Below, piece after piece: positions 1-64,000 of a stretch of DNA of 64,000 nucleotides. How positions within the stretch are numbered: position 1 is the stretch's first letter; every line of letters starts with the position of its first letter. Source of the stretch: Archangium lipolyticum (GTDB lineage Bacteria; Myxococcota; Myxococcia; Myxococcales; Myxococcaceae); the NCBI RefSeq assembly GCF_024623785.1, contig NZ_JANKBZ010000002.1, positions 310,001 to 374,000 of the forward strand, in the 5' to 3' direction. Position numbers and translations under genes: made by a program. The notes under the pieces were generated by a model. It was not told the DNA's origin. It did not search any database and was given only the letters and a program-made list of their open reading frames with translations.

Positions 1-150
1 CTGCTTCTTCATGTGTTCCCCTCTTGCACTCGGGCCGCGCGCTCTGGGCGGCCGTGTGTCCGTCCGACGGATGGGGAGGTCTGATAGCGAGATTGAAAAT
101 CAATGTCAAAATGGGGGGGGAGACACGGAGCTCGTGGAGAGCCCTCGGCC

Positions 151-747
151 TCAGCCGCGCAGGTGCGTGGTGTCGTTCCAGAGCTGGAGGACCTGCTGGT
201 CCCCCTCGCTGTCGAAGCCGAGCACGCTGATGGAGGCGGTGCTCAGGGTGAAGAGACGTCCCTCGGAGGGAGGCAGGCCGAGCCATCGCGCGGTGAGCAC
301 CCGCAGCAGGTGGCCGTGGGCGAAGAGGAGCACGTTGCCCTCCACCGCGCGGGCCTCGGAGATGACGCGGTCCGCGCGGGCGCCCACGTCGCGCGCCGAC
401 TCACCGCAGGGCACGCCATCCGTCCAGATGGTCCAGTTGGGGCTGGCGGCGCGGATCTCGCTCTTCGTCTTGCCCTCGAAGGAGCCGTAGTCCCACTCCA
501 TCAGGTCCGCGCGCATCTCGGCCACGTCGCCGTAGCCGGCCAGGGCGCATGTCTCGCTGGCGCGGCTCAGGGGGCTGGTCCACACCGCGGAGAAGCTCCA
601 GGCGCGCAGCGGGGCGCGGAGTTCGGTGGCCATGTGGCGGCCTTCTTCCAATAGGGGGATGTCCGTGCGGCCGGTGTGCTGGCCGGTGCGGCTCCACGCG
701 GTTTCTCCATGGCGGACGAGGACGAGCACGGGTGATCGGGGCTTCAT
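151..747 (-). CDS. Histidine phosphatase family protein (phosphoglycerate-mutase-like)
   Basis: 198 residues. The N-terminal LVRHGETAW motif supplies the catalytic phosphohistidine (RHG), and LLFAHGHLLRVL near the C-terminus supplies the second catalytic His. SPLSRASETC and the acidic MEWDYGSFEG segment are typical of the small cobC/gpmB-like branch of the superfamily. The substrate cannot be told from sequence; sugar phosphates or nucleotide-derived phosphates are usual. I chose the ATG at 747 because the family begins directly with the strand before RHG; the frame stays open 11 codons further upstream without a convincing start. It is divergent from the kinase gene at 889, with about 140 bp of shared promoter region. 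No signal peptide, so probably cytosolic. Confidence 0.9.
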   Translation of the reverse strand: MKPRSPVLVLVRHGETAWSRTGQHTGRTDIPLLEEGRHMATELRAPLRAWSFSAVWTSPLSRASETCALAGYGDVAEMRADLMEWDYGSFEGKTKSEIRAASPNWTIWTDGVPCGESARDVGARADRVISEARAVEGNVLLFAHGHLLRVLTARWLGLPPSEGRLFTLSTASISVLGFDSEGDQQVLQLWNDTTHLRG

Positions 748-888
748 GAGGTTCCTCTGGGGGACGGAGCACTCTGCCATCCCCCGAGGGCCCGGCGGAA
801 CACCCTCCGGGTACGAGCTTTCAGTGCGTCACGAAAGGGTCTTCCCGTCGTCCTACGGAGGTGAAGGGTGCCCCCAGGAGGCGTGGGA

Positions 889-2397
889 ATGACGGACGAG
901 AAGCCGATGGGTCCCTCGTGGGGTGAGGGGTTGGAGGACCTGGGGGAATTGGGCCAGGGAGGCATGGCCCGGGTGAGGCGCGCGCGGGATACGCGGCTGC
1001 GGCGCGAGCTGGCCGTGAAGGTGCTCGCCCCGGAGCTGGCGGAGAACCCGGAAGCGGTGCGGCGCTTCCAGGAGGAGGCGCAGGTGACGGCGCAGCTCGA
1101 GCACCCCCATGTCCCGCCGGTGCACGAGATGGGCCTGGCGTCCAACGGCGAGCATTACTTCTCCATGCGGCTGGTGGAGGGGCGCACGCTGGATGCCATC
1201 CTGCGCGACCCGGACTTCGACGTGGAGGACGAGGCGCGGTTGTTCCGCGTGCTGCAGGTGTTCCTCAAAGTGTGTGACGCGGTGGCCTTCGCGCACAGCC
1301 GGGGCGTGGTGCACTGCGATCTCAAGCCCTCCAACATCATGGTGGGCAGCCATGGCCAGGTGTACGTGATGGACTGGGGCATCGCGCTGCTCAACGAGCT
1401 GGGAGAGCGCCCCGTCAGCGTCGGCCCCGAGGAGCGGCGTTCCTCGCGCACGGGCAACGTGATGGGGACACCGGGGTACATGGCGCCCGAGCAGGCGCGC
1501 GGTCACCACCACGCGGTGGATGCGCGCACGGACATCTTCGCGCTCGGGGCCATCCTCTACCGCATCCTCACGGGCCGGCGGCCCTACTCGGACTCCACGG
1601 GGAAGGAGGCCTACAGACGTTCCCTCTACGCGGAGGTAACGCCTCCAGAGGAGATGGCCCCGGACAAGCGGCTGCCGAGGTGGTTGTGCGCCATCGCCAT
1701 GCGGGCCCTGTCGTTCGGACAGGAGGAGCGCCACCCCCGGGTGGAGTCGTTGCAGGAGGACGTGGAGTCCTACATGCGGGGCGTGGGGCGCTACCCGCTG
1801 AGGTCCTTCGGGACGGGACAGGTCATCGTCCGCGAGGGCGAGAAGGGAGAGCGGGCCTACGTCATCCACCGGGGGCGGTGCGTGGCGTACAAGCTGGTGG
1901 GAGGGCGGCGGCAGGTGCTGCGCGAGATGGGGCCGGGGGACATCTTCGGGGAGACGGCCATCTTCGCCTCGCAGGTGCGCACCGCGACGGTGGAGGCGCT
2001 GGAGGAGACGGTCGTCTCGGAGGTGGGCCGCGAGGCGTTGGAGCAGGAACTACAGATGACGTTCATCATGAACCGGGTGGTGCGCTCGCTGGCCCGGCGC
2101 TTCCATGACGTGGACCGGAGGACGAGCGTGCTGGCCGCGGAGGTGGACGCGGCCCATCTGGCGCGCGAGGTGTTGCTGCACCTCAACTTCCATGGCACGG
2201 CGGTGTCGGGCGAGGAGCGCGCGGCGCCGTGGCGGCCCCTGTGCGAGCGGCTCATGCGCCAGTGGGGACTCTCCGCCGAGCAGCTGGCCACCGCCGTGCG
2301 CGCCGTGCCCCAGGTGTCGCTGGATGAGGCTTCCGATCGCATCACCGTGCGGGACTCCCGAGAGAGCGAAGCGGAGCATCCCGTCCCAGGGCGATGA
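889..2397 (+). CDS. Ser/Thr protein kinase with C-terminal cyclic-nucleotide-binding domain
   Basis: 502 residues. The kinase domain covers roughly residues 15-285: glycine loop LGQGGMARV, VAIK-type lysine K44 (LAVKVLAP), catalytic loop HCDLKPSN, metal-binding DWG in place of DFG, and APEQAR. After about residue 300 comes a cNMP-binding/CAP-like domain with GDIFGETAIF...RTATV, which resembles the phosphate-binding cassette. A helical tail of about 100 residues follows. HCD in place of HRD makes it a non-RD kinase, so activation-loop control may differ. AGGAGG at 876-881 lies 7 bases before ATG 889 and decides the start over an in-frame GTG at 868. Its 3' end overlaps the convergent CHAT gene by 56 bp. 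I infer cytosolic signalling that couples cyclic-nucleotide binding to phosphorylation; the ligand is unknown. Confidence 0.92.
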   Translation: MTDEKPMGPSWGEGLEDLGELGQGGMARVRRARDTRLRRELAVKVLAPELAENPEAVRRFQEEAQVTAQLEHPHVPPVHEMGLASNGEHYFSMRLVEGRTLDAILRDPDFDVEDEARLFRVLQVFLKVCDAVAFAHSRGVVHCDLKPSNIMVGSHGQVYVMDWGIALLNELGERPVSVGPEERRSSRTGNVMGTPGYMAPEQARGHHHAVDARTDIFALGAILYRILTGRRPYSDSTGKEAYRRSLYAEVTPPEEMAPDKRLPRWLCAIAMRALSFGQEERHPRVESLQEDVESYMRGVGRYPLRSFGTGQVIVREGEKGERAYVIHRGRCVAYKLVGGRRQVLREMGPGDIFGETAIFASQVRTATVEALEETVVSEVGREALEQELQMTFIMNRVVRSLARRFHDVDRRTSVLAAEVDAAHLAREVLLHLNFHGTAVSGEERAAPWRPLCERLMRQWGLSAEQLATAVRAVPQVSLDEASDRITVRDSRESEAEHPVPGR

Positions 2398-5300
2398 AGG
2401 GAGCCCAGGCGTAGGGATGAGGGTGGGTCTGTCGCAACTCCAGCATGGCCTCGCGCAGTGCCGAGACGCGTGGCTTGCCCGCTAGCAGGTGCCGGTAGTA
2501 GCCCTGCATGAGCTGCCGGGTGGTGTCGTCATTCACCTTCCACAGGCTGCTCACCACCGTCTCCGCGCCCGCGGAGATGAGGGCTCGCCGCAAGCCATAG
2601 ACGCCCTGCCCAGACTTCACGTCACCGCGACCGGTTTCGCAGGCGGAGAGGACGACCAGCTCGGTACCCCAGAGGTCCAGGCCCGCGAGCTCCAGCGCGG
2701 TGACGAGGGAACTCTCCGGGGAGTGGGGCACCTGGGCGGCGGCCCCGGAAAGGACGAGGCCGGAGCGCAACAGAGGGTCGGGCGGGTGCTGGGTGGGGGG
2801 GCCTTCCGAGAGGGCGCCGGAGAGGACGACGGCGCGAGCGCCCTCGGGCGTGGCGGAGTCCTCGAGGAAGAAGCCGTGGGTGGCGATATGCAGGACGCCT
2901 GGAGTCGGGAGTGAAAGCAGTCGCTGCTTGGAGGCTGCGGAGCCGAGGAAGAGCTGGGCCTGGGGGAGCAGCAGTTGAATGGCTTCGGCTTCCTGGCGGG
3001 TGCCAGGCAGAGGCACCCAGGTGCGAGAGGCGACGTCGGCCCGGAGGGTGGAGAAGAAACGCTCGGCGGACGAGGAGCGCGAGGCCAGAGAGGACGGCTG
3101 TTGCGGTGCGCCGGGGGCCGAGGCGGGGGAGGCGCCAAAGTCCGGGTCCGCGAGGACAACGACGGAGCGGGAGGGAGCAACGTCCTGGGGACGGGGCAGC
3201 AAATCCTTGCCGGAGGTGAGGTAGGTGAAATGGAAGGAGTCCACCAGGAGGCCCTTGCCGTCGTGGAGGGCGGCGAAGGGGACGAGGTTGAGCTGGCCGT
3301 CCGGGGAGAGGAAGAGGCGGCGGACGTTGCCCAGCAGAGGCCGCAGGGGGCGGAAGGCCAGTGAGTACAGGGCCTGGGCGGGGCCCTGCCAGGCGGCATC
3401 ACTGCTGGCCAGTGCGTCTCGGAAGGCGGAGGCTGCCTGGTCAATGGCAGCCGCGGGTCCGAGGTCGACGGTGCGGATGGTGGCGTTGGGAAGAAGCACC
3501 AGTGCCAGGTAGCGAAGCTCGCCAGTCACTTGGGACTTGGGCGTGCCGGGCCTGGACACCACCGGGCGGTCCTTATAGGCGACGAACTCGACGAGGGCGC
3601 CGTCCCTGGGGAGAGCGGCGGCGACGCGATCGACGATTTGCGCGGGGCCGGGGAGCGCGGTGAGGGCGCGCAAGGGAGCGGAGTGTCTGGCGAGCTGGGT
3701 TTCCAGGGCGTCGCCCTGCTCGGCCAGGGACTTGAGGCGCTGTTGGTAATCAGCGGAGGAGAGGGCGCCTGGGCCCTGGTGCGACAGGGTGGCGAGTTGG
3801 GTGCGCAGGCCGCGCAGCTGCTCGAAGGTGTTGCGGTCCTCCTCGCCGAGGCTGAGGTAGATGGTGCGGGAGGTGTTGGTGGTTTCCTCGACGGAGCGGC
3901 CCTTTCGCAGCAGGACGGAGGAGAGGGCCAGCCGCCGCACGCGAGCATCGCCCGGGTGAGTGCGCAGCAGGGCGTAGAGGGACTCTTCCTCGGAGCGGAG
4001 ATGTTGCAGGAAACTCGTCAGACGCGACTCGGAGAATTCGAGTCCTTCCTGGCGCAGGCGCAGCTCGGAGATACGGAAGACGCGCGTGAGGAGGGAGAGG
4101 GCCTGGGCACGTTGGTTCTGGGCAAGGCGGAGTTCGGCGAGGCCTTCGAGCGATTTCGCGACGTTCGGGTGCTGCTTGCCGAGGGCCGCTTCCCGGATGT
4201 CGAGCGCGCGCTCAAGCAGAGGCTCCGCCCGGCTGTACCTCCCCTGCTCCTTGTAGAAGTTGGCGAGGTTGTTGAGCGAGCCGGCGACGTTCGGGTGCTG
4301 CTTGCCGAAGGCCGCTTCCCAAATGGCGAGCGCTCGCTCATACAAAGGCTCCGCCCGGGTGTACAACCCCTGCTCCTTGTAGAGGTTGGCGAGGTTGTTG
4401 AGCGAGGCGGCAACGTCCGGGTGCTGCTTGCCGAGGGCCGCTTCCCAAATGGCGAGCGCGCGCTCATACAAAGGCTCCGCCCGGTTGTACCTCCCCTGCT
4501 CCTTGTAGAGGTTGGCAAGGTTGTTGAGCGTTTGGGCGACGTTCGGGTGCTGCTTGCCGAGGGCCGCTTCCCGAATGGCGAGCGCGCGCTCAAGCAGAGG
4601 CTCGGCCCGGCTGTACGCCCCCTGCACCCTGTAAAGGTTGGCGAGGTTGTTGAGCGAGGAGGCGACGTCCGGGTGCTGCTTGCCGAGGGCCGCTTCCCGA
4701 ATGGTGAGCGCGCGCTCGAGCAGAGGCTCCGCCCGGTTGTACATCCCCTGCTCCCAGTAGAGAGTGGCGAGGTTGTTGAGCGAGGTGGCGACGAGAGGGT
4801 GCTGCTTACCGAGGGCCGCTTCCCAAATGGCGAGCGCGCGCTCATACAGCGGCCCCGCCCGGCTGTACACACCCTGATCGCTGTAGAGGATGGCGAGGTC
4901 GTTGAGCGTCAGGGCGACATCCGGGTGCTGCGTGCCGAGGGCCGCTTCTTGAATGACGAGCACGCGCTCGTACAGCGGCTCGGCCCGGCTGTACCTCCCC
5001 TGCTTCCAGTAGAGGTTGGCGAGGCTTCTGAGCGCCAGGGCGACATCCGGGTGCTGCGTGCCGAGGGCCGCTTCTTGAATGACGAGCACGCGCTCATACA
5101 GCGGCTCGGCCCGGCTGTACCTCCCCTGCTCCTTGTAGAGAGAGGCGAGGTTGTTGAGCGTTTGGGCGACGTCCGGGTGCTGCTTGCCGAGGGCCGCTTC
5201 CCGGATGACGAGCGCGCGCTCGTACAGCGGCTCAGCCCGGCTGTACTTCCCCTGCTCATTGTAGAGGACGCCGAGGTTGTTGAGCGAGGCGGCAACGTCC

Positions 5301-5767
5301 GGGTGCTGCTTGCCGAGGGCCGCTTCCCGGATGGCGAGCGCTCGCTCATACAAAGGCTCCGCCCGGTTGTACAACCCCTGCTTCCAGTAGAGGTTGGCAA
5401 GGCTGTTGAGCGTTTGGGCGACGTCCGGGTGTTGCGTGCCGAGGGCCGCTTCCCGAATGGCAAGCGCGCGCTGAAGGAGTAGCTCCGCGCGGGCATGGCC
5501 CCCCTGCTTCCGGTACAAGTTGCCCAGCAGGTTCAGGTTGGCGGCGACATCCAGATGCGAGTCACCCAGCACGGTCTCTCCGAGCTCGAGCGCTTGCTCC
5601 CCCTGGTTGATGGCCTCGGCGTACTTGCCAGCCTTTTCCAGCTTCTTCGCCTCCTCGAATGCTGTCCGTGCCTCGGACAGCCGTGGATCCAGCTGCTCCT
5701 CTCCTACCGCCTTGCCCGCCGCACAGAACAGAACGGCCGCTGTCATCCATCCGAGGAACCGCCACAT
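2342..5767 (-). CDS. Exported TPR-CHAT domain protein (caspase-like protease)
   Basis: 1141 residues. A signal-peptide-like N-terminus (residues 1-22, FLGWMTAAVLFCAAGKAVG) is followed by twelve 42-residue kinesin-light-chain-type TPRs (about 47-550), a helical linker, and a C-terminal CHAT domain (about 780-1130). The presumed catalytic dyad is H964 (HIATHGFF) and C1043 (VLSACETG), with the downstream GAETVVSSLWKVND motif. CHAT proteins are caspase-like cysteine proteases. The TPRs probably bind a partner or substrate. The signal peptide implies action in the periplasm or outside the cell, although the N-terminus could instead be a membrane anchor. The TPR units are nearly identical at DNA level (126-bp tandem repeat), which suggests recent expansion or gene conversion. 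A shrunken paralogue lies at 7025-7555. Confidence 0.9.
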   Translation of the reverse strand: MWRFLGWMTAAVLFCAAGKAVGEEQLDPRLSEARTAFEEAKKLEKAGKYAEAINQGEQALELGETVLGDSHLDVAANLNLLGNLYRKQGGHARAELLLQRALAIREAALGTQHPDVAQTLNSLANLYWKQGLYNRAEPLYERALAIREAALGKQHPDVAASLNNLGVLYNEQGKYSRAEPLYERALVIREAALGKQHPDVAQTLNNLASLYKEQGRYSRAEPLYERVLVIQEAALGTQHPDVALALRSLANLYWKQGRYSRAEPLYERVLVIQEAALGTQHPDVALTLNDLAILYSDQGVYSRAGPLYERALAIWEAALGKQHPLVATSLNNLATLYWEQGMYNRAEPLLERALTIREAALGKQHPDVASSLNNLANLYRVQGAYSRAEPLLERALAIREAALGKQHPNVAQTLNNLANLYKEQGRYNRAEPLYERALAIWEAALGKQHPDVAASLNNLANLYKEQGLYTRAEPLYERALAIWEAAFGKQHPNVAGSLNNLANFYKEQGRYSRAEPLLERALDIREAALGKQHPNVAKSLEGLAELRLAQNQRAQALSLLTRVFRISELRLRQEGLEFSESRLTSFLQHLRSEEESLYALLRTHPGDARVRRLALSSVLLRKGRSVEETTNTSRTIYLSLGEEDRNTFEQLRGLRTQLATLSHQGPGALSSADYQQRLKSLAEQGDALETQLARHSAPLRALTALPGPAQIVDRVAAALPRDGALVEFVAYKDRPVVSRPGTPKSQVTGELRYLALVLLPNATIRTVDLGPAAAIDQAASAFRDALASSDAAWQGPAQALYSLAFRPLRPLLGNVRRLFLSPDGQLNLVPFAALHDGKGLLVDSFHFTYLTSGKDLLPRPQDVAPSRSVVVLADPDFGASPASAPGAPQQPSSLASRSSSAERFFSTLRADVASRTWVPLPGTRQEAEAIQLLLPQAQLFLGSAASKQRLLSLPTPGVLHIATHGFFLEDSATPEGARAVVLSGALSEGPPTQHPPDPLLRSGLVLSGAAAQVPHSPESSLVTALELAGLDLWGTELVVLSACETGRGDVKSGQGVYGLRRALISAGAETVVSSLWKVNDDTTRQLMQGYYRHLLAGKPRVSALREAMLELRQTHPHPYAWAPFIALGRDAPLRSLGSPAR
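4118..5629 (-). repeat. 126-bp tandem repeat array encoding twelve TPRs
   Basis: Twelve consecutive 126-bp units encode the 42-residue TPRs of the CHAT protein. Most units share stretches such as AEPLYERALAIREAALGKQHP with few changes; the first and last units are the most diverged. Because of the strong periodicity the opposite strand also stays open for about 650 codons across the array, which is an artefact of composition. Unit-number variation between strains by slippage or recombination would be expected. Confidence 0.95.
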
Positions 5768-5854
5768 GCTGGCACTCCGTGGTTCAATCGCTCGCCTGTC
5801 AAAGCTCGTTTCATCCGCAGGTCCACCCTCCCGGGTCAGGAGGGCGTGCCCGGC

Positions 5855-6916
5855 TCAGTACACCCGGTTGCGCAGCAGCGCCGCCCCGGGGCTCACCCCC
5901 GCGCGCTGTACCGTGCATCGGTCCCCGTTGCCCAACTCCACTTCCTGACCCGCCTGGAAACGTCCGGGGCACTCCCGCAGGATCGTCTCGAGCGCGCGCC
6001 TGTCCCGGGTTCGAGCCAGGCAGGAGGCTCCGTCGGCGGCCCAGGTCGCCTCGAACGAGGCTCGCTCCGGGTCCCACGCCGCCGAGCGCTCCGTCGTGGG
6101 CGCGAGCACCCCCAGCCTGTCATACATGTCGATGGGGGTGTCCTGGCGCGTATGGCTCAGGCCATTGCCGCAGTAGTCCGCGCGCGCCATGCGCGTGCAC
6201 GCCTGGTGCAACTCGGCCAGCGAGTGCCCGTCGTGGCTCGCCCACGGCTTGTAGCCCCAGCTGATGCACTTGGTGATGGCGCCATTCTCGCACGCCAGGG
6301 TGAGCTTGCCCTCCACCGCCTGGTGTGCCCCGCCTGCATCCCACACCCCGCTCACCGCCAGCGCCCGCGGGTCGGGTGTCTGGCTGGTGCCCACACATGG
6401 GTTCTCCCACCGCCGAGCCAGCGGATTCCACGCCTCGATGCGGTACCACACCACCTCCGGGTCTCCAGGCGAGGGCTCGGCGCCGCACACCGCGACCTCC
6501 ACCGGCTTGCCGTCGCTGGACGTGCCTTGGAGCACCGTCCCCACCAGGCTCCTGGAGGCCTCGGGAGCGGCCACCAGCCGCCCTCCCACCAGTCGCAGCG
6601 AGGGCACCTCGGGAGACACCGGCATCAACGGGGCCAGGTCCACCGAGACGAGCACGCTTCGCCGCTCGTCGGGCTCCTGCCGGTCGCCCCATGCACGCCG
6701 GGTGCCCCACAGCATGGTGCCTTGGGGCCACACGGCCCGGTCGGGTGCACGGCCCTGGCAGCGCCGTGCGTACCGCTCGGCTTCGGATAGCGGGGCCACG
6801 GTCAGCCCCGGGCTCGGCTTCTTCTGCGTGGGGGTGCTCGGCTCGCCGGCAAACGCAGGCCCGGCGAGGACAAGGCACAAGCCGGCAAGTACGGGCTTCC
6901 TCATCACGCTCTTCAT
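5855..6916 (-). CDS. ADYC domain-containing exported protein
   Basis: 353 residues. It begins with a signal peptide (MKSVMRKPVLAGLCLVLAG, likely cleaved after AFA near residue 24). The C-terminal half carries the RADYCGNGLSHT motif that names the ADYC family. Other paired cysteines (CISWGYKPW, HQACTRM, SCLARTRD, LRECPGRF, DRCTVQRAG) suggest a disulphide-bonded extracytoplasmic fold. The family is common in Myxococcota, often as lipoproteins, and has no assigned function; this copy has no lipobox Cys. GGGAGGA just upstream of ATG 6916 decides the start over an ATG 22 codons earlier. One copy of a 47-bp direct repeat lies 55 bp upstream and may carry its promoter. Confidence 0.85.
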   Translation of the reverse strand: MKSVMRKPVLAGLCLVLAGPAFAGEPSTPTQKKPSPGLTVAPLSEAERYARRCQGRAPDRAVWPQGTMLWGTRRAWGDRQEPDERRSVLVSVDLAPLMPVSPEVPSLRLVGGRLVAAPEASRSLVGTVLQGTSSDGKPVEVAVCGAEPSPGDPEVVWYRIEAWNPLARRWENPCVGTSQTPDPRALAVSGVWDAGGAHQAVEGKLTLACENGAITKCISWGYKPWASHDGHSLAELHQACTRMARADYCGNGLSHTRQDTPIDMYDRLGVLAPTTERSAAWDPERASFEATWAADGASCLARTRDRRALETILRECPGRFQAGQEVELGNGDRCTVQRAGVSPGAALLRNRVY

Positions 6917-6970
6917 GGCATTCCTCCCGTGGGGAGCGCTGGCGGCAGGCCAGTGTCCTCCCTTCTGTGG

Positions 6971-7017
6971 GGCTAGACACATGCACGCGGCGGGCTATGC
7001 ACGAATTCGTACCTGCT
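6971..7017. repeat. 47-bp direct repeat, copy A
   Basis: Forty-three of 47 bases match copy B at 7576-7622, in the same orientation and 605 bp apart. Both copies sit a short distance upstream of a minus-strand start codon (55 bp before the ADYC gene, 21 bp before the mini-CHAT gene). The shared block contains the palindrome acgaattcgt, with one change in copy B. It could be a duplicated promoter or operator, or the direct-repeat scar of the duplication that created the mini-CHAT gene. Confidence 0.85.
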
Positions 7018-7024
7018 CCGCCTC

Positions 7025-7555
7025 CTATTCCTTGGGGGGAGGAGCGAGAGAGAGATGAGGAGCATCCCGTTCCAGGTCGATGAAGGGAGTCCAGTCGTAG
7101 GGGTGGGGATGGGTTTGCCGGTTGGGGGACTCAGGCGTGCCGGGCCAGGGGAGCGCGGCGGCGACGTGGTCGACGATGGTGCGGGAGGTGTTGGCGGTCT
7201 CCTCGACGGAGCGGCCCTTTCGTAGCAGGACGGAGGAGATCGCCAGCCGCCGCACGCTGGCATCGCCCGGGTACGTGCGCAGCAGGGCGTAGAGGAACTC
7301 TTCCTCGGAGCGGAGATGTTGCAGGAGCCTCATCGCCACTTCCAGGTGCGAGTCACCGAACCTGGCCTCTTCGTGCTTGAGCTCCTGCTCCAACTCGAGC
7401 ATGAGCTCGGCTTCCGAGCGATTCTCGAGCCTCATTGCCTCATAGGGCATTCGTGCCTTGGACAGCCGTGGATCCGGCTGCTTCGCCCCCGCCGCCGCCT
7501 TGCTCGTTGCACAGAGCAGAACGACCACAGCCGTCCATCCGAGTATCCGCCTCAT
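7025..7555 (-). pseudogene. Miniature CHAT-protein paralogue with four in-frame internal deletions
   Basis: 176 residues in one uninterrupted frame. Segments align in order to the 1141-residue TPR-CHAT protein: the signal peptide (MRRILGWTAVVVLLCATSK), the first-TPR end GDSHLEVA, LQHLRSEEEFLYALLRTYPG...RKGRSVEETANTSRTI, VDHVAAALP, PGTPE, and the C-terminus RQTHPHPYDWTPFIDLERDAP. All remaining TPRs and the CHAT region with both catalytic residues are missing, so it cannot be a protease. Four separate deletions all keep the frame, and the start, a GGAGAG Shine-Dalgarno and the signal peptide are intact. It may therefore still be translated, as a secreted inactive relative, rather than being simple debris. 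I label it a pseudogene because its catalytic core is gone. Confidence 0.75.
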
Positions 7556-7575
7556 GCTGGCTCTCCGTTTGCCCT

Positions 7576-7622
7576 GGCTGGACACAGGCACGCGGCGAGC
7601 TATGCACGGATTCGTACCTGCT
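7576..7622. repeat. 47-bp direct repeat, copy B
   Basis: Partner of copy A (6971-7017), with four mismatches. It spans the last bases of the kinase gene that ends at 7621 and the 5' leader of the mini-CHAT gene. Together the copies bracket the mini-CHAT gene. Confidence 0.85.
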
Positions 7623-10600
7623 ACGGTCGAGGGGCGAATGGCGCACAGACGCGCACGCCGATGAGGACGTCACGCTGGGTCGGATCGCCCGCCGTGCGGT
7701 TGGCGACGCGGGCGCCAAACTGGTCGTAGTACCAGGCGCCTCCACGCAGGACGATGCGGCCGAGGTCCGCCGTCGCGGGCCTTGTCAGCTCGAACGCGTT
7801 GCCCGCCATGTCGAGCAGACCGAAAGGACTCGCCGAGGCCGGATGGGCGCCGACCTCGTCGGGCCCGAAGGCCGTGGACTCCCGTCCGTACGTCACATCG
7901 ATGTTGACGTCGTCGGGCCGCAGCCGGTCGCCATGCGGGTAGGTGCGGCCGTCGGCGCCCCGGGCGGCACGCTCCCACTCGAGCTCATTGCACAGGCGCG
8001 CCCCGGGCATCCGCCCGGACTGGTCGAGCCAGTAGAAGTACCCCTGGAGGTCCTCGGCCGAGATGCCGGTCAGGGGCAGCTTGCGCCAATCCACCGTCTG
8101 TCGCTCCTCGCGGCCGGGGTAGCGGATCGGCTCCCCCTCGCGCGCCGTGAGGACGATGTCGTTGGAGCGGCGGAAGGAAAAGGTCCAGCCTCCTCCTGGT
8201 TGCTGCCGCAGGGTGACGGCGCCGGCGGTACTGAAATGTGGCTGCTCGAGGACGCGCCGGGCCTCGGCCCCGGGGGGCAGCGTGTCGAGGTAGTCCAGCC
8301 AGTCCTGGAACGTCACCTCCCCGCGCCCGATGAGGTAGCCCTCGCCGAGGCAGAAGCGGTGCAGCGGCGCGGCGCTCATGAAGATCCGAACCTGCTCCGG
8401 GTCGGCGCTGCCCAGCAGGAAGCAGCCAGGAGGAATGTAGACATAGCCCTCGGGCACGGCTTCGGGGAGCACGAGGTGAAGCTGCTCGCGGCCGCCGCGC
8501 GTGAGCAGCAGGGGCAGGTCGACGGGAGCACGGCCAGGACGCGTCACGCGCAGGTGATAGGAGCCCGCGGGGAGCGGCGTGGGGGAGAGGGGCGTGGGAC
8601 CGTGCTCGCTGACAGGCTCGCGGCGCAGCACTCCCTGGGCGTCGCGGACGTAGCGCTCGATGGCGACCTTCGCGCCAGGGGGCTCGGTCACCAGCTCGAG
8701 CTCGGCCGGGGCCGATACCCGCTGCCGCCACTGCGCTCCATCCCTGGCATCTTCGATCAGGTGCTCCAGTCGCTGTCGCAGCTCCTCCTGCGCTCCTTGC
8801 TGGTGGAAGCTCTCGGCGAGCAGCAGGCGCTCGTAGGTGACCCGCAGAAGCAACTCGCGCGCCTCGTCCTGGGCGTGCCCGCGCTCGAGCGCCCGCTCCA
8901 GGGAGCGGGTGGCGCGAGCGTAGGCCCCCTCCGCTTGCTTGAGCCGGGTGAGCGTATCGCTCCAGCGCTGTTCGGCGATGCGCCGGGAGTCCGCGGGGTC
9001 CTTTCCCCCGGCGAGGCTGGAGGAGGCAGGGGGATGACCGTCGAACCACGCGAGCGCCTCCTCCCGGCTTGCCCGCCCCTGCTTTCCGAAGGTGGTGCCC
9101 TCGTCGAGTGTTCCGCGTGCCTCCTGGAGACGCGCGGAGACGAAACTCTCGTCGTCCAGGTATTTCTGCAGACGGGAAGCACCGTAGATGACGGCGAGCA
9201 CGAGCGGCACCATCAGCTGTGCCAGGCGCCGCCCCCAGCGCCGGAGCCTCGCGGCGCGGGAGGAGGCGAGCAGGAAGGCCCGTTCGCGCACCCCCAGCGT
9301 GGAGGGGTCCAGCGGGAGGGCCTCGTCGAGCTGACGCTGGCCCCACAGCGCCTCCCGGGGACGCGACAGGCGCTCCCATTCGGTGCTCGCCGCCTCGATG
9401 CGCTGACGCACCGCGCGGTTGCCAATGTCGTTGTCGAGCCAGTTGCGCAGCGTGCCCCAACTGGTGAGGAGCGAGTCGTGGGCGATTTGATACCGGGCCT
9501 CGCCCGCCGCGGTGCTCGCGTGCAGCAGCCGGCCCTCGACGAGCACTCGCAGGGCGGTGCTGGTGGCCGCGTCCTCCGCCGTGCCGAGCTCCCGCTCACC
9601 ACCCTCTCCGCGCGTGCCCTCGGCCGTCACCAGCCGCAGCAGCAGGCGCCGTGCCGCCTGCAGCCCTGTTGGGTCGAGGCGGGCGAGCACCCCATCGGCG
9701 TGCCGCGACAGCGCTCCGGCGACCCCGCCCATCTCCTCGAGGGCCGTCCGGGTGATGCGACCGTGCACCGGGTCGTGCCGCCGCCAGAGCTCGGTGAGCG
9801 CGAACTGGAGCAGCGGCAGGCTGCCCGCGCCCTGTGCCGTGGACGAGACGAGTGCCTGGATGAGCTCGTCGGACTCGAAGACGACGCCCTGGGCGCGAGC
9901 GGGGCCGACGATGGCCTCGCGCACACCCTCGGCGCTCAGCGGCCGCAGGATGTAGAGCCCTCGCTCGGCCTCTTCGCCCAGCCCCGGCAGCGCGCACACG
10001 CGCGTGAGGAAGTCGCCGCGCACCGTCAGCAGCACGCGCACGCCCGTGGAGGGCAGGGCCAACTCGCCCAGCAGCAGGGCGAAACGCTCCGCCTGCTCGG
10101 GCTCTGCCAGGGTGATGAGCTCCTCGAGCTGGTCGATGAATAGCAGGAGTGCGCGCCGGCCCTCGTGCGCCTCGCGCAGCGCCTGCCCGAAGCCGGTGGG
10201 AGTGGAGGAGAACGCCTCGAAGAGCTCGGCCTCCTTGCGATGCAGCAGGGGCGCGAGCGCGGCGGCCAGGGATTGCAGCGGGCGGCGGCCGGGGCAGAGC
10301 GTCACCGTGGTGCACTCACGGCCCTGGTCCAGCTCGCCCGCGGCCACCCGGGGCAGCACGCCGGCGCGGCACAGCGAGGACTTGCCCACCCCGGAGTCCC
10401 CGGCGACGAGCACCAGGGACTGACGCTGGAGGCGCTCGATCAGGGCGCGGATGTCGTCGTCGCGTCCGAAGAAGAGTGCCCGGTGGTTGGCCTCGAAGGG
10501 GGCGAGGCCGCGATAGGGATTGCCGGTGGCCAGGGGCGCGGACGCGTTGTTCTTCTCCAGCGGCTCCAGCAACTCGCAGACCCGTTCGGCCGAGGCGAAT

Positions 10601-11685
10601 CGCTCGGAGGGGTTGGGCGCCAGGCACTGGTGGATGAGCGCGGCGAAGTCCGGGTCCATGCCCTCGGCGAGCCCGGCCGGCACGGGGGCGTCATGCGGCT
10701 CCTGGGCGGGAGCCCGGCGGCTGAGGCGGGCGAGCAGTTCCTCCTGGGCACGTGGCAGCCGGTCCGTGCACAACTCATGGAGCACGAGGCCCAGGGAGTA
10801 GATGTCACTCCGAGGTGTGGCCGAACCGCCACTCAGGAGCTCGGGAGCCATGTAGCGCGGTGTGCCCGCGAAGATCCGTCGGCCCGAGGGGAGCGAGTCG
10901 GCGCTACGGTCGAAGCGCTCGGCCAGGCCGAAGTCGAGCAGCTTCACCTCGCCCCGCTCGGTGACGAGGGCGTTGGTAGGTTTGATGTCGCGGTGCAGCA
11001 CCCCTTGGCGATGCGCCGCCGCCAGTCCCCGGGCCAGGCCGAGCCCCAGCGCGAGCGCGCGCCGCCAGGGCATCGGCCGGGGCAGCTTCGCAAGGCTCTG
11101 GCCAACGACATACTCGGAGACGATATAGGCGTGCCCCTCGATTTCACCGACGCGGAAGACGGTGACGACATTGGGGTGTTGCAGGCGGGCGATGGCGCGG
11201 GCCTCTGTCTCGAAGTTCGCACGGACCTGGGGGGTGGGCTGCTCGGAGGCGATGAACTTCACCGCCACGAGCCGCTCCAGGGAGGTGTCCTGCGCCAGGT
11301 AGACGACGCCCATGCCGCCTCGGCCGATGGGGCGTATGAGGCGGAACTCGTCGAACTGGGAGGGAGGCGACCAGGGCTTGCTGGCCGGCGGCACTCCACC
11401 GGGCACGGGGCTGTCGCGTGGACCCGCTCTCTCCATCGTGAAGGTGCTGTCGCTCAGGGATTGGTGCTTCGCCTCGGGGGGAGCGCCTTGCACCGCCAGG
11501 CCGCCGCGCGCGACCGTGGCGAGCAGGGCACGGCAATCATTGCACTGGGCGGCGTGACGATGGGCGCGCGCCAGCTGCTCTTCCGGCAGACGGCCCTCCA
11601 TCAACTCCACCATCAGTTCGTCCGTGAGGCAGTCGCTCGCGTCGGATCCGCCCTTGGGTGAGGCTTTCGGTCTCACGGAGTTCAT
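7621..11685 (-). CDS. Ser/Thr kinase with N-terminal zinc motif, STAND NTPase and C-terminal SUMF1 domain
   Basis: About 1354 residues. Domains in order: an anti-sigma-like zinc motif H44-x3-C48-x2-C51 (residues 18-60); a kinase (about 114-375) with glycine loop IGRGGMGVVY, K143, HRD 231-233, DFG 251-253 and APE; a STAND-type NTPase with Walker A GDSGVGKS (429-436) and Walker B-like LLLFIDQLEEL; one hydrophobic segment (LMVPLVLAVIYGASRL, about residue 830); a coiled/TPR-like stretch; and a C-terminal formylglycine-enzyme-like SUMF1 domain (about 1090-1350; NELEWERAARG, DMAGNAFELTRP, LRGGAWYYD). I infer a membrane-tethered signalling hub; SUMF1 domains fused to kinases usually act in sensing or binding rather than sulfatase activation. 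ATG 11685 is preferred over upstream in-frame ATGs. It is divergent from the sigma-factor gene, 86 bp away. Confidence 0.88.
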   Translation of the reverse strand: MNSVRPKASPKGGSDASDCLTDELMVELMEGRLPEEQLARAHRHAAQCNDCRALLATVARGGLAVQGAPPEAKHQSLSDSTFTMERAGPRDSPVPGGVPPASKPWSPPSQFDEFRLIRPIGRGGMGVVYLAQDTSLERLVAVKFIASEQPTPQVRANFETEARAIARLQHPNVVTVFRVGEIEGHAYIVSEYVVGQSLAKLPRPMPWRRALALGLGLARGLAAAHRQGVLHRDIKPTNALVTERGEVKLLDFGLAERFDRSADSLPSGRRIFAGTPRYMAPELLSGGSATPRSDIYSLGLVLHELCTDRLPRAQEELLARLSRRAPAQEPHDAPVPAGLAEGMDPDFAALIHQCLAPNPSERFASAERVCELLEPLEKNNASAPLATGNPYRGLAPFEANHRALFFGRDDDIRALIERLQRQSLVLVAGDSGVGKSSLCRAGVLPRVAAGELDQGRECTTVTLCPGRRPLQSLAAALAPLLHRKEAELFEAFSSTPTGFGQALREAHEGRRALLLFIDQLEELITLAEPEQAERFALLLGELALPSTGVRVLLTVRGDFLTRVCALPGLGEEAERGLYILRPLSAEGVREAIVGPARAQGVVFESDELIQALVSSTAQGAGSLPLLQFALTELWRRHDPVHGRITRTALEEMGGVAGALSRHADGVLARLDPTGLQAARRLLLRLVTAEGTRGEGGERELGTAEDAATSTALRVLVEGRLLHASTAAGEARYQIAHDSLLTSWGTLRNWLDNDIGNRAVRQRIEAASTEWERLSRPREALWGQRQLDEALPLDPSTLGVRERAFLLASSRAARLRRWGRRLAQLMVPLVLAVIYGASRLQKYLDDESFVSARLQEARGTLDEGTTFGKQGRASREEALAWFDGHPPASSSLAGGKDPADSRRIAEQRWSDTLTRLKQAEGAYARATRSLERALERGHAQDEARELLLRVTYERLLLAESFHQQGAQEELRQRLEHLIEDARDGAQWRQRVSAPAELELVTEPPGAKVAIERYVRDAQGVLRREPVSEHGPTPLSPTPLPAGSYHLRVTRPGRAPVDLPLLLTRGGREQLHLVLPEAVPEGYVYIPPGCFLLGSADPEQVRIFMSAAPLHRFCLGEGYLIGRGEVTFQDWLDYLDTLPPGAEARRVLEQPHFSTAGAVTLRQQPGGGWTFSFRRSNDIVLTAREGEPIRYPGREERQTVDWRKLPLTGISAEDLQGYFYWLDQSGRMPGARLCNELEWERAARGADGRTYPHGDRLRPDDVNIDVTYGRESTAFGPDEVGAHPASASPFGLLDMAGNAFELTRPATADLGRIVLRGGAWYYDQFGARVANRTAGDPTQRDVLIGVRVCAPFAPRP

Positions 11686-11771
11686 CGACGTGGATTCCGG
11701 TGAGGGCCCGAGGGTTGTTCCGCGGGAACTCGGCTCATGGCGATGCGAGGCGGAGTGGTAGGCTGTGGAGC

Positions 11772-12692
11772 ATGACACAACCGCCGGAACTGGTCGCCAC
11801 GTTCCTCACCCACGCGAGAGGGCGCCTCGATGCGTCCGTGGAGGCAGACGCACTGGAGGGGCTGCTGCGTCGCGTGTGGGAGGATGTCCGTGCACCGTGG
11901 CCAGAGGTGGAGCTGCCCGCCGAGAAGTTCATCCGGCACCTGGCCGAGCGGCTGCCCGAGACGGGCTCCGAGGGGCAGCTCGTGTCACGGCTCGAACAGC
12001 TGTCCTTGCCGGAGCTCTATCTCGCGTGTGCATGTGTGCAGGGTATTGCCAAGGCCACCGAGGCCTTTGACAGGCACTACCTGTCGAGGCTGCCAGGGCT
12101 GCTTGGATATTTGAGGCAGCCAGCGGCAAGCATTGACGAGGTCTGCCAGCTGACACGGGTGAAGCTGCTGGTCCACACGCCCGAGGGGCCGCCCCGGCTC
12201 AACGACTACACGGGCCAGGGTTCGTTGTTGAGCTGGGTGCGAATCACCGCGGTGCGTATTGCCCTCAGGGTGTGTGCCCTGGACAAGCCCGCGCCTGACG
12301 AGGGCGTGGTGGAGGTGCTCGAGTCGCTTCCAGCGCCGGGGGATGTGGAGTTGGACCTCATCCGGCGGCGCCATCACGCCGAGTTCCGCCAGGCCGTCCG
12401 CGAGGCCTTCTCCACGCTGTCCATGGATGAGCGGCACCTGCTGAGGCTCCACATCGTGGACCAGCTGTCGACGGTCGAGCTGGGAGCGCTGTTTCGCGTG
12501 AACCAGTCCACGGTCTCTCGCTGGTTGAAGGGCGTGCGGCAGACGGTCTTCAACGAGACCCGGCGTCGGCTGCAGGCGCGGCTGGGGCTCTCCGCGCGCG
12601 ACTTCCAGAGCTTCCTGGCGGCCCTGGACAGCCAGCTCGAGCTGGGCATCAGCCTGATTTTCGGCGAGGAGGACGCGCAGGCCCGGAAGTGA
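11772..12692 (+). CDS. Sigma-70 family RNA polymerase sigma factor (ECF-like)
   Basis: 306 residues. Residues 40-130 are helical. A region-2-like segment follows (YTGQGSLLSWVRITAVRIALR). Region 4 near the C-terminus has a clear helix-turn-helix, LSTVELGALFRVNQSTVSRWLKGVRQTV. The layout matches the myxobacterial sigma factors often encoded beside a Ser/Thr kinase. The divergent neighbour carries an H-x3-C-x2-C motif of the kind found in zinc anti-sigma factors, so it is a plausible cognate regulator (inference). Its stop overlaps the GTG of the following fragment gene. ATG 11772 was chosen because the 38 codons upstream lack family character and run into the divergent promoter region. Confidence 0.85.
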   Translation: MTQPPELVATFLTHARGRLDASVEADALEGLLRRVWEDVRAPWPEVELPAEKFIRHLAERLPETGSEGQLVSRLEQLSLPELYLACACVQGIAKATEAFDRHYLSRLPGLLGYLRQPAASIDEVCQLTRVKLLVHTPEGPPRLNDYTGQGSLLSWVRITAVRIALRVCALDKPAPDEGVVEVLESLPAPGDVELDLIRRRHHAEFRQAVREAFSTLSMDERHLLRLHIVDQLSTVELGALFRVNQSTVSRWLKGVRQTVFNETRRRLQARLGLSARDFQSFLAALDSQLELGISLIFGEEDAQARK

Positions 12693-13018
12693 GCTCCAGG
12701 AGGAGCAAGCGTGCTTCACTCGGCCGCTTGATGGAGGAGCGGCGCGTGGTGCGCTCGGCCCTGATGCGCGGGACGCTGCATTTGGTCACCGCGCGTGACT
12801 TCCTGAAGTTGCGCCCGGTGCCGCAGCCGGTCCTGGAGCGTCTTCACAACGGATCCTACGGGCGTCGGTTCGAGGGGCTGGATGCCCACGAGGTAGTGGC
12901 CGTGGGTTGTGCCCTGCTTGAGGAACAGCCGCGCACCAGCGCGGAGCTGGGCAAGCTGCTGCTTTCGCCGCCAGCGACGCGGAGAGTCACGACGTGCGGA
13001 TTCGACCCTTTGGAGTAG
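12689..13018 (+). pseudogene. Truncated winged-helix DNA-binding domain protein (AlkZ/HTH_42-like) fragment
   Basis: 109 residues. VVRSALMRGTLHLVTARDFLKLRP and ALLEEQPRTSAELGKLLL match a central portion of the roughly 350-residue winged-helix family related to DNA glycosylase AlkZ, where LMRGTLHL is a hallmark. The N-terminal domain (about 50 residues) and everything after residue 95 (about 250 residues) are missing; the tail VTTCGFDPLE does not look like the family. The GTG overlaps the sigma-factor stop codon, and an in-frame ATG lies at 12731. I read it as a gene remnant beside the horizontally mobile-looking toxin/immunity pair. Confidence 0.6.
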
Positions 13019-13075
13019 GTGGAACTACAAAGTCCTGGTCCTCATGCACTCTGCCCGCATAGGCTGCCGCCATCC

Positions 13076-13765
13076 ATGATGCTCTCTACCTTGGTACGCG
13101 TGCTCGCCGCGTGGCTCGTGCTGCTTCTGTCGCCAATGGCCGCTGCCAGCGATGACACCACTTCCTCCGGGGCCGCACCGCGCGCTCTGGATCGTGTTAC
13201 GGCGGGAGAACTCTCGGAGATGTCGCCTGCGGAGCGGCGAGCTCTCTTCCAGGAGGCCGCGCCGGGAATTCCGATGCCGGCCAATTTCGGCACCGACGAA
13301 CTTGATGACGCTCAGGAGGAAATCAGTGGCCAGTACTACCAGGGGATGGCCGATACGCTGCGGGTGCTGAGTCAGACATCGGCTGCGAACGCGGCTGCTT
13401 TACCGCCTGTGTCAAAGCCAGTCGAGCTTGCTGCGCGGGGCGCGACAAGTGCATTCGGAAATCTGTCGCGGGCTGCCGAGTTTGGAATCAAGCCGTACGG
13501 AGAATTACGGAGCATCCTCCTGGGATCCGGTTTACGGGCACATCACTTGATCGAGCAGAGGTTCGCGAGCTTGATGGGGCAGGACGCGCGGAAGATGCTC
13601 GCGATCGCAGTGACGCCGGCCGAACATCAAGCATTCACGAACGCGTGGCGCCAAGTCATCCCCTACGGCCAGGGCACTGTGAGCGCCACGCGGCAGCAGG
13701 TGCTCGACGCAGCGAGGCAGATCTACTCACGCTCGCCCGAAGTCTTGAAAGCCCTTGGGTTGTAG
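13076..13765 (+). CDS. SitA6-like polymorphic toxin, exported
   Basis: 229 residues. An N-terminal signal sequence (LVRVLAAWLVLLLSPMAAAS) is followed by a variable middle and a compact C-terminal domain with AHHLIEQRF, VTPAEHQAFTNAWRQVIPYG and QQVLDAARQIY. This C-terminus and the adjacent double-CxxCG gene match the pattern of the myxobacterial SitA6/SitI6 kin-discrimination toxins passed between cells by outer-membrane exchange; the family call is from memory of its motifs. SitA toxins are normally lipoproteins, but no lipobox Cys is present here. The His pair in AHH could be catalytic. The gene uses AT-rich codons (for example TTA in GSGL) more often than its neighbours, a hint of transfer. 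ATG 13076 or 13079 may be the start. Confidence 0.65.
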   Translation: MMLSTLVRVLAAWLVLLLSPMAAASDDTTSSGAAPRALDRVTAGELSEMSPAERRALFQEAAPGIPMPANFGTDELDDAQEEISGQYYQGMADTLRVLSQTSAANAAALPPVSKPVELAARGATSAFGNLSRAAEFGIKPYGELRSILLGSGLRAHHLIEQRFASLMGQDARKMLAIAVTPAEHQAFTNAWRQVIPYGQGTVSATRQQVLDAARQIYSRSPEVLKALGL

Positions 13766-13775
13766 GAGGCAGACG

Positions 13776-14582
13776 ATGCAGATCATCCATCGCGTCTCCA
13801 TCTCTTCAACGCCCGAGATTCGTAGCGAATTGGCGGCCATGGGCGTCGTCGTGGGGGCGAGCGGGCTGGTGACCTTCGAGGTCGACGAATCCTTCGATGC
13901 GTGGCCTGCTCTACAACAGTGGATAGCCAGGAGAGGGGCTGTTGACATCGTCAGCACGAAGTTCTCGAAGAAGGAACTTGGCGATGCGCGATGGTTCGCA
14001 CTGGAGCCGGACTGGCACCACGGATACCCGCAGCCGGACGAGGGTCGCCTTGGCTACCGGGAAGCTACCTTCGAGGTGTCGGATTTCTGTGAGCAGTGTG
14101 GCATTGGATTGAAGCAGAAGGCTCCCTTCCAGATGAAGTCCGAGCCGAAGTGGGGCCGCAACGGCATCCTTCAACTCCACTGGGTCTTCGACGAGTTCTT
14201 CGTGATGCCGGAGGTCTGGCGCACTGTCTTCCATCCGAACGGAATCGGTTGCCGGCCCGTTCTCGACGCGAAGGGCGCCGAGCTGAAGACGGTGGTACAG
14301 CTCGTCGTCCGGGAGGAAGTGGGTGTAGGAGTGGAGGGGCTCACTGCGGAGCGGTGTGCACGCTGTGGCCGCGTGAAGTTCCTCCCTGTGACACGAGGTG
14401 CCTTTCCTCCACCCGCGAATGAGCCTTCAGTCCGGATGGTGAAGACCCGGGAGTATTTCGGCAGTGGAGCGTCGGCACATAGGAGGGTCCTGGTTTCACA
14501 GGACGTGGTCCAGGCGCTGGCCGCGGAGAAGGTGAGGGGAGCGTCGGTGCGGCCGATAGCCGTGCGTCTGGATCGCGGATGA
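13776..14582 (+). CDS. SitI6-like double-CxxCG motif immunity protein
   Basis: 268 residues, cytosolic (no signal peptide or membrane segment). Two CxxCG motifs, CEQCG and CARCG, define the myxobacterial double-CXXCG paralogous family, members of which serve as immunity proteins for SitA6-type toxins. They probably form a split zinc ribbon. The gene starts 10 bp after the toxin stop with a strong AGGAGG (13764-13769) 6 bases before ATG 13776, as expected for a co-expressed antidote. The assignment rests on the CxxCG pair plus gene order. Confidence 0.75.
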   Translation: MQIIHRVSISSTPEIRSELAAMGVVVGASGLVTFEVDESFDAWPALQQWIARRGAVDIVSTKFSKKELGDARWFALEPDWHHGYPQPDEGRLGYREATFEVSDFCEQCGIGLKQKAPFQMKSEPKWGRNGILQLHWVFDEFFVMPEVWRTVFHPNGIGCRPVLDAKGAELKTVVQLVVREEVGVGVEGLTAERCARCGRVKFLPVTRGAFPPPANEPSVRMVKTREYFGSGASAHRRVLVSQDVVQALAAEKVRGASVRPIAVRLDRG

Positions 14583-14622
14583 TGCTGCTCGACAAGGCAC
14601 TCAATGGCCTCCCCGCAGCGGC

Positions 14623-17600
14623 TCACTCGTCCGGTGTCTCTCTCCGGGCCCCACGCGCCAGTTGCGAGGCGTACAGGCGCGAGAGGAAGTCGTAGAAGAC
14701 GAGCTCCTCCCGCGCCCCCGCCGCGCGCAGGAGTCGATTCGTCTGCATATGGGCGAAGGCTGCCGCCAACTCGGGAAGGCGCACGCCCAACCGGCCCGAA
14801 GTCTCCGCCTCGCGGAGCGCCGCCGCGATGGGGGCCATCCGCTCGGAGCGGTGGCGGAGGATGTCCATCGCGGGCGTGAGCGGATGCCTCTCGAGGGGCC
14901 CGGGCGTGAAGAGGCGCTCGAGCTCCGTGCGCTCCTGTCGGTAGCGGGCGCCGAGCTGGTGCTCCAGTGCGGCCTTGGGACGGAGCTGCCGCCAGAGGCC
15001 CTCCCGGAGCTTCCGGGCCAGTTCGCCGCGTGCGGCCATGTCGAGCCCGAGCGACTCCCAGAGCGCATCAATGGCTCTCAACGCGAGCCGCCAGCGCCAT
15101 GGTGAGCTCACGGCTCCTCCCAGGCTGGAGAGGAGCGCCAGCACCGCCTCGCTGTCGAGCTGGAAGAGCTGCTCGGCGAGGAGGATGCCCGTCTCGCCGC
15201 CGTAGCGCTCCACCTCACGCTGGTAGGTATCGAGCTGGACGCGCCAGAGCCGGCCATCGGCGAGCAGTGGCGCGGTGGCCTCGTGGAGCGCGGGAAGCAC
15301 CTCGCCCAGGAGCCGCCGGGGCTCTCCGTGGAAGCGCAGGCGCAGGTGCCACTCAGGGTCCCTGTAACGGATGAAGAACCAGCCATCGGCCGCGCCTGAG
15401 CCCAGGACGTCCTCCACCAGCGGCGCCACCACGGTGCGAAGGACGCGATCCGCGGTGACCGGGCCGCAGGAGAGCTTCACATAGAGCCACTCCGAGCCGG
15501 GAGGAAACAGGCGCGGGAGGCTGGGCGCGGGAACCCGCGCCGAAACCGGCACCTCGCGAGCGGTCCGGGCGGGCTCCGGCGTGCGGACGAACGGAATGAC
15601 CAGCTCGTGGACGAAGCGTCCTTCCGGCCCCTGCACGGGGAGCGCATCCGGTCCGGGGAACAGCTCGACCAGCCGTGCCTGGCTCAACCCCCTGGCCCGC
15701 TGGGCGAACGCCTCGATGCTCAGGAGATTGTCGAGATCGACGGGAAGGCGCTGGTCGTTCTCCTCGAGGGCGACGTACCGGGGGAGCCGCAGCTGCTGGC
15801 GCAGCGCCTGGACGGCTCGGAAGAGGGGCTCGCCGCTCGTGGAGCCCAGCATGCGCAGCGTCTGCTCCGGCAGCCACCAGCGCGCCAGGGAGAGCACGAG
15901 CCGCCCCGAGACGACCCTTGGCAGGTAGGGCGCGCCCTCCAACGGTCCCCAGCGCCAGCGGAGGTTCGCGGCCACACCCTGTCCCTGCAGCGCGCCCAGG
16001 AACCGGTAGACCGGGAGGCCTCGTTTGACGTTGTGCGTGGTGGTGAGGCGCGGGAGGACTTCGCGGCCGAGCCTCGCGGAACGGAGGACCACCCGCTCAC
16101 CCACCACGGACACGAGCAACTCGCTGAGCGGAATCCGCTGCTCCTCTGGCGCACCGGAGCGGCCGAGGAACGGAATCTCGTGTTCGCGCAGCAGGGGCCG
16201 GAGCAGGACGTTGCCCACGTGTCCCTCCGGGAGGTGGGCGAGCTCCGCGTGAAGGGCCTCGGGATGGTGGGCCTCCTCGGCCCGGAGCAGCGCCCGGACG
16301 TGGTCGGCTAGGCCCGCATCGGCATGGCAGAAGCGGGCGAGCACGTTGGCTCCCGAGGGACCGTTCACCGAGTGCACGCAGAGGCGGAACTCCCCTCCAT
16401 CCACCGCGGCCTCGGAGGCGGCGGCGAGCGTGGCCACCATGGAGAAGGCCGCCGGCAGCGGCAGCCGCCCCTTCTGCTCCAGGACCTGGAGGTCCTCGGG
16501 TTCCAGCACCAGCTCGGACGCGCCCGAGCGCAGGACGTCATGCAACTTGCGCTGGAGGAAGGTGTGGCGCTCCTCCCAGGGCGTGGTGGGGCTCTCCTCC
16601 TCCCCGTCGAGCTCCAACCCCGACAACAGTGGCGCGGCCTCGAGGGCCGGGGCCTCTCCATCGTCTGGGAAGCCAATGCCGGACTCCGCGTCGAGCACCT
16701 CCAGGAGGGGCACCTCGCGCCGCTCGTAGCGCTCGCGAAAGGCCGTGCGAAAGCGCCGCAGGGCATCGTCCTGGCGCGGGGAGATGCGGTGCAGGAGCTC
16801 GACGGCCGCGAGCGCCTCCTCGAGGACGCCCGGGCCCAGCCGCGCCTCCCGCACCGGCTTCATCAGGTCCACCTGGAACACGGGCTGCCCGCCCGTGGGC
16901 ACCGGCAGGGCTTCCAGCGGCCTCGTGGCGGCGTGGTACCGCACGGGGGGGACACCGAGTCCCTCCCGGTCGAGGGCCTCCAGCGCCACCCGGGTCTCCT
17001 CGAGCACGGCCGCCGCGTCGGTGCCGGACTCGAGCGGTGGCCCGCCGCGGAGCGCCTGGACGAGCGCCAGGGCCGGGTCGATGCCGGTCACCGGCGGCTC
17101 GAGGTCCGGCACCAGTACCTGGCTGTCGATGAGCTTGTCGATGAACTGTTCCGCGTCCTCCAGGTCGATGTCGGGGTCGTGCGCGGCGAGGGCCTCGGCG
17201 AGCGCGCCGCGACGCACGCCGTGCCGGGCCTTCTCCAGCGTGAGCTCGAGGTACTCCGAGGGCGTCAGCGAGGTGGCGCGGTAGGCACGCCCCTCCTGGC
17301 CCGATGTGCTCGGGAGCACCTCGGAGAAGCGGAGCTGGCCGGCGGCGCGGTAGATGCTCGAATTGGGCCGCCAGGTGAGGCGCTCCCTCTGTGCTGGCTC
17401 CCGCGCGAGGGACTCGGAGAGCACCACGAGCAGGCCCATGTCGAGCCGTGTCCGGCGCTGGTAGTCCGCGTGCCCGGCGAGCGAAAGCCGCGTGTCGGCT
17501 CCCAGCCTTCCGCTCGAGCTGCCGCTGAAGAGGCCGAAGGGCGTCGCCCGGGCCGCCATGCGCTGGACGTAGCGCACCAGGGCGCGCTCCACCTGGAGGC

Positions 17601-17886
17601 CGGACCTGCTGTCCGCCGCCTCGCGCCAGCGCGCCAGATGCGCCTCCAGGCCGGGAGAGGCGATGAAGAGCGCCTCGCGCACCTCGGGCCGGTCCACGAG
17701 CGCCGCGAGCCGGGCGCGCAGCAGGGCCCTGTCCGCGGCCAGTGCATCCCCCAGCCGTTCCGGCTCGGCGAGCGCCGTCACGCCAGAGAGAGCCTCTCCC
17801 CAGCGCACCAGCTCGTCGAAGGGAAGCAGGGGAGTCCGGAGAACGAAGAAGCCCGCGGGCCGGGCGCAAGCGGAGGCGTTCCTCAT
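14623..17886 (-). CDS. lanB: Full-length class I lanthipeptide dehydratase (LanB)
   Basis: 1087 residues. The N-terminal glutamylation domain (about 1-700) has the family signature RMAARATPFGLFSG near residue 113 and TRLDMGLLVVLSESLA. The C-terminal SpaB_C/thiopeptide-type elimination domain (about 795-1070) has LYVKLSCGPVTADRVLRTVV and GWFFIRYRDPEWHLRLRFHG. LanB enzymes use glutamyl-tRNA to dehydrate Ser and Thr of a precursor peptide. Both halves are present, so it should act alone. ATG 17886 overlaps the lanC stop (ATGA), showing translational coupling. It is the last gene of the precursor, radical SAM, lanC, lanB operon, convergent with the immunity gene 40 bp away. Confidence 0.92.
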   Translation of the reverse strand: MRNASACARPAGFFVLRTPLLPFDELVRWGEALSGVTALAEPERLGDALAADRALLRARLAALVDRPEVREALFIASPGLEAHLARWREAADSRSGLQVERALVRYVQRMAARATPFGLFSGSSSGRLGADTRLSLAGHADYQRRTRLDMGLLVVLSESLAREPAQRERLTWRPNSSIYRAAGQLRFSEVLPSTSGQEGRAYRATSLTPSEYLELTLEKARHGVRRGALAEALAAHDPDIDLEDAEQFIDKLIDSQVLVPDLEPPVTGIDPALALVQALRGGPPLESGTDAAAVLEETRVALEALDREGLGVPPVRYHAATRPLEALPVPTGGQPVFQVDLMKPVREARLGPGVLEEALAAVELLHRISPRQDDALRRFRTAFRERYERREVPLLEVLDAESGIGFPDDGEAPALEAAPLLSGLELDGEEESPTTPWEERHTFLQRKLHDVLRSGASELVLEPEDLQVLEQKGRLPLPAAFSMVATLAAASEAAVDGGEFRLCVHSVNGPSGANVLARFCHADAGLADHVRALLRAEEAHHPEALHAELAHLPEGHVGNVLLRPLLREHEIPFLGRSGAPEEQRIPLSELLVSVVGERVVLRSARLGREVLPRLTTTHNVKRGLPVYRFLGALQGQGVAANLRWRWGPLEGAPYLPRVVSGRLVLSLARWWLPEQTLRMLGSTSGEPLFRAVQALRQQLRLPRYVALEENDQRLPVDLDNLLSIEAFAQRARGLSQARLVELFPGPDALPVQGPEGRFVHELVIPFVRTPEPARTAREVPVSARVPAPSLPRLFPPGSEWLYVKLSCGPVTADRVLRTVVAPLVEDVLGSGAADGWFFIRYRDPEWHLRLRFHGEPRRLLGEVLPALHEATAPLLADGRLWRVQLDTYQREVERYGGETGILLAEQLFQLDSEAVLALLSSLGGAVSSPWRWRLALRAIDALWESLGLDMAARGELARKLREGLWRQLRPKAALEHQLGARYRQERTELERLFTPGPLERHPLTPAMDILRHRSERMAPIAAALREAETSGRLGVRLPELAAAFAHMQTNRLLRAAGAREELVFYDFLSRLYASQLARGARRETPDE

Positions 17887-19073
17887 GGAATGTCCATCAG
17901 CAGCAGCCTGTCCCATTCGGGCTCCACCGACGTGACGGCCGAGAGCAGGGTCAGTCCGAGTCCCGTGGCCCCCATCAGCAGGCGCTCTTCCCTCGGCACC
18001 TCGGGCCCGCACAGGTCGAGCGCCCGGTCGAACCAGTTCCGCGCCGCATCGAGGAACAGGGCCTCGTTCGTGGCCTGATACAGGCGGTTGTAGAGGTGTC
18101 CCAGTCCGGCCGCGCCGTGGCAGAGGAACGCATCGACGACGCCGGTCTTCTCGGGAGCGAGGGTGGCGGCACGGCGGGCTCCCGCGAGCGCCGCCTCTTC
18201 CCAGGAGGGCTCCCCCAGGTGACGCGCGGCCAGCAGCAGCGTGACGGCGACGCCCGGGTTCCCATAACACCAGGCGCTGCGCGCGGGCTCGCGGGGCGCT
18301 CCGGGCGCGAGGAGGGCCGGAAAGTCACCGGGTGCCTCTCCCTCCGAGAAGCGCTGCGCGAGGAGCCAGCGCACGCACCCCTCCAACAGTTGGTGTCCTT
18401 CCTCGCCGCCCACGCCGAAGCTCCGCGCCCGCGCCAGGAAGCCGATGACCCCTGGCACACCATGCGCGACCCCGAGGTCCACACACCCCTCCGGGTAGCG
18501 TGACTGGCGCTCGGGCGAGAGCAGCTGCGGAGGCGTCCGGAAGCTCCATCCTTCTGGCTGGGGCTCGGCGAGCGCGCGCAGGTGTTCGAACACCCGCCGC
18601 ACCAGGGCGTGCCCCCGCGGGCGCCGGTGCCGCTCGAGGCCGTAGACGCCCAGGCCGACGAGGCCGGAGATGAGATCGTACTTCCGCTCCCAGCGCGGCA
18701 CGGCGAGCGTCTCCAGCAGCACGCCGTCGATGTTCGCGTTGAGGTCGACCTCCTGGGACTCCTGCCCCCAGGTGTGTTCCACCACCCAGGCTACGCCGGT
18801 GAGGCCCTCGTGGAGCCCCGGGCCCAGGCCAGCCGAGCGGAGCGTATCGATGGCCTCGTCGAGGCACGCATCCCGCCGCTCTTCGTGGCCCTCGTCCGGG
18901 TAGGCGCGCGCGAGGTAGTTCCACCACAGCGCCTGCTGGCTCCTCACGACGCAGGTGGCGGAGCGCGCACGGTTCTCGGGCGCCGGAGCGTCGAACGCCT
19001 CGGCCACGGCCTGGAGAAAGGCCAGGGCCCGCTCAGCCCGCGTGCCCTCGAGGATGGGCGTCCACTGCTTCAC
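17883..19073 (-). CDS. lanC: Lanthionine synthetase C family cyclase (LanC)
   Basis: 396 residues. The LanC zinc ligands are all visible: C269 (AWCYGNPG), C318 and H319 (LCHGAAG). The catalytic-type His is in GVAHGVPG, and LLMGATGLGL closes the toroid. LanC adds Cys thiols to dehydrated Ser/Thr to make (methyl)lanthionine rings. GTG 19073 overlaps the upstream radical SAM stop (GTGA), matching the 4-base coupling used downstream. An in-frame start at 19127 would overlap by 58 bp and is less likely. It acts with the LanB encoded immediately downstream on the 59-residue precursor encoded at the operon start. Confidence 0.92.
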   Translation of the reverse strand: MKQWTPILEGTRAERALAFLQAVAEAFDAPAPENRARSATCVVRSQQALWWNYLARAYPDEGHEERRDACLDEAIDTLRSAGLGPGLHEGLTGVAWVVEHTWGQESQEVDLNANIDGVLLETLAVPRWERKYDLISGLVGLGVYGLERHRRPRGHALVRRVFEHLRALAEPQPEGWSFRTPPQLLSPERQSRYPEGCVDLGVAHGVPGVIGFLARARSFGVGGEEGHQLLEGCVRWLLAQRFSEGEAPGDFPALLAPGAPREPARSAWCYGNPGVAVTLLLAARHLGEPSWEEAALAGARRAATLAPEKTGVVDAFLCHGAAGLGHLYNRLYQATNEALFLDAARNWFDRALDLCGPEVPREERLLMGATGLGLTLLSAVTSVEPEWDRLLLMDIP

Positions 19074-20323
19074 GCCACGGAGCGCTTGGGCTCGGGCACC
19101 GGCCAGGCTTCCCACCCGGCGGGCCATTGCACGCGGTCGTAGGTGAAGTGCAGCTCATCGCCCTCGGGCCAGGGGGCGTCCACGGGCTCCTCCACGAGGC
19201 GGAGCACGCCATGGTCGAACGGTTGGCCGGGAGCGGGGACGTCGCGCACCACCCGCTCGCGCACTCCGCGCCGGGCCTGCTCGAGCGTGCGGGAGTGGCA
19301 GTACGGGTTGTTGCCGCGCCGGTTGAAGAGGACGCTGGCCATCTGGCTGCAGCCGCCCCGGCACACCTCGGCATAGCGGCAGCTTCCGCAGAAGCCCCAC
19401 ATATGGGCGGCGCCCTCATCCGTGCCGGCGGTGGTGTTGAAGGTCAGCTCGCGCGACTGGAGGATCTCACTGAGCGGCTGCTTGCGGATGTTGCCGCCGA
19501 TGTACTCCGCCGGCAGGGTGGGGCAGCCCTTGATGGAGCCGTCGGCGTGGATGCCCAGCACGGAGATGCCGGCCATGCAGCCCGTCCAGATCTGCCCCGG
19601 GCTCTTGGCGAAGATGGTGTCGTCGTACGGACCGAAGTAGCCGATGTCGTTGGCCGGCTGCACGGCGATGACGCCCTCCGCCTGCGCGCGCAGGGCCACC
19701 CGCGCCAGCGTCCGGTAGAAGGCATCCAGCTCGGCCGGCTGGAGCAGCATCCAGATGTTGTCCCCACCGTTGCCCATGGCCGAGGTGAGTTGGATCTGCC
19801 AGCCCTTGACCCCCGCGTCCCGCAGGCGCTCGTAGAGCTGGGGCAGCTCCGGCGCGGACAAGCGGTTCACCTGGGTGTTGGCCGTGTACAGCAGGCCCAC
19901 GTCACGGAAGTGACGGAAGCTCTGGAAGCAGAAGAAGAACGAGCCGTCCCGGCCGCGGATCCGATCGTGCGTGGCCTGCAGCCCATCCACGGAGACGGAC
20001 ACCTGGTTGATGCCCGCCTCCTTCATCTTGCGCGCCGTTTCGCGCGAGATGCCGTAACCGCCCGTGGTCATCGAGCAGGTCATCCCATGGGAGGTGATGG
20101 CCTGCGCGATCTGCAACCAATCGGGCCTCAGGAAGGCCTCACCGCCCTCGATGGTCACCTCGGTGATGCCGACCTCGGCGAGCTGCCGCGCCAGATCCAA
20201 CGCCTCGTCCGTCGTCAGCTCGTTCTCCCGCTGGCTCCCTGCCCGCGAACCACAGTGGTTGCAGGCGAGGTTGCACTTGAGGGTCAGCTCCCACACGGCG
20301 TACGCCGTGCGGCGGCGTCGCAT
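19070..20323 (-). CDS. Radical SAM/SPASM peptide-modifying enzyme
   Basis: About 417 residues from ATG 20323. The SAM-binding cluster CNLACNHC is at residues 17-24, followed by the GGEAFLRPDW motif. The C-terminal SPASM auxiliary-cluster domain has GCMAGISVLGI, IKGCPTLP and CGSCRYAEVCRGGC plus a last Cys in NPYCHS. Such enzymes install sactionine thioethers, C-C crosslinks or other radical modifications on RiPP precursors. Lying between the precursor and lanC, this one should act on the same peptide. The start is uncertain: a TTG at 20368 in frame would add 15 Pro-rich residues, and neither start has a clear Shine-Dalgarno sequence. The modification type cannot be read from sequence. Confidence 0.88.
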   Translation of the reverse strand: MRRRRTAYAVWELTLKCNLACNHCGSRAGSQRENELTTDEALDLARQLAEVGITEVTIEGGEAFLRPDWLQIAQAITSHGMTCSMTTGGYGISRETARKMKEAGINQVSVSVDGLQATHDRIRGRDGSFFFCFQSFRHFRDVGLLYTANTQVNRLSAPELPQLYERLRDAGVKGWQIQLTSAMGNGGDNIWMLLQPAELDAFYRTLARVALRAQAEGVIAVQPANDIGYFGPYDDTIFAKSPGQIWTGCMAGISVLGIHADGSIKGCPTLPAEYIGGNIRKQPLSEILQSRELTFNTTAGTDEGAAHMWGFCGSCRYAEVCRGGCSQMASVLFNRRGNNPYCHSRTLEQARRGVRERVVRDVPAPGQPFDHGVLRLVEEPVDAPWPEGDELHFTYDRVQWPAGWEAWPVPEPKRSVA

Positions 20324-20416
20324 GGGCGCGGGTTCGGGCTGTGAAACGCTGGTCTCTGGAGGTGCCAAGGTCGTCGAGGAGGCTGAGGGCGGTTCAGGAC
20401 AGCCGGTACGGAGGGG

Positions 20417-20596
20417 CTACTTGCCGGTGGGGAAGCACAGCTCGAGCTCGGTCGGGGGCAGGCCGTAACGCGCCGCGCCGCCGCGAACCGTCTCGAGGGA
20501 CTCCTTGTCCAGATCCAGCAGCTTGCGCGCGCGCTCCTTCTGGCGATCCACCACCTCGGTCCGCGGGAACACCGGCTTCTTCTCGGTCTTGTTCAT
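20417..20596 (-). CDS. RiPP/lanthipeptide precursor peptide
   Basis: 59 residues, encoded first in the operon. A charged leader (1-40) contains LLDLDKESLETV, which resembles class I leader recognition motifs, and ends in the double glycine G39-G40. The inferred core is AARYGLPPTELELCFPTGK (19 residues) with a single Cys (C54), two Thr (T49, T57) and no Ser. One methyllanthionine ring T49-C54 is therefore the only obvious LanBC product; T57 could stay as dehydrobutyrine. Tyr44, Phe55 or C54 are possible radical SAM targets. AGGAG lies about 8 bases before ATG 20596 and a sigma-70-like promoter precedes it. The cleavage site is inferred. Confidence 0.75.
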   Translation of the reverse strand: MNKTEKKPVFPRTEVVDRQKERARKLLDLDKESLETVRGGAARYGLPPTELELCFPTGK

Positions 20597-20628
20597 GTGC
20601 CGCTCTCCTGTGTGAAAGGGGAATGCCC

Positions 20629-20658
20629 AGCGTAAGCGTCCACTTCTCGCTGAGTCAA
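20629..20658 (-). promoter_or_regulatory. Sigma-70-like promoter of the RiPP operon
   Basis: On the minus strand TTGACT (20653-20658) and TACGCT (20629-20634) are separated by 18 bp. Expected transcription start is near 20622, giving a leader of about 26 nt to the precursor ATG. Consensus match by eye only. Confidence 0.5.
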
Positions 20659-20687
20659 ACCCCTCTAATCCGAAAGGGGAGAAAGGC

Positions 20688-20707
20688 GGGGCCCCCCACA
20701 AGGCCCC
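20688..20707 (-). terminator. Hairpin after trpA
   Basis: Minus-strand stem GGGGCC/GGCCCC with an 8-nt loop, 12 bp after the trpA stop, followed by a pyrimidine-rich CTTTCTCCCCTTT. It separates the trp operon from the RiPP operon transcribed in the same direction. The stem is short, so read-through is possible. Confidence 0.45.
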
Positions 20708-20719
20708 ACCCGGCACGGT

Positions 20720-21511
20720 TCAGCGCTTGAGGCCGCGCTTGATGTCGGCGCACACCTGACGGGCCGCCGCGGGTCCATCGGCCTGTGCCGCGCGGACGAT
20801 GGCGCTGCCCACCACCACGCCATCCGCGTGGGCGCCCACCACCCGGGCCTGCTCCGCGCTGGAGATGCCGAAGCCCGCCACCACGGGCACGGGCGACAGG
20901 CGCCGCACCAGCTCCAGCCGCTCGGAGAGGTTGGCGGGCAGCTCCGAGCGCATGCCCGTCACGCCCGCCACCGACACGCAGTAGACGAAGCCCCGCGCGT
21001 CCTTCGCGATGGACCCGGCGCGGGCCGGCGACGTGGTGGGGGCGCACAGCGGGATGAGCTCCAGCCCCTCCTTGTCGAAGGCCGCGCGGAGGCTCGCGCT
21101 CTCCTCGGGCGGCAGGTCCGGCAGGATGGTGCCCGACACACCGCGCTCCCGCGCCAGCTTCGCGTAGCGTTCCTCGCCCATGGCCATGACGACGTTGACG
21201 TACGTCATGATGACCAGCGGCGTCTGGGGGCAGCGCGCGCGCACCGCCGGCACCACCTCGTCCAGCACCCGCTTGAGCGTGGAGCCAGCCTTCAGGGCCC
21301 GCTCGGACGCGCCCTGGATGACGGGGCCGTCGGCGATGGGATCGCTGAACGCGACACCAATCTCCAGGATGTCCGCGCCACCCTCCACGCACGCGGCGAA
21401 CACGTCCACCGAGCGGGGAAGGTCCGGATCCCCCGCCATGGCGTACGCCACCAGCGTGCCCTCACCGCGGGCCTTCGCCCGGGCGAACGCCTCCGCGATC
21501 TCCCCGCTCAT
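20720..21511 (-). CDS. trpA: Tryptophan synthase alpha chain
   Basis: 263 residues, normal length for Trp[20 protein letters not shown] holds the catalytic Glu and Asp, and the C-terminal [12 protein letters not shown] is the phosphate-binding loop of the TIM barrel. It cleaves indole-3-glycerol phosphate and channels indole to TrpB. Start ATG 21511 overlaps the trpB stop by 4 bases. It is the last gene of the trp operon. Confidence 0.97.
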
Positions 21512-22716
21512 GCTCCCTCCTGACCGATGGCGGCGGGAATCCCGCGCGCCGCGATGGTGGCCACGTCCTTGTCACCGCGGCCCGAGCAGTTGACGACCAG
21601 GTGCTTGCCCTTGCCCAGCTCGCGCGCCAGGTCCCCCGCGCGCGCGAAGGCGTGCGAGGACTCCAGCGCGGGCAGGATGCCCTCGGTACGGGACACCAGG
21701 TAGAAGGCCTGAAGTGCCTCGTCGTCCGTGGCGGTGCGCACCTCGATGCGGCCCGTCTTCGCCAGGTGCGCCAGCTCCGGCCCCACGCCCGGGTAGTCCA
21801 GGCCCGCGGAGATGGAGTGGGCCTCGATGATCTGCCCGTTCTCGTCCTGCAGCACCAGCGAGCGCGAGCCGTGCAGCACGCCCTCGGTGCCCAGCGTCAG
21901 GGACGCGCCGTGCTGGCCCGAGTCCAGGCCGTGGCCACCGGCCTCCACGCCCACCAGCCGCACCTGCTTGTCCTCGACGAAGGGGTGGAGCGCGCCGATG
22001 GCGTTCGAGCCGCCGCCGATGCACGCGATGACGGCGTCCGGCAGCCTGCCAAAGGCCACCAGCGACTGCGTGCGGATCTCCCGGCCGATGACGGACTGGA
22101 AGTCGCGGACGATGGTGGGGTAGGGGTGCGGACCGGCCGCGCTGCCGATGACGTAGTAGGTGTCCTCCACCTGCGACACCCAGATGCGCATGGCCTCGTT
22201 CATCGCGTCCTTGAGGGTGCGCGAGCCCGACTCCACCGGGTGCACCCTGGCCCCCAGCGCCTTCATGCGGAAGACGTTGAGCGACTGGCGCTCCACGTCC
22301 ACCGCGCCCATGAACACCTCGCAGGGCAGGCCGAACAGCGCACACGCGGTGGCGGTGGCCACGCCGTGCTGGCCCGCGCCCGTCTCCGCGATGATGCGCT
22401 TCTTGCCCATCCGCTTCGCCAGCAGCACCTGGCCGATGGTGTTGTTGATTTTGTGGGCACCCGTGTGCGCGAGATCCTCCCGCTTGAGCCACACCTCGGC
22501 CCCACCCCACAGCTCGGTGAGCCTGCGCGCGGGCGTCAGCGGCGTCTCGCGCCCGACGTACTCGCGCAGCACCTGCGACACCTGCTCGTCGAAGGCCGGA
22601 TCCCTCCGGGCCTCGGCATACGCCTGCTCCAACTCCAGCAGCGCCGGGACCAGCGTCTCCGGCACATAACGGCCGCCATAACGCCCGAAGCGGCCAGGGG
22701 CGGTTTGCGTTTCCAT
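21508..22716 (-). CDS. trpB: Tryptophan synthase beta chain
   Basis: 402 residues. The PLP lysine lies in [13 protein letters not shown], the phosphate loop is [10 protein letters not shown], and the N-terminal [12 protein letters not shown] is diagnostic of TrpB1. It condenses indole with serine. ATG 22716 is preferred; a GTG at 22728 would overlap the trpF stop by four bases (GTGA) and add four residues. It is coupled to trpA at its 3' end. Confidence 0.97.
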
Positions 22717-22724
22717 GGTTCGTG

Positions 22725-23360
22725 TCACTCCCAAAGCGCGGTCTTCGCGGCGCGCACGAAGGCACGCACCGCGTCCGCATCCTTGATGCCGGGGCTGACT
22801 TCCACCCCGCTCGCCACATCCACGCCGTAGGGCCGGGTGGCCCGCACGGCCTCTCTCACATTGTCCGGGTTGAGCCCTCCGGCCACCAGCACCGGCACGC
22901 CCGCGTCCGCGAGCCGTGCCACCAGCGACCAGTCGAACCCCACGCCTCCGCCCCCGTAGCCCGGCGCCGCTCCGTCCAGCAGCAGCGCCGCCACGTCGCC
23001 CGCGCCCACGTAGGTGCGGGCCTTCTCCACGTCCTCGGGGCCGCGCACCCGCATCGCCTTGATGACCGGCACGCCGTAGCCCGCGCAGGCCTCGGGCGGC
23101 TCGTCACCGTGCAGCTGCACCGCCGTCAGCCCGCACTCGCGCACCCGCGCGCGGATGACGTCCGGTGACTCGTTGACGAACACGCCCACCACCGAGCCCA
23201 GCGCTGGCCGCGTGCGCGCCAGCTCCGCCGCCACCTCCGCCGTCACGTACCGGGGCGAGCGCGGGTAGAAGTTGAGCCCCAACGCGTCCGCGCCCTCGGC
23301 CCACGCCCGCCGCGCGTCCTCCACGCGCGTGACGCCACAGATCTTGACCCGGGTGCTCAC
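22725..23360 (-). CDS. trpF: Phosphoribosylanthranilate isomerase
   Basis: 211 residues. VKICGVT near the N-terminus carries the catalytic Cys, and the C-terminal [12 protein letters not shown] and GVDVASGVE motifs match TrpF. The GTG start at 23360 overlaps the trpC stop by 4 bases (GTGA). It performs the Amadori rearrangement before TrpC. Confidence 0.96.
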
Positions 23361-24196
23361 GGCCCACCCGCGAGCAGCCGCGCCAGCGCCCGGCCCGGCT
23401 CCGCGTCGCGCAGCAGGGACTCGCCCACCAGCACCGCGTCGGCTCCCGCGGCCCGTGCCGCCGCGAAGTCCTCGCGCGTCTTGAGCCCGCTCTCCGCCAC
23501 CAGCGCCTTCGCCCGGCTGCGCAGCGACGGAATCACCCGGAGCGCCGTGGAGACGTCCGTGCGCAGCGTGGCCAGGTTCCGGTTGTTGATGCCCACCAGC
23601 TCCGCGCCCGCCTTCAGCGCGCGCTCGGCGTGCTCCTGCGTATGGGCCTCCACCAGCGCCGCCACCCGGCAGGCCTTCGCCGCGGCCACCATCTCCGCCA
23701 GTGGCCCGTCCTCCAGCGCGTCCGCGATGAGCAGCACCGCGTCCGCGCCCATGGCCGCGCTCTCCTCCACCTCCTGCGGTGCCACCAGGAAGTCCTTGCG
23801 CAGCACCGGCAGCGAGATGGCCGCGCGCACCTGGAGCAGGTCGTCGAGGCAGCCTCCGAAGTCCACGTCGTCCGTGAGCACGCTGATGGCGCTCGCTCCG
23901 GCGGCCTCGTATGCCTTTGCCACCGCCACCAGGTCATGGTGCGGGAAGTTCCCGCCCGAGGGGCTGCGGCGTTTGACCTCGGCGATGACGTTGACTGGCA
24001 GGTCGGGCCGGTGCCGGGTGAGCGCCGCCGCGAAGTCCCGGGATGGGGGGCGCGGGGTGGTGGCCACCAGGGGCTTGCGCGCGGCGAGCTCCCGGCGCTT
24101 GCGCGCGAAGATGGCCGCCAGCTTGTCGGACTCGGGGCCCGAGGTACCCTCACCCCGTCCCTCTCCCGGAGGGAGAGGGGTAGTGGGCTTGCTCAT
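23357..24196 (-). CDS. trpC: Indole-3-glycerol-phosphate synthase carrying an in-frame repeat insertion
   Basis: 279 residues. VIAEVKRRSPSGG, VLRKDFLV, VGINNRNLATL and VAESGL are the TrpC barrel motifs. Residues about 6-16 (TPLPPGEGRGEG) are encoded by a copy of the palindromic repeat found three more times downstream, so the element has inserted into, or extended, the 5' coding end without breaking the frame. GGGAGG 7 bases before ATG 24196 supports the start, and the ATG overlaps the trpD stop (ATGA). The extra peptide lies before the barrel and is probably tolerated. Confidence 0.95.
   Translation of the reverse strand: MSKPTTPLPPGEGRGEGTSGPESDKLAAIFARKRRELAARKPLVATTPRPPSRDFAAALTRHRPDLPVNVIAEVKRRSPSGGNFPHHDLVAVAKAYEAAGASAISVLTDDVDFGGCLDDLLQVRAAISLPVLRKDFLVAPQEVEESAAMGADAVLLIADALEDGPLAEMVAAAKACRVAALVEAHTQEHAERALKAGAELVGINNRNLATLRTDVSTALRVIPSLRSRAKALVAESGLKTREDFAAARAAGADAVLVGESLLRDAEPGRALARLLAGGP
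24146..24183. repeat. Palindromic repeat (REP-like), copy 1, inside trpC
   Basis: Plus-strand block beginning accctcaccccgtccc, then the inverted repeat ccctctccc-gga-gggagaggg. It matches copies at 26846-26883, 27757-27792 and 27822-27858. Read on the minus strand it encodes PLPPGEGRGEG in TrpC. Confidence 0.9.
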
Positions 24197-25209
24197 GTCG
24201 CGCCTCCCTTCACCAGGGCCTGCAGCTTGGCCGCCGCCGTGCCCGAGTCGATGGCCTCCACCGCTCGCTGCACGCCCTCCTTGAGGTTCGTCGCCTTGCC
24301 CACCACCACGAGCGCCGCCGCCGCGTTGAGCAGCACCGCCGTGCGCACCCCCGAGCGCTCTCCGGCCAGCAGCGTCTTGAAGCGCCGCGCGTTGTCCTCC
24401 ACGTCCCCGCCGACGATGGACTCGGGCGGCACCCGCTCCAGCCCCGCGTCCTCCGGGGTGATGGAGAAGCGCCTCACCGAGCCGTCCTCGCGCAGCTCCG
24501 CCACGTCCGTGGTCGTGCACGGGGAGATTTCGTCCAGCCCGTCGTGGCCATGCACCACCCAGGCCCGCTTGCTGCCCAGCCTGTAGAGGACGCGCGCCGT
24601 CTGCTCCAGCCGCTCGCCCGCGAAGGTGCCGAGCAGCTGGTAGCGCGCCCCCGCCGGGTTGGTCAGCGGACCCAGCAGGTTGAACACCGTGTGCAGGCCG
24701 ATCTCACGCCGCGCCGGCGCCACGTGCCGCAAGGCGCTGTGGTGTGAGGGCGCGAAGAGGAAGCCCACGCCGTGCTCGTCCACGTCGCGTGTCACCTGCT
24801 CGTGCGACCGGTCCATGCCCACGCCCAGCGCGGCCAAGACGTCCGAGCTGCCGCATCGCGAGGACACCGCGCGGTTGCCATGCTTGGCCACTGTCACCCC
24901 CGCGCCCGCGGCCACGAAGGCCACGGCCGTGGAGATGTTGAAGGTGTGCGCCCCATCGCCGCCGGTGCCGCAGGTGTCCAGCACCACCTCGGCCCTGGGG
25001 TGGATGCGCGTGGCGCAGGCCCGCATGGCCTCCGCCGCGCCGAGGATCTCCTCCTCGGTCTCTCCCTTCATGCGCAACGCGACCGCGAACGCGCCCACCT
25101 GGGCAGGCGTCGCCTCTCCCGCGAGCATCAGGCCCATGATCTGGACCATCTCCTCGCGAGTCAGATCTCGCCGGCCCACTACCCTGCCCAGCGCTTCCTT
25201 GAGCGTCAT
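24193..25209 (-). CDS. trpD: Anthranilate phosphoribosyltransferase
   Basis: 338 residues. The PRPP-binding DTCGTGGDGAHTFNIST, the anthranilate-site KHGNRAVSSRCGSSDVL and HSALRHVAPARREIG motifs are present. It is first of the five coupled trp genes and starts 4 bp after the preceding small gene. No TrpG glutaminase domain is fused, and no trpE or trpG lies in the window, so anthranilate synthase must be encoded elsewhere. Confidence 0.97.
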   Translation of the reverse strand: MTLKEALGRVVGRRDLTREEMVQIMGLMLAGEATPAQVGAFAVALRMKGETEEEILGAAEAMRACATRIHPRAEVVLDTCGTGGDGAHTFNISTAVAFVAAGAGVTVAKHGNRAVSSRCGSSDVLAALGVGMDRSHEQVTRDVDEHGVGFLFAPSHHSALRHVAPARREIGLHTVFNLLGPLTNPAGARYQLLGTFAGERLEQTARVLYRLGSKRAWVVHGHDGLDEISPCTTTDVAELREDGSVRRFSITPEDAGLERVPPESIVGGDVEDNARRFKTLLAGERSGVRTAVLLNAAAALVVVGKATNLKEGVQRAVEAIDSGTAAAKLQALVKGGAT

Positions 25210-25213
25210 GTGT

Positions 25214-25369
25214 CTACTCCAGTCGCGCCACGTCGCGGCCCAGGACGGCGGCCACCGCGCCCACCTCGGCCATCACCTTGTCGTGCGGTTGCCAGCCGCG
25301 ACGGCGGATCTCGTCGTTTACACGCTCGATGTCCTGGGCCGTCGCATCCGGTCGCATCACGATCAACAT
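25214..25369 (-). CDS. 51-residue stand-alone DAHP-synthase ferredoxin-like domain
   Basis: The product begins MLIVMRPDATAQDIERVNDE and continues RRRGWQPH to GAVAAVLG. This matches the N-terminal ferredoxin-like regulatory domain of AroF/AroG-type 3-deoxy-7-phosphoheptulonate synthase, but stops where the catalytic barrel should begin. GGAG lies about 8 bases before ATG 25369 and the stop is 4 bp from trpD, so it is cotranscribed with trp. It may be a remnant of an aroF-trp fusion operon or a small regulatory protein that pairs with a separate DAHP synthase. The domain identity is likely, the role unknown. Confidence 0.6.
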   Translation of the reverse strand: MLIVMRPDATAQDIERVNDEIRRRGWQPHDKVMAEVGAVAAVLGRDVARLE

Positions 25370-25569
25370 GGCTTGCGGGTCTCCGAAGTATTCCGCCGCC
25401 TGGGGAAGAGAAGGCGGTCGGTTTGAGGCAGTGCCTTTAGTAGAAGAAGGCGGGACGCTTTTCAGTGAAGAAAGGTGTCCACGTCTTCCCGTATTCCCGG
25501 CGAGTCTCGCCGGGTGGTGTCCGGGAATCAATGCAGGACGGGAATTTTCACTTTTACGGAGGGTACGGC

Positions 25570-26826
25570 TTGGCGGGTCCGGACGTCATCGTGGTGGGGG
25601 CGGGGCTGGCCGGGCTGACGTGCGCGAGGGTGCTGCATCAGGCCAAGGCGAAGGTGCGGGTGCTGGAGGCGAGCGACGGAGTAGGGGGCCGGGCGCGCAC
25701 GGACGTGGTGGACGGCTTCCGGCTGGACAGGGGCTTCCAGGTCTTCCTCACGGCCTACCCGGAGCCCCAGCGCTGGCTGGACTACGAGGCGCTCGACTTC
25801 CAGCGCTTCTTCCCGGGAGCGCTGGTGTGGCGCGAGGGGAAGCTGCACCAGGTGGCGGATCCGCTCCGCCGGCCGCTGCAAGCGGCGGCGCACGCCTTCA
25901 ACAAGGTGGGCTCGTTCGCCGACAAGTTGCACGTTCTCGACTTGCGGCAGCAGTCGCTGGCGGGCTCGGTGGAGGACGTGTTCCACCGGAGGCAGCGGAC
26001 ATCGCTGACGTACCTGCGCGACGTGGGGTTCTCCGAGGAGATGGTGGACGCCTTCTTCCGGCCCTTCTTCGGGGGCGTGTTCCTGGAGAAGGAGCTGAGC
26101 ACGTCGAGCCGGATGCTGGAGTTCGTCTTCCGGATGTTCGCCACGGGGGCCACGGCGGTGCCGGCGAAGGGAATGGGGGCGCTGGCGGAGCAGCTCGCCG
26201 CGAAGTTCCCGTTCGGGGTGGTGAAGCTGAATTCGCCGGTGGAGGAGGTCTGGGGCCACCGGGTGAAGCTGGCGTCGGGGACGGTGATGGAAGCGGACGC
26301 GGTGGTGGTGGCCACGGACGCGCCCGCGGCGGAGGAGCTGCTGCTCGGCATGCCGCCGAGGAAGATGAACGCGGTGACGTGCCTGTACTTCGCGGCGCCG
26401 GAGCCGCCGGTGCGAGGCCCCTACCTGGTGCTGAACGGGGAGGGGAGGGGGCCGGTGAACAACCTCGCGGTGATGAGCGAGGTGGCGCCCTCGTACGCGC
26501 CGGAGGGGCAGGCGCTGGTGTCCGTGTCGGTGCTGGAGACGGCGGAGGACTCGGAGGAACTGGAGAGGCGGGTGCGCGAGCAGCTCACGGAGTGGTTCGG
26601 CGGAGAGGTGGCGAAGTGGAGGCACCTGCGCACGTACGCGATTCCGCACGCGCTGCCGGCGCAACAACCCGAGCTGCTCGAGGAGCCGCACCGGAGGGTG
26701 AGGATGTCACCGGGGCTGTACGCGTGTGGAGACTACCGGGAGAACGGGTCGATCGACGGAGCGATGGTGTCGGGGAGACGAGCGGCGGAGGCGTTGCTGA
26801 GAGACCGGGATGTAGCGCTGCCATGA
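25570..26826 (+). CDS. FAD-dependent amine oxidase/phytoene-desaturase-like oxidoreductase
   Basis: About 418 residues. A Rossmann dinucleotide fold opens the protein (VIVVGAGLAGLTCARVL), followed by the second GG motif region EASDGVGGRARTD and a C-terminal FAD contact (GLYACGDYRENGSIDGAMVSGRRAA). The family includes protoporphyrinogen oxidase, phytoene desaturase and amine oxidases; the substrate is unclear. Start choice: TTG 25570 has GGAGGG (25558-25563) six bases upstream. An in-frame ATG at 25531 would add 13 residues over an AT-rich, non-coding-looking stretch. Its stop overlaps the next gene by ATGA. Divergent from the trp operon. Confidence 0.85.
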   Translation: MAGPDVIVVGAGLAGLTCARVLHQAKAKVRVLEASDGVGGRARTDVVDGFRLDRGFQVFLTAYPEPQRWLDYEALDFQRFFPGALVWREGKLHQVADPLRRPLQAAAHAFNKVGSFADKLHVLDLRQQSLAGSVEDVFHRRQRTSLTYLRDVGFSEEMVDAFFRPFFGGVFLEKELSTSSRMLEFVFRMFATGATAVPAKGMGALAEQLAAKFPFGVVKLNSPVEEVWGHRVKLASGTVMEADAVVVATDAPAAEELLLGMPPRKMNAVTCLYFAAPEPPVRGPYLVLNGEGRGPVNNLAVMSEVAPSYAPEGQALVSVSVLETAEDSEELERRVREQLTEWFGGEVAKWRHLRTYAIPHALPAQQPELLEEPHRRVRMSPGLYACGDYRENGSIDGAMVSGRRAAEALLRDRDVALP

Positions 26827-27497
26827 GTCCTCCTGTGAGAGCAAATACCCCTCTCCCTCTGGGAGAGGGACGGGGTGAGGGTAGAAGTCACTGGGGTTGG
26901 CTCGTGGCCACCGGAGTGGCCCTGGTCTTCTGGACCGCGCTGGTGCACGAGCACCCGCCGCACTTCTTCGCCTGGGCCACGCTCTACTGCGCGGTCTGGA
27001 ACGCACTGTCGTGGAAGGCGCTGGGCAACGAGGGAAGACAGCGTCTCCGCCCGAGGAGAGCGGACCTGCTGTGGGGCGTGGCGCTCGCGGGAGTGCTGTA
27101 CGTCGGTGCGCGAGCCGTCCTGTGGGCGCTGTGCGGAGGCTTCTCGAACTTCCTGTGCGAGCCTTTGATGGGCGTCTACGCCCGTTTCGGAACGGGCTCG
27201 GTGGGGGCGGGGCTGGCACTGGCGTTGGTGATTGCCCCAGCCGAGGAACTGTTCTGGCGAGGCGTGGTGCAGCAGGCATTGCGACCGAGGCTCGGGAGGG
27301 TGGGGTGCACGGTGGTGGCGGCGGTGCTGTCGAGCCTCGCGCTGCTGGCCTTCCGTGAGCCGCTGCTGGCCCTCGCGGCGTTCCCCACGTCCCTCGCGTG
27401 GGGGCTGCTCGCCGAGTGGCGCCGCAGCCTCGCGGCCTCGTGGGTGAGTCACTCGCTGTGGGACGTGCTCATCGTCATCTTGTTGCCGGCCGTGTGA
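26823..27497 (+). CDS. CPBP family intramembrane metalloprotease
   Basis: 224 residues with several membrane helices. The Abi/CPBP glutamate motif is EELFWRGVVQ and a later His-containing motif is SWVSHSLWD. Residues about 7-20 (NTPLPLGEGRGEG) are encoded by repeat copy 2, so as in trpC the element lies in frame at the 5' end of the gene. ATG 26823 overlaps the stop of the FAD enzyme, indicating an operon. CPBP proteases act in prenyl-protein processing, bacteriocin self-immunity or membrane protein turnover; which applies here is unknown. Confidence 0.85.
   Translation: MSPPVRANTPLPLGEGRGEGRSHWGWLVATGVALVFWTALVHEHPPHFFAWATLYCAVWNALSWKALGNEGRQRLRPRRADLLWGVALAGVLYVGARAVLWALCGGFSNFLCEPLMGVYARFGTGSVGAGLALALVIAPAEELFWRGVVQQALRPRLGRVGCTVVAAVLSSLALLAFREPLLALAAFPTSLAWGLLAEWRRSLAASWVSHSLWDVLIVILLPAV
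26846..26883. repeat. Palindromic repeat (REP-like), copy 2, inside the CPBP gene
   Basis: Reverse orientation relative to copies 1, 3 and 4; plus strand reads ccctctccctctgggagag then ggacggggtgagggta. Encodes PLPLGEGRGEG in frame. Confidence 0.9.
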
Positions 27498-27756
27498 GGT
27501 TGTGACGAGGTTGAGAGCCTTTGCGTGGGACTCAGCCGGGTGCTCCATGGGCACGGAGCTACCCACCCGGAATCAATCGGGTGCACGCATCGATGAGGAA
27601 ATCGTACGTGTGAATCTCGATGCCCGATTCACGAGAGATGCGTCTGCGGTGCTGTCGTGTCGCGGGATCCAACATCGAACGTCTTCCTATGAGGATGAGA
27701 CCAGGTCCTCAGACATCACGAATCTCTACTGTGTGCACGGGGCTGGTCCGGCGTAG

Positions 27757-27792
27757 ACCCTCACCCCAGCCCTCTCCCAGAGGGAGAGGGGG
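27757..27792. repeat. Palindromic repeat (REP-like), copy 3
   Basis: accctcaccccagccctctc then cagagggagaggg. Same core as copies 1, 2 and 4, with an agcc variant in place of gtcc. Confidence 0.9.
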
Positions 27793-27821
27793 CGCACACC
27801 GACTCAACCCGGGATGTTCGA

Positions 27822-27858
27822 TACCCTCACCCCGTCCCTCTCCCGGAGGGAGAGGGGT
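27822..27858. repeat. Palindromic repeat (REP-like), copy 4
   Basis: taccctcaccccgtccctct then cccggagggagaggggt. Nearly identical to copy 1 and in the same orientation; 30 bp after copy 3. Confidence 0.9.
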
Positions 27859-27905
27859 GTGGTGCTCGCTGGCATGCCCGATGGCTTCGGCTAAAAGGGG
27901 CCCCC

Positions 27906-29618
27906 ATGACACGCAAACTCCTCTCCCTCGCCGCCGCCGCGATGCTCTTCTCGGGCTCCGCCAGCGCCGCAGAGGCTCAGCCCGCCTCCTCCCGTATGCC
28001 CACCGCTCCCGAGCTCCAGCGCATGACGGCTCGCTTCGCCCCCGTCGACATCCAGGCCGACATCTCCAAGCTCCCCGACAACGAGCGCCGAGCCCTCGCG
28101 AAGATCGTCCAGGCCGCGAAGATCATGGACCCCCTCTTCCTCCGCCAGGTCTGGGCCGGCAATGAGACCCTCCTGCTCGACCTCATCGAGGACACCTCGC
28201 CGCTCGGCCGCGAGCGTCTCCACTCCTTCCTCCTCAACAAGGGCCCCTGGTCCCGGCTCGACCACAACGCCCCCTTCATCCCCGGTGTCCCCTCCAAGCC
28301 CCCCGAGGGCAACTTCTACCCGGCCGGCGCCTCCAAGGCCGATATCGAGGCCTGGGTGAAGTCCCTCCCCGAGGCCCAGCAGCGCGAGGCCACCGGCTTC
28401 TTCACCACCATCCGCCGCGACCCCGCCGGCAAGTTCGTCTCCGTCCCCTACAGCATCGAGTACCAGGGCGAGCTCGCCCAGGCCGCCCGACTGCTGCGCG
28501 AGGCCTCGGAGCTCACCACCCAGCCCACCCTGAAGTCCTTCCTCTCCAAGCGCGCCGACGCCTTCCTCAGCAACGACTACTACCCGAGCGAGGTGGCCTG
28601 GATGGAGCTCGACGCCAGCATCGAGCCCACCGTCGGCCCCTATGAGGTCTACGAGGACGAGTGGTTCAACTACAAGGCCGCCTTCGAGGCCTTCGTCGGT
28701 CTGCGCGATGACGCGGAGACGCAGAAGCTCGCGAAGTTCAGCGGCGAGCTGCAGGACCTGGAGAACAACCTCCCCATCGATCCGAAGCTGCGCAACCCCA
28801 AGCTGGGTGCCCTCGCGCCCATCCGCGTCATCAACAGCATCTTCTCCTCCGGTGACGCCAACCGCGGCGTGCAGACCGCCGCCTTCAACCTCCCGAATGA
28901 CGAGCGTGTCGCCGCCGAGAAGGGCACCAAGCGCGTCATGCTCAAGAACGTCCAGGAGGCCAAGTTCAACCGGGTGCTCATGCCCATCACCCAGGTGGCC
29001 CTCCCCGCCAAGGATCGCAAGGACGTCGCCTTCGATGCCTTCTTCACCCACATCCTCATGCACGAGCTGATGCACGGGCTCGGGCCCCACAACATCACCC
29101 TCGAGGGCAAGCAGACCACGGTGCGTCAGGCGCTCCAGGCGTCCTCTAGCGCCATCGAAGAGGCCAAGGCGGACGTCTCCGGCCTCTGGGCCCTCCAGCG
29201 CCTGGTGGACAAGGGCGTCATCGGCAAGGAGATGGAGCGCACCATGTACACCACCTTCCTCGCCTCCGCGTTCCGCTCCATCCGCTTCGGCATCAACGAG
29301 GCCCACGGCAAGGGCATCGCGCTGCAGCTCAACCACTTCCTCGATACCGGCGCCGTGGTGGTGAACAAGGACGGCACCTTCTCCGTGGTGCCGGGGAAGA
29401 TCCGCGAGTCCGTCACCTCCCTGACGAAGCAGCTCATGGAGCTTCAGGCCGCCGGCAACCGCGCCGCCGCCGAGTCGCTGCTCGAGAAGATGGGCGTGGT
29501 GCGTCCCGAGGTGAAGCGCGTCCTCGACAAGCTCGAGAAGGTCCCCGTGGACATCGATCCGCGCTACGTCACCGCCGAGAAGCTCGCGGCCGAGGCCTCC
29601 CAGCCCGCGAAGAAGTAA
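27906..29618 (+). CDS. Exported dipeptidyl-peptidase III-like (M49-related) metallopeptidase
   Basis: 570 residues. Signal peptide at residues 1-22 (KLLSLAAAAMLFSGSASAAEA). The zinc motif HELMH (H386, E387, H390) is followed by GLGPHNI, and about 30 residues later by EEAKADVSGLWAL, where the Glu is the third zinc ligand. That spacing and the EEAKAD motif match dipeptidyl peptidase III relatives, though classic M49 enzymes have HELLGH with one extra residue. It probably trims peptides in the periplasm or outside the cell, consistent with a predatory or proteolytic lifestyle (inference). Stand-alone transcription unit. Confidence 0.8.
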   Translation: MTRKLLSLAAAAMLFSGSASAAEAQPASSRMPTAPELQRMTARFAPVDIQADISKLPDNERRALAKIVQAAKIMDPLFLRQVWAGNETLLLDLIEDTSPLGRERLHSFLLNKGPWSRLDHNAPFIPGVPSKPPEGNFYPAGASKADIEAWVKSLPEAQQREATGFFTTIRRDPAGKFVSVPYSIEYQGELAQAARLLREASELTTQPTLKSFLSKRADAFLSNDYYPSEVAWMELDASIEPTVGPYEVYEDEWFNYKAAFEAFVGLRDDAETQKLAKFSGELQDLENNLPIDPKLRNPKLGALAPIRVINSIFSSGDANRGVQTAAFNLPNDERVAAEKGTKRVMLKNVQEAKFNRVLMPITQVALPAKDRKDVAFDAFFTHILMHELMHGLGPHNITLEGKQTTVRQALQASSSAIEEAKADVSGLWALQRLVDKGVIGKEMERTMYTTFLASAFRSIRFGINEAHGKGIALQLNHFLDTGAVVVNKDGTFSVVPGKIRESVTSLTKQLMELQAAGNRAAAESLLEKMGVVRPEVKRVLDKLEKVPVDIDPRYVTAEKLAAEASQPAKK

Positions 29619-29680
29619 TCGTCGTCCGCTCGTCCGCCGCGTGCGTTTTCCCGTGCGCGGCGGCCCGGGCGTGATGAGAG

Positions 29681-30439
29681 ATGAGGCGAATGCGCAGCCA
29701 CGTTCCTCGCGGTCCCTGGGGTGTCCTCATCGCGCTCACCGTGCTCGGCGCGTGGCTGGGTCATCTCGTCTGGTTGTTGGCGGCGGCCGACCTGTCCCTC
29801 GCCTCGCCGCTCACCTGGCTCCACATCGCCCTGCAGGCGTACCTGAGCACCGGTTTGTTCATCACTGGTCATGACGCCATGCACGGCACGGTGAGCCGCC
29901 ACCGGTGGGTGAACCAGACCGTGGGCACGGCCGCCTGCTTCCTCTTCGCCGGGCTCTCCTACCGTCGTCTGGTCGTCAACCACCGCGCCCACCACATCGA
30001 CCCCACCGGCCCGGACGACCCCGACTTCTCCACCCGCACCCAGTCCTTCTGGCCGTGGTTCGCCACCTTCATGGTGCGCTACACCACCTGGCCCCAGCTG
30101 CTCGTCATGGCGGCCAAGTTCAACCTGTTGCTGCTCCTCGGAGTGGCCCAGTGGCGCATCCTCGCCTTCTGGGTGGTGCCCGCGATGATCGGCACCGTGC
30201 AGCTCTTCTACTTCGGCACCTTCCTGCCCCACCGCCGCCCAGACACCCCCGACATGGCCCCCCACCACGCGCGCTCCCTGCCGCGCAACCACCTGTGGGC
30301 CATGCTCTCCTGCTACTTCTTCGGCTACCACTGGGAGCACCACGAATCTCCCTCCACTCCCTGGTGGCGCCTGTGGACGATGCGCGATGCCCGCGTCCGC
30401 GCCGGGGCCCGTCCTTCCGAGTCTCCCGCCCGGATGTAA
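29681..30439 (+). CDS. crtW: Beta-carotene ketolase-like membrane desaturase (CrtW type)
   Basis: 252 residues with four or more membrane helices. The di-iron histidine motifs of the CrtW branch are present in order: HDAMHG, NHRAHH, FGTFLPHR and YHWEHHESP.TPWWRLW. CrtW adds 4-keto groups to beta-ionone rings. The PHxxP and HxEHH...PWWRL pattern favours CrtW over fatty-acid desaturases, but a fatty-acid or other hydroxylase role is not excluded. No other carotenoid gene is in the window. MsrPQ follows 33 bp downstream. Confidence 0.75.
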   Translation: MRRMRSHVPRGPWGVLIALTVLGAWLGHLVWLLAAADLSLASPLTWLHIALQAYLSTGLFITGHDAMHGTVSRHRWVNQTVGTAACFLFAGLSYRRLVVNHRAHHIDPTGPDDPDFSTRTQSFWPWFATFMVRYTTWPQLLVMAAKFNLLLLLGVAQWRILAFWVVPAMIGTVQLFYFGTFLPHRRPDTPDMAPHHARSLPRNHLWAMLSCYFFGYHWEHHESPSTPWWRLWTMRDARVRAGARPSESPARM

Positions 30440-30472
30440 CCGGATTCCGGCTCGGGCGTTATGGTGGGTATC

Positions 30473-31462
<990 letters not shown>

Positions 31463-31467
31463 CGCCC

Positions 31468-32091
31468 ATGGCCTCGCCCCCGCTCCCCTGGCTCAAGCCC
31501 GCCGTCCTCGTGGGCGGCCTCTCCCCGCTCGCCATCCTGGCGCTCCAGCTCGCGCGGGACACCCTCGGGGCCAATCCCATCGAGCGCGTGCTCAACCAGA
31601 CGGGGATGCTCGCCCTCATCCTCCTGGTGGCCTCGCTCGCGTGCACGCCGCTGAAGGTGGTGTCCGGGTGGACGTGGCCCATGCGCGTGCGCAAGCTGCT
31701 CGGCCTGCTGGGCTTCGCCTACGCCGTGCTGCACTTCCTCACGTACGTGGTGGTGGATCAGGGATTGGCGCTCGGCACCATCCTCGAGGACATCGCGAAG
31801 CGGCCCTTCATCACCGTGGGCTTCCTCGCGCTGGTGCTGCTCGTGCCCCTGGCCGTCACCAGCACGAACCGCATGGTGCGCCGCCTGGGCTTCCCCACCT
31901 GGCAGCGGCTTCACCGGCTGTCCTACGTGGCGGCTTCACTGGGCGTGGTGCACTTCTTCTGGCGCGTGAAGAAGGATGTCACCGAGCCCCTCGTGTATGG
32001 CGGTGTGCTGGCGCTGCTCTTCGCCATCCGCGTGGCCGAGGCCCTGCGCAAGCGGCGGGCGCGGCCGGGGGCTCCCGTCTCGGCCGTGTGA
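31468..32091 (+). CDS. msrQ: Haem-binding membrane subunit MsrQ
   Basis: 207 residues, about six membrane helices. Haem-ligand-type histidines lie in AYAVLHFLTYV, RLHRLSYVAA and LGVVHFFWRVKK; WTWPMRVRKLLGL is typical of the ferric-reductase-like family. It delivers electrons from the respiratory chain or flavin reductase to MsrP. It starts 5 bp after msrP. Confidence 0.93.
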   Translation: MASPPLPWLKPAVLVGGLSPLAILALQLARDTLGANPIERVLNQTGMLALILLVASLACTPLKVVSGWTWPMRVRKLLGLLGFAYAVLHFLTYVVVDQGLALGTILEDIAKRPFITVGFLALVLLVPLAVTSTNRMVRRLGFPTWQRLHRLSYVAASLGVVHFFWRVKKDVTEPLVYGGVLALLFAIRVAEALRKRRARPGAPVSAV

Positions 32092-32187
32092 GGGCAGGGG
32101 GGCGCGACTCCGGACCCTCGTCCCCTCTAGACTCCGTGTGGGGAGCGGGGAGCTTCGCTCGCTCCACCCAGCCCGGAGACCCTCTCG

Positions 32188-33381
32188 ATGAGCAACAGGT
32201 TCAACCTGCTGGCGCCCGATGTCCGCGCCAACCCGTACCCCGTCTACGCCGAGCTGCGGCGCAACCGTCACCTGAGCCAGGTGGACCCAGGTGGCATGTG
32301 GGCCGTCACCCGGTACGCGGACGTCATGACGGTGATGAAGAACCCCCTGCTCTACTCCTCCGAGGGCTTCGGCAGGGCCGTCAGGCCGGCCTGGCTCGGA
32401 CACAACCCGTTCGCGGACTCGATGATCTGCATGGATCCGCCGAACCACACCCGGCTGCGGGCCCTCGTCAACCGCGTCTTCGGCACCGCGGCCCTCGCCC
32501 GGTGGGAGCCGCGCGTGCGCGCCTATGCCGAGTCGTTCGCCGCCGCGCTTCCCTCCGGGCGCACGGTGGATGTCATCGACGCCTTCAACTCGGCCCTGCC
32601 CGCCAGCGTCATCGGAGAACTGCTCGGGCTGGATGCGTCGCTGCGGCCCCGGTTCAAGCGCTGGACGGACGACCTCACCAGCATCACCGGCACGGCTCCG
32701 GATGACCTCGCGAAGCAGGCGCAGGTGCGCGACACGGTGGCGGAGTTCGAGCGGTACGTCTCCGAGGTGCTGGAGCTGCGGCGCCGCGAGCCGCGTGAGG
32801 ACCTGGTGAGCGAGCTGCTCCGCGCGCAGACGGGAAGCGAGGCCCTCACCGAGGCGGAGGTGCACAGCTTCCTCTTCCTGCTGCTGGTGGCCGGGCTGGA
32901 GACGACGGTCCACCTGTTGAACCACTCGGTGCGGCTGCTGGCGGAGCACCCGGACGTCCTGGCCCGCGTGCGCGCGAACAGATCCCTCATCCCCCAGCTC
33001 CTCGAGGAGGTGCTGCGCTACGAGCCCCCCGTCCATTCCGTGCCGCGGCACACCACCGCCGATACGGAGCTGGGAGGGGTTCCTCTGCCCAAGGGCACCC
33101 GCGTCCTCGTGTTGCTGGCCGCCGCCGGCCGGGACGAGGAGCACTTCCCCGATGGCGAGCGCTTCGACCCCGAGCGCACGGGTCAGAATCACCTGTCCTT
33201 CGGGTACGGCATCCACTTCTGCCTGGGCTCGCAGCTGGCCCGGATGGAGGCGCGCATCGGCCTGGAGACGCTGCTCGACCGCTTCTCGGGCTTCTCGAGG
33301 GACCCGGAGCCCATCGTGTGGAACCGCTCCATGACGGTCCGCGGTCCCGTGGTGATGCCCATGCGCTTCCACGCCGCCTGA
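32188..33381 (+). CDS. Cytochrome P450 (soluble bacterial type)
   Basis: 397 residues. I-helix LLLVAGLETTV (AGxET), K-helix ExxR in EEVLRYEPP, and the haem-binding loop FGYGIHFCLG with the thiolate C345. Length and the N-terminal DVRANPYPVYAELR fit the CYP107/CYP109-like class. No redox partner or biosynthetic gene is adjacent, so the substrate is unknown. Confidence 0.95.
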   Translation: MSNRFNLLAPDVRANPYPVYAELRRNRHLSQVDPGGMWAVTRYADVMTVMKNPLLYSSEGFGRAVRPAWLGHNPFADSMICMDPPNHTRLRALVNRVFGTAALARWEPRVRAYAESFAAALPSGRTVDVIDAFNSALPASVIGELLGLDASLRPRFKRWTDDLTSITGTAPDDLAKQAQVRDTVAEFERYVSEVLELRRREPREDLVSELLRAQTGSEALTEAEVHSFLFLLLVAGLETTVHLLNHSVRLLAEHPDVLARVRANRSLIPQLLEEVLRYEPPVHSVPRHTTADTELGGVPLPKGTRVLVLLAAAGRDEEHFPDGERFDPERTGQNHLSFGYGIHFCLGSQLARMEARIGLETLLDRFSGFSRDPEPIVWNRSMTVRGPVVMPMRFHAA

Positions 33382-33392
33382 GGTGGGCGCGG

Positions 33393-33420
33393 CCCGCCTC
33401 CTCCTTCGAGGGGAGGCGGG
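33393..33420. terminator. Hairpin between convergent P450 and receiver genes
   Basis: Perfect 9-bp stem CCCGCCTCC/GGAGGCGGG with a 10-nt loop, placed between two convergent stop codons. No U-tract, so a bidirectional or Rho-assisted terminator is only probable. Confidence 0.5.
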
Positions 33421-33430
33421 AGCGGCCCGC

Positions 33431-34090
33431 TCAGACCTTCTTCGGCGGCGGGAGGATGGTGTCCACCAGCGTCATCAGCTGGGCACAGCTCACCGGCTTG
33501 CGCACGAAGGCGTTGATGCCCGCCTTCTGGCCCTTGTTGCGCACCTCGGCCGCGTTGGCGTCGCCCGTCATCATCAGGATGGGAATCTTGGACACCTTCA
33601 CGTCGCGGTTGGCGCGCACCGACGCCGCGAAGTCCGCGCCGTTCATCCCGTCCATGTGGAAGTCGGTGAGGATGAGGTCCACCGTCTGCGTCTTCAGCAC
33701 GTCCAGCGCCGCCTCGGCCGACTCCGCCTCGATGTATTCGAAGGAGCGCGCCATCAGGTAGATCTTCAGCAGCGTGCGGATGGAGCGGCTGTCATCCACC
33801 AGCAGCACGCGCTGCGGCTGCACGTTGGGCGTCGGGCGGGCGAAGGGCCGCGACTCGGAGGCGCTGGCGGCCGCGAAGGCCTTGGCCGCCTCGGCGTTGA
33901 GCGAGCCGAAGGGACGGGGCGTCGTCTCGGCGAGCGGGATGGGCGTATGCGCCGGCGTCATGGGCGCCACGGGTGGCCGCGCTGGAGTGGTGCTGGACGC
34001 AACGGACGGCCGCGTTGGCTCGGAGGGAGCCGACGGGGTTCGGGGCGATGCATTCGCCGCTGCTTCGGGCACAACCGTTGCCGGCTTCAT
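33431..34090 (-). CDS. Single-domain response regulator with Pro/Ala-rich N-terminal extension
   Basis: 219 residues. The first 95 residues are a Pro/Ala/Thr-rich linker; a CheY-like receiver follows (RVLLVDDSRSIRTLLKIYLM, phospho-acceptor in LILTDFHMDGMNG, T in MMTGD, K in FVRKPVS). No output domain, so it should act by protein contact. It resembles the CheY-like protein at 56971 (shared LVDDS..R..LKIYLM). ATG 34090 has an AGGGAGA sequence upstream. Confidence 0.88.
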   Translation of the reverse strand: MKPATVVPEAAANASPRTPSAPSEPTRPSVASSTTPARPPVAPMTPAHTPIPLAETTPRPFGSLNAEAAKAFAAASASESRPFARPTPNVQPQRVLLVDDSRSIRTLLKIYLMARSFEYIEAESAEAALDVLKTQTVDLILTDFHMDGMNGADFAASVRANRDVKVSKIPILMMTGDANAAEVRNKGQKAGINAFVRKPVSCAQLMTLVDTILPPPKKV

Positions 34091-34227
34091 TGGAGAGTCT
34101 CCCTGCACTGTCCCCCCCCGCGCGCTGTCCTGCTGGACAGTGGGTATGTTGGACGACCCACAGCTTGAAGTCAAAGCGGCGTAGACCTCGAAACAGGAGA
34201 TTTTCGTTCAGCAGGGATGAGCCGTTT

Positions 34228-35481
34228 TCACGGCACCTCGAGCACGAAGGACTGGCTCGCCACGGAGGGCAGCCCGAGCGCGGGGGCCACGGCGGGGGAC
34301 AGCTCGTTGGGCACGCGCCACGTCTGCCCGGTGAGCTGGACGAGCGTGAGGGCGTAGCGTCCGCGAGGCACCGACTTGAGGGCCACCGGATGGAGTGGAT
34401 CGCGCACATCGAGGGCCTTGGGAGCCACCTGCACCCGCAGTGAAGTCACCGGTACGAGGGCATCCAGCTTCGGCGTGCCATCGGCCTTGCGCAGGGCGTC
34501 CTGCGCCGCGGGGTCCGGCTCCAGCACCGCGTTGAGCACCACCTGGTCCGGCAGTCCGTCGGCCGTCCCATCGGCCCGGGGGTAGTCCGCGCCCTGGTCA
34601 TCGAGGACGCCGTCGCGGTCGAGGTCGTTCTCGTCGGCGAGCGCCGCCGTGCCGGTGAGGTTCTCGCCGTCGGCCAGCTTGCGCACCAGCACGCGCGGCC
34701 AGAGGTCCGGCTGGCCGTCGCCGTTGGTGTCATCGGCGACGCCGTTCTTGTCGCTGTCCGCGTAGTGCAGGAGGAAGGCGGCGGGCCGCTGGTCCACCAC
34801 GCCCTCCTGGAGCGGCAGGGGCTTCAAGTCCAGCCGCTTGGGACCGAGCGTCGGGTCGAAGCGGGGCTCGCTCATGACCTGGAAGGCGGGCCGGTCCGTG
34901 GGCACGCGGGCCGAGTCGCTGAAGCTCACGCTGACACCGGTGACGGCCTGGAGGGCGCCGTCCGGGCCCGCGGCCACCTCCACCACGCGAGGGGCCTGGG
35001 TGGCGGCGTCCACCGAGGCACCGCCCACGTCTCCGGCGTTGGGCTCGCCGGTGACGGTGTACCAGGGGATGAAGTCCGAGCCATGGCAGGGCTGCGCGCC
35101 GGTGCGGCACGTGTCCGCGTCGATGAAGCCGCGCAGCACGTAGCGCCCCGGCCCCACCAGGCTGAGGGAGAAGGGCGCGGTGAAGGGGCCGGAGCTGGCC
35201 GTGTCCGCCAGGGCCGGCCCGAAGAGGCGCTCGGCGGGAATGACGGTGAAGGTCAGCGGGCGGCCCGAGCCCTGGGGCGGAGGCGGACGGTCCGCGTCGT
35301 AGAGCAGGACGATGGCGTTGCCGCGGGCGCGGCTCTGCACCACCACGTGGCCCTCGATGCGCGAGAGCTGCTGGTTCTGGCGGCGGTCCGCCGTGGGCAG
35401 CACGGGCGGGGGCTCGCAGCCGAGGGCGAGCAGGGACGCGAGGGCCAGGCCCGTCAGCGTCTTCTGGCGGAAGGAGCTCAT
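34228..35481 (-). CDS. Lipoprotein with Asp-rich calcium-binding-like repeats
   Basis: 417 residues. Lipobox LALGC with acylated C22. The middle has Asp-rich loops DSDKNGVADDTNGDGQPD and ENDLDRDGVLDDQGADYP that resemble thrombospondin type 3 / EF-like calcium sites. ATG 35481 overlaps the stop of the TonB-dependent receptor gene, so it is cotranscribed and probably an accessory surface lipoprotein of that receptor, as SusD-type or haem-binding lipoproteins are; it does not look like SusD. Function unknown. Confidence 0.75.
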   Translation of the reverse strand: MSSFRQKTLTGLALASLLALGCEPPPVLPTADRRQNQQLSRIEGHVVVQSRARGNAIVLLYDADRPPPPQGSGRPLTFTVIPAERLFGPALADTASSGPFTAPFSLSLVGPGRYVLRGFIDADTCRTGAQPCHGSDFIPWYTVTGEPNAGDVGGASVDAATQAPRVVEVAAGPDGALQAVTGVSVSFSDSARVPTDRPAFQVMSEPRFDPTLGPKRLDLKPLPLQEGVVDQRPAAFLLHYADSDKNGVADDTNGDGQPDLWPRVLVRKLADGENLTGTAALADENDLDRDGVLDDQGADYPRADGTADGLPDQVVLNAVLEPDPAAQDALRKADGTPKLDALVPVTSLRVQVAPKALDVRDPLHPVALKSVPRGRYALTLVQLTGQTWRVPNELSPAVAPALGLPSVASQSFVLEVP

Positions 35482-38009
35482 GGGGTCACCGTCAGGATGG
35501 CGAGCACGCGGCGCTCGACGCGGTTGCCGAAGGGGTGCTGGGCGTGCGTGGGGCCCAGGTTGGAGCCCACCAGCGCCACGGACACCCGGTCCTTCACCGG
35601 CGTGTAGCCCACGCGGGCGTTGATGATGGCGTAGGCGGGCAGCGGGTTGGCCAGGGGCTCGATGCTCGTGGGGTCCTGCGCCGCGGGCTCACGCTCCACC
35701 CAGGTGGTGGAGGACGTCCAGGCCGCGTCCACGCCCAGCTCCAGCGCCGAGCGCGTGCGGTAGGTGACGCCGCCGTACAGCTTGAACTGGGGGGCCTGGC
35801 TGCAGGGGCCGCACAGCCCCTCCTCACCCTCGGCCGCCACCTGCTGGAAGGCGGCGCTGGCCTTGATGCCGAGGCCATCCACCGGGGCCAGCGTCACGCC
35901 GGCCTCGGCGCCGCGAGCGGTGTAGACGGCCGCCTCGTTCTGGAAGAAGGAGCGGCCCAGCAGGTAGGTGCCCGTGGCCGCGTCCCAGGACTCGCCCGCC
36001 GGCAGCCGCTCCACGGCGGACAGGCCGATGAGGTCCCTCACCGTGTTCTGGTAGAGCGCCACGTCCCAGTCCATGCCGAGCGCGGGGGCCTCGCCGCGGT
36101 AGCCCAGCTCGAAGGCCACGAGCCGCTCCGGCTTGAGCGCCATGTTGCCGCTGGTGAGCGCGCTGGCGCCATTCACCCCGGGCAGGGGGATGCGCAGGCC
36201 CGTGTAGCTCTCGAGGAACGTGGGCTCGCGGAAGGCCGAGGCGGCGCTGGCGCGGAAGGCGTGCCCCTCGAAGGGCATGAAGAGGGCGGACACGCGCGGC
36301 GAGTGGGCCAGGCCCGGCTTGCCGCCATCCAGCAGCGGGTGCCGGTCCACGCGGTAGGAGGCCAGCACGCGGAAGGGCTTCGCGATGCGCCACTCGTCCT
36401 GGACGAAGGCCGCGGCGTGGAACTCCTGGCGCAGCGGGCCGAGGTAGTTCCAGGCCACGCGCTTGAGGCGGCCCTCCACGCCCAGGTTCACCTGGTGCTC
36501 ACCCAGCAGGTGGAAGCCCCTGCTGAAGAGCACCTCTCCGTTGAAGAGGTTGGAGGAGACGCGCGTGGCCAGCGAGCGCTGCCCCAGGGCCTCGTACTGC
36601 GGCCCCACGTCCGCCGACATGTGGTTCCAGAAGGCCTTCACCTTGAGCGGGCCCAGGCCCGCGTCCGCCTTGACGAAGGCGTTCACCCCATCCAGGTAGT
36701 AGTTGCGCAGCAGACCCAGGGGGTAGGCTTCGGTGTAGAGGCGGTTGACGCCGCCGGACAGGCCCAGCTCATTGCCCGAGCGGAACTGGTAGACGGTGGA
36801 CAGGGTGCCGCGCGCGCTGCGGAGGGCCAGGTCGGGTTGGGGATCCGTCACGGCCATGTCGGGCCGGCCGGCCGCGAAGTCGCGGCTCCACTTGTCCGCC
36901 TGCGAGTACGCCGCCGAGGCGCGGTAGCGCAGCGCCCCCGTGCCGCCGTGGCTCACGAAGCTGCCGCCCGCGGTGTTGCCGTTGCCGAAGTGGCCCTGGA
37001 AGCGCGCGCGCGGGCCGGTGCCCGGAGCGCGGGTGATGATGTTGACCACGCCCAGCATCGCGTTGGCGCCGTACAGCGCGCTGCCCGGGCCGCGGATGAC
37101 CTCGATGCGCTCGATGTCCTCCAACTCCACCGGGATGGACGACCAGATGGTCATGCCCAGGAAGTCCTGGTACTCGGTGCGGCCGTCCACCAGCACCAGC
37201 ACCTTGTTAGCGATGCGCTGGTTGAAGCCGCGCAGCGACAGGTTGGCGCTGCCCTGGCCCATCATCATCACTTCCGCGCCCGGCACCCGGCGCAGCAACT
37301 CCGGCAGGCTGGTGGCGCCGGAGAGGCGGATGTCCTCGGAGGTGATGACGCTGGTGGCGTTGGGCGCCTCCAGCGAGGACTGCGCGCGGCGGCTGGCCGT
37401 CACCACGCGCTCCTCGTAGGGCACCGCGCCCGCGTCCTCGTCGGAGGCGGCGACCGCGGTACCGGTGCCATCGGTCGCGGTCGTGCCCGGCGCGGCCTGC
37501 CCCGGGGCGGACGCGGTGGGCGCGGAGGGCAGGGCCTCGGCGCGGGCGATGGCCTTCTCCAGCCGCTCGACGAGCACCGCCAGGGACTTCGCCGCCTCGG
37601 TACCGGGCGGGGGCGGCATGGGAGGCAGTCCGGACTTCTTCGCCGGATCCTCGGAGGACGCCGCCGCCTCGCTGGCCCGCAGCTTCTCCTCGAGGCCCGC
37701 CAGCGCGGTCCTCACCGGAGCCGAGTCCGGCGGGTTGGTGGCGAGGTAGCGCCTGTAGAAGTCCACCGCCTCGGGCACCCGGCCCGCGTCCTGGTAGGCG
37801 CGGGCGATGTTGTAGAGGACGTTGGGGTGGGGCTTGATGGCGTACGCTTCCTGCAACTCGGCGATGCCCTGGTCGTACTTCCCCTGGGCAATGAGGCTCA
37901 TGCCGTTACGGAAATGACGGCGGGCCTCCAGGCGCGCGTCGCCGAGGGCAGTCCCCGCGTACAGCACCAGCGCGAGGGCGCCCGCTCGCTTCAAGGCGGT
38001 CGGGTTCAT
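35478..38009 (-). CDS. TonB-dependent outer-membrane receptor with N-terminal TPR region
   Basis: 843 residues. Signal peptide, then a TPR-like segment (NGMSLIAQGKYDQGIAELQEAY...NVLYNIARAYQDAGRVPEA, about 30-110), a Pro/Ala linker, the plug (ERVVTASRRAQSSLEAPNAT ... IERIEVIRGPGSALYGANAMLGVVNIITR) and a C-terminal beta barrel. The TPR/linker between export signal and plug is unusual; it should sit in the periplasm. The barrel ends in TVTP rather than an aromatic residue. ATG 38009 is preceded by an in-frame GTG at 38012. It lies 7 bp after the kinase stop and overlaps the downstream lipoprotein. The ligand is unknown. Confidence 0.85.
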   Translation of the reverse strand: MNPTALKRAGALALVLYAGTALGDARLEARRHFRNGMSLIAQGKYDQGIAELQEAYAIKPHPNVLYNIARAYQDAGRVPEAVDFYRRYLATNPPDSAPVRTALAGLEEKLRASEAAASSEDPAKKSGLPPMPPPPGTEAAKSLAVLVERLEKAIARAEALPSAPTASAPGQAAPGTTATDGTGTAVAASDEDAGAVPYEERVVTASRRAQSSLEAPNATSVITSEDIRLSGATSLPELLRRVPGAEVMMMGQGSANLSLRGFNQRIANKVLVLVDGRTEYQDFLGMTIWSSIPVELEDIERIEVIRGPGSALYGANAMLGVVNIITRAPGTGPRARFQGHFGNGNTAGGSFVSHGGTGALRYRASAAYSQADKWSRDFAAGRPDMAVTDPQPDLALRSARGTLSTVYQFRSGNELGLSGGVNRLYTEAYPLGLLRNYYLDGVNAFVKADAGLGPLKVKAFWNHMSADVGPQYEALGQRSLATRVSSNLFNGEVLFSRGFHLLGEHQVNLGVEGRLKRVAWNYLGPLRQEFHAAAFVQDEWRIAKPFRVLASYRVDRHPLLDGGKPGLAHSPRVSALFMPFEGHAFRASAASAFREPTFLESYTGLRIPLPGVNGASALTSGNMALKPERLVAFELGYRGEAPALGMDWDVALYQNTVRDLIGLSAVERLPAGESWDAATGTYLLGRSFFQNEAAVYTARGAEAGVTLAPVDGLGIKASAAFQQVAAEGEEGLCGPCSQAPQFKLYGGVTYRTRSALELGVDAAWTSSTTWVEREPAAQDPTSIEPLANPLPAYAIINARVGYTPVKDRVSVALVGSNLGPTHAQHPFGNRVERRVLAILTVTP

Positions 38010-38016
38010 CACAATC

Positions 38017-39645
<1,629 letters not shown>

Positions 39646-39967
39646 GAGCTCCCCCGCGGCCCGCCGGGTGGGGCGGTGGAAGATGTGACTTGTACTGGAT
39701 GCTAGCACCAGACCTTCCCTGTCCGAAAAGTCCGGGGCTACCGGGATGGCGCGCTACGAGGCCCGAGAATACGGCGCGGGCGCAGAACCGTCATCTGCCG
39801 GACAGGTTCACCTGGCGAGTCCTTCCCTGACGCGCTGCGTTCTATGGGATGCAGTCTCAAGGACTGGGAATTTGCGCATCACGTCCGAGGCGAGGGTCGT
39901 TCGTCTGCTCGGCGAGCGGGCTCACGGGCGGAGCGGTGCGCTCCGTGGGACGACGCGACATGCCGGC
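39646..39967. other. 322-bp intergenic region upstream of the PEGA kinase
   Basis: No gene seen. A minus-strand extended -10-like TGCTAGCAT lies near 39700, with a weak TTCGGA as -35, possibly the kinase operon promoter. A 7-bp hairpin CGGAGCG/CGCTCCG with a 3-nt loop at 39929-39945 follows the upstream lipoprotein gene and may end its transcript; there is no U-tract. Confidence 0.4.
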
Positions 39968-41062
39968 CTACCGCTTCTTGCGCGCGAGGGCCTTCTCGCG
40001 AGCCGCCTCCCGCGCCTTCTTGGCCTTCTCGCGGGCCGCTTCCCGAGCCGCCTTGGCCTTCTCCCGCTTCGCCTCCCGGGCCGCCTTGAGCTTCTCGCGG
40101 GCCGCCTTGGCCTTCTCCCGCTTCGCCTCGAGCTTGTCCCGCTTCACCCGGGCCTTCTCCAGCGTCAGCACCACGCGCTGGACGGACTTCTCCTTCTTGT
40201 CGCACCGGGTGGCGACGGCCTTGAGCGCCATCGGCCGGCCCTGGACCGGCACCGTGCCCCGAGCGAGCTCGGGGACCTCGGTGAGCAGCTTCTCCGCTTC
40301 CTCTTCGCAGCGCTGGAAGCGCTCGCGCATGTCCTTGTAGAGCGAGAGCCGGGCGTCCAGGTCCCGCTCCTTCCGGGCCTTCTTCTCCAGCTCCGGCACT
40401 TCCTGGCTGCCGGTGAGCGGCCCGGAGATGAAATCAATCACCCGCTGGGCGATCCGCACCCGCGCCTCCGCCTGCTCCAGGCGCCGCTCGGTGTTCCGCG
40501 CGGAGGCCGCGTAGTCCGCGTCCTTCGCCTCGAGCTCCTTGCCTGTCTGGATCTGCTCGCGCGTGCGCTTGATGGCCTCGCGTACCGCCGTCACCTGCGC
40601 GGCCCCGGCGTCCTTCCCCTCGAGGGCGTCGAGCGCCTCCGTCACCGCGAACATGGCCTCCACGACCGAGTCCCGCTGCTTCTCCACCGCGGCCTCGAGC
40701 TCCTTGCGCGCCTTCTCCTCGACGGCCCGGTTCTGCCGTTTCACCCGCTCCTCGCGGACCCGGGGGACGAACGCCTGGAGCTGCGCGAGCTGCGAGCGGC
40801 ACATCTCCCCCTCGGGCGAGAGGTCGACATCCGGGTGCGAGAGGATCTCCCGGGCCATCGCGAGCTTGGGCTCGGCGCTCTCCACGTCCAGGTTGCGCAG
40901 CAACTGCTCGGCCTCGTTGAGCAGCAGGGTGGCCTCATCCGTCCGATCCTCTCCGTGCTTCTGGCGCTGCTGCTTCGTGCTGTGGCCGCCACAGGCGGTC
41001 AGGGTCACCACCAGCAGGAGAAGGGTCAGCCAGGTCGCGGAGGTCGTACGTGCGGAAGTCAT
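39968..41062 (-). CDS. Coiled-coil lipoprotein with Lys/Ala/Arg-rich C-terminus
   Basis: 364 residues from ATG 41062. Lipobox LTAC places the acyl Cys at residue 24. The rest is almost wholly helical and charged. The last 75 residues repeat KREKAKAAREK/AAREKAKKAREA-type units, a basic single-helix tail that could bind peptidoglycan, DNA or acidic polysaccharide. No family recognised. The start is inferred from the lipoprotein signal; no clear Shine-Dalgarno sequence. Divergent from the cobalamin-binding-type gene. Confidence 0.65.
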   Translation of the reverse strand: MTSARTTSATWLTLLLLVVTLTACGGHSTKQQRQKHGEDRTDEATLLLNEAEQLLRNLDVESAEPKLAMAREILSHPDVDLSPEGEMCRSQLAQLQAFVPRVREERVKRQNRAVEEKARKELEAAVEKQRDSVVEAMFAVTEALDALEGKDAGAAQVTAVREAIKRTREQIQTGKELEAKDADYAASARNTERRLEQAEARVRIAQRVIDFISGPLTGSQEVPELEKKARKERDLDARLSLYKDMRERFQRCEEEAEKLLTEVPELARGTVPVQGRPMALKAVATRCDKKEKSVQRVVLTLEKARVKRDKLEAKREKAKAAREKLKAAREAKREKAKAAREAAREKAKKAREAAREKALARKKR

Positions 41063-41165
41063 CGGGCCAGGGGAGAGCATCGTCCGAAGGCGCGTCAGAG
41101 GGAAGCCCACCCCCAGGTGATTCCGCGCCCCATTCCAGCGAGGCCGAAGCCTTACACTGTGCTCC

Positions 41166-42050
41166 ATGACCGACCGATTGAAGGCCCTGCTCGCCTCCGC
41201 GCCGCGCTACCCCCAGCGCATCGTCTGCATGACGGAGGAGACGACGGAGACGCTGTACCGCATCGGCGCGGGGGACCTCGTGGTGGGCGTCTCCGGCTTC
41301 ACCGTCCGGCCGCCCGAGGCGCGCAAGAAGCCGCGCGTCAGCTCCTTCCTGGACGCCAACTTCGAGCGCATCCTCGAGCTGAAGCCGGATCTGGTGCTGG
41401 GCTTCTCGGACCTGCAGGCGGACCTGGGCCGTGAGCTGTGCAAGCGAGGGGTGCCGGTGGTGCTCTTCAACCAGCGTTCGCTCGCGGAGATATTGCAGAC
41501 GGTGCGTGTGGTGGGCGCGCTGGTGGGCCGGGCCGAGGCCGCCGAGAAGCTGGCGGACACCCTGGAGGCCAACCTCGCGCGGCATGCCGAGGCGGCGGAG
41601 CGGCTGCCGCGCCGGCCCCGCGTCTTCTTCGAGGAGTGGCACGAGCCGCTCATCTCCGGCATCCGCTGGTGCTCGGAGCTGGTGGAACTGGTGGGCGGTG
41701 AGGACGTGTGCCGCGAGTCGCGCGAGCAGCAGGGCGCCAAGGGCCGCATCTTCGACCCGGCCGAGGTGGCCCGGCGCGACCCCGAGGGCGTCATCGCGAG
41801 CTGGTGTGGCCGCAAGGCGAAGCGTGACAAAATCGTTACACGGCCGGGCTGGGAGCGGGTGAGGGCGGTGGTGGACGACCAGCTCTACGAGGTGAAGAGC
41901 TCGTTCATCCTCCAACCGGGGCCGGCGGCGCTGACGGATGGGGTGGATCAGCTCGCGGCCATCGTGGCGGCCATCGCCCGGGGAGAGAAGCTGCCGTCGC
42001 CCCGTCCTGGAGACCTGCGCGCGGCGCCGCTACCCGTTGGCCATGCGTAA
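41166..42050 (+). CDS. Cobalamin-binding (BtuF-like) periplasmic-binding fold protein, no signal peptide
   Basis: 294 residues. RIVCMTEETTETLYRIGAGDLVVGVS, ILELKPDLVLGFSD and VFFEEWHEPLISG...VELVGGEDVC match the helical-backbone class III substrate-binding fold of BtuF/FecB type. No signal peptide or lipobox is present and no ABC permease or ATPase is adjacent, so this is an orphan, probably cytosolic member. Such solo proteins are widespread and annotated as cobalamin-binding, without proof for most. Its 3' end overlaps the convergent receiver gene by 21 bp. Confidence 0.8.
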   Translation: MTDRLKALLASAPRYPQRIVCMTEETTETLYRIGAGDLVVGVSGFTVRPPEARKKPRVSSFLDANFERILELKPDLVLGFSDLQADLGRELCKRGVPVVLFNQRSLAEILQTVRVVGALVGRAEAAEKLADTLEANLARHAEAAERLPRRPRVFFEEWHEPLISGIRWCSELVELVGGEDVCRESREQQGAKGRIFDPAEVARRDPEGVIASWCGRKAKRDKIVTRPGWERVRAVVDDQLYEVKSSFILQPGPAALTDGVDQLAAIVAAIARGEKLPSPRPGDLRAAPLPVGHA

Positions 42051-42419
42051 CAGGGGGATGGACTCGCTCACCACCCGCAGGAAGTCGTCGATGTCCAGCG
42101 GCTTGTGCACCAGCCGGACGCCCGCCGGAGGCCGTACCCTCGGGTGGGCGGTGATCATCACCGCGCCCGTGTCGTGCAGCCGTTGCTCTCGCGTCGCCTG
42201 CTCCAACAGCCACCCGCCATTCTCGCCGGGCAGCATGTAGTCGGTGATGACGAGATGGAAGGACTCCGCCCTCAAGCGGTCCAGTCCCTCTTCCGCGGAG
42301 CCGCTACCGGCGACCGAATAGCCCTCGCTCTCGAGCAGGTCGGTCAGGCCCTCGCGGATGTCCTCGTTGTCCTCTACCAGGAGAATCTTCACGTTGCGTC
42401 CGGACTCTACGGGGTCCAT
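42030..42419 (-). CDS. CheY-like single-domain response regulator
   Basis: 129 residues. KILLVEDNEDIREGLTDLLE, phospho-acceptor in LVITDYMLPGENGGWLL, and LVHKPLDID for the lysine; VMITAHP carries the switch Thr. No output domain. ATG 42419 has only a weak GAGAG upstream. Confidence 0.88.
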   Translation of the reverse strand: MDPVESGRNVKILLVEDNEDIREGLTDLLESEGYSVAGSGSAEEGLDRLRAESFHLVITDYMLPGENGGWLLEQATREQRLHDTGAVMITAHPRVRPPAGVRLVHKPLDIDDFLRVVSESIPLLRMANG

Positions 42420-42524
42420 CTCTCGTAAATACGGGAGTCTCCCGCTTCCACCCAGGGTGGGAAAGCCCCGGCCCTTCCGATCAGGCAGGAGCTGTTCACT
42501 ACCGTATTCCCTGGTGCTGGGGGC

Positions 42525-44285
42525 GTGCCAGGATGGGGCCCCGTGTCGCTCGCCTGGCTCGCATTGATCGCCGCCCCCCTGCTGGCGGCCGACCCCGCTC
42601 CGCCGCCCGTCCAAGGGTACGAGGATGAGCTCGTGCAGTGGGGGCTGGCTCAACATGGCCACCCGGTCGAGCCCGAGCCCGAGGGCAAGCGGCTGGAGGC
42701 GGTGCTGGTGGCCTCCGAGGACGTCGTCGCCCCGAGCGACCCGTACCCGATGCTGCTCAACGTGTTCCACGTGCGCACCCGCGAGGGGGTCATCCGGCGC
42801 GAGGTGCTCCTGGAGCCGGGAGCGGTCTGGTCATCGGAGCTCGCCCTGGAGACGGCGCGCAACCTGCGCAAGCTGGGCATCTTCGCGGTGGTGCGCGTGG
42901 TGCCGGTGCGGGGCTCCACGCCGGACACGGTGTCGCTGCTCATCGTCACCAAGGACCTGTGGTCGCTGCGGCTCAACCAGGACATCCAGCTGGTGGGCTC
43001 GCTGGTGCAGTCGTTGCGCCTTCAGGGCACCGAGCAGAACTTCCTCGGGCTCAACAAGAAGGTGGCGGTGGACTTCCTGCTGCGCCGCGACTCGGTGAGC
43101 CTCGGGCAGACGTATCTGGACCCGCGCCTGGGCGGCAGCCGCTGGTCCCTCAACGAGTCGGCCGCGCTCATCTTCGGGCGCGAGGGCAGCGGGCTCGAGG
43201 GCTCCAAGGGGAGTGTGCTGGTGAACCGGCCCTTCTTCTCCCTGGAGACGCCGTGGAGCTTCCAGACACAGGTGGTGTGGCGCGTGCAGCCCGTGCGTGT
43301 CTTCCGCGGCGCCGACGTGTGGGAGCTGCCGTACCCCGAGGGCGGGACGGTGCCCTACATCTACGATGCGCGTGAGCTCGGCGGGAACGCGCTGTACCTG
43401 CGCTCGTGGGGCTCGCGGTTCAAGCTGGACGCGGGCGGGGGAATTGGCGCGTACCACCGGCGCTATGGGGCTCCCGCGAGCTCCGGGCTGGACGAGGCCC
43501 GGCGCACGTGGTTCCGGGAGACGCACCTGCCTCGCAGCGAGGACGCCACCTACGTGCTCGGCTACGCGCGCTTCTGGGAGACGCGCTACGAGGTGATGCG
43601 CGACGTGGACTCCTACGCGCTCTCCGAGGACTTCCAGGTGGGGCCCTACGCCACGGCCACGGCGCGCTACGCGCCCGCGCTGCTGGCCTCCTCGGGAAAC
43701 TTCGCCGAGCTGGGCCTCACCGCCCGCTACCGCGTCCGCCTGGGGGATGCGCTCTCCTCGGTGGCCGCCGCCGCTTCCATCCGCCGGCTCCTCGGAGGGG
43801 AAGGCCAGGGGACCTGGGTCAACCGCCGCTGGGCCGCCGAGGTGCAGCAGGTGTCTCCGAAGGTGCTCGGCGGGCGCTTCGTGGTCCGGGGCCTGCTGGA
43901 CGTGAACATCGATGACCTGAACGAGCGCGTGCTGCTGCTCGGAGGCGGCAACGGGCTGCGGGGCGCACTGCCGGAGGCGTACCCGGGCAAGCGCATGCTC
44001 CTGGTCAACGTGGAGTACCGCACCCCGCCGCTCATCCTCTACACGGTGCATCTGGGCGGCGTGCTGTTCTACGACACGGGCTCGGCGTTCGACCGGCGTC
44101 CGGGCTTCGTGCACTCGGTGGGCGTGGGCGTGCGGCTGCTCTTCCCCCAGTTCAACACCTTCCCGTTCCGGTTCGACTTCGGGTACGTCCTCAACGACGA
44201 CCGGCCCGACTTCGGCGGACGCTTCTCCTTCAGCGGAGGGCAGGTGACGGAGTTCCGGCCAGGGTTTCTGGATGCGCCCATCTAG
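42525..44285 (+). CDS. Omp85/BamA-superfamily-like outer-membrane protein
   Basis: 586 residues. Signal peptide (LAWLALIAAPLLAADP), a periplasmic POTRA-like region (about 55-150, VFHVRTREGVIRREVLLEPG...LRKLGIFAVVRVVPVRG) and a C-terminal barrel with repeated aromatic-rich strands ending in LLFPQFNTFPFRFDFGYVLND. GGGNGLRGALPEAYPGKRMLLVNVEYR resembles the conserved G-[LI]-RG segment of Omp85 barrels. Only about one POTRA unit is visible, so it is not BamA itself. GTG 42525 or GTG 42543 could be the start. It overlaps the mannosyltransferase gene by 14 bp. Confidence 0.75.
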   Translation: MPGWGPVSLAWLALIAAPLLAADPAPPPVQGYEDELVQWGLAQHGHPVEPEPEGKRLEAVLVASEDVVAPSDPYPMLLNVFHVRTREGVIRREVLLEPGAVWSSELALETARNLRKLGIFAVVRVVPVRGSTPDTVSLLIVTKDLWSLRLNQDIQLVGSLVQSLRLQGTEQNFLGLNKKVAVDFLLRRDSVSLGQTYLDPRLGGSRWSLNESAALIFGREGSGLEGSKGSVLVNRPFFSLETPWSFQTQVVWRVQPVRVFRGADVWELPYPEGGTVPYIYDARELGGNALYLRSWGSRFKLDAGGGIGAYHRRYGAPASSGLDEARRTWFRETHLPRSEDATYVLGYARFWETRYEVMRDVDSYALSEDFQVGPYATATARYAPALLASSGNFAELGLTARYRVRLGDALSSVAAAASIRRLLGGEGQGTWVNRRWAAEVQQVSPKVLGGRFVVRGLLDVNIDDLNERVLLLGGGNGLRGALPEAYPGKRMLLVNVEYRTPPLILYTVHLGGVLFYDTGSAFDRRPGFVHSVGVGVRLLFPQFNTFPFRFDFGYVLNDDRPDFGGRFSFSGGQVTEFRPGFLDAPI

Positions 44286-45660
44286 GCTCCTGGCCCGGCC
44301 CTCGTGGCTCGCCGCGGTGGGGGCGTTGCTCGCGGTGGGAGTGGCGGCGCTCGCACGCGGCCGGGTGCATCCGGACGAGGTCTTCCAGTTCCTGGAGCCG
44401 GCCCATGGGCTGGCCTTCGGGTACCGCGTGGTCGCCTGGGAGTGGGTGGACGGTTTGCGCAACCAGGCGGTGCCCGGAGTGCTCGGGGGACTGCTCGCGC
44501 TGTGCGGGGCCGTGGGGCTCGAGCACCCGTGGGCCCTGGCGGCGGTCGTGTGGTGCGCGTGCGCGGGGGTCCAGGCGCTGGGCACGTGGGCGCTGTTCCG
44601 GCTCGTGGAGGAGCGGGACGGCCGCGAGGCGGCGCTGCTGGCCGCGGGCATCCACGTCACCTGGGGCGGGTTCCTCATCTACGCCGCGCGGCCGATCGGC
44701 GATGTGCTGAGCGCGGTGCCCTTGCTGGGCGCGCTCCTCTGGACGCAACGGGCCCGGGACCGGGACGGATGGCGCGAGGGGCTGTGGAGCGGCGTGCTGC
44801 TGGGCATGGCCTTCGTCATCCGCTACCCCTCGGCCGTCTTCGGGGTGCCCCTCGCCGCGAGCCTGCTGGGGGCCCGGCGCTGGCGCTCGCTCGCGGGCTT
44901 CTCGGTGGGCGTGGGCGCGGTGTTGCTGGGACTCGGGGTGCTCGACTGGCTCACCTGGGGCTCGCCCTGGCACTCCGCCTGGCGCTACTTCCAGTTCAAC
45001 ATCTCCAGCGGCTCCTCGGCGTCCCAGTTCGGCCAGCGGCCGTGGTGGTGGTACGCGCCCATCCTGGCCGGCATGGCGCCCCTGCTGCTCGTCTGGCACT
45101 TCGGGCGCGGGCTGGCCCGGAGGGACGTCGTCGTGGGGGCCTTCGCCTTCTACCTCGTGGTGGTGAGCGCGCTGGGACACAAGGAAGCGCGCTTCCTGGT
45201 GCCGCTGCTGCCCCTCTTCGTGGCCATCGCCGCCGGGCCCGCCTCGGGAGACCTCGCCCGGTTGTCGGGCCGGCGCCGGGTGCTGGGGCTGCTCGTGGGC
45301 CTGTACGTGCTCTCCTCCGTGGCTGCGGCTACCGTGTTGTTCCCGGTCGGGCTGCGCGCGGGGGTGCTCGACGCCACCGTCTCCGCGGGCAGGGACCCGT
45401 CACTCACCGGGCTCGTCATCGCCGGTCCGCCCGAGTGGAACACCGGCGGCCGCTTCTACCTGCACCGCGACGTGCCGCTGTTCGTGGGGTACGGACGCCC
45501 CGAGGCGGAGCTCCAGGAGAAGCTCTCGGACGCGCGGTTCTCCCATGCGCTCGTGGATGGCGGGGCGGTGGGAGAGGATTCGCTGCGCTCGGCCGGCTTC
45601 TGCCACCAGCGCCAGTGGGGCGGGGTGGTGCTCTGGAAGCGCTGTCTCAGGCGGGACTGA
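44272..45660 (+). CDS. GT22 (Alg9/GPI-type) mannosyltransferase-like membrane protein
   Basis: 462 residues, about ten membrane helices. VHPDEVFQFLEPAHGLAFG near residue 32 has the acidic HPDE...E motif of GT22 enzymes, and GHKEARFLVPLLPLF near 300 is the HKE.RF signature of the Alg9/Alg12/PIG-B family. These dolichol-phosphate-mannose-using enzymes are mainly eukaryotic; bacterial homologues presumably use polyprenyl-phosphate sugars to decorate lipids or cell-surface glycans. It overlaps the upstream outer-membrane protein gene by 14 bp, so they may work together on an envelope component (inference). Confidence 0.8.
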   Translation: MRPSRLLARPSWLAAVGALLAVGVAALARGRVHPDEVFQFLEPAHGLAFGYRVVAWEWVDGLRNQAVPGVLGGLLALCGAVGLEHPWALAAVVWCACAGVQALGTWALFRLVEERDGREAALLAAGIHVTWGGFLIYAARPIGDVLSAVPLLGALLWTQRARDRDGWREGLWSGVLLGMAFVIRYPSAVFGVPLAASLLGARRWRSLAGFSVGVGAVLLGLGVLDWLTWGSPWHSAWRYFQFNISSGSSASQFGQRPWWWYAPILAGMAPLLLVWHFGRGLARRDVVVGAFAFYLVVVSALGHKEARFLVPLLPLFVAIAAGPASGDLARLSGRRRVLGLLVGLYVLSSVAAATVLFPVGLRAGVLDATVSAGRDPSLTGLVIAGPPEWNTGGRFYLHRDVPLFVGYGRPEAELQEKLSDARFSHALVDGGAVGEDSLRSAGFCHQRQWGGVVLWKRCLRRD

Positions 45661-46054
45661 AGGTACGGCGGTAGTCGGGCCACGCGTCCCACAGGTAGAG
45701 GGAGAAGGGCACCCACCAGATGAAGTCATTGGTGAGGCAGAGCACCAGCGTCGCCGGGGGCCACTCGCCCCGGAGGATGAGGAGCGCGAGCCCGATCGGT
45801 CCCAGCACCTTGCCCAACAGGCCCACCGCCGCCAGCGCGAAGCCGTGTTCCGGCCGCCTCGCCACCTCGGCGTAGAGGAGACCGTAGACGCCGATGACCA
45901 TGCCCAGGCAGGAGAAGAGGGCGGGTTGATTCAGTGGCGGCATGCCCGCGAAGCGGAAGAGCCACTGGGGATCCACCGCCGCGTAGAGGCCCCAGAGGAG
46001 GTTGTAGAGGGCCGCGGCGGTGAACACCCCGCGATGCAGTACGCGCCGCTTCAT
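45647..46054 (-). CDS. Small four-helix membrane protein of unknown function
   Basis: 135 residues. Four hydrophobic segments (FTAAALYNLLWGLYA, LFSCLGMVIGVYGLLYA, ALAAVGLLGKVLGPIGLALLI, LTNDFIWWVPFSLYLW). No catalytic motif recognised. GGAGGAGG lies about 10 bases before ATG 46054, and the ATG overlaps the stop of a 31-codon frame (ATGA), which itself overlaps the chemoreceptor stop, so it is the last gene of that operon. The 3' end overlaps the convergent mannosyltransferase gene by 14 bp. Confidence 0.75.
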   Translation of the reverse strand: MKRRVLHRGVFTAAALYNLLWGLYAAVDPQWLFRFAGMPPLNQPALFSCLGMVIGVYGLLYAEVARRPEHGFALAAVGLLGKVLGPIGLALLILRGEWPPATLVLCLTNDFIWWVPFSLYLWDAWPDYRRTFSPA

Positions 46055-46146
46055 GGCGTCCGGACCTCCTCCTCGGGCCACGGCCAGCCTCCTCCTGGAA
46101 GCGGGAGCGCGAGCAGCCTGGCGTAGCGTGACGACTCGCCGCTCAT
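46051..46146 (-). CDS. 31-residue micro-ORF coupled to both neighbours
   Basis: MSGESSRYARLLALPLPGGG then WPWPEEEVRTP. Its ATG (46144-46146) overlaps the chemoreceptor stop (ATGA), and its own stop overlaps the ATG of the 4-TM protein (ATGA). Such double coupling is unlikely by chance and suggests translation, either as a micro-protein or as a coupling device carrying the ribosome from one gene to the next. No homologue recognised; its real status is uncertain. Confidence 0.4.
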   Translation of the reverse strand: MSGESSRYARLLALPLPGGGWPWPEEEVRTP

Positions 46147-47972
46147 GCCGGGGGGTCCTGGCGCTTGAGCTGGTACCTGCGGGCGATCTCCGTCACCTCC
46201 CGGGTGACGGCCTGGAGCGTCTCGGTGGCCTGCAGCGTGGTGTCCAGACGCTTCATCGTCTCGTCCATGCCGGCCGACAGGTGGGCGATGGCGTTGAAGA
46301 TGTGCGAGATGCCCCTGTTCTGCTGGTTCACGGCGCTGGCGATCTGCCGCACGGCCGCGGCGTTCTCCTGGATGATCAGCGACATCTCGCGCAGGTTCTC
46401 CCCGGACGAGCGCACCATCTCCAGTCCGCCCGCGACCTGCAGGGCGCCCTGCTCGCTCATGGAGACCACGTCCCGGATGGCGGTGCCGATGTCCAGCAGG
46501 CTCTTGCGGATGAGGGACGTCTCCCGGATGGATTGATCGGCCAGCTTGCGGATCTCACTGGCCACCACGGCGAAGCCCGTGCCCTGGTCTCCCGCGTGCG
46601 CGGCCTCGATGGAGGCGTTGAGCGCCAGCAGGTGGGACTGGTCGGCCAGGTCCTTCACCGTGACGGCGATGTTGGCGATCTGCGTGGCGCTCTCGTGCAG
46701 CCGCAGCACCTTGCCGCGGATGCCGTCCACGAAGTCTCCAATGGTGCTCAGCCCCGTCAGGGTCCGCTCCAGGGACTCCTCGCCATAGCGCCCGAGCTGC
46801 TCCGCGTGGCCGGCCACGCGCAGCACGGTCTCGGCCTTGAAGGAGGCCAGCTCGGAGGTGGTGCGGATCTCCTCCGAGGTGATCTGCGCCTGCTGGAGCA
46901 CGGCGGCCTGCTCGGTCAGGTGCTGGCGTTGCTGGTGGCTCGCCGAGCCGAGCGCCGTACCCGCCGAGAGCAGCAGGCTGGCCGAGGCGTGCAGGCGGGT
47001 GGGAATCTCCTGGAGCCCCTCCAGGACCTCGACCATGCCCGCCGCCAGGTCTCCCATCTCATCGGTGGAGGCCCAGGCGGGGGGGAAGGGCTTGCCGTGG
47101 GCCAGCGCCTCGATGGCCGCCTGCACCGCCGTCGCCGCCCGCACCTGCCGGCGCGCCAGCAGCCAGGCGGTGAGCGAGGGAACGAGCAGGATGAAGGCGC
47201 CGAGCGTCAACAGCGGAGGCCCCATCGACGAGAGCAGGGTGTTGCTGAAGCCATGGATCCTCTCGGCGATCAGCGCGGCCTGGCCGTGGGGGATGGTGGG
47301 GTCGGCGAGGATGGCCCGCGTCTCGGAGTCGCGCAGCTCGAGCGTCTGGAGGATGACCACCAGCGCCGTGAGCACCACGGTGCTCGTCAGGGTGGAGGCG
47401 AACGCGTAGGGCAGGTACCAGCGCTGCCGCGGCCAGAAGGCCCCCCGGCCCATGGCGCGCACCCGCACGCGGTTCTGCTCCTCGACCACGTAGGGCATCA
47501 GGATCTTCTCGAGCTTGATGCCCACGGGCAGGGACAGGGACTGGGAGAAGGCGGCGGCCACGAGCAGCCCGATCCCCACGTGCATGGGGCTCTTGTTGAA
47601 CCGGAGCACCAGCGGAATGGTGACGAGGGCACCGCCCAGGAGGTAGGCCACCTGCGTCCCCACGAACGAGAGCTTCCAGGGAAGCATCTGCAGGCGGATG
47701 AGGCGCTCGTGGGGGGGCTCGCCGGGGAGCGGGCTGAAGTTCCGGCGCAGCAGCATGGACATGCCCGTCCAGGTCATGAGCACACCCGCCACCAGGAACG
47801 CCGGGGGGAGCAGGTGAATCATGGTCCAGAGGATGTCCTGGGCCGACAACCCGAGCGACAACCCGACGAGGTAGACGGAGATGGGCGCCGAGGGCGCGAG
47901 CCACGCCGACACGACGAGGAAGATCCGTCGGAGCAGGTCAGGGGGGACGGTCTGCGGGGGGGAGCCGTTCAT
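46143..47972 (-). CDS. Multi-transmembrane methyl-accepting chemotaxis protein
   Basis: 609 residues. About six membrane helices in the first 330 residues replace the usual two-helix periplasmic sensor. A HAMP-like segment (RRQVRAATAVQAAIEALAHG...DEMGDLAAGM) and a long signalling coiled coil follow, with the hairpin tip region IEAAHAGDQGTGFAVVASEIRKLADQSIRET. The helix-rich sensor suggests detection of membrane or cytosolic signals rather than a periplasmic ligand. ATG 47972 chosen at the start of the hydrophilic N-terminus (MNGSPPQTVPPDLLRR). A micro-ORF and a 4-TM protein follow in the operon. Confidence 0.88.
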   Translation of the reverse strand: MNGSPPQTVPPDLLRRIFLVVSAWLAPSAPISVYLVGLSLGLSAQDILWTMIHLLPPAFLVAGVLMTWTGMSMLLRRNFSPLPGEPPHERLIRLQMLPWKLSFVGTQVAYLLGGALVTIPLVLRFNKSPMHVGIGLLVAAAFSQSLSLPVGIKLEKILMPYVVEEQNRVRVRAMGRGAFWPRQRWYLPYAFASTLTSTVVLTALVVILQTLELRDSETRAILADPTIPHGQAALIAERIHGFSNTLLSSMGPPLLTLGAFILLVPSLTAWLLARRQVRAATAVQAAIEALAHGKPFPPAWASTDEMGDLAAGMVEVLEGLQEIPTRLHASASLLLSAGTALGSASHQQRQHLTEQAAVLQQAQITSEEIRTTSELASFKAETVLRVAGHAEQLGRYGEESLERTLTGLSTIGDFVDGIRGKVLRLHESATQIANIAVTVKDLADQSHLLALNASIEAAHAGDQGTGFAVVASEIRKLADQSIRETSLIRKSLLDIGTAIRDVVSMSEQGALQVAGGLEMVRSSGENLREMSLIIQENAAAVRQIASAVNQQNRGISHIFNAIAHLSAGMDETMKRLDTTLQATETLQAVTREVTEIARRYQLKRQDPPA

Positions 47973-48082
47973 GAGGCGGGGCCATTCTCCCAGGAGGGAG
48001 ACGTGGCGGGGGGATGGAGACGCGGAGCAGGGCCTGCCAGGATGCTCCTCGGGTAGCCGGATGCTAGCAGGGAAAGTCTGGA

Positions 48083-48850
48083 TTAAGGCGGATCTGTTCC
48101 CAGCAACTCCCGGAAGAGCACCTCCGCCACGTCCCGGAAGAGCTCTCCCGAGGCAAGCAGCCCGCCACAGTGGTGCGGCTCCCTGGCCAGCGTCAGCGCC
48201 ACGCACCTGCCCAGCACCGCCTCCCAGAAGGACTCCGAGTCCGGTGGCAGGAGGTACTCACGGATGACACCCCGGGGCCAGGGCAGCACCGTCGTCGGGT
48301 CCGCGTCGCTCAGGCTGGTGAAGCAGTCCAGGTCCACGTCCAGCAACACCCGCTCCGCCACCTCCAGCACCTCGCGCACCGCGTCTCCGGGGGCGGGTGC
48401 GTTGAAGGCCTCCGCCGCCCGGTCCACCGTGGGCACCACCACCAGCCGGTGCGAGCGCCCGCGCGTGTCCACGTACACGTCTCCCGAGTACGTCCCCCGG
48501 GGCCGTCCCCGGGCAATCACGAGGGCGTCCCCCACCAGCCCCGCCTCCATCGCCGCCAGCACGTGGTCGTAGTTGCGCACGTCCAGGGCCCACCGCGCGT
48601 GCTCGTCCAGGGCCCTCAGCCCCGCCGAGCGATCCGGCACCGCCCCGGGCGCCACCGGCACCACCAGGTCCAGGTGCCGGTCCAGCGTCACCAGCAGCGC
48701 CGCCGGTCCGTCCTCCCCGAGCGCACAGGCCCACGCGGGCAGGGCCAGCCGGTGCGGATCGAAGACGTACGCATCCGCCGGCCCCCGTCCACCGCCGAGC
48801 GCCAGCCGGATGACGCCCGCCAGACGCAGGTGTCTCTGTGAATCGTCCAT
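48083..48850 (-). CDS. UPF0489 family protein
   Basis: 255 residues. Family motifs AYVFDPHRLALPAWA, LLVTLDRHLDL and the acidic LLDVDLDCFTSL recall metal-dependent hydrolase folds (related to the arginase/deacetylase style of Asp clusters). No experimentally known function for the family that I can name. Cytosolic. ATG 48850 is preferred over ATG 48880, though neither has a strong Shine-Dalgarno sequence. Confidence 0.75.
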   Translation of the reverse strand: MDDSQRHLRLAGVIRLALGGGRGPADAYVFDPHRLALPAWACALGEDGPAALLVTLDRHLDLVVPVAPGAVPDRSAGLRALDEHARWALDVRNYDHVLAAMEAGLVGDALVIARGRPRGTYSGDVYVDTRGRSHRLVVVPTVDRAAEAFNAPAPGDAVREVLEVAERVLLDVDLDCFTSLSDADPTTVLPWPRGVIREYLLPPDSESFWEAVLGRCVALTLAREPHHCGGLLASGELFRDVAEVLFRELLGTDPP

Positions 48851-48967
48851 CCCTGGGGAATAACCGTTTCCGCGCGGCATTTCGCGGGCCGCGCGCCGCC
48901 AGAGTGTAGGCTGCGCGCGCTTCCCAGCTCAAAGGAGGGAGCGCCCACTTCCGGGCGCCAGCCTCGC

Positions 48968-51181
48968 ATGCGCATCCTGTTCGCCGCCGCGCTCCTGTTC
49001 GTGAGCGCTCCCGCTCTTGCCCAGCAGCCCCCCGCCAAGACCATGACCGCTTCGCAAGACACCTTCCTCAAGGACTTCGCCGAGACGCGCCGCTTCATGA
49101 GCGGGCGTCCCGTCAACCCCCGCATCACCCCGGACGAGAAGACGGTCCTCTTCCTGCGCGGCCAGCCCCGCGCTCCCGTCCAGACGCTCTTCGCCTTCGA
49201 CGTGGCCTCCGGTGAGACGAGGGAGCTGCTCACCCCCGAGTCCATCCTCAAGGGGGGCGAGGAGACGCTCACCCCCGAGGAGAAGGCCCGCCGCGAGCGC
49301 ATGCGCGTGAGCTCCCGGGGCTTCACCTCCTACCAGCTCTCCGAGGACGGCCAGCGCATCCTCGTGTCGCTCTCCGGCAAGCTCTACGTCGTGGAGCGCT
49401 CCACCGGGAAGTCCCTGGAGCTGAAGACGGGCGCGGGCGTCATCGACCCTCGCTTCTCCCACGACGGCCAGCAGGTGGCGTACGTGCGGGACAACGACGT
49501 CTTCCGCATCGAGCTTGCCACCAACAAGGAGCGCCGCGTCACCAGCGGAGGCACCGCGAAGAAGACGCACGGCCTGGCCGAGTTCGTCGCCCAGGAGGAG
49601 ATGAGCCGCTTCTCCGGCTGGTGGTGGAGCCCGGACGCGAAGTTCATCGCCTACACCGAGTCCGACACCTCCGACGTGGAGAACCTCTCCATCGTCGACG
49701 TGATGCACCCCGAGCGCGGCGCGGAGGACTACGCGTACCCGCGGCCGGGCAAGAACAACGCCAGGGTGCGCCTGGGCATCACCCCCGTCACGGGCGGGAA
49801 GACGGTCTGGGTGCAGTGGGACGCGGAGAAGTACCCCTACCTGGCCACCGTGGACTGGCCGAAGGCGGGCTCCCTCACCGTCCTCGTGCAGAACCGCACG
49901 CAGACGGAGCAGAAGCTGCTCGCGGTGGATACGGCCACGGGCAGGACGCGTGAGCTGCTCACCGAGAAGGACGAGGCCTGGCTCGAACTGGATCAGACCT
50001 TCCCCAAGTGGCTCGAGAGTGGCCAGGGCTTCCTCTGGTACACCGAGCGCAATGGCGGCCCCGAGGTGGAGCTGCGCAAGGCGGACGGGAGCCTCGTGCG
50101 CTCGCTGGTGAAGCCGGAGGCGGGCTTCCGCGCCCTGGCCCGCTACTCGGAGAAGGACGGCACGCTCTACTTCGTCGGCGGCCCCAACCCCTCCGAGAGC
50201 TACCTGTGGCGCGTGAAGGACGGCGGCGCCCCCGAGGTGGTGCGTCCCGGCACCACCGGCCCGGCCGTGGAGAGCGGCAGCGTGTCCAAGTCCGGTGGCC
50301 TCGTCGTCATCACGCACGCGAGCCCCACCTCCATGCCGCGCACCTACGTGGCGCGCGCGGACGGCACCCGCGTGGGCGAGCTGCCCTCCGTGGCCGTGGA
50401 GCCCGGCTTCACCCCCGTCGTCGAGTACCGCGAGGTGGGCCCGCTGAAGTTCCAGTCCTCGCTGGTGCGCCCGCGCGACATGAAGCCCGGCCAGAAGCTG
50501 CCCGTCATCATCGAGGTGTACGCTGGCCCCACCGTCACCGTCGTCCACAAGAGCATGGCTCCGCACCTGCTGTCGCAGTGGATGGCGGACCAGGGCTTCC
50601 TCATCGCCCGCTTCGATGGCCGGGGCACTCCGCTGCGCGGCGCGAAGTGGCAGCGCGCCGTGCACCTCGACTTCTCCGGCGTGACGCTGGAGGACCAGGT
50701 CGCCGCCGTCCAGGCGCTCGCCGCCCAGGTGCCCGAGGTGGACCTGCAGCGCGTGGGCATCGAGGGCTGGAGCTTTGGCGGCTACATGTCCGCGCTCGCC
50801 GCCCTCAAGCGCCCGGACTTCTTCAAGGCCGCGGTGGCCGGCGCTCCCGTGGTGGACTGGCTCGACTACGACACCCACTACACCGAGCGCTACCTCCACC
50901 TGCCCCAGCAGCACCCCGAGGCCTATGAGAAGAGCTCGTTGCTCACCTACGCGCGTGACACGGGCAAGGGCATCTCCCCGCTGCTCCTCATGCACGGCAC
51001 CGCGGACGACAACGTCTACTTCTTCCACACGCTCAAGCTGTCCGACGCCCTCTTCCGCGCCGGCAAGCCGCACCAGCTGCTGCCCCTCAGCGGCCTCACG
51101 CACATGGTGCCGGATCCGCTCGTCACCCAGCGTCAGTACGAGTGGGTGATGAACCACTTCAAGCAGCACCTGGCGAAGTAG
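48968..51181 (+). CDS. S9 family prolyl/dipeptidyl peptidase (DPP-IV-like), exported
   Basis: 737 residues. Signal peptide (MRILFAAALLFVSAPALA). An N-terminal beta-propeller (DPP-IV type) contains the double-Glu helix motif LAEFVAQEEMSRFSGWWW that binds the substrate amino terminus. The C-terminal alpha/beta hydrolase has S602 (GWSFGGYM), D680 (HGTADDN) and H712 (LTHMV) as the triad. It should remove dipeptides from peptides in the periplasm or outside the cell. A strong bidirectional hairpin lies 25 bp after the stop. Confidence 0.95.
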   Translation: MRILFAAALLFVSAPALAQQPPAKTMTASQDTFLKDFAETRRFMSGRPVNPRITPDEKTVLFLRGQPRAPVQTLFAFDVASGETRELLTPESILKGGEETLTPEEKARRERMRVSSRGFTSYQLSEDGQRILVSLSGKLYVVERSTGKSLELKTGAGVIDPRFSHDGQQVAYVRDNDVFRIELATNKERRVTSGGTAKKTHGLAEFVAQEEMSRFSGWWWSPDAKFIAYTESDTSDVENLSIVDVMHPERGAEDYAYPRPGKNNARVRLGITPVTGGKTVWVQWDAEKYPYLATVDWPKAGSLTVLVQNRTQTEQKLLAVDTATGRTRELLTEKDEAWLELDQTFPKWLESGQGFLWYTERNGGPEVELRKADGSLVRSLVKPEAGFRALARYSEKDGTLYFVGGPNPSESYLWRVKDGGAPEVVRPGTTGPAVESGSVSKSGGLVVITHASPTSMPRTYVARADGTRVGELPSVAVEPGFTPVVEYREVGPLKFQSSLVRPRDMKPGQKLPVIIEVYAGPTVTVVHKSMAPHLLSQWMADQGFLIARFDGRGTPLRGAKWQRAVHLDFSGVTLEDQVAAVQALAAQVPEVDLQRVGIEGWSFGGYMSALAALKRPDFFKAAVAGAPVVDWLDYDTHYTERYLHLPQQHPEAYEKSSLLTYARDTGKGISPLLLMHGTADDNVYFFHTLKLSDALFRAGKPHQLLPLSGLTHMVPDPLVTQRQYEWVMNHFKQHLAK

Positions 51182-51205
51182 CCCGCGAGCACTGCCCGCA
51201 AAGAG

Positions 51206-51242
51206 AAAGGCCCGGCTCTCCTCGTGGGGGCCGGGCCTTTTT
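51206..51242. terminator. Bidirectional intrinsic terminator
   Basis: Perfect 11-bp stem AAAGGCCCGGC (51206-51216) / GCCGGGCCTTT (51230-51240) with a 13-nt loop, followed by TT. It lies between the convergent S9 peptidase and cold-shock genes and carries A/T-rich flanks on both sides, so it can serve both. Confidence 0.85.
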
Positions 51243-51280
51243 CCGAGGCCACTACTTGTACGGAGTGGCTCGGGGCGACA

Positions 51281-51484
51281 TCAAACCGCGCGAACGTTCT
51301 GAGCCTGCAGTCCCTTGGGACCGCGAGCCAGCTCGAACTCCACCTTCTGCCCCTCGGCGAGGGTCCGGAACCCGTCCATGTTGATGGCGGTGTGGTGGCA
51401 GAACACGTCCTCACCACCGCCGTCCTGCACGATGAATCCGAAGCCCTTCGCGTCGTTGAACCACTTCACGGTACCAGTTGCCAT
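51281..51484 (-). CDS. Cold-shock protein (CspA family)
   Basis: 67 residues, the normal size. RNP-1 is KGFGFI and RNP-2 is DVFCHHTAI (VFxHH variant). It binds single-stranded RNA/DNA as an RNA chaperone. The long 5' leader (about 66 nt from the proposed promoter) is usual for cold-shock genes. Confidence 0.96.
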
Positions 51485-51556
51485 GGTGCTTCCTTGTCAG
51501 GAGCGGACCGGAATCCGCTCGCTTTCCCGTCCCCCGTCCGTCGGGTGACAAGTGAA

Positions 51557-51586
51557 GTTGTAGGCGGGCAGCCGCGCGCCTGTCCA
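51557..51586 (-). promoter_or_regulatory. Sigma-70-like promoter of the cold-shock gene
   Basis: Minus strand TGGACA (51581-51586) and TACAAC (51557-51562) separated by 18 bp; predicted start near 51550, leaving a leader of about 66 nt. Match judged by eye. Confidence 0.4.
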
Positions 51587-51628
51587 GTCGGCTGCCCTGT
51601 TTTCCCGCTTGGTCAGTTTATCCGGATT

Positions 51629-52852
51629 TCAAATTTCCAGCAGGAGCCGAGTGGGGTCCTCGATGCACTCCTTGACGCGCACGAGGAACTGAACGGCCTC
51701 GCGGCCGTCGATGAGGCGGTGGTCGTAGGAGAGGGCCAGGTACATGATGGGCCGGATGACGACCTGGCCGTTGCGGGCCACGGGGCGCTCCACGATGTTG
51801 TGCATCCCCAGGATGCCCGTCTGGGGCGGGTTGAGGATGGGGGTGGAGAGCATCGAGCCGAAGATGCCGCCGTTGGAGATGGTGAAGGTGCCGCCCTGCA
51901 GCTCCGCGAGCGTCAGCTTGTCGTTGCGAGCGCGGGTGCCGTAGTCGCCGATCTTCTTCTCCAGGTCGGCGAGCGACAGGGTGTCCGCGTCACGAACGAC
52001 GGGCACCACGAGGCCGCGCGAGCCGCTCACCGCCACGCCGATGTCGTAGTAGTGCTTGAAGATGACGTCGTCGCCGTCGATCTCCGCGTTGACCTGGGGG
52101 AAGGCCTTGAGGGCCTCGACGGCCGCGCGCACGAAGAAGCTCATGAAGCCCAGCTTGATGCCGTGCCTGGCCTGGAACTTCTCGTTGTACTGCTTGCGCA
52201 GGTCCATCACCGCGCCCATGTCCACCTCGTTGAAGGTGGTGAGGATGGCGGCGGTGGACTGGGCCTGGATGAGGCGCTCGGCCACGCGGCGGCGCAGCGG
52301 CGTCATCTTCACGCGCTCCTCGCGGTCAGCGCGGGCGCGCGGACCGGAGGGGGCGGGAGCGGGAGCCGGAGCGCGCTGGGCGGGAGCCTCGGCCGGGCGG
52401 TTGAGCTGACCGAGCACGTCCTCCTTGGTGATGCGGCCGCCGGTGCCGGAGCCCTTGAGCTGGGCCACGTCCACCTTGTTCTCCTCGGCGATCTTCCGGG
52501 CGGTGGGCGTCATGCGCGCATCGGACGAGGCCGAGGCGGCGGGAGCCGGAGCCGCGGCCGCGACGGGAGCCGGAGCGGCGGCGGGAGCCTGGGGGGCGGT
52601 GGCGGTGGCGCCAGCGCCGGCCTCGATGGTGCCCAGCACGTCGCCCACGCGCACCTTGTCGCCCTCGTTGAAGGCGATGGTGACGATGGAGCCGGCGGCG
52701 GGGGCGGGCACGTCGATGGTGACCTTGTCGGTCTCCAGGACGACGAGGGGCTCGTCCGCGGAGACCGCGTCGCCCTTCTTCTTGTTCCACTTCCCGACGA
52801 CGGCTTCAGTGATGGACTCGCCCAGGGGCGGGACTTTCAGTTCAACGGCCAT
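51629..52852 (-). CDS. sucB: 2-oxoglutarate dehydrogenase E2 (dihydrolipoyllysine succinyltransferase)
   Basis: 407 residues. Lipoyl domain with the modified lysine in [13 protein letters not shown], an Ala/Pro linker, the peripheral-subunit-binding domain ([27 protein letters not shown], split here by motif) and a catalytic domain with [13 protein letters not shown]. It transfers succinyl from E1 to CoA in the TCA cycle. It overlaps the sucA stop by 11 bp, so it is coupled to E1. E3 (dihydrolipoamide dehydrogenase) is not in the window. Confidence 0.97.
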
Positions 52853-55739
52853 TCTTGGTTCCTCGGAGGATGGCTTCCTCGACGATGAGCTGCTGCTCGA
52901 GGTTGTGCGTCTGTGTGAAGCCGGTGGCGGGGCTGGCGGCCTCCGCGCGGCCGATGTAGCCCAGCTTCAGTGGACCCTGGCCTCGAGCGGCGGCCAGGTC
53001 GTGCAGGCGGGGGAACATGAAGTGCCAGGCACCCGAGTTGCGAGGCTCCTCCTGGACCCAGAAGAGCTCGGTGAGCTTCGGCATCTTCGCGACGAGGCCT
53101 GCCAGCTCGTCGAAGGGGAAGGGGTAGAGCTGCTCCAGGCGCACGATGGCGATGGAGTCGTCCTTGCGCTCGTCCCGGGCCTTGACCAGGTCGTAGTAGA
53201 CCTTGCCACTGCACAGCAGGAGCCGCGTGACGCCGGCCGGGTCCACCTTGTCCGGGATGACCTCTTGGAAGGTGCCGCTGGTCAGCTCGTCCAGCTTGCT
53301 CACCGCCTCGGGGCGGCGCAGCAGGCTCTTGGGCGACATGACGACGAGCGGCTTGCGCAGCGGGCGCAGCACCTGGCGCCGCAGCAGGTGGAAGATCTGC
53401 GCGGGCGTGGTGGGGTAGGCGACCTGGATGTTGTCCTGGGCGCTCAGGCTGAGGAAGCGCTCCAGGCGGGCGCTGGAGTGCTCGGGACCCTGGCCCTCGT
53501 AGCCGTGCGGCAGCAGCAGCGTGATGCCGCTGAGCCGCCGCCACTTGCTCTCACCGGCGGCGATGAACTGGTCGATGATGATTTGAGCGCCGTTGGCGAA
53601 GTCACCGAACTGGGCCTCCCAGATGATGAGGCCGTCGGGCACGTCCAGGCTGTAGCCGTACTCGAAGCCCAGCACGCCCATCTCGGACAGGGGGCTGTTG
53701 TAGATGTCGAAGCGGGCCTTGCCGGTGGTGAACTGCCGCAGCGGCACGAACTTCTCGCCCGTCTTCACGTCATTCAGCACGGCGTGGCGGTGGCTGAAGG
53801 TGCCGCGCTCCACGTCCTGGCCGCTCACGCGGACCATGTAGCCCTCGGACAGCAGCGTGGCGTAGGCCAGCGACTCGCCCTCGCTCCACTGCAACTCCTC
53901 GGTCTGCAACATGCTCTGGCGCTTCTTGAGCACCGTGCGCTCCACGTCGCGGTGGACGTTGAAGCCCTCGGGCACCTCGGTCAGCTTCGCCAGGGCGGAG
54001 CGCAGCGTCTCCTTGCTCACCCCGGTGGTGACGTCGGGCACGCCCGACTCGGGCCCGCCCTTGTAGGGCTTCCACAGGCCCTCGAGCGCGTTGGGCTCCT
54101 TGAACTGGCTCTCCGCGCGGGCGCGGCTGAGCGCCGCGTCGAACTCCTGCAGGCAGCGCTGCTTGATGGCCTCGGACTCGTCCGCGGGCACGCGGCCCTT
54201 CTCCGCCAGCTGCTGCGCGTAGAGCGTGCGCACCGTGGGGTGCTTGCGGATGATGTCGTACATCGCCGGCTGGGTGAACGAGGGGTCGTCGCCCTCGTTG
54301 TGGCCGTAGCGGCGGTAGCAGACCAGGTCGATGACCACGTCGCTCTTGAAGGTCTGCCGGTACTCGGCCACCAGGCGCGCCACGTGGACGCACGCCTCCG
54401 GGTCGTCCCCGTTCACGTGGAAGATGGGGACGTCCAGCATCTGCGCCAGCGCCGTGGAGTAGATGGAGCTGCGCGAGTCGGACGGATCCGTGGTGAAGCC
54501 CACCTGGTTGTTGATGACCAGGTGCAGCGTGCCGCCCGTCTCGTAGCCCTTGAGCCGCGCCAGGTTGAGCGTCTCGGCCACCACGCCCTGGCCGATGAAG
54601 GCCGCGTCGCCGTGGATGAGCAGCGGCATCACCTTGGTGCGCTCGCCGTCTCCGCCGCGATCCTGCTTGGCGCGCACGCGGCCCTCCACCACCGGATTCA
54701 CCGCCTCCAGGTGGCTGGGGTTGAAGGCCAGCGACAGGTGGATGCTCTGCCCGCCACGCGTGCCGTGGTCCGAGCTGAAGCCCATGTGGTACTTCACGTC
54801 GCCACGGCCCATGTGCTGCTTGGGATCCTTCGGGCCCTCGAACTCGCTGAAGATCTGGTCCGGCTTCTTGCCCAGGATGTTCGTCAGCACGTTGAGGCGG
54901 CCGCGGTGGGCCATGCCGATGACGACCTCGCGCAGGCCCAGGTCGCCGCCCACCTCGAGCACCGCGTCCATCATGGGCACCAGGGCCTCACCGCCATCGA
55001 GCGCGAAGCGCTTGGCGCCGACGAACTTGGTGTGCAGGAAGTTCTCGAAGCCCTCGGCGTAGGACAGCTTGGTGAGGATGTGGCGCTGCTCCTCCACCGT
55101 GAACTCCGTGCGGTTCTCGGTGTACTCCATGCGCCGCAGCAGCCAGCGCCGCCGCTCGCTGTCGAGCATGTGCATGAACTCGACGCCGATGGAGCCGGTG
55201 TACGTGCGGCGCAGCCGGCCCATCAGCTCCTTGAGCTTCACCCGCGCCTCGGCGAAGACGTTGGAGCTCTCCACCATCTGCTCCAGCTCGGTGGTGGAGA
55301 AGTGCGAGTCGTCCACCAGGCCCACGTCGGCCACGTGCTCCAGGGGCGGGCGCGGCCGGCCGAGGGGGTCGAGCTTCGCGCGCAGGTGGCCGCGCAGGCG
55401 GAAGGCCGAGATGACCTGATCCACCCGGGACTGCAGCTTCATGTCCTGCTCGAAGGCCACCGTGGGGGCCGTCTGCGGGGCCAGCGCCACCGCGGCGGCG
55501 GCCGGAGCCGGCGCCGCCTTGGCTCCCTTGCCCTCTTTGCCCTCCTTGCCCGGCACCACGGGCGCGGGCGGCTCGATGAGGGTGCGGTTGAAGATGGGCC
55601 GGCCGGCGCCGTCGTTGCGCTCGAACAACTCGCGCCAGCTCGGGTCCACGCTGGACGGATCCTCGAGGTAGCGCGCGTAGAGCCCCTCGATGAAGTCGAT
55701 GTTTCCGCCGGAGAGGTACGAGTCCTGGAAATTCGCCAT
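52842..55739 (-). CDS. sucA: 2-oxoglutarate dehydrogenase E1
   Basis: 965 residues. N-terminal [21 protein letters not shown] is the E2/E3-binding segment of Suc[22 protein letters not shown] (thiamine-diphosphate site) and [17 protein letters not shown] are present in order, and [11 protein letters not shown] lies in the C-terminal domain. It decarboxylates 2-oxoglutarate onto E2. About 250 bp of divergent promoter region separate it from fabI. Confidence 0.97.
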
Positions 55740-55988
55740 GGCGTGCTGTCTTTTACTGGAAGGCCGCCCCGTTGGGGGGTTTTCGGCACGATTTGTTGAT
55801 CAGGGGAGCATTGATCGCCGCCCCATCCACCCTGGGGCGAGCAGCAGGATTGATGCGCCACGTGAGCGCAACTTCACCCCTGTCTTTCCCGGGCGGATGG
55901 AGGAGCCGGGCCTCTTCCTGGATTACCCGGGCCTCCGGGAGTGATAAACCGCCCGGACTTCCTTCTACTTATCGAGAAAGGCCTTCGC

Positions 55989-56825
55989 ATGCTGCTGCAG
56001 GGCAAGAAGCTCCTCATTACCGGAGTGCTCACCCCCCAGTCGCTCGCCTACGGAATTGCCGAGCACGCGCTGGAGCAGGGGGCGGACATCATCCTCACCG
56101 GCTTTGGCCGGGCGCGTTCCCTCACGGAGCGCAGCGCCAAGCGCCTCAAGGCGGGCACCGAGGTGCTGGAGCTGGATGTTTCCAACCCCGCCCACTTTCC
56201 CGCCCTCACCGAGGCCCTGCGCCAGCGCTGGGGCCGGGTGGACGGCGTGCTGCACTCCATCGCCTACGCTCCCGAGGACGCGCTCGGCGGCAACTTCCTC
56301 AACACCCCCTGGGAGAGTGTGCAGACCGCGTTCCGCATCTCGGCGTTCTCCCTCAAGGAGCTGGCCGTGGCGGCCATGCCGCTGATGACCCAGGGCGGCT
56401 CCATCGTCACGCTGGACTTCGACAACCGCGTGGCCTGGCCCATCTACGACTGGATGGGGGTGTGCAAGGCGGCCCTGGAGTCCACCGTGCGCTACCTGGC
56501 GCGCGACCTGGGGCCCAAGGGCATCCGGGTCAATGCCCTGGCCGCCGGCCCGCTGGCCACCGTGGCGGCCAAGGGAATTCCGGGTTTCAAGGCCCTCGAG
56601 AAGGGGTGGGGCACCCAGGCGCCCCTGGGGTGGGATGCCCGCAACAGCCATGACATGGTGGCTCGCACCGCATGTGCGCTCCTCTCCGACTGGCTGCCCT
56701 CCACCACGGGAGAGATGGTGCACGTGGACGGCGGCTACCACGCCATCGGCGCGCCCCCGGTGAGCCCGGACCCGGAGGAGAAGGAAGGTGGCGGCGAGTC
56801 CGGCTCCACCGGCTCGGCCGGCTGA
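55989..56825 (+). CDS. fabI: Enoyl-[acyl-carrier-protein] reductase (NADH)
   Basis: 278 residues. N-terminal LLQGKKLLITGVLTPQSLAYGIA is the FabI nucleotide loop. The catalytic Tyr-x6-Lys lies in YDWMGVCKAALE, and GIRVNALAAGPLATVAAKGI follows. It completes fatty-acid elongation. The longer substrate-loop pattern resembles InhA-like enzymes. GAGAAAGG lies a few bases before ATG 55989; in-frame starts further upstream run into non-conserved sequence. The C-terminus carries an extra Gly/Ser/Glu-rich tail. Confidence 0.95.
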   Translation: MLLQGKKLLITGVLTPQSLAYGIAEHALEQGADIILTGFGRARSLTERSAKRLKAGTEVLELDVSNPAHFPALTEALRQRWGRVDGVLHSIAYAPEDALGGNFLNTPWESVQTAFRISAFSLKELAVAAMPLMTQGGSIVTLDFDNRVAWPIYDWMGVCKAALESTVRYLARDLGPKGIRVNALAAGPLATVAAKGIPGFKALEKGWGTQAPLGWDARNSHDMVARTACALLSDWLPSTTGEMVHVDGGYHAIGAPPVSPDPEEKEGGGESGSTGSAG

Positions 56826-56970
56826 CCGCCTCCCGGTGGGACGAGCTCGCTCTTCCCTCTGAAGCCCGAGTTTTGATGGCCCCCGCTTTTGCTGAACGGC
56901 GGGGTCACGCTACAGTCTGATCGTTTCCTTCAACCAGGTCCCGATTTTCGGGCCCGGTAGGAGCCTGGGT

Positions 56971-57348
56971 TTGAGCGCCAACATCCTCCTCGTGGATGAC
57001 AGCCCGACCGTACGCAACATCCTCAAGATCTACCTCATGAACCTGAAGATGGGGTTCGTCGAGGCGGAGGATGCGACGCGGGCACTGCAGCTGCTCCGGC
57101 TGGTACCGGTGAAGCTGGTCATCGCGGACATCAACATGCCCGGCATGGACGGCATCACCTTCGTCAAGCAGGTGCGCATGAGCCCCCTGGCTCAGGTGCG
57201 CGACGTCCCCGTCATCCTCCTCACGGGGGAGCGGGGCGGAGACCTGCGCCAGCGAGGCGTCGAAGCCGGAGCCAATGCCTTCATCAACAAGCCCGTCTCG
57301 CATCACGATCTGACAGAGACCGTGCGCAAGTTCCTGGCCCAGAACTGA
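56971..57348 (+). CDS. cheY: CheY-like response regulator
   Basis: 125 residues. NILLVDDSPTVRNILKIYLM, phospho-acceptor in LVIADINMPGMDG, LTGE Thr, and FINKPVS Lys. Starts with TTG 56971, with TAGGAG eight bases upstream. First gene of the chemosensory operon, 10 bp before the receiver-CheW gene. It should carry the output phosphoryl signal from CheA. Confidence 0.92.
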   Translation: MSANILLVDDSPTVRNILKIYLMNLKMGFVEAEDATRALQLLRLVPVKLVIADINMPGMDGITFVKQVRMSPLAQVRDVPVILLTGERGGDLRQRGVEAGANAFINKPVSHHDLTETVRKFLAQN

Positions 57349-57358
57349 GAGTCGAGCC

Positions 57359-58225
57359 GTGAGCCTCCCGTCCCTGCTCCTCGTCGACGACAGTGATGCC
57401 ATCCTCGCGCTCGAGCGCGCGATCCTCTCCGGCCATTACGCGCTGAACACCGCGAGCAATGGCAAGGAAGCGCTCGAGAAGGTGGGGTTGGTGCAGCCCG
57501 CCGCCATCCTGCTGGACCTCTCCATGCCGGAGATGGACGGCGATGAGGTCCTCCGGCGTTTGAAGGCGAACCCGGTCACCTCGGCGATCCCCGTCATCAT
57601 CATCTCCTCGGAGGCGGCGCGCGCGGAGGCGTGCCTGTCGCTGGGCGCGGAGCTGTTCCTGGCCAAGCCCTTCCGCGCCGATGAGCTGCTGAGCGCGGTG
57701 GAGAACGCGCTGGCCAACGCACGGCGCCGCGCCCGGGCCGGCTCCATGGCCCTGCTTCGGCTGACGGTGGGTGGGTTGGAGTTCGCCATCCCCCTGGATG
57801 CCGTGCGTCAGGTCATCCTCCAGCCCGCCACGCGCCCGCTGCCGCTGGGGCCCTCGTACATGTCCGAGTTCTTCGAGCTGCGGGGCCAGCCGGTGTGCGT
57901 GCTGGACCTGGCTCGCCGGCTGGACGTGGACCACCGCGAGGTCGTCGAGGAGCGCAAGCTGGTCATCCTGGAGATCAACGGCGTGCAGCTGGCGCTGAGC
58001 GTGGATGCCGTGCAGGACCCCGAGGAGTACCAGTCCTCGGACATCGAGCGGGCCGAGCGCGTGGGTGGTTCCGGGCACGGGCAGCTGAAGGAGACCCTGG
58101 TGGGCATGCTGCGCGCGGGTGAGCGCTCGGTGCCCATCTTCGAGCCGGGCGCCTTCGCCACGCAGGAACTGCTGCGCGAGGCGCTCGCGGTGCTGCGCCC
58201 GGCGGAGGTGGAGCGCAGCGCATGA
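57359..58225 (+). CDS. Receiver-CheW fusion protein (inverted CheV-like)
   Basis: 288 residues. N-terminal receiver (SLLLVDDSDAILALERAIL, acceptor in ILLDLSMPEMDG, FLAKPF) then a CheW domain from about residue 130 (LLRLTVGGLEFAIPLDAVRQVILQP ... FFELRGQPVCVLDLARRL). CheV proteins have CheW first and receiver last; here the order is reversed. It may modulate receptor-kinase coupling in response to phosphorylation. GTG start at 57359; the last bases overlap the cheR start by 4. Confidence 0.88.
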   Translation: MSLPSLLLVDDSDAILALERAILSGHYALNTASNGKEALEKVGLVQPAAILLDLSMPEMDGDEVLRRLKANPVTSAIPVIIISSEAARAEACLSLGAELFLAKPFRADELLSAVENALANARRRARAGSMALLRLTVGGLEFAIPLDAVRQVILQPATRPLPLGPSYMSEFFELRGQPVCVLDLARRLDVDHREVVEERKLVILEINGVQLALSVDAVQDPEEYQSSDIERAERVGGSGHGQLKETLVGMLRAGERSVPIFEPGAFATQELLREALAVLRPAEVERSA

Positions 58226-59433
58226 GTACGGGGGTGGAGCCGCAGCAGGTTCTCGCGCGAGCGCGTGAGGTCGTCTCGTCGTGCACGGGTTTCCGTGACA
58301 CGGCCATCTCGCCCTCGGCGGTGGATCGCGTCGTGCGCGCGGAGCTGGCGCGGGGCCGCAGCGCGTCGGACCTGCTGGCGGAGCTGCAGCGTTCCGGCAC
58401 GGCCCTGGAGCGGGCGTTGCTGGATGCCGTGCTGGTGGGGGAGACGTACTTCTTCCGCCACCCGGAGCAGTTCCGGTTCCTCGCCGCCGAGGCGGTGCCC
58501 GCGGCGTTGCGCCGGGGTGGCCCCGTGGTGCGTGGGTGGAGCGCGGGCTGTGCCTCGGGCGAGGAGGCCTATTCCATCGCCGCGTGTCTGCAGGGGACGG
58601 TGCCGCAGGGCGTGCGCGTGGAGGTGCTCGGCACGGACCTGCACGAGGGCCGCCTGGAATACGCGCGCCGGGGTGTGTATGGCTCCTGGTCCCGCCGCGA
58701 GGCCGGGCCGCTGCTCTATCCCCTCTATCAAGACGCCGCGGAGGGCCGGGTGAGCATCCTCGACTCCGTGCGCGCCGTCGCCCGCTTCGCCCAGACGAAT
58801 CTGCTGGAGCCCCTGCCGGAGGTCCACGGCAGCTTCGACGTCATCTTCTGCCGCAACGTGCTGACGTACTTCTCGCCGGACGCGGTGCAGGTGGCCCTGG
58901 GCCACCTGGCGCGCGCGCTCGTTCCGGGTGGCTTCCTGCTGCTGGGCACGGTGGAGGTGGATCATCCTCCGGCGGGGCTGGTGCGCGTGGGGCCTCCGGA
59001 GCTGCAGGCCTTCCGCCGCCCGCTCCCGCGGGAATTGACGCCGCCGCCCCGAGCCGCCGCCGCGGTCCGCGAGCCCGAGCCTCCCCGGCCGGCTCCCGTC
59101 CGTGCGCCGCCGCCGCCCCAACCCGCCCCCTCGCCCGTGCGCCTCCACCTGGAGGCGCTCCAGCGCATCGAGGGGGGCGACGAGGCCGGCGCCGCCACCG
59201 TCCTGGAAAAGCTGCTGCAGCAGTTCAGGGACTACCTGCCCGGCATGCTGGAGCTTGCCCTCCTGCGCGAGCGCGCGGGGGCACGCGAGGCAGCCTTCGC
59301 TCTCATGCACACCGTGCGCGACAACGCCGCCCGGCTTCCGCCGGATCTGATCATCGAGGGGCCAGAGCCGCTACCGGCCCGCTTCTATAGGGCGTCCGCC
59401 GACGCCTTCCTCACGCTGGGAGCCATCGAATGA
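58222..59433 (+). CDS. cheR: Chemoreceptor methyltransferase CheR with C-terminal extension
   Basis: 403 residues. VGETYFFRHPEQF, SAM site GWSAGCASGEEAYSIA, EVLGTDLHEGRLEYARRGVY, and FDVIFCRNVLTYF are diagnostic of CheR. A Pro/Ala-rich linker (about 275-310) leads to a helical TPR-like tail of about 90 residues, similar in layout to FrzF-type CheR proteins. Methylates glutamates of chemoreceptors. Overlaps its neighbours at both ends. Confidence 0.94.
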   Translation: MSTGVEPQQVLARAREVVSSCTGFRDTAISPSAVDRVVRAELARGRSASDLLAELQRSGTALERALLDAVLVGETYFFRHPEQFRFLAAEAVPAALRRGGPVVRGWSAGCASGEEAYSIAACLQGTVPQGVRVEVLGTDLHEGRLEYARRGVYGSWSRREAGPLLYPLYQDAAEGRVSILDSVRAVARFAQTNLLEPLPEVHGSFDVIFCRNVLTYFSPDAVQVALGHLARALVPGGFLLLGTVEVDHPPAGLVRVGPPELQAFRRPLPRELTPPPRAAAAVREPEPPRPAPVRAPPPPQPAPSPVRLHLEALQRIEGGDEAGAATVLEKLLQQFRDYLPGMLELALLRERAGAREAAFALMHTVRDNAARLPPDLIIEGPEPLPARFYRASADAFLTLGAIE

Positions 59434-59978
59434 CATCCTCCACCCCCCGAGGCCCCGAGGAAGTCCAGGATCAGGAGGTCAAAGCCCTCCTGGAGGAGCG
59501 CGCGACGCGCCTTCGTGGACGTGCCGATGGCACCGCCGACGAGACGGTGCTCATGGTGGCCGAGTTCCCCCTGGGCGAGGAGCGGTACGCCATTCCGCTC
59601 GAGTCGCTGCGCGCGGCGCTGCCGCTGCGGCTGGTGACGCCGGTGCCCCTGTCCATGCCGCACGTCATCGGCGTGCTGCGCTACCAGGGCCAGGTGCTCG
59701 CGGCGCTCAGCCTCGCGGCGCTGATGGGCGGCCACGGCTGGCGGCAGGACCCCGCCGTGCTGCTCGTGCTGGACCGTGGTGACGGGGAGCTGTGCGCCCT
59801 GGACTGCGAAGCCATTCCGCGCCCGCTCAGCCTGCCCACCGCGGCGGTGGAGGCGGCGCGCACGCAGGCGGAGGGTCCCGTGGTCGAGGTCCCTCTCAAG
59901 AACAACCGTCAGATCATCCACCTCATCGACCTGCCGCGCCTCTTCGCGCGCGGCGCCGGGGCTCGCAATGCCGGTTGA
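59430..59978 (+). CDS. cheW: Chemotaxis coupling protein CheW
   Basis: 182 residues. EFPLGEERYAIPLESLRAALPLRLVTPVP then HVIGVLRYQGQVLAALSL is the CheW fold. The first 40 residues form a charged extension. Links receptors to CheA. Overlaps cheR by 4 bp and cheA by 11 bp. Confidence 0.93.
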   Translation: MTSSTPRGPEEVQDQEVKALLEERATRLRGRADGTADETVLMVAEFPLGEERYAIPLESLRAALPLRLVTPVPLSMPHVIGVLRYQGQVLAALSLAALMGGHGWRQDPAVLLVLDRGDGELCALDCEAIPRPLSLPTAAVEAARTQAEGPVVEVPLKNNRQIIHLIDLPRLFARGAGARNAG

Positions 59979-62148
59979 CCCCATGCTGCAGAGCCTCGTG
60001 GCGGGCTTCTCGTCCGAGGCGCAGGAAGTCTGTCAGAAAGTCACCCTGGACCTGCTCGAGTTGGAGCGGGAGGGCATCGACAACGAGGCGCTGAGCAAGG
60101 TGTACACCCGCCTCGCGCGGCACCTGCACACCCTCAAGGGCAGTGCGGCCAGCCTCGGGTTGCAGGACCTGAGCGCCATCGCCCACAAGCTGGAGGATGC
60201 CCTCGCGCCGCTGCGCAAGGACATCATCCCCATGCCGCGGTCCATGGTGGACCTGCTGCTGCACGGGTTGGATCTCTTCCTGCTGCGCGCGCAGGCGCAC
60301 GCGGACGGGCGCGGAGACGCGCTGCCGGATCCGACGGATGCGCTGGCCCAGCTCGTGGCGGAGGCGCCGCCCCCCGAGGCCGCCGCCGGCATGACCGCCC
60401 CCGAGCCGGAGCCCGCGCCCGCGAAGGCCGCGCCCGCGAAGGCCGCGCCCGCGCCCGCTCCGGCCGCGGCGGCCCCCGCGTTGTCCCTGGCGGCGGACGA
60501 CTCCGAGTCGCTCGACGCTGGCTGGCGCGTGGCCGCGCACCAGGTGACGGCGCTGATGCGCGAAGTGGAGCGCCTGCGCGAGTTCCGCATGCGCCTGGAG
60601 GACCGGCTCCGGGACATCTCCAAGGCCGTGGAGTTGCTGGCCGTGCGCGAGCTGATGGCCCCCACGGCCCGGGCGCGCGCGGTGCTGGCGGCGGTGACGG
60701 CTGGCGTCCGCTCGGACGGCCACGAGGCCACCGACATCGTCGACAGCCTGGAGGAGGGCCTCAAGTCCATCACCACGCGCCCGGTGCGCACCATCCTCGA
60801 GCCGCTGCAGCGCATGGTGCGCGACCTGTCGCGTCAGCTGGGCAAGCAGGCCCGGCTCTCCGTGGTGGGCGCCGAGGTGTCGCTGGACCGCCGGCTGCTG
60901 GAGAAGCTCAAGGGCGCCATGGTGCACCTGCTGCGCAACGCGGTGGACCACGGCATCGAGATGCCCGACGAGCGCGAGCGCGCCGGCAAGCACCATGAGG
61001 GTGCCCTCACGCTGCGCGTGGAGCAGCAGGGCAACATCTTCATGATGGAGCTGAGCGACGACGGGCGCGGCATCGACGTCCATGTGGTGCGCGCGTCGGC
61101 CGAGCGCAAGGGGCTCATCACCGCGGACGAGGGCGCGCGGATGCACGAGGCGCAGATCCGCGACCTCATCTTCCGCCCCGGCTTCAGCACCCGCGTGGAT
61201 GTCACCGACACCTCGGGCCGTGGCGTGGGCCTGGACGCGGTGCGCTCCGCGGTGGAGTCCATGCAGGGCCGTATCGAGGTGGTGAGCACCAAGGGCTCGG
61301 GCACGCGCTTCATGCTCACCGTGCCGGTGGAGCTGGGCAGCTCGCCGGTGCTGACGGTGCGCGCCATCGACACCGCGGTGGGCCTGCCCATGCTGGCGGT
61401 GGAGTCCACCCAGCTGGCCTCCCAGGAGAACCTGCGCATCGGCCGCATGAGGACGCAGCTGGACTACAACGGCCAGCTCGTTCCGGTGGTGGACCTGGGC
61501 GCCCGCCTGGGCCTGCGCGCCTCGGCGCCTCCGTCCGAGGGCCAGCCGCTCATCATCGTCCAGAGTGGTGGCAAGCGCATGGCGCTCGCGGTGGATGCGG
61601 TCGTGGGTGATCGCGACCTCGTCATCCGCCCGCTGCCCGCCGAGGTCCGGGACGTGCCCGCCTACCAGGGCGCCGCCATCCTCAGCCGCGGCGAGCTGCT
61701 GCTCATCCTCCGCCCTGGCTGGGTGGTGAGCGAGTCGGCTCCGCAGACGGTCGCCATGCCGCAGAGCCGCCGGGCGCTCGTGGTGGACGACTCGCTCACG
61801 GCGCGCGCCCTCCATCGTGCGATGCTGGAGGCAGGTGGCTTCACGGTGCACCTGGCCGCCAGTGGCGCTCGTGCCATGGAGCGGTTGCAGACGGAGACTT
61901 ACGACGTGATCATTTGTGACCTCGAGATGGAGGAGATGAACGGGACCGAGCTCATCGCGAAGTTGCGCGTGCAGCCGGACACCAAGGACATCCCCGTCAT
62001 CCTCGTCTCGGCCAACGACAGCGCGGGCGCGCGTGCGCGCGGGCTGTCCGCGGGAGCCGACGGGTTCCTCAGCAAGCGTGAGTGCGCCGCGGGCCGTCTG
62101 CTCGCCGAGGTGCTCGACGTGATGAGCCGGAGGGGGGCCCGGGCATGA
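59968..62148 (+). CDS. cheA: Hybrid chemotaxis histidine kinase CheA with C-terminal receiver
   Basis: 726 residues. Hpt domain with phospho-acceptor H54 (HLHTLKGSAASLG), an Ala/Pro-rich linker in place of an obvious P2 domain, dimerisation helices, ATPase (HLLRNAVDHGIEMPDERERAG, DDGRGID, TDTSGRGVGLDAV), a CheW-like regulatory domain and a C-terminal receiver (RALVVDDSLTARALHRAML, acceptor in IICDLEMEEMNG). FrzE-like organisation. The attached receiver may act as a phosphate sink or competitor of CheY. An ATG at 59983 is an alternative start. Confidence 0.94.
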   Translation: MPVDPMLQSLVAGFSSEAQEVCQKVTLDLLELEREGIDNEALSKVYTRLARHLHTLKGSAASLGLQDLSAIAHKLEDALAPLRKDIIPMPRSMVDLLLHGLDLFLLRAQAHADGRGDALPDPTDALAQLVAEAPPPEAAAGMTAPEPEPAPAKAAPAKAAPAPAPAAAAPALSLAADDSESLDAGWRVAAHQVTALMREVERLREFRMRLEDRLRDISKAVELLAVRELMAPTARARAVLAAVTAGVRSDGHEATDIVDSLEEGLKSITTRPVRTILEPLQRMVRDLSRQLGKQARLSVVGAEVSLDRRLLEKLKGAMVHLLRNAVDHGIEMPDERERAGKHHEGALTLRVEQQGNIFMMELSDDGRGIDVHVVRASAERKGLITADEGARMHEAQIRDLIFRPGFSTRVDVTDTSGRGVGLDAVRSAVESMQGRIEVVSTKGSGTRFMLTVPVELGSSPVLTVRAIDTAVGLPMLAVESTQLASQENLRIGRMRTQLDYNGQLVPVVDLGARLGLRASAPPSEGQPLIIVQSGGKRMALAVDAVVGDRDLVIRPLPAEVRDVPAYQGAAILSRGELLLILRPGWVVSESAPQTVAMPQSRRALVVDDSLTARALHRAMLEAGGFTVHLAASGARAMERLQTETYDVIICDLEMEEMNGTELIAKLRVQPDTKDIPVILVSANDSAGARARGLSAGADGFLSKRECAAGRLLAEVLDVMSRRGARA

Positions 62149-63215
62149 GCGGCGGGAAGGACCCCATCCGCGTGTTGGTGGTGGACGACTCGCCCACGAT
62201 GGCGGACGCGGTCAGCGCGCTGCTGACGGACGATCCCCGCATCGAGGTGGTCGGCCGCGCCAACACGGGCAGCCGCGCGGTGACGCTGGCGCGCCTGCTG
62301 CGCCCGGACGTCATCACCATGGACCTGCTGATGCCGGACCTGGACGGCCCGGCGGCCATCGCGGCCATCATGGCCGAGGCGCCGGCGCGCATCCTGGTGG
62401 TGAGCGCCGTGGCGGATCAGCGCAACCTGGAGGTGTGCTTCCAGGCGATGAGCGCGGGCGCGCTGGAGCTCATCGGCAAGCCCTCCGTCACCAGTGGCGA
62501 GGAGCTGCGCCGCTGGGGCCGGCAGCTGGCCGAGTCGGTGTGTCTGATGGCGGAGGTGCCCGTCATCTCCCGGCGGATGCGCATCGCCTCGCCGCCGCCG
62601 CCGGTGATGGGCGCCCGGGTGGACATCTTCGGTCTGGCGGCCTCCACCGGTGGACCGCCCGCGCTGTCGGAGGTGCTCTCGCGCCTGCCGGCGGACCTGC
62701 CCGTGCCCATCGTCATCGCCCAGCACATCACCGAGGGCTTCACCCCGGGCATGGTGCGCTGGCTGTCGCAGGTGACGCCCCTCAAGGTGGTCATCGGCCG
62801 GGAGGGTGAGCGGCTGGAGCCGGGCCGGGTGTACTTCCCGCTGGATGGGCACGACCTGACGGTGGAGGGCGCCGGGGTGGTGCGGCTGACGCGTACGCGC
62901 GGCGGACCGTGTCCCTCGGGAGACCTGCTGCTGGCCTCGCTGGCGCGCACCTATGGGAGCCGCGCCGGTGGGGGCGTGCTCACCGGCATGGGCGAGGACG
63001 GGGCGCGGGGCCTGCTGGACATCCGCAAGGCCGGCGGCGTCACCTTCGCCCAGGACGAGGCGTCTTCCGTCGTCTTCGGCATGCCCCGGGTGGCCATCGA
63101 GCTGAAGGCCGCGGACCGGGGCGTGCCCCTGTCCGCCATGCCGGACATCATCCGGATGAGCTGCCGTCGTGGCCCCATGTCTGGCCGCACTTCTGGTCCG
63201 GAGGGTGTGTCTTGA
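62145..63215 (+). CDS. cheB: Chemoreceptor glutamate methylesterase CheB
   Basis: 356 residues. Receiver (VLVVDDSPTMADAV, acceptor in TMDLLMPDLDG) plus the esterase domain with the catalytic Ser in AASTGGPPAL, His in IAQHITEGFT and Asp in TGMGEDGARG. Reverses CheR methylation. ATG 62145 overlaps the cheA stop (ATGA). Confidence 0.95.
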   Translation: MSGGKDPIRVLVVDDSPTMADAVSALLTDDPRIEVVGRANTGSRAVTLARLLRPDVITMDLLMPDLDGPAAIAAIMAEAPARILVVSAVADQRNLEVCFQAMSAGALELIGKPSVTSGEELRRWGRQLAESVCLMAEVPVISRRMRIASPPPPVMGARVDIFGLAASTGGPPALSEVLSRLPADLPVPIVIAQHITEGFTPGMVRWLSQVTPLKVVIGREGERLEPGRVYFPLDGHDLTVEGAGVVRLTRTRGGPCPSGDLLLASLARTYGSRAGGGVLTGMGEDGARGLLDIRKAGGVTFAQDEASSVVFGMPRVAIELKAADRGVPLSAMPDIIRMSCRRGPMSGRTSGPEGVS

Positions 63216-63273
63216 GTCTTCCTGTTCGCCGGCGCCTGGTGCCGGTTTCGATCTTCTCCGCTGAGGAGCTTCC

Positions 63274-64000
63274 GTGAGCGCCAACGCCACCTCCAAGCAG
63301 TCACTGGGCATCGGACCCAAATTCATCCTCATCACGGCGGCCGTCAGTCTCGCCGTGGCCGTCGTGCTCGCCGTGGTCGCCGCCCAGCGGCTGCGGAGCA
63401 GCCTCCTGGACACCACCGTGAGCGAGGGCAAGGCGATCATCGTCGGCTTCTCGGCGGCCGCGGAGCGGGCCTCGGCGGACGGCGTCACCTCGTTCGGGCC
63501 GCTGCTGAGCGCGTTCCAGAACGTTGGCAACGTGCGCTACGTGTACGTGGTGGGCGGCGACAACGAAGTCATCGCCCACTCGTTCCCCAAGGAATTCCCC
63601 CAGGTGCTGCTGGGCATCAACAGCCTGAAGCCCGAGGCGCCCGCCGGTGGCCAGAACGTGCAGGTGGCTGACCCGGCCAAGGTGGTGCTCGACACCGGCA
63701 AGCAGGAGGTCATCGACCTGGCCCTGCCCCTGTCCGGTGGCGTGCGCGGCGTGGTGCACGTGGGCATGAAGTACGAGGCCATCGACGGGCAGGTGGACAT
63801 GCTGCTGCTCAACATGGCGCTGCTGGGCCTGCTCCTCGCCGCCGGTGGCGCGGGGGCCGCGGCCCTGCTGAGCCGCTCCGTGGTGGGCCCGCTGCGCGAG
63901 CTCACCGACGTGGCCGCCCACATCGTCGAGTCCGGCGATCTCACCCGACCCATCCAGGTGAAGGGCAGTGACGAGGTGAGCCAGCTGGCCCACTCCTTCG
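63274..64000 (+). CDS. Methyl-accepting chemotaxis protein, 3' end cut by window
   Basis: At least 242 residues visible. GTG 63274 with GAGGAG about 5 bases upstream. TM1 (FILITAAVSLAVAVVLAVVAA), a periplasmic sensor of about 155 residues (GFSAAAERASADGV ... VVHVGMKYEAIDG), TM2 (LLLNMALLGLLLAAGGAGAAALL) and the beginning of a HAMP domain (SRSVVGPLRELTDVAAHIVE). The signalling coiled coil must lie beyond base 64000. It is the likely cognate receptor of the operon. Confidence 0.85.
   Translation, partial: MSANATSKQSLGIGPKFILITAAVSLAVAVVLAVVAAQRLRSSLLDTTVSEGKAIIVGFSAAAERASADGVTSFGPLLSAFQNVGNVRYVYVVGGDNEVIAHSFPKEFPQVLLGINSLKPEAPAGGQNVQVADPAKVVLDTGKQEVIDLALPLSGGVRGVVHVGMKYEAIDGQVDMLLLNMALLGLLLAAGGAGAAALLSRSVVGPLRELTDVAAHIVESGDLTRPIQVKGSDEVSQLAHSF

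Follow-up and report, generated by a model that had tools for sequence, protein, structure and literature searches.

A putative spliceotide-lanthipeptide hybrid operon in Archangium lipolyticum, with a radical SAM enzyme, LanC and LanB encoded beside one short precursor

Archangium lipolyticum carries an operon in which a short precursor peptide gene is followed, on one strand, by genes for a radical SAM enzyme (rSAM), a LanC-like cyclase and a LanB dehydratase. Judged from sequence comparison, the operon probably yields a spliceotide-lanthipeptide hybrid from one precursor, with rSAM splicing at Tyr44 and a LanB/LanC ring at Cys54. Whether this amounts to a fused natural pathway, in which a splicease and class I LanB/LanC act on one precursor to give a peptide with both an alpha-ketoamide in its backbone and a lanthionine ring, is in our judgement evenly balanced. 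No hybrid with both chemistries on one precursor was found in the literature searched, the principal survey of spliceases (Scott et al. 2022) lying outside it, and splicease chemistry in lanthipeptides has so far been discussed as an engineering goal (PMC10373908). Positions refer to the window, the whole 64,000-nucleotide stretch analysed (contig NZ_JANKBZ010000002.1, 310,001 to 374,000 of the forward strand; assembly GCF_024623785.1), and are collected in Table 1. The main comparison is with a second genome of the same genus (G003).

Table 1. Features of the precursor, the modifying genes and the adjoining inverted repeat.
Feature	Position	Strand	Remarks
Precursor peptide gene, 59 aa	20417..20596	-	Leader 1-40 ends in GG; core 41-59 = AARYGLPPTELELCFPTGK
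R43-Y44-G45 codons, X-Tyr-Gly splice site	20462..20470	-	Predicted C8H9NO loss from Tyr44; Tyr 13/13, Gly 11/13 in homologues
Candidate (methyl)lanthionine residues	20426..20452	-	Thr49 20450-20452, Cys54 20435-20437, Thr57 20426-20428; Thr49-Cys54 preferred
Radical SAM/SPASM enzyme, TIGR04103-like putative splicease	19070..20344	-	Likely ATG start 20323, ORF open to 20368; CX3CX2C and SPASM cysteines invariant
LanC-like cyclase	17883..19073	-	Likely GTG start 19073 overlapping rSAM stop (GTGA), ORF open to 19127; PF05147 E 3.7e-34
LanB, full-length glutamylation-elimination dehydratase	14623..17886	-	ATG overlaps LanC stop (ATGA); PF04738 E 1.9e-162, PF14028 E 2.9e-64
GC-rich inverted repeat 3' of trpA, possible terminator	20686..20711	-	Read by eye; absent from scan output

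The precursor frame is preceded by a good Shine-Dalgarno sequence (AGGAG), and its translation divides after GG40 into leader and core as MNKTEKKPVFPRTEVVDRQKERARKLLDLDKESLETVRGG/AARYGLPPTELELCFPTGK. A reading of this DNA made from the sequence only had described a 19-residue core with a single Cys (C54) and Thr only at positions 49 and 57. That description is exact for the minus-strand frame, and Ser is absent as well. Across codons 1-51 the window and G003 differ at six bases, five of them synonymous and one a conservative replacement (dN 0.009, dS 0.14). Because these codons are kept in G003, and eleven further homologous precursors occur in the family, comparative analysis confirms a genuine precursor gene and not a chance ORF. 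The C-terminal tail is strongly divergent, TELELCFPTGK in the window against TELECNPSSPTKTPTTK in G003, through substitutions and an 18-base indel. The G003 core (AARYGLPPTELECNPSSPTKTPTTK) holds one Cys, two Ser and five Thr, and T49 is retained in both.

The order precursor, rSAM, LanC, LanB is kept in G003. Profile search assigned rSAM plus SPASM, LANC_like and Lant_dehydr_N plus C domains to the three modifying genes, so that the three enzymes proposed in the sequence-only reading are real; its suggestion that all three share C54 was an interpretation, not an observation. As the 4-bp overlaps at the LanC and LanB starts are identical in the window and G003, rSAM, LanC and LanB look translationally coupled. 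Upstream of the precursor lie a trpA-like gene (20720-21511), a trpB-like gene beside it and then a PRA isomerase gene, and the inverted repeat between trpA and the precursor possibly separates the trp genes from the RiPP operon. A sigma-70 promoter scan returned none above threshold. Neither a transporter nor a peptidase gene lies in the operon; there is no C39 peptidase in the window, and six strong C39 domains are found elsewhere in the genome. Past the other end of the operon, positions 13019-14582 on the plus strand encode a predicted secreted protein and then a protein with paired CxxC motifs, with no Pfam match, a pair that presumably resembles the myxobacterial SitA/SitI toxin-immunity pair.

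Both Lan enzymes appear complete. In LanC, WCYG and LCHG align to the Cys and Cys-His zinc ligands of NisC, and the YD and AHG motifs are also aligned. LanB (1087 aa) carries both the glutamylation and the elimination domain and matches MibB and NisB. Their relatives form canonical class I clusters in the same bacterial family, with LanC followed by LanB; one of their precursors reads MNPLQTQTQKKLVLNKETLRNLQGSE...TCTRACD. K-E-[ST]-L, present in leaders beside canonical LanBC, also occurs in the window leader (LLDLDKESLETV), whose motif LDLDKESL is closer to those leaders (LVLNKETL, LSLNKETL, LRLNKETL) than to stand-alone spliceotide leaders (LELDENTL, in LELDENTLEGV and similar). This likeness hints at a leader tuned to LanB, though only as a single evolutionary event.

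Searches at family, class and phylum level yielded 13 precursors that have this leader, including those of the window and G003. The alignment of homologous precursors proposed in the sequence-only reading could thus be examined for invariant residues. Tyr is present in every precursor, followed by Gly in 11 and by Ala in two (L110 and L112, reading RYALPP), and then by Pro-Pro in all 13; the residue before Tyr in the relatives is R, K, D, E or I. Cys occurs only in the window and G003 and in none of the other 11 cores. Among 12 precursor and rSAM pairs, LanB and LanC lie near rSAM only in the window and G003, the two with a Cys precursor, and the ten sister pairs have neither LanBC nor a core Cys. 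In a tree of 42 rSAM proteins, window and G003 are paired (100/99) within a group of 12 members (100/100).

These comparisons bear on the reading that the operon makes a spliceotide only: rSAM would splice RYG, LanB and LanC would serve another peptide or be losing function, and Cys54 would stay free or oxidised. We regard this as unlikely, though it has a case. The ten sister pairs manage without LanBC, LanC and LanB evolve about four times faster than rSAM (dN/dS between window and G003 of 0.23 and 0.21, against 0.05), the C-terminal tail differs strongly between the two genomes, and the window genome has at least two further LanB genes. Against it stand the coupled GTGA and ATGA junctions in both genomes and the presence of Cys solely alongside LanBC. 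The LanC and LanB frames are moreover intact, with substitution ratios that indicate persisting purifying selection. Nor was another substrate with this leader found: the sequence-only reading had allowed for a second, Cys/Ser/Thr-rich precursor, but a whole-genome search by leader homology, which sees only related leaders, returned the window copy only.

The target of rSAM can be approached through its family. Among 68 models the best was TIGR04103 (nif11-class maturase 3), which matched over nearly the whole model at 621.6 bits (E 4.9e-187), below its curated cut-off of 725 and so short of strict membership. Cyanobacterial members that have XYG precursors are 58-63% identical to it, and in 63 of 71 loci of cyanobacterial rSAM relatives the 1.7 kb upstream hold a small ORF with YG[LIVMAFT]..P, compared with 0-4% of equally sized control windows. 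We take IPR026482 to be the same group as TIGR04103. PlpX, the prototype splicease, is assigned to IPR026482 (PMC11002830); XYG is the splice motif of PlpXY, and its splice tags include GGPIRPGYGLPI, for example IRPGYGLPI and IRPLYGLPI (PMC10533398). The window core contains the X-Tyr-Gly motif that PlpX-type systems need, reading R-Y-G-L-P-P, the same type of site as in those tags. Because of the conservation among precursors and the upstream YG ORFs in the loci of relatives, the predicted conserved target of this rSAM group is the Tyr in XYG, with no part played by Cys54. Tyr44, which the sequence-only reading had listed as an alternative target, is thereby strongly supported.

PlpXY requires PlpY, and PlpY is possibly dispensable in some splicease systems. 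No PF05402 match to a PlpY/PqqD-like RRE gene was found within 220 kb of the cluster, and PlpY, a truncated RRE, could escape such detection; the neighbours listed for the ten stand-alone precursor and rSAM pairs held no third gene common to them. LanB may supply the RRE for rSAM. The absent PlpY-like partner therefore weakens the claim of plain PlpX-type membership, not that of splicease chemistry.

A further possibility is that rSAM alters Tyr44 otherwise, by crosslinking, epimerisation or partial excision, while LanBC form the thioether ring. The function of rSAM is deduced from its family alone, its TIGR04103 score falls under the cut-off, and the two Tyr-Ala precursors depart from the motif; yet the best family, the motif and the position of the motif all fit characterised spliceases, and we consider this outcome improbable. 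Very much less credible is a sactipeptide or ranthipeptide, in which rSAM would build a thioether from Cys54 in competition with LanC, as the sequence-only reading had feared: the core does have a Cys and SkfB is the closest solved structure by sequence (E 1.3e-16), a match confined to the radical SAM core (residues 18-193), but the StsB, SkfB and PapB models reach 96, 70 and 57 bits where TIGR04103 reaches 622, and the ten orthologous pairs lack the Cys and keep the Tyr, so that sactionine formation at C54 was set aside. A dimer linked through C54, also raised in that reading, was dropped, there being neither evidence nor need for one.

The preferred hybrid reading would proceed as follows. 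rSAM would splice at R43-Y44-G45, cutting one Tyr from the backbone. LanB would dehydrate Thr49 (or Thr57), and the addition of Cys54 by LanC would close a single methyllanthionine ring. The simplest ring is Thr49-Cys54, favoured by what both genomes retain: Thr49 with a Cys four or five residues further on. With each chemistry confined to its own part of the core, there would be no competition for Cys54. A C39 peptidase-transporter encoded at another locus would probably remove the leader after GG, and the product would be an arginyl alpha-ketoamide whose tail is constrained by the thioether. Spliceotides reportedly owe protease inhibition to their beta-residues (PMC10373908), and because Arg precedes the ketoamide the product would plausibly inhibit trypsin-like proteases. 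The choice of protease may depend on the residue before Tyr, and the prime side of the inhibitor may be made more rigid by the ring. The genes, their coupling, the XYG conservation and the match between Cys and LanBC are read directly from the sequences, whereas the chemistry, the ring pattern, the order of the steps, the cleavage and the function are deduced from them.

In favour of the hybrid we count the best-scoring model, the invariant Tyr, the restriction of Cys to loci with LanBC, the overlapping genes, the intact LanBC and the LanBC-like leader. Counted against it are the score below the TIGR04103 cut-off, the lack of a nearby PlpY-like RRE and of a transporter or peptidase in the operon, and the faster evolution of LanBC. 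The core meets the need of a class I lanthipeptide for Cys and Ser/Thr only minimally; one Cys and two Thr are a poor endowment for a lanthipeptide, and Pro-Thr-Glu is an awkward context for dehydration. Moreover, as its two genomes are closely related, the match between Cys and LanBC is one independent event.

Several relatives show other arrangements. An orphan precursor copy (L227, about 9516-9653 in G005:C402; core SAEYGLPPPDEDIIKNHKLK) has no rSAM within about 10 kb and is possibly spliced in trans. Further out among myxobacterial relatives, the upstream neighbour of rSAM encodes repeats such as IAMRYGLRPP, and in L034, L035, L036, L037, L087 and L114 the proteins encoded upstream of rSAM have a repeated XYG unit (for example PPIAMRYGLRPP) in 3-5 or more copies, which suggests multiply spliced proteins. 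Relatives of rSAM with 43-48% identity adjoin small Cys-rich proteins in L042, L118, L119, L047, L025 and, in the window's own genome, L041 (10904, plus strand; G000:C7). These proteins have a lipobox-like ...LMA-C-YG-MPPC or LSA-C-YG-P; if XYG were spliced there, X would be a Cys modified by lipoprotein enzymes.

If the hybrid reading is right, the operon would be a natural case in which two widely different RiPP chemistries meet on a single 19-residue core, and close relatives offer uncombined counterparts for comparison (the ten pairs with a splicease only and many clusters with LanBC only). It would show how a pathway can acquire a LanC-LanB cassette and whether the same leader can serve a splicease and LanB alike. 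It would also be a compact basis from which to develop alpha-ketoamide protease inhibitors constrained by a ring.

Among known systems, the PlpX/PlpY spliceotide systems (Pleurocapsa plp; IPR026482) share with the window an rSAM plus SPASM enzyme whose best NCBIfam model is TIGR04103 and an X-Tyr-Gly-[L/I/V]-Pro core soon after the GG leader end. Unlike them, the window has a leader that is short and not of the nif11 type, an operon that includes LanC and LanB, and a Cys/Thr tail after the splice site, and no PlpY-like RRE was found near the operon. The sactipeptide enzymes StsB and SkfB have the same radical SAM/SPASM architecture, but their models score at least six-fold lower and Cys is not conserved in the window's substrate family. 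Class I lanthipeptide clusters from this bacterial family (for example L200, L201 and L202) resemble the window in their full-length LanB (50-53% identity), LanC (37-46%), lanC-lanB order and the leader motif LxLxKE[ST]L, whereas their precursors have several Cys/Ser/Thr and no XYG, with no splicease within the stretch examined. The initial view that a splicease beside a lanthionine synthetase is unique to the window was dropped, as tblastn with LanM proteins placed LanM within a few kilobases of a splicease in three of 78 cyanobacterial loci (L174, L189 and L190). As in the window, lanthionine synthetase and splicease genes share one neighbourhood in these three loci; unlike in the window, the synthetase is a class II LanM, the precursors with Cys lack XYG and those with XYG lack Cys. 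On the sequences compared, what sets the window apart is XYG and Cys on a single precursor.
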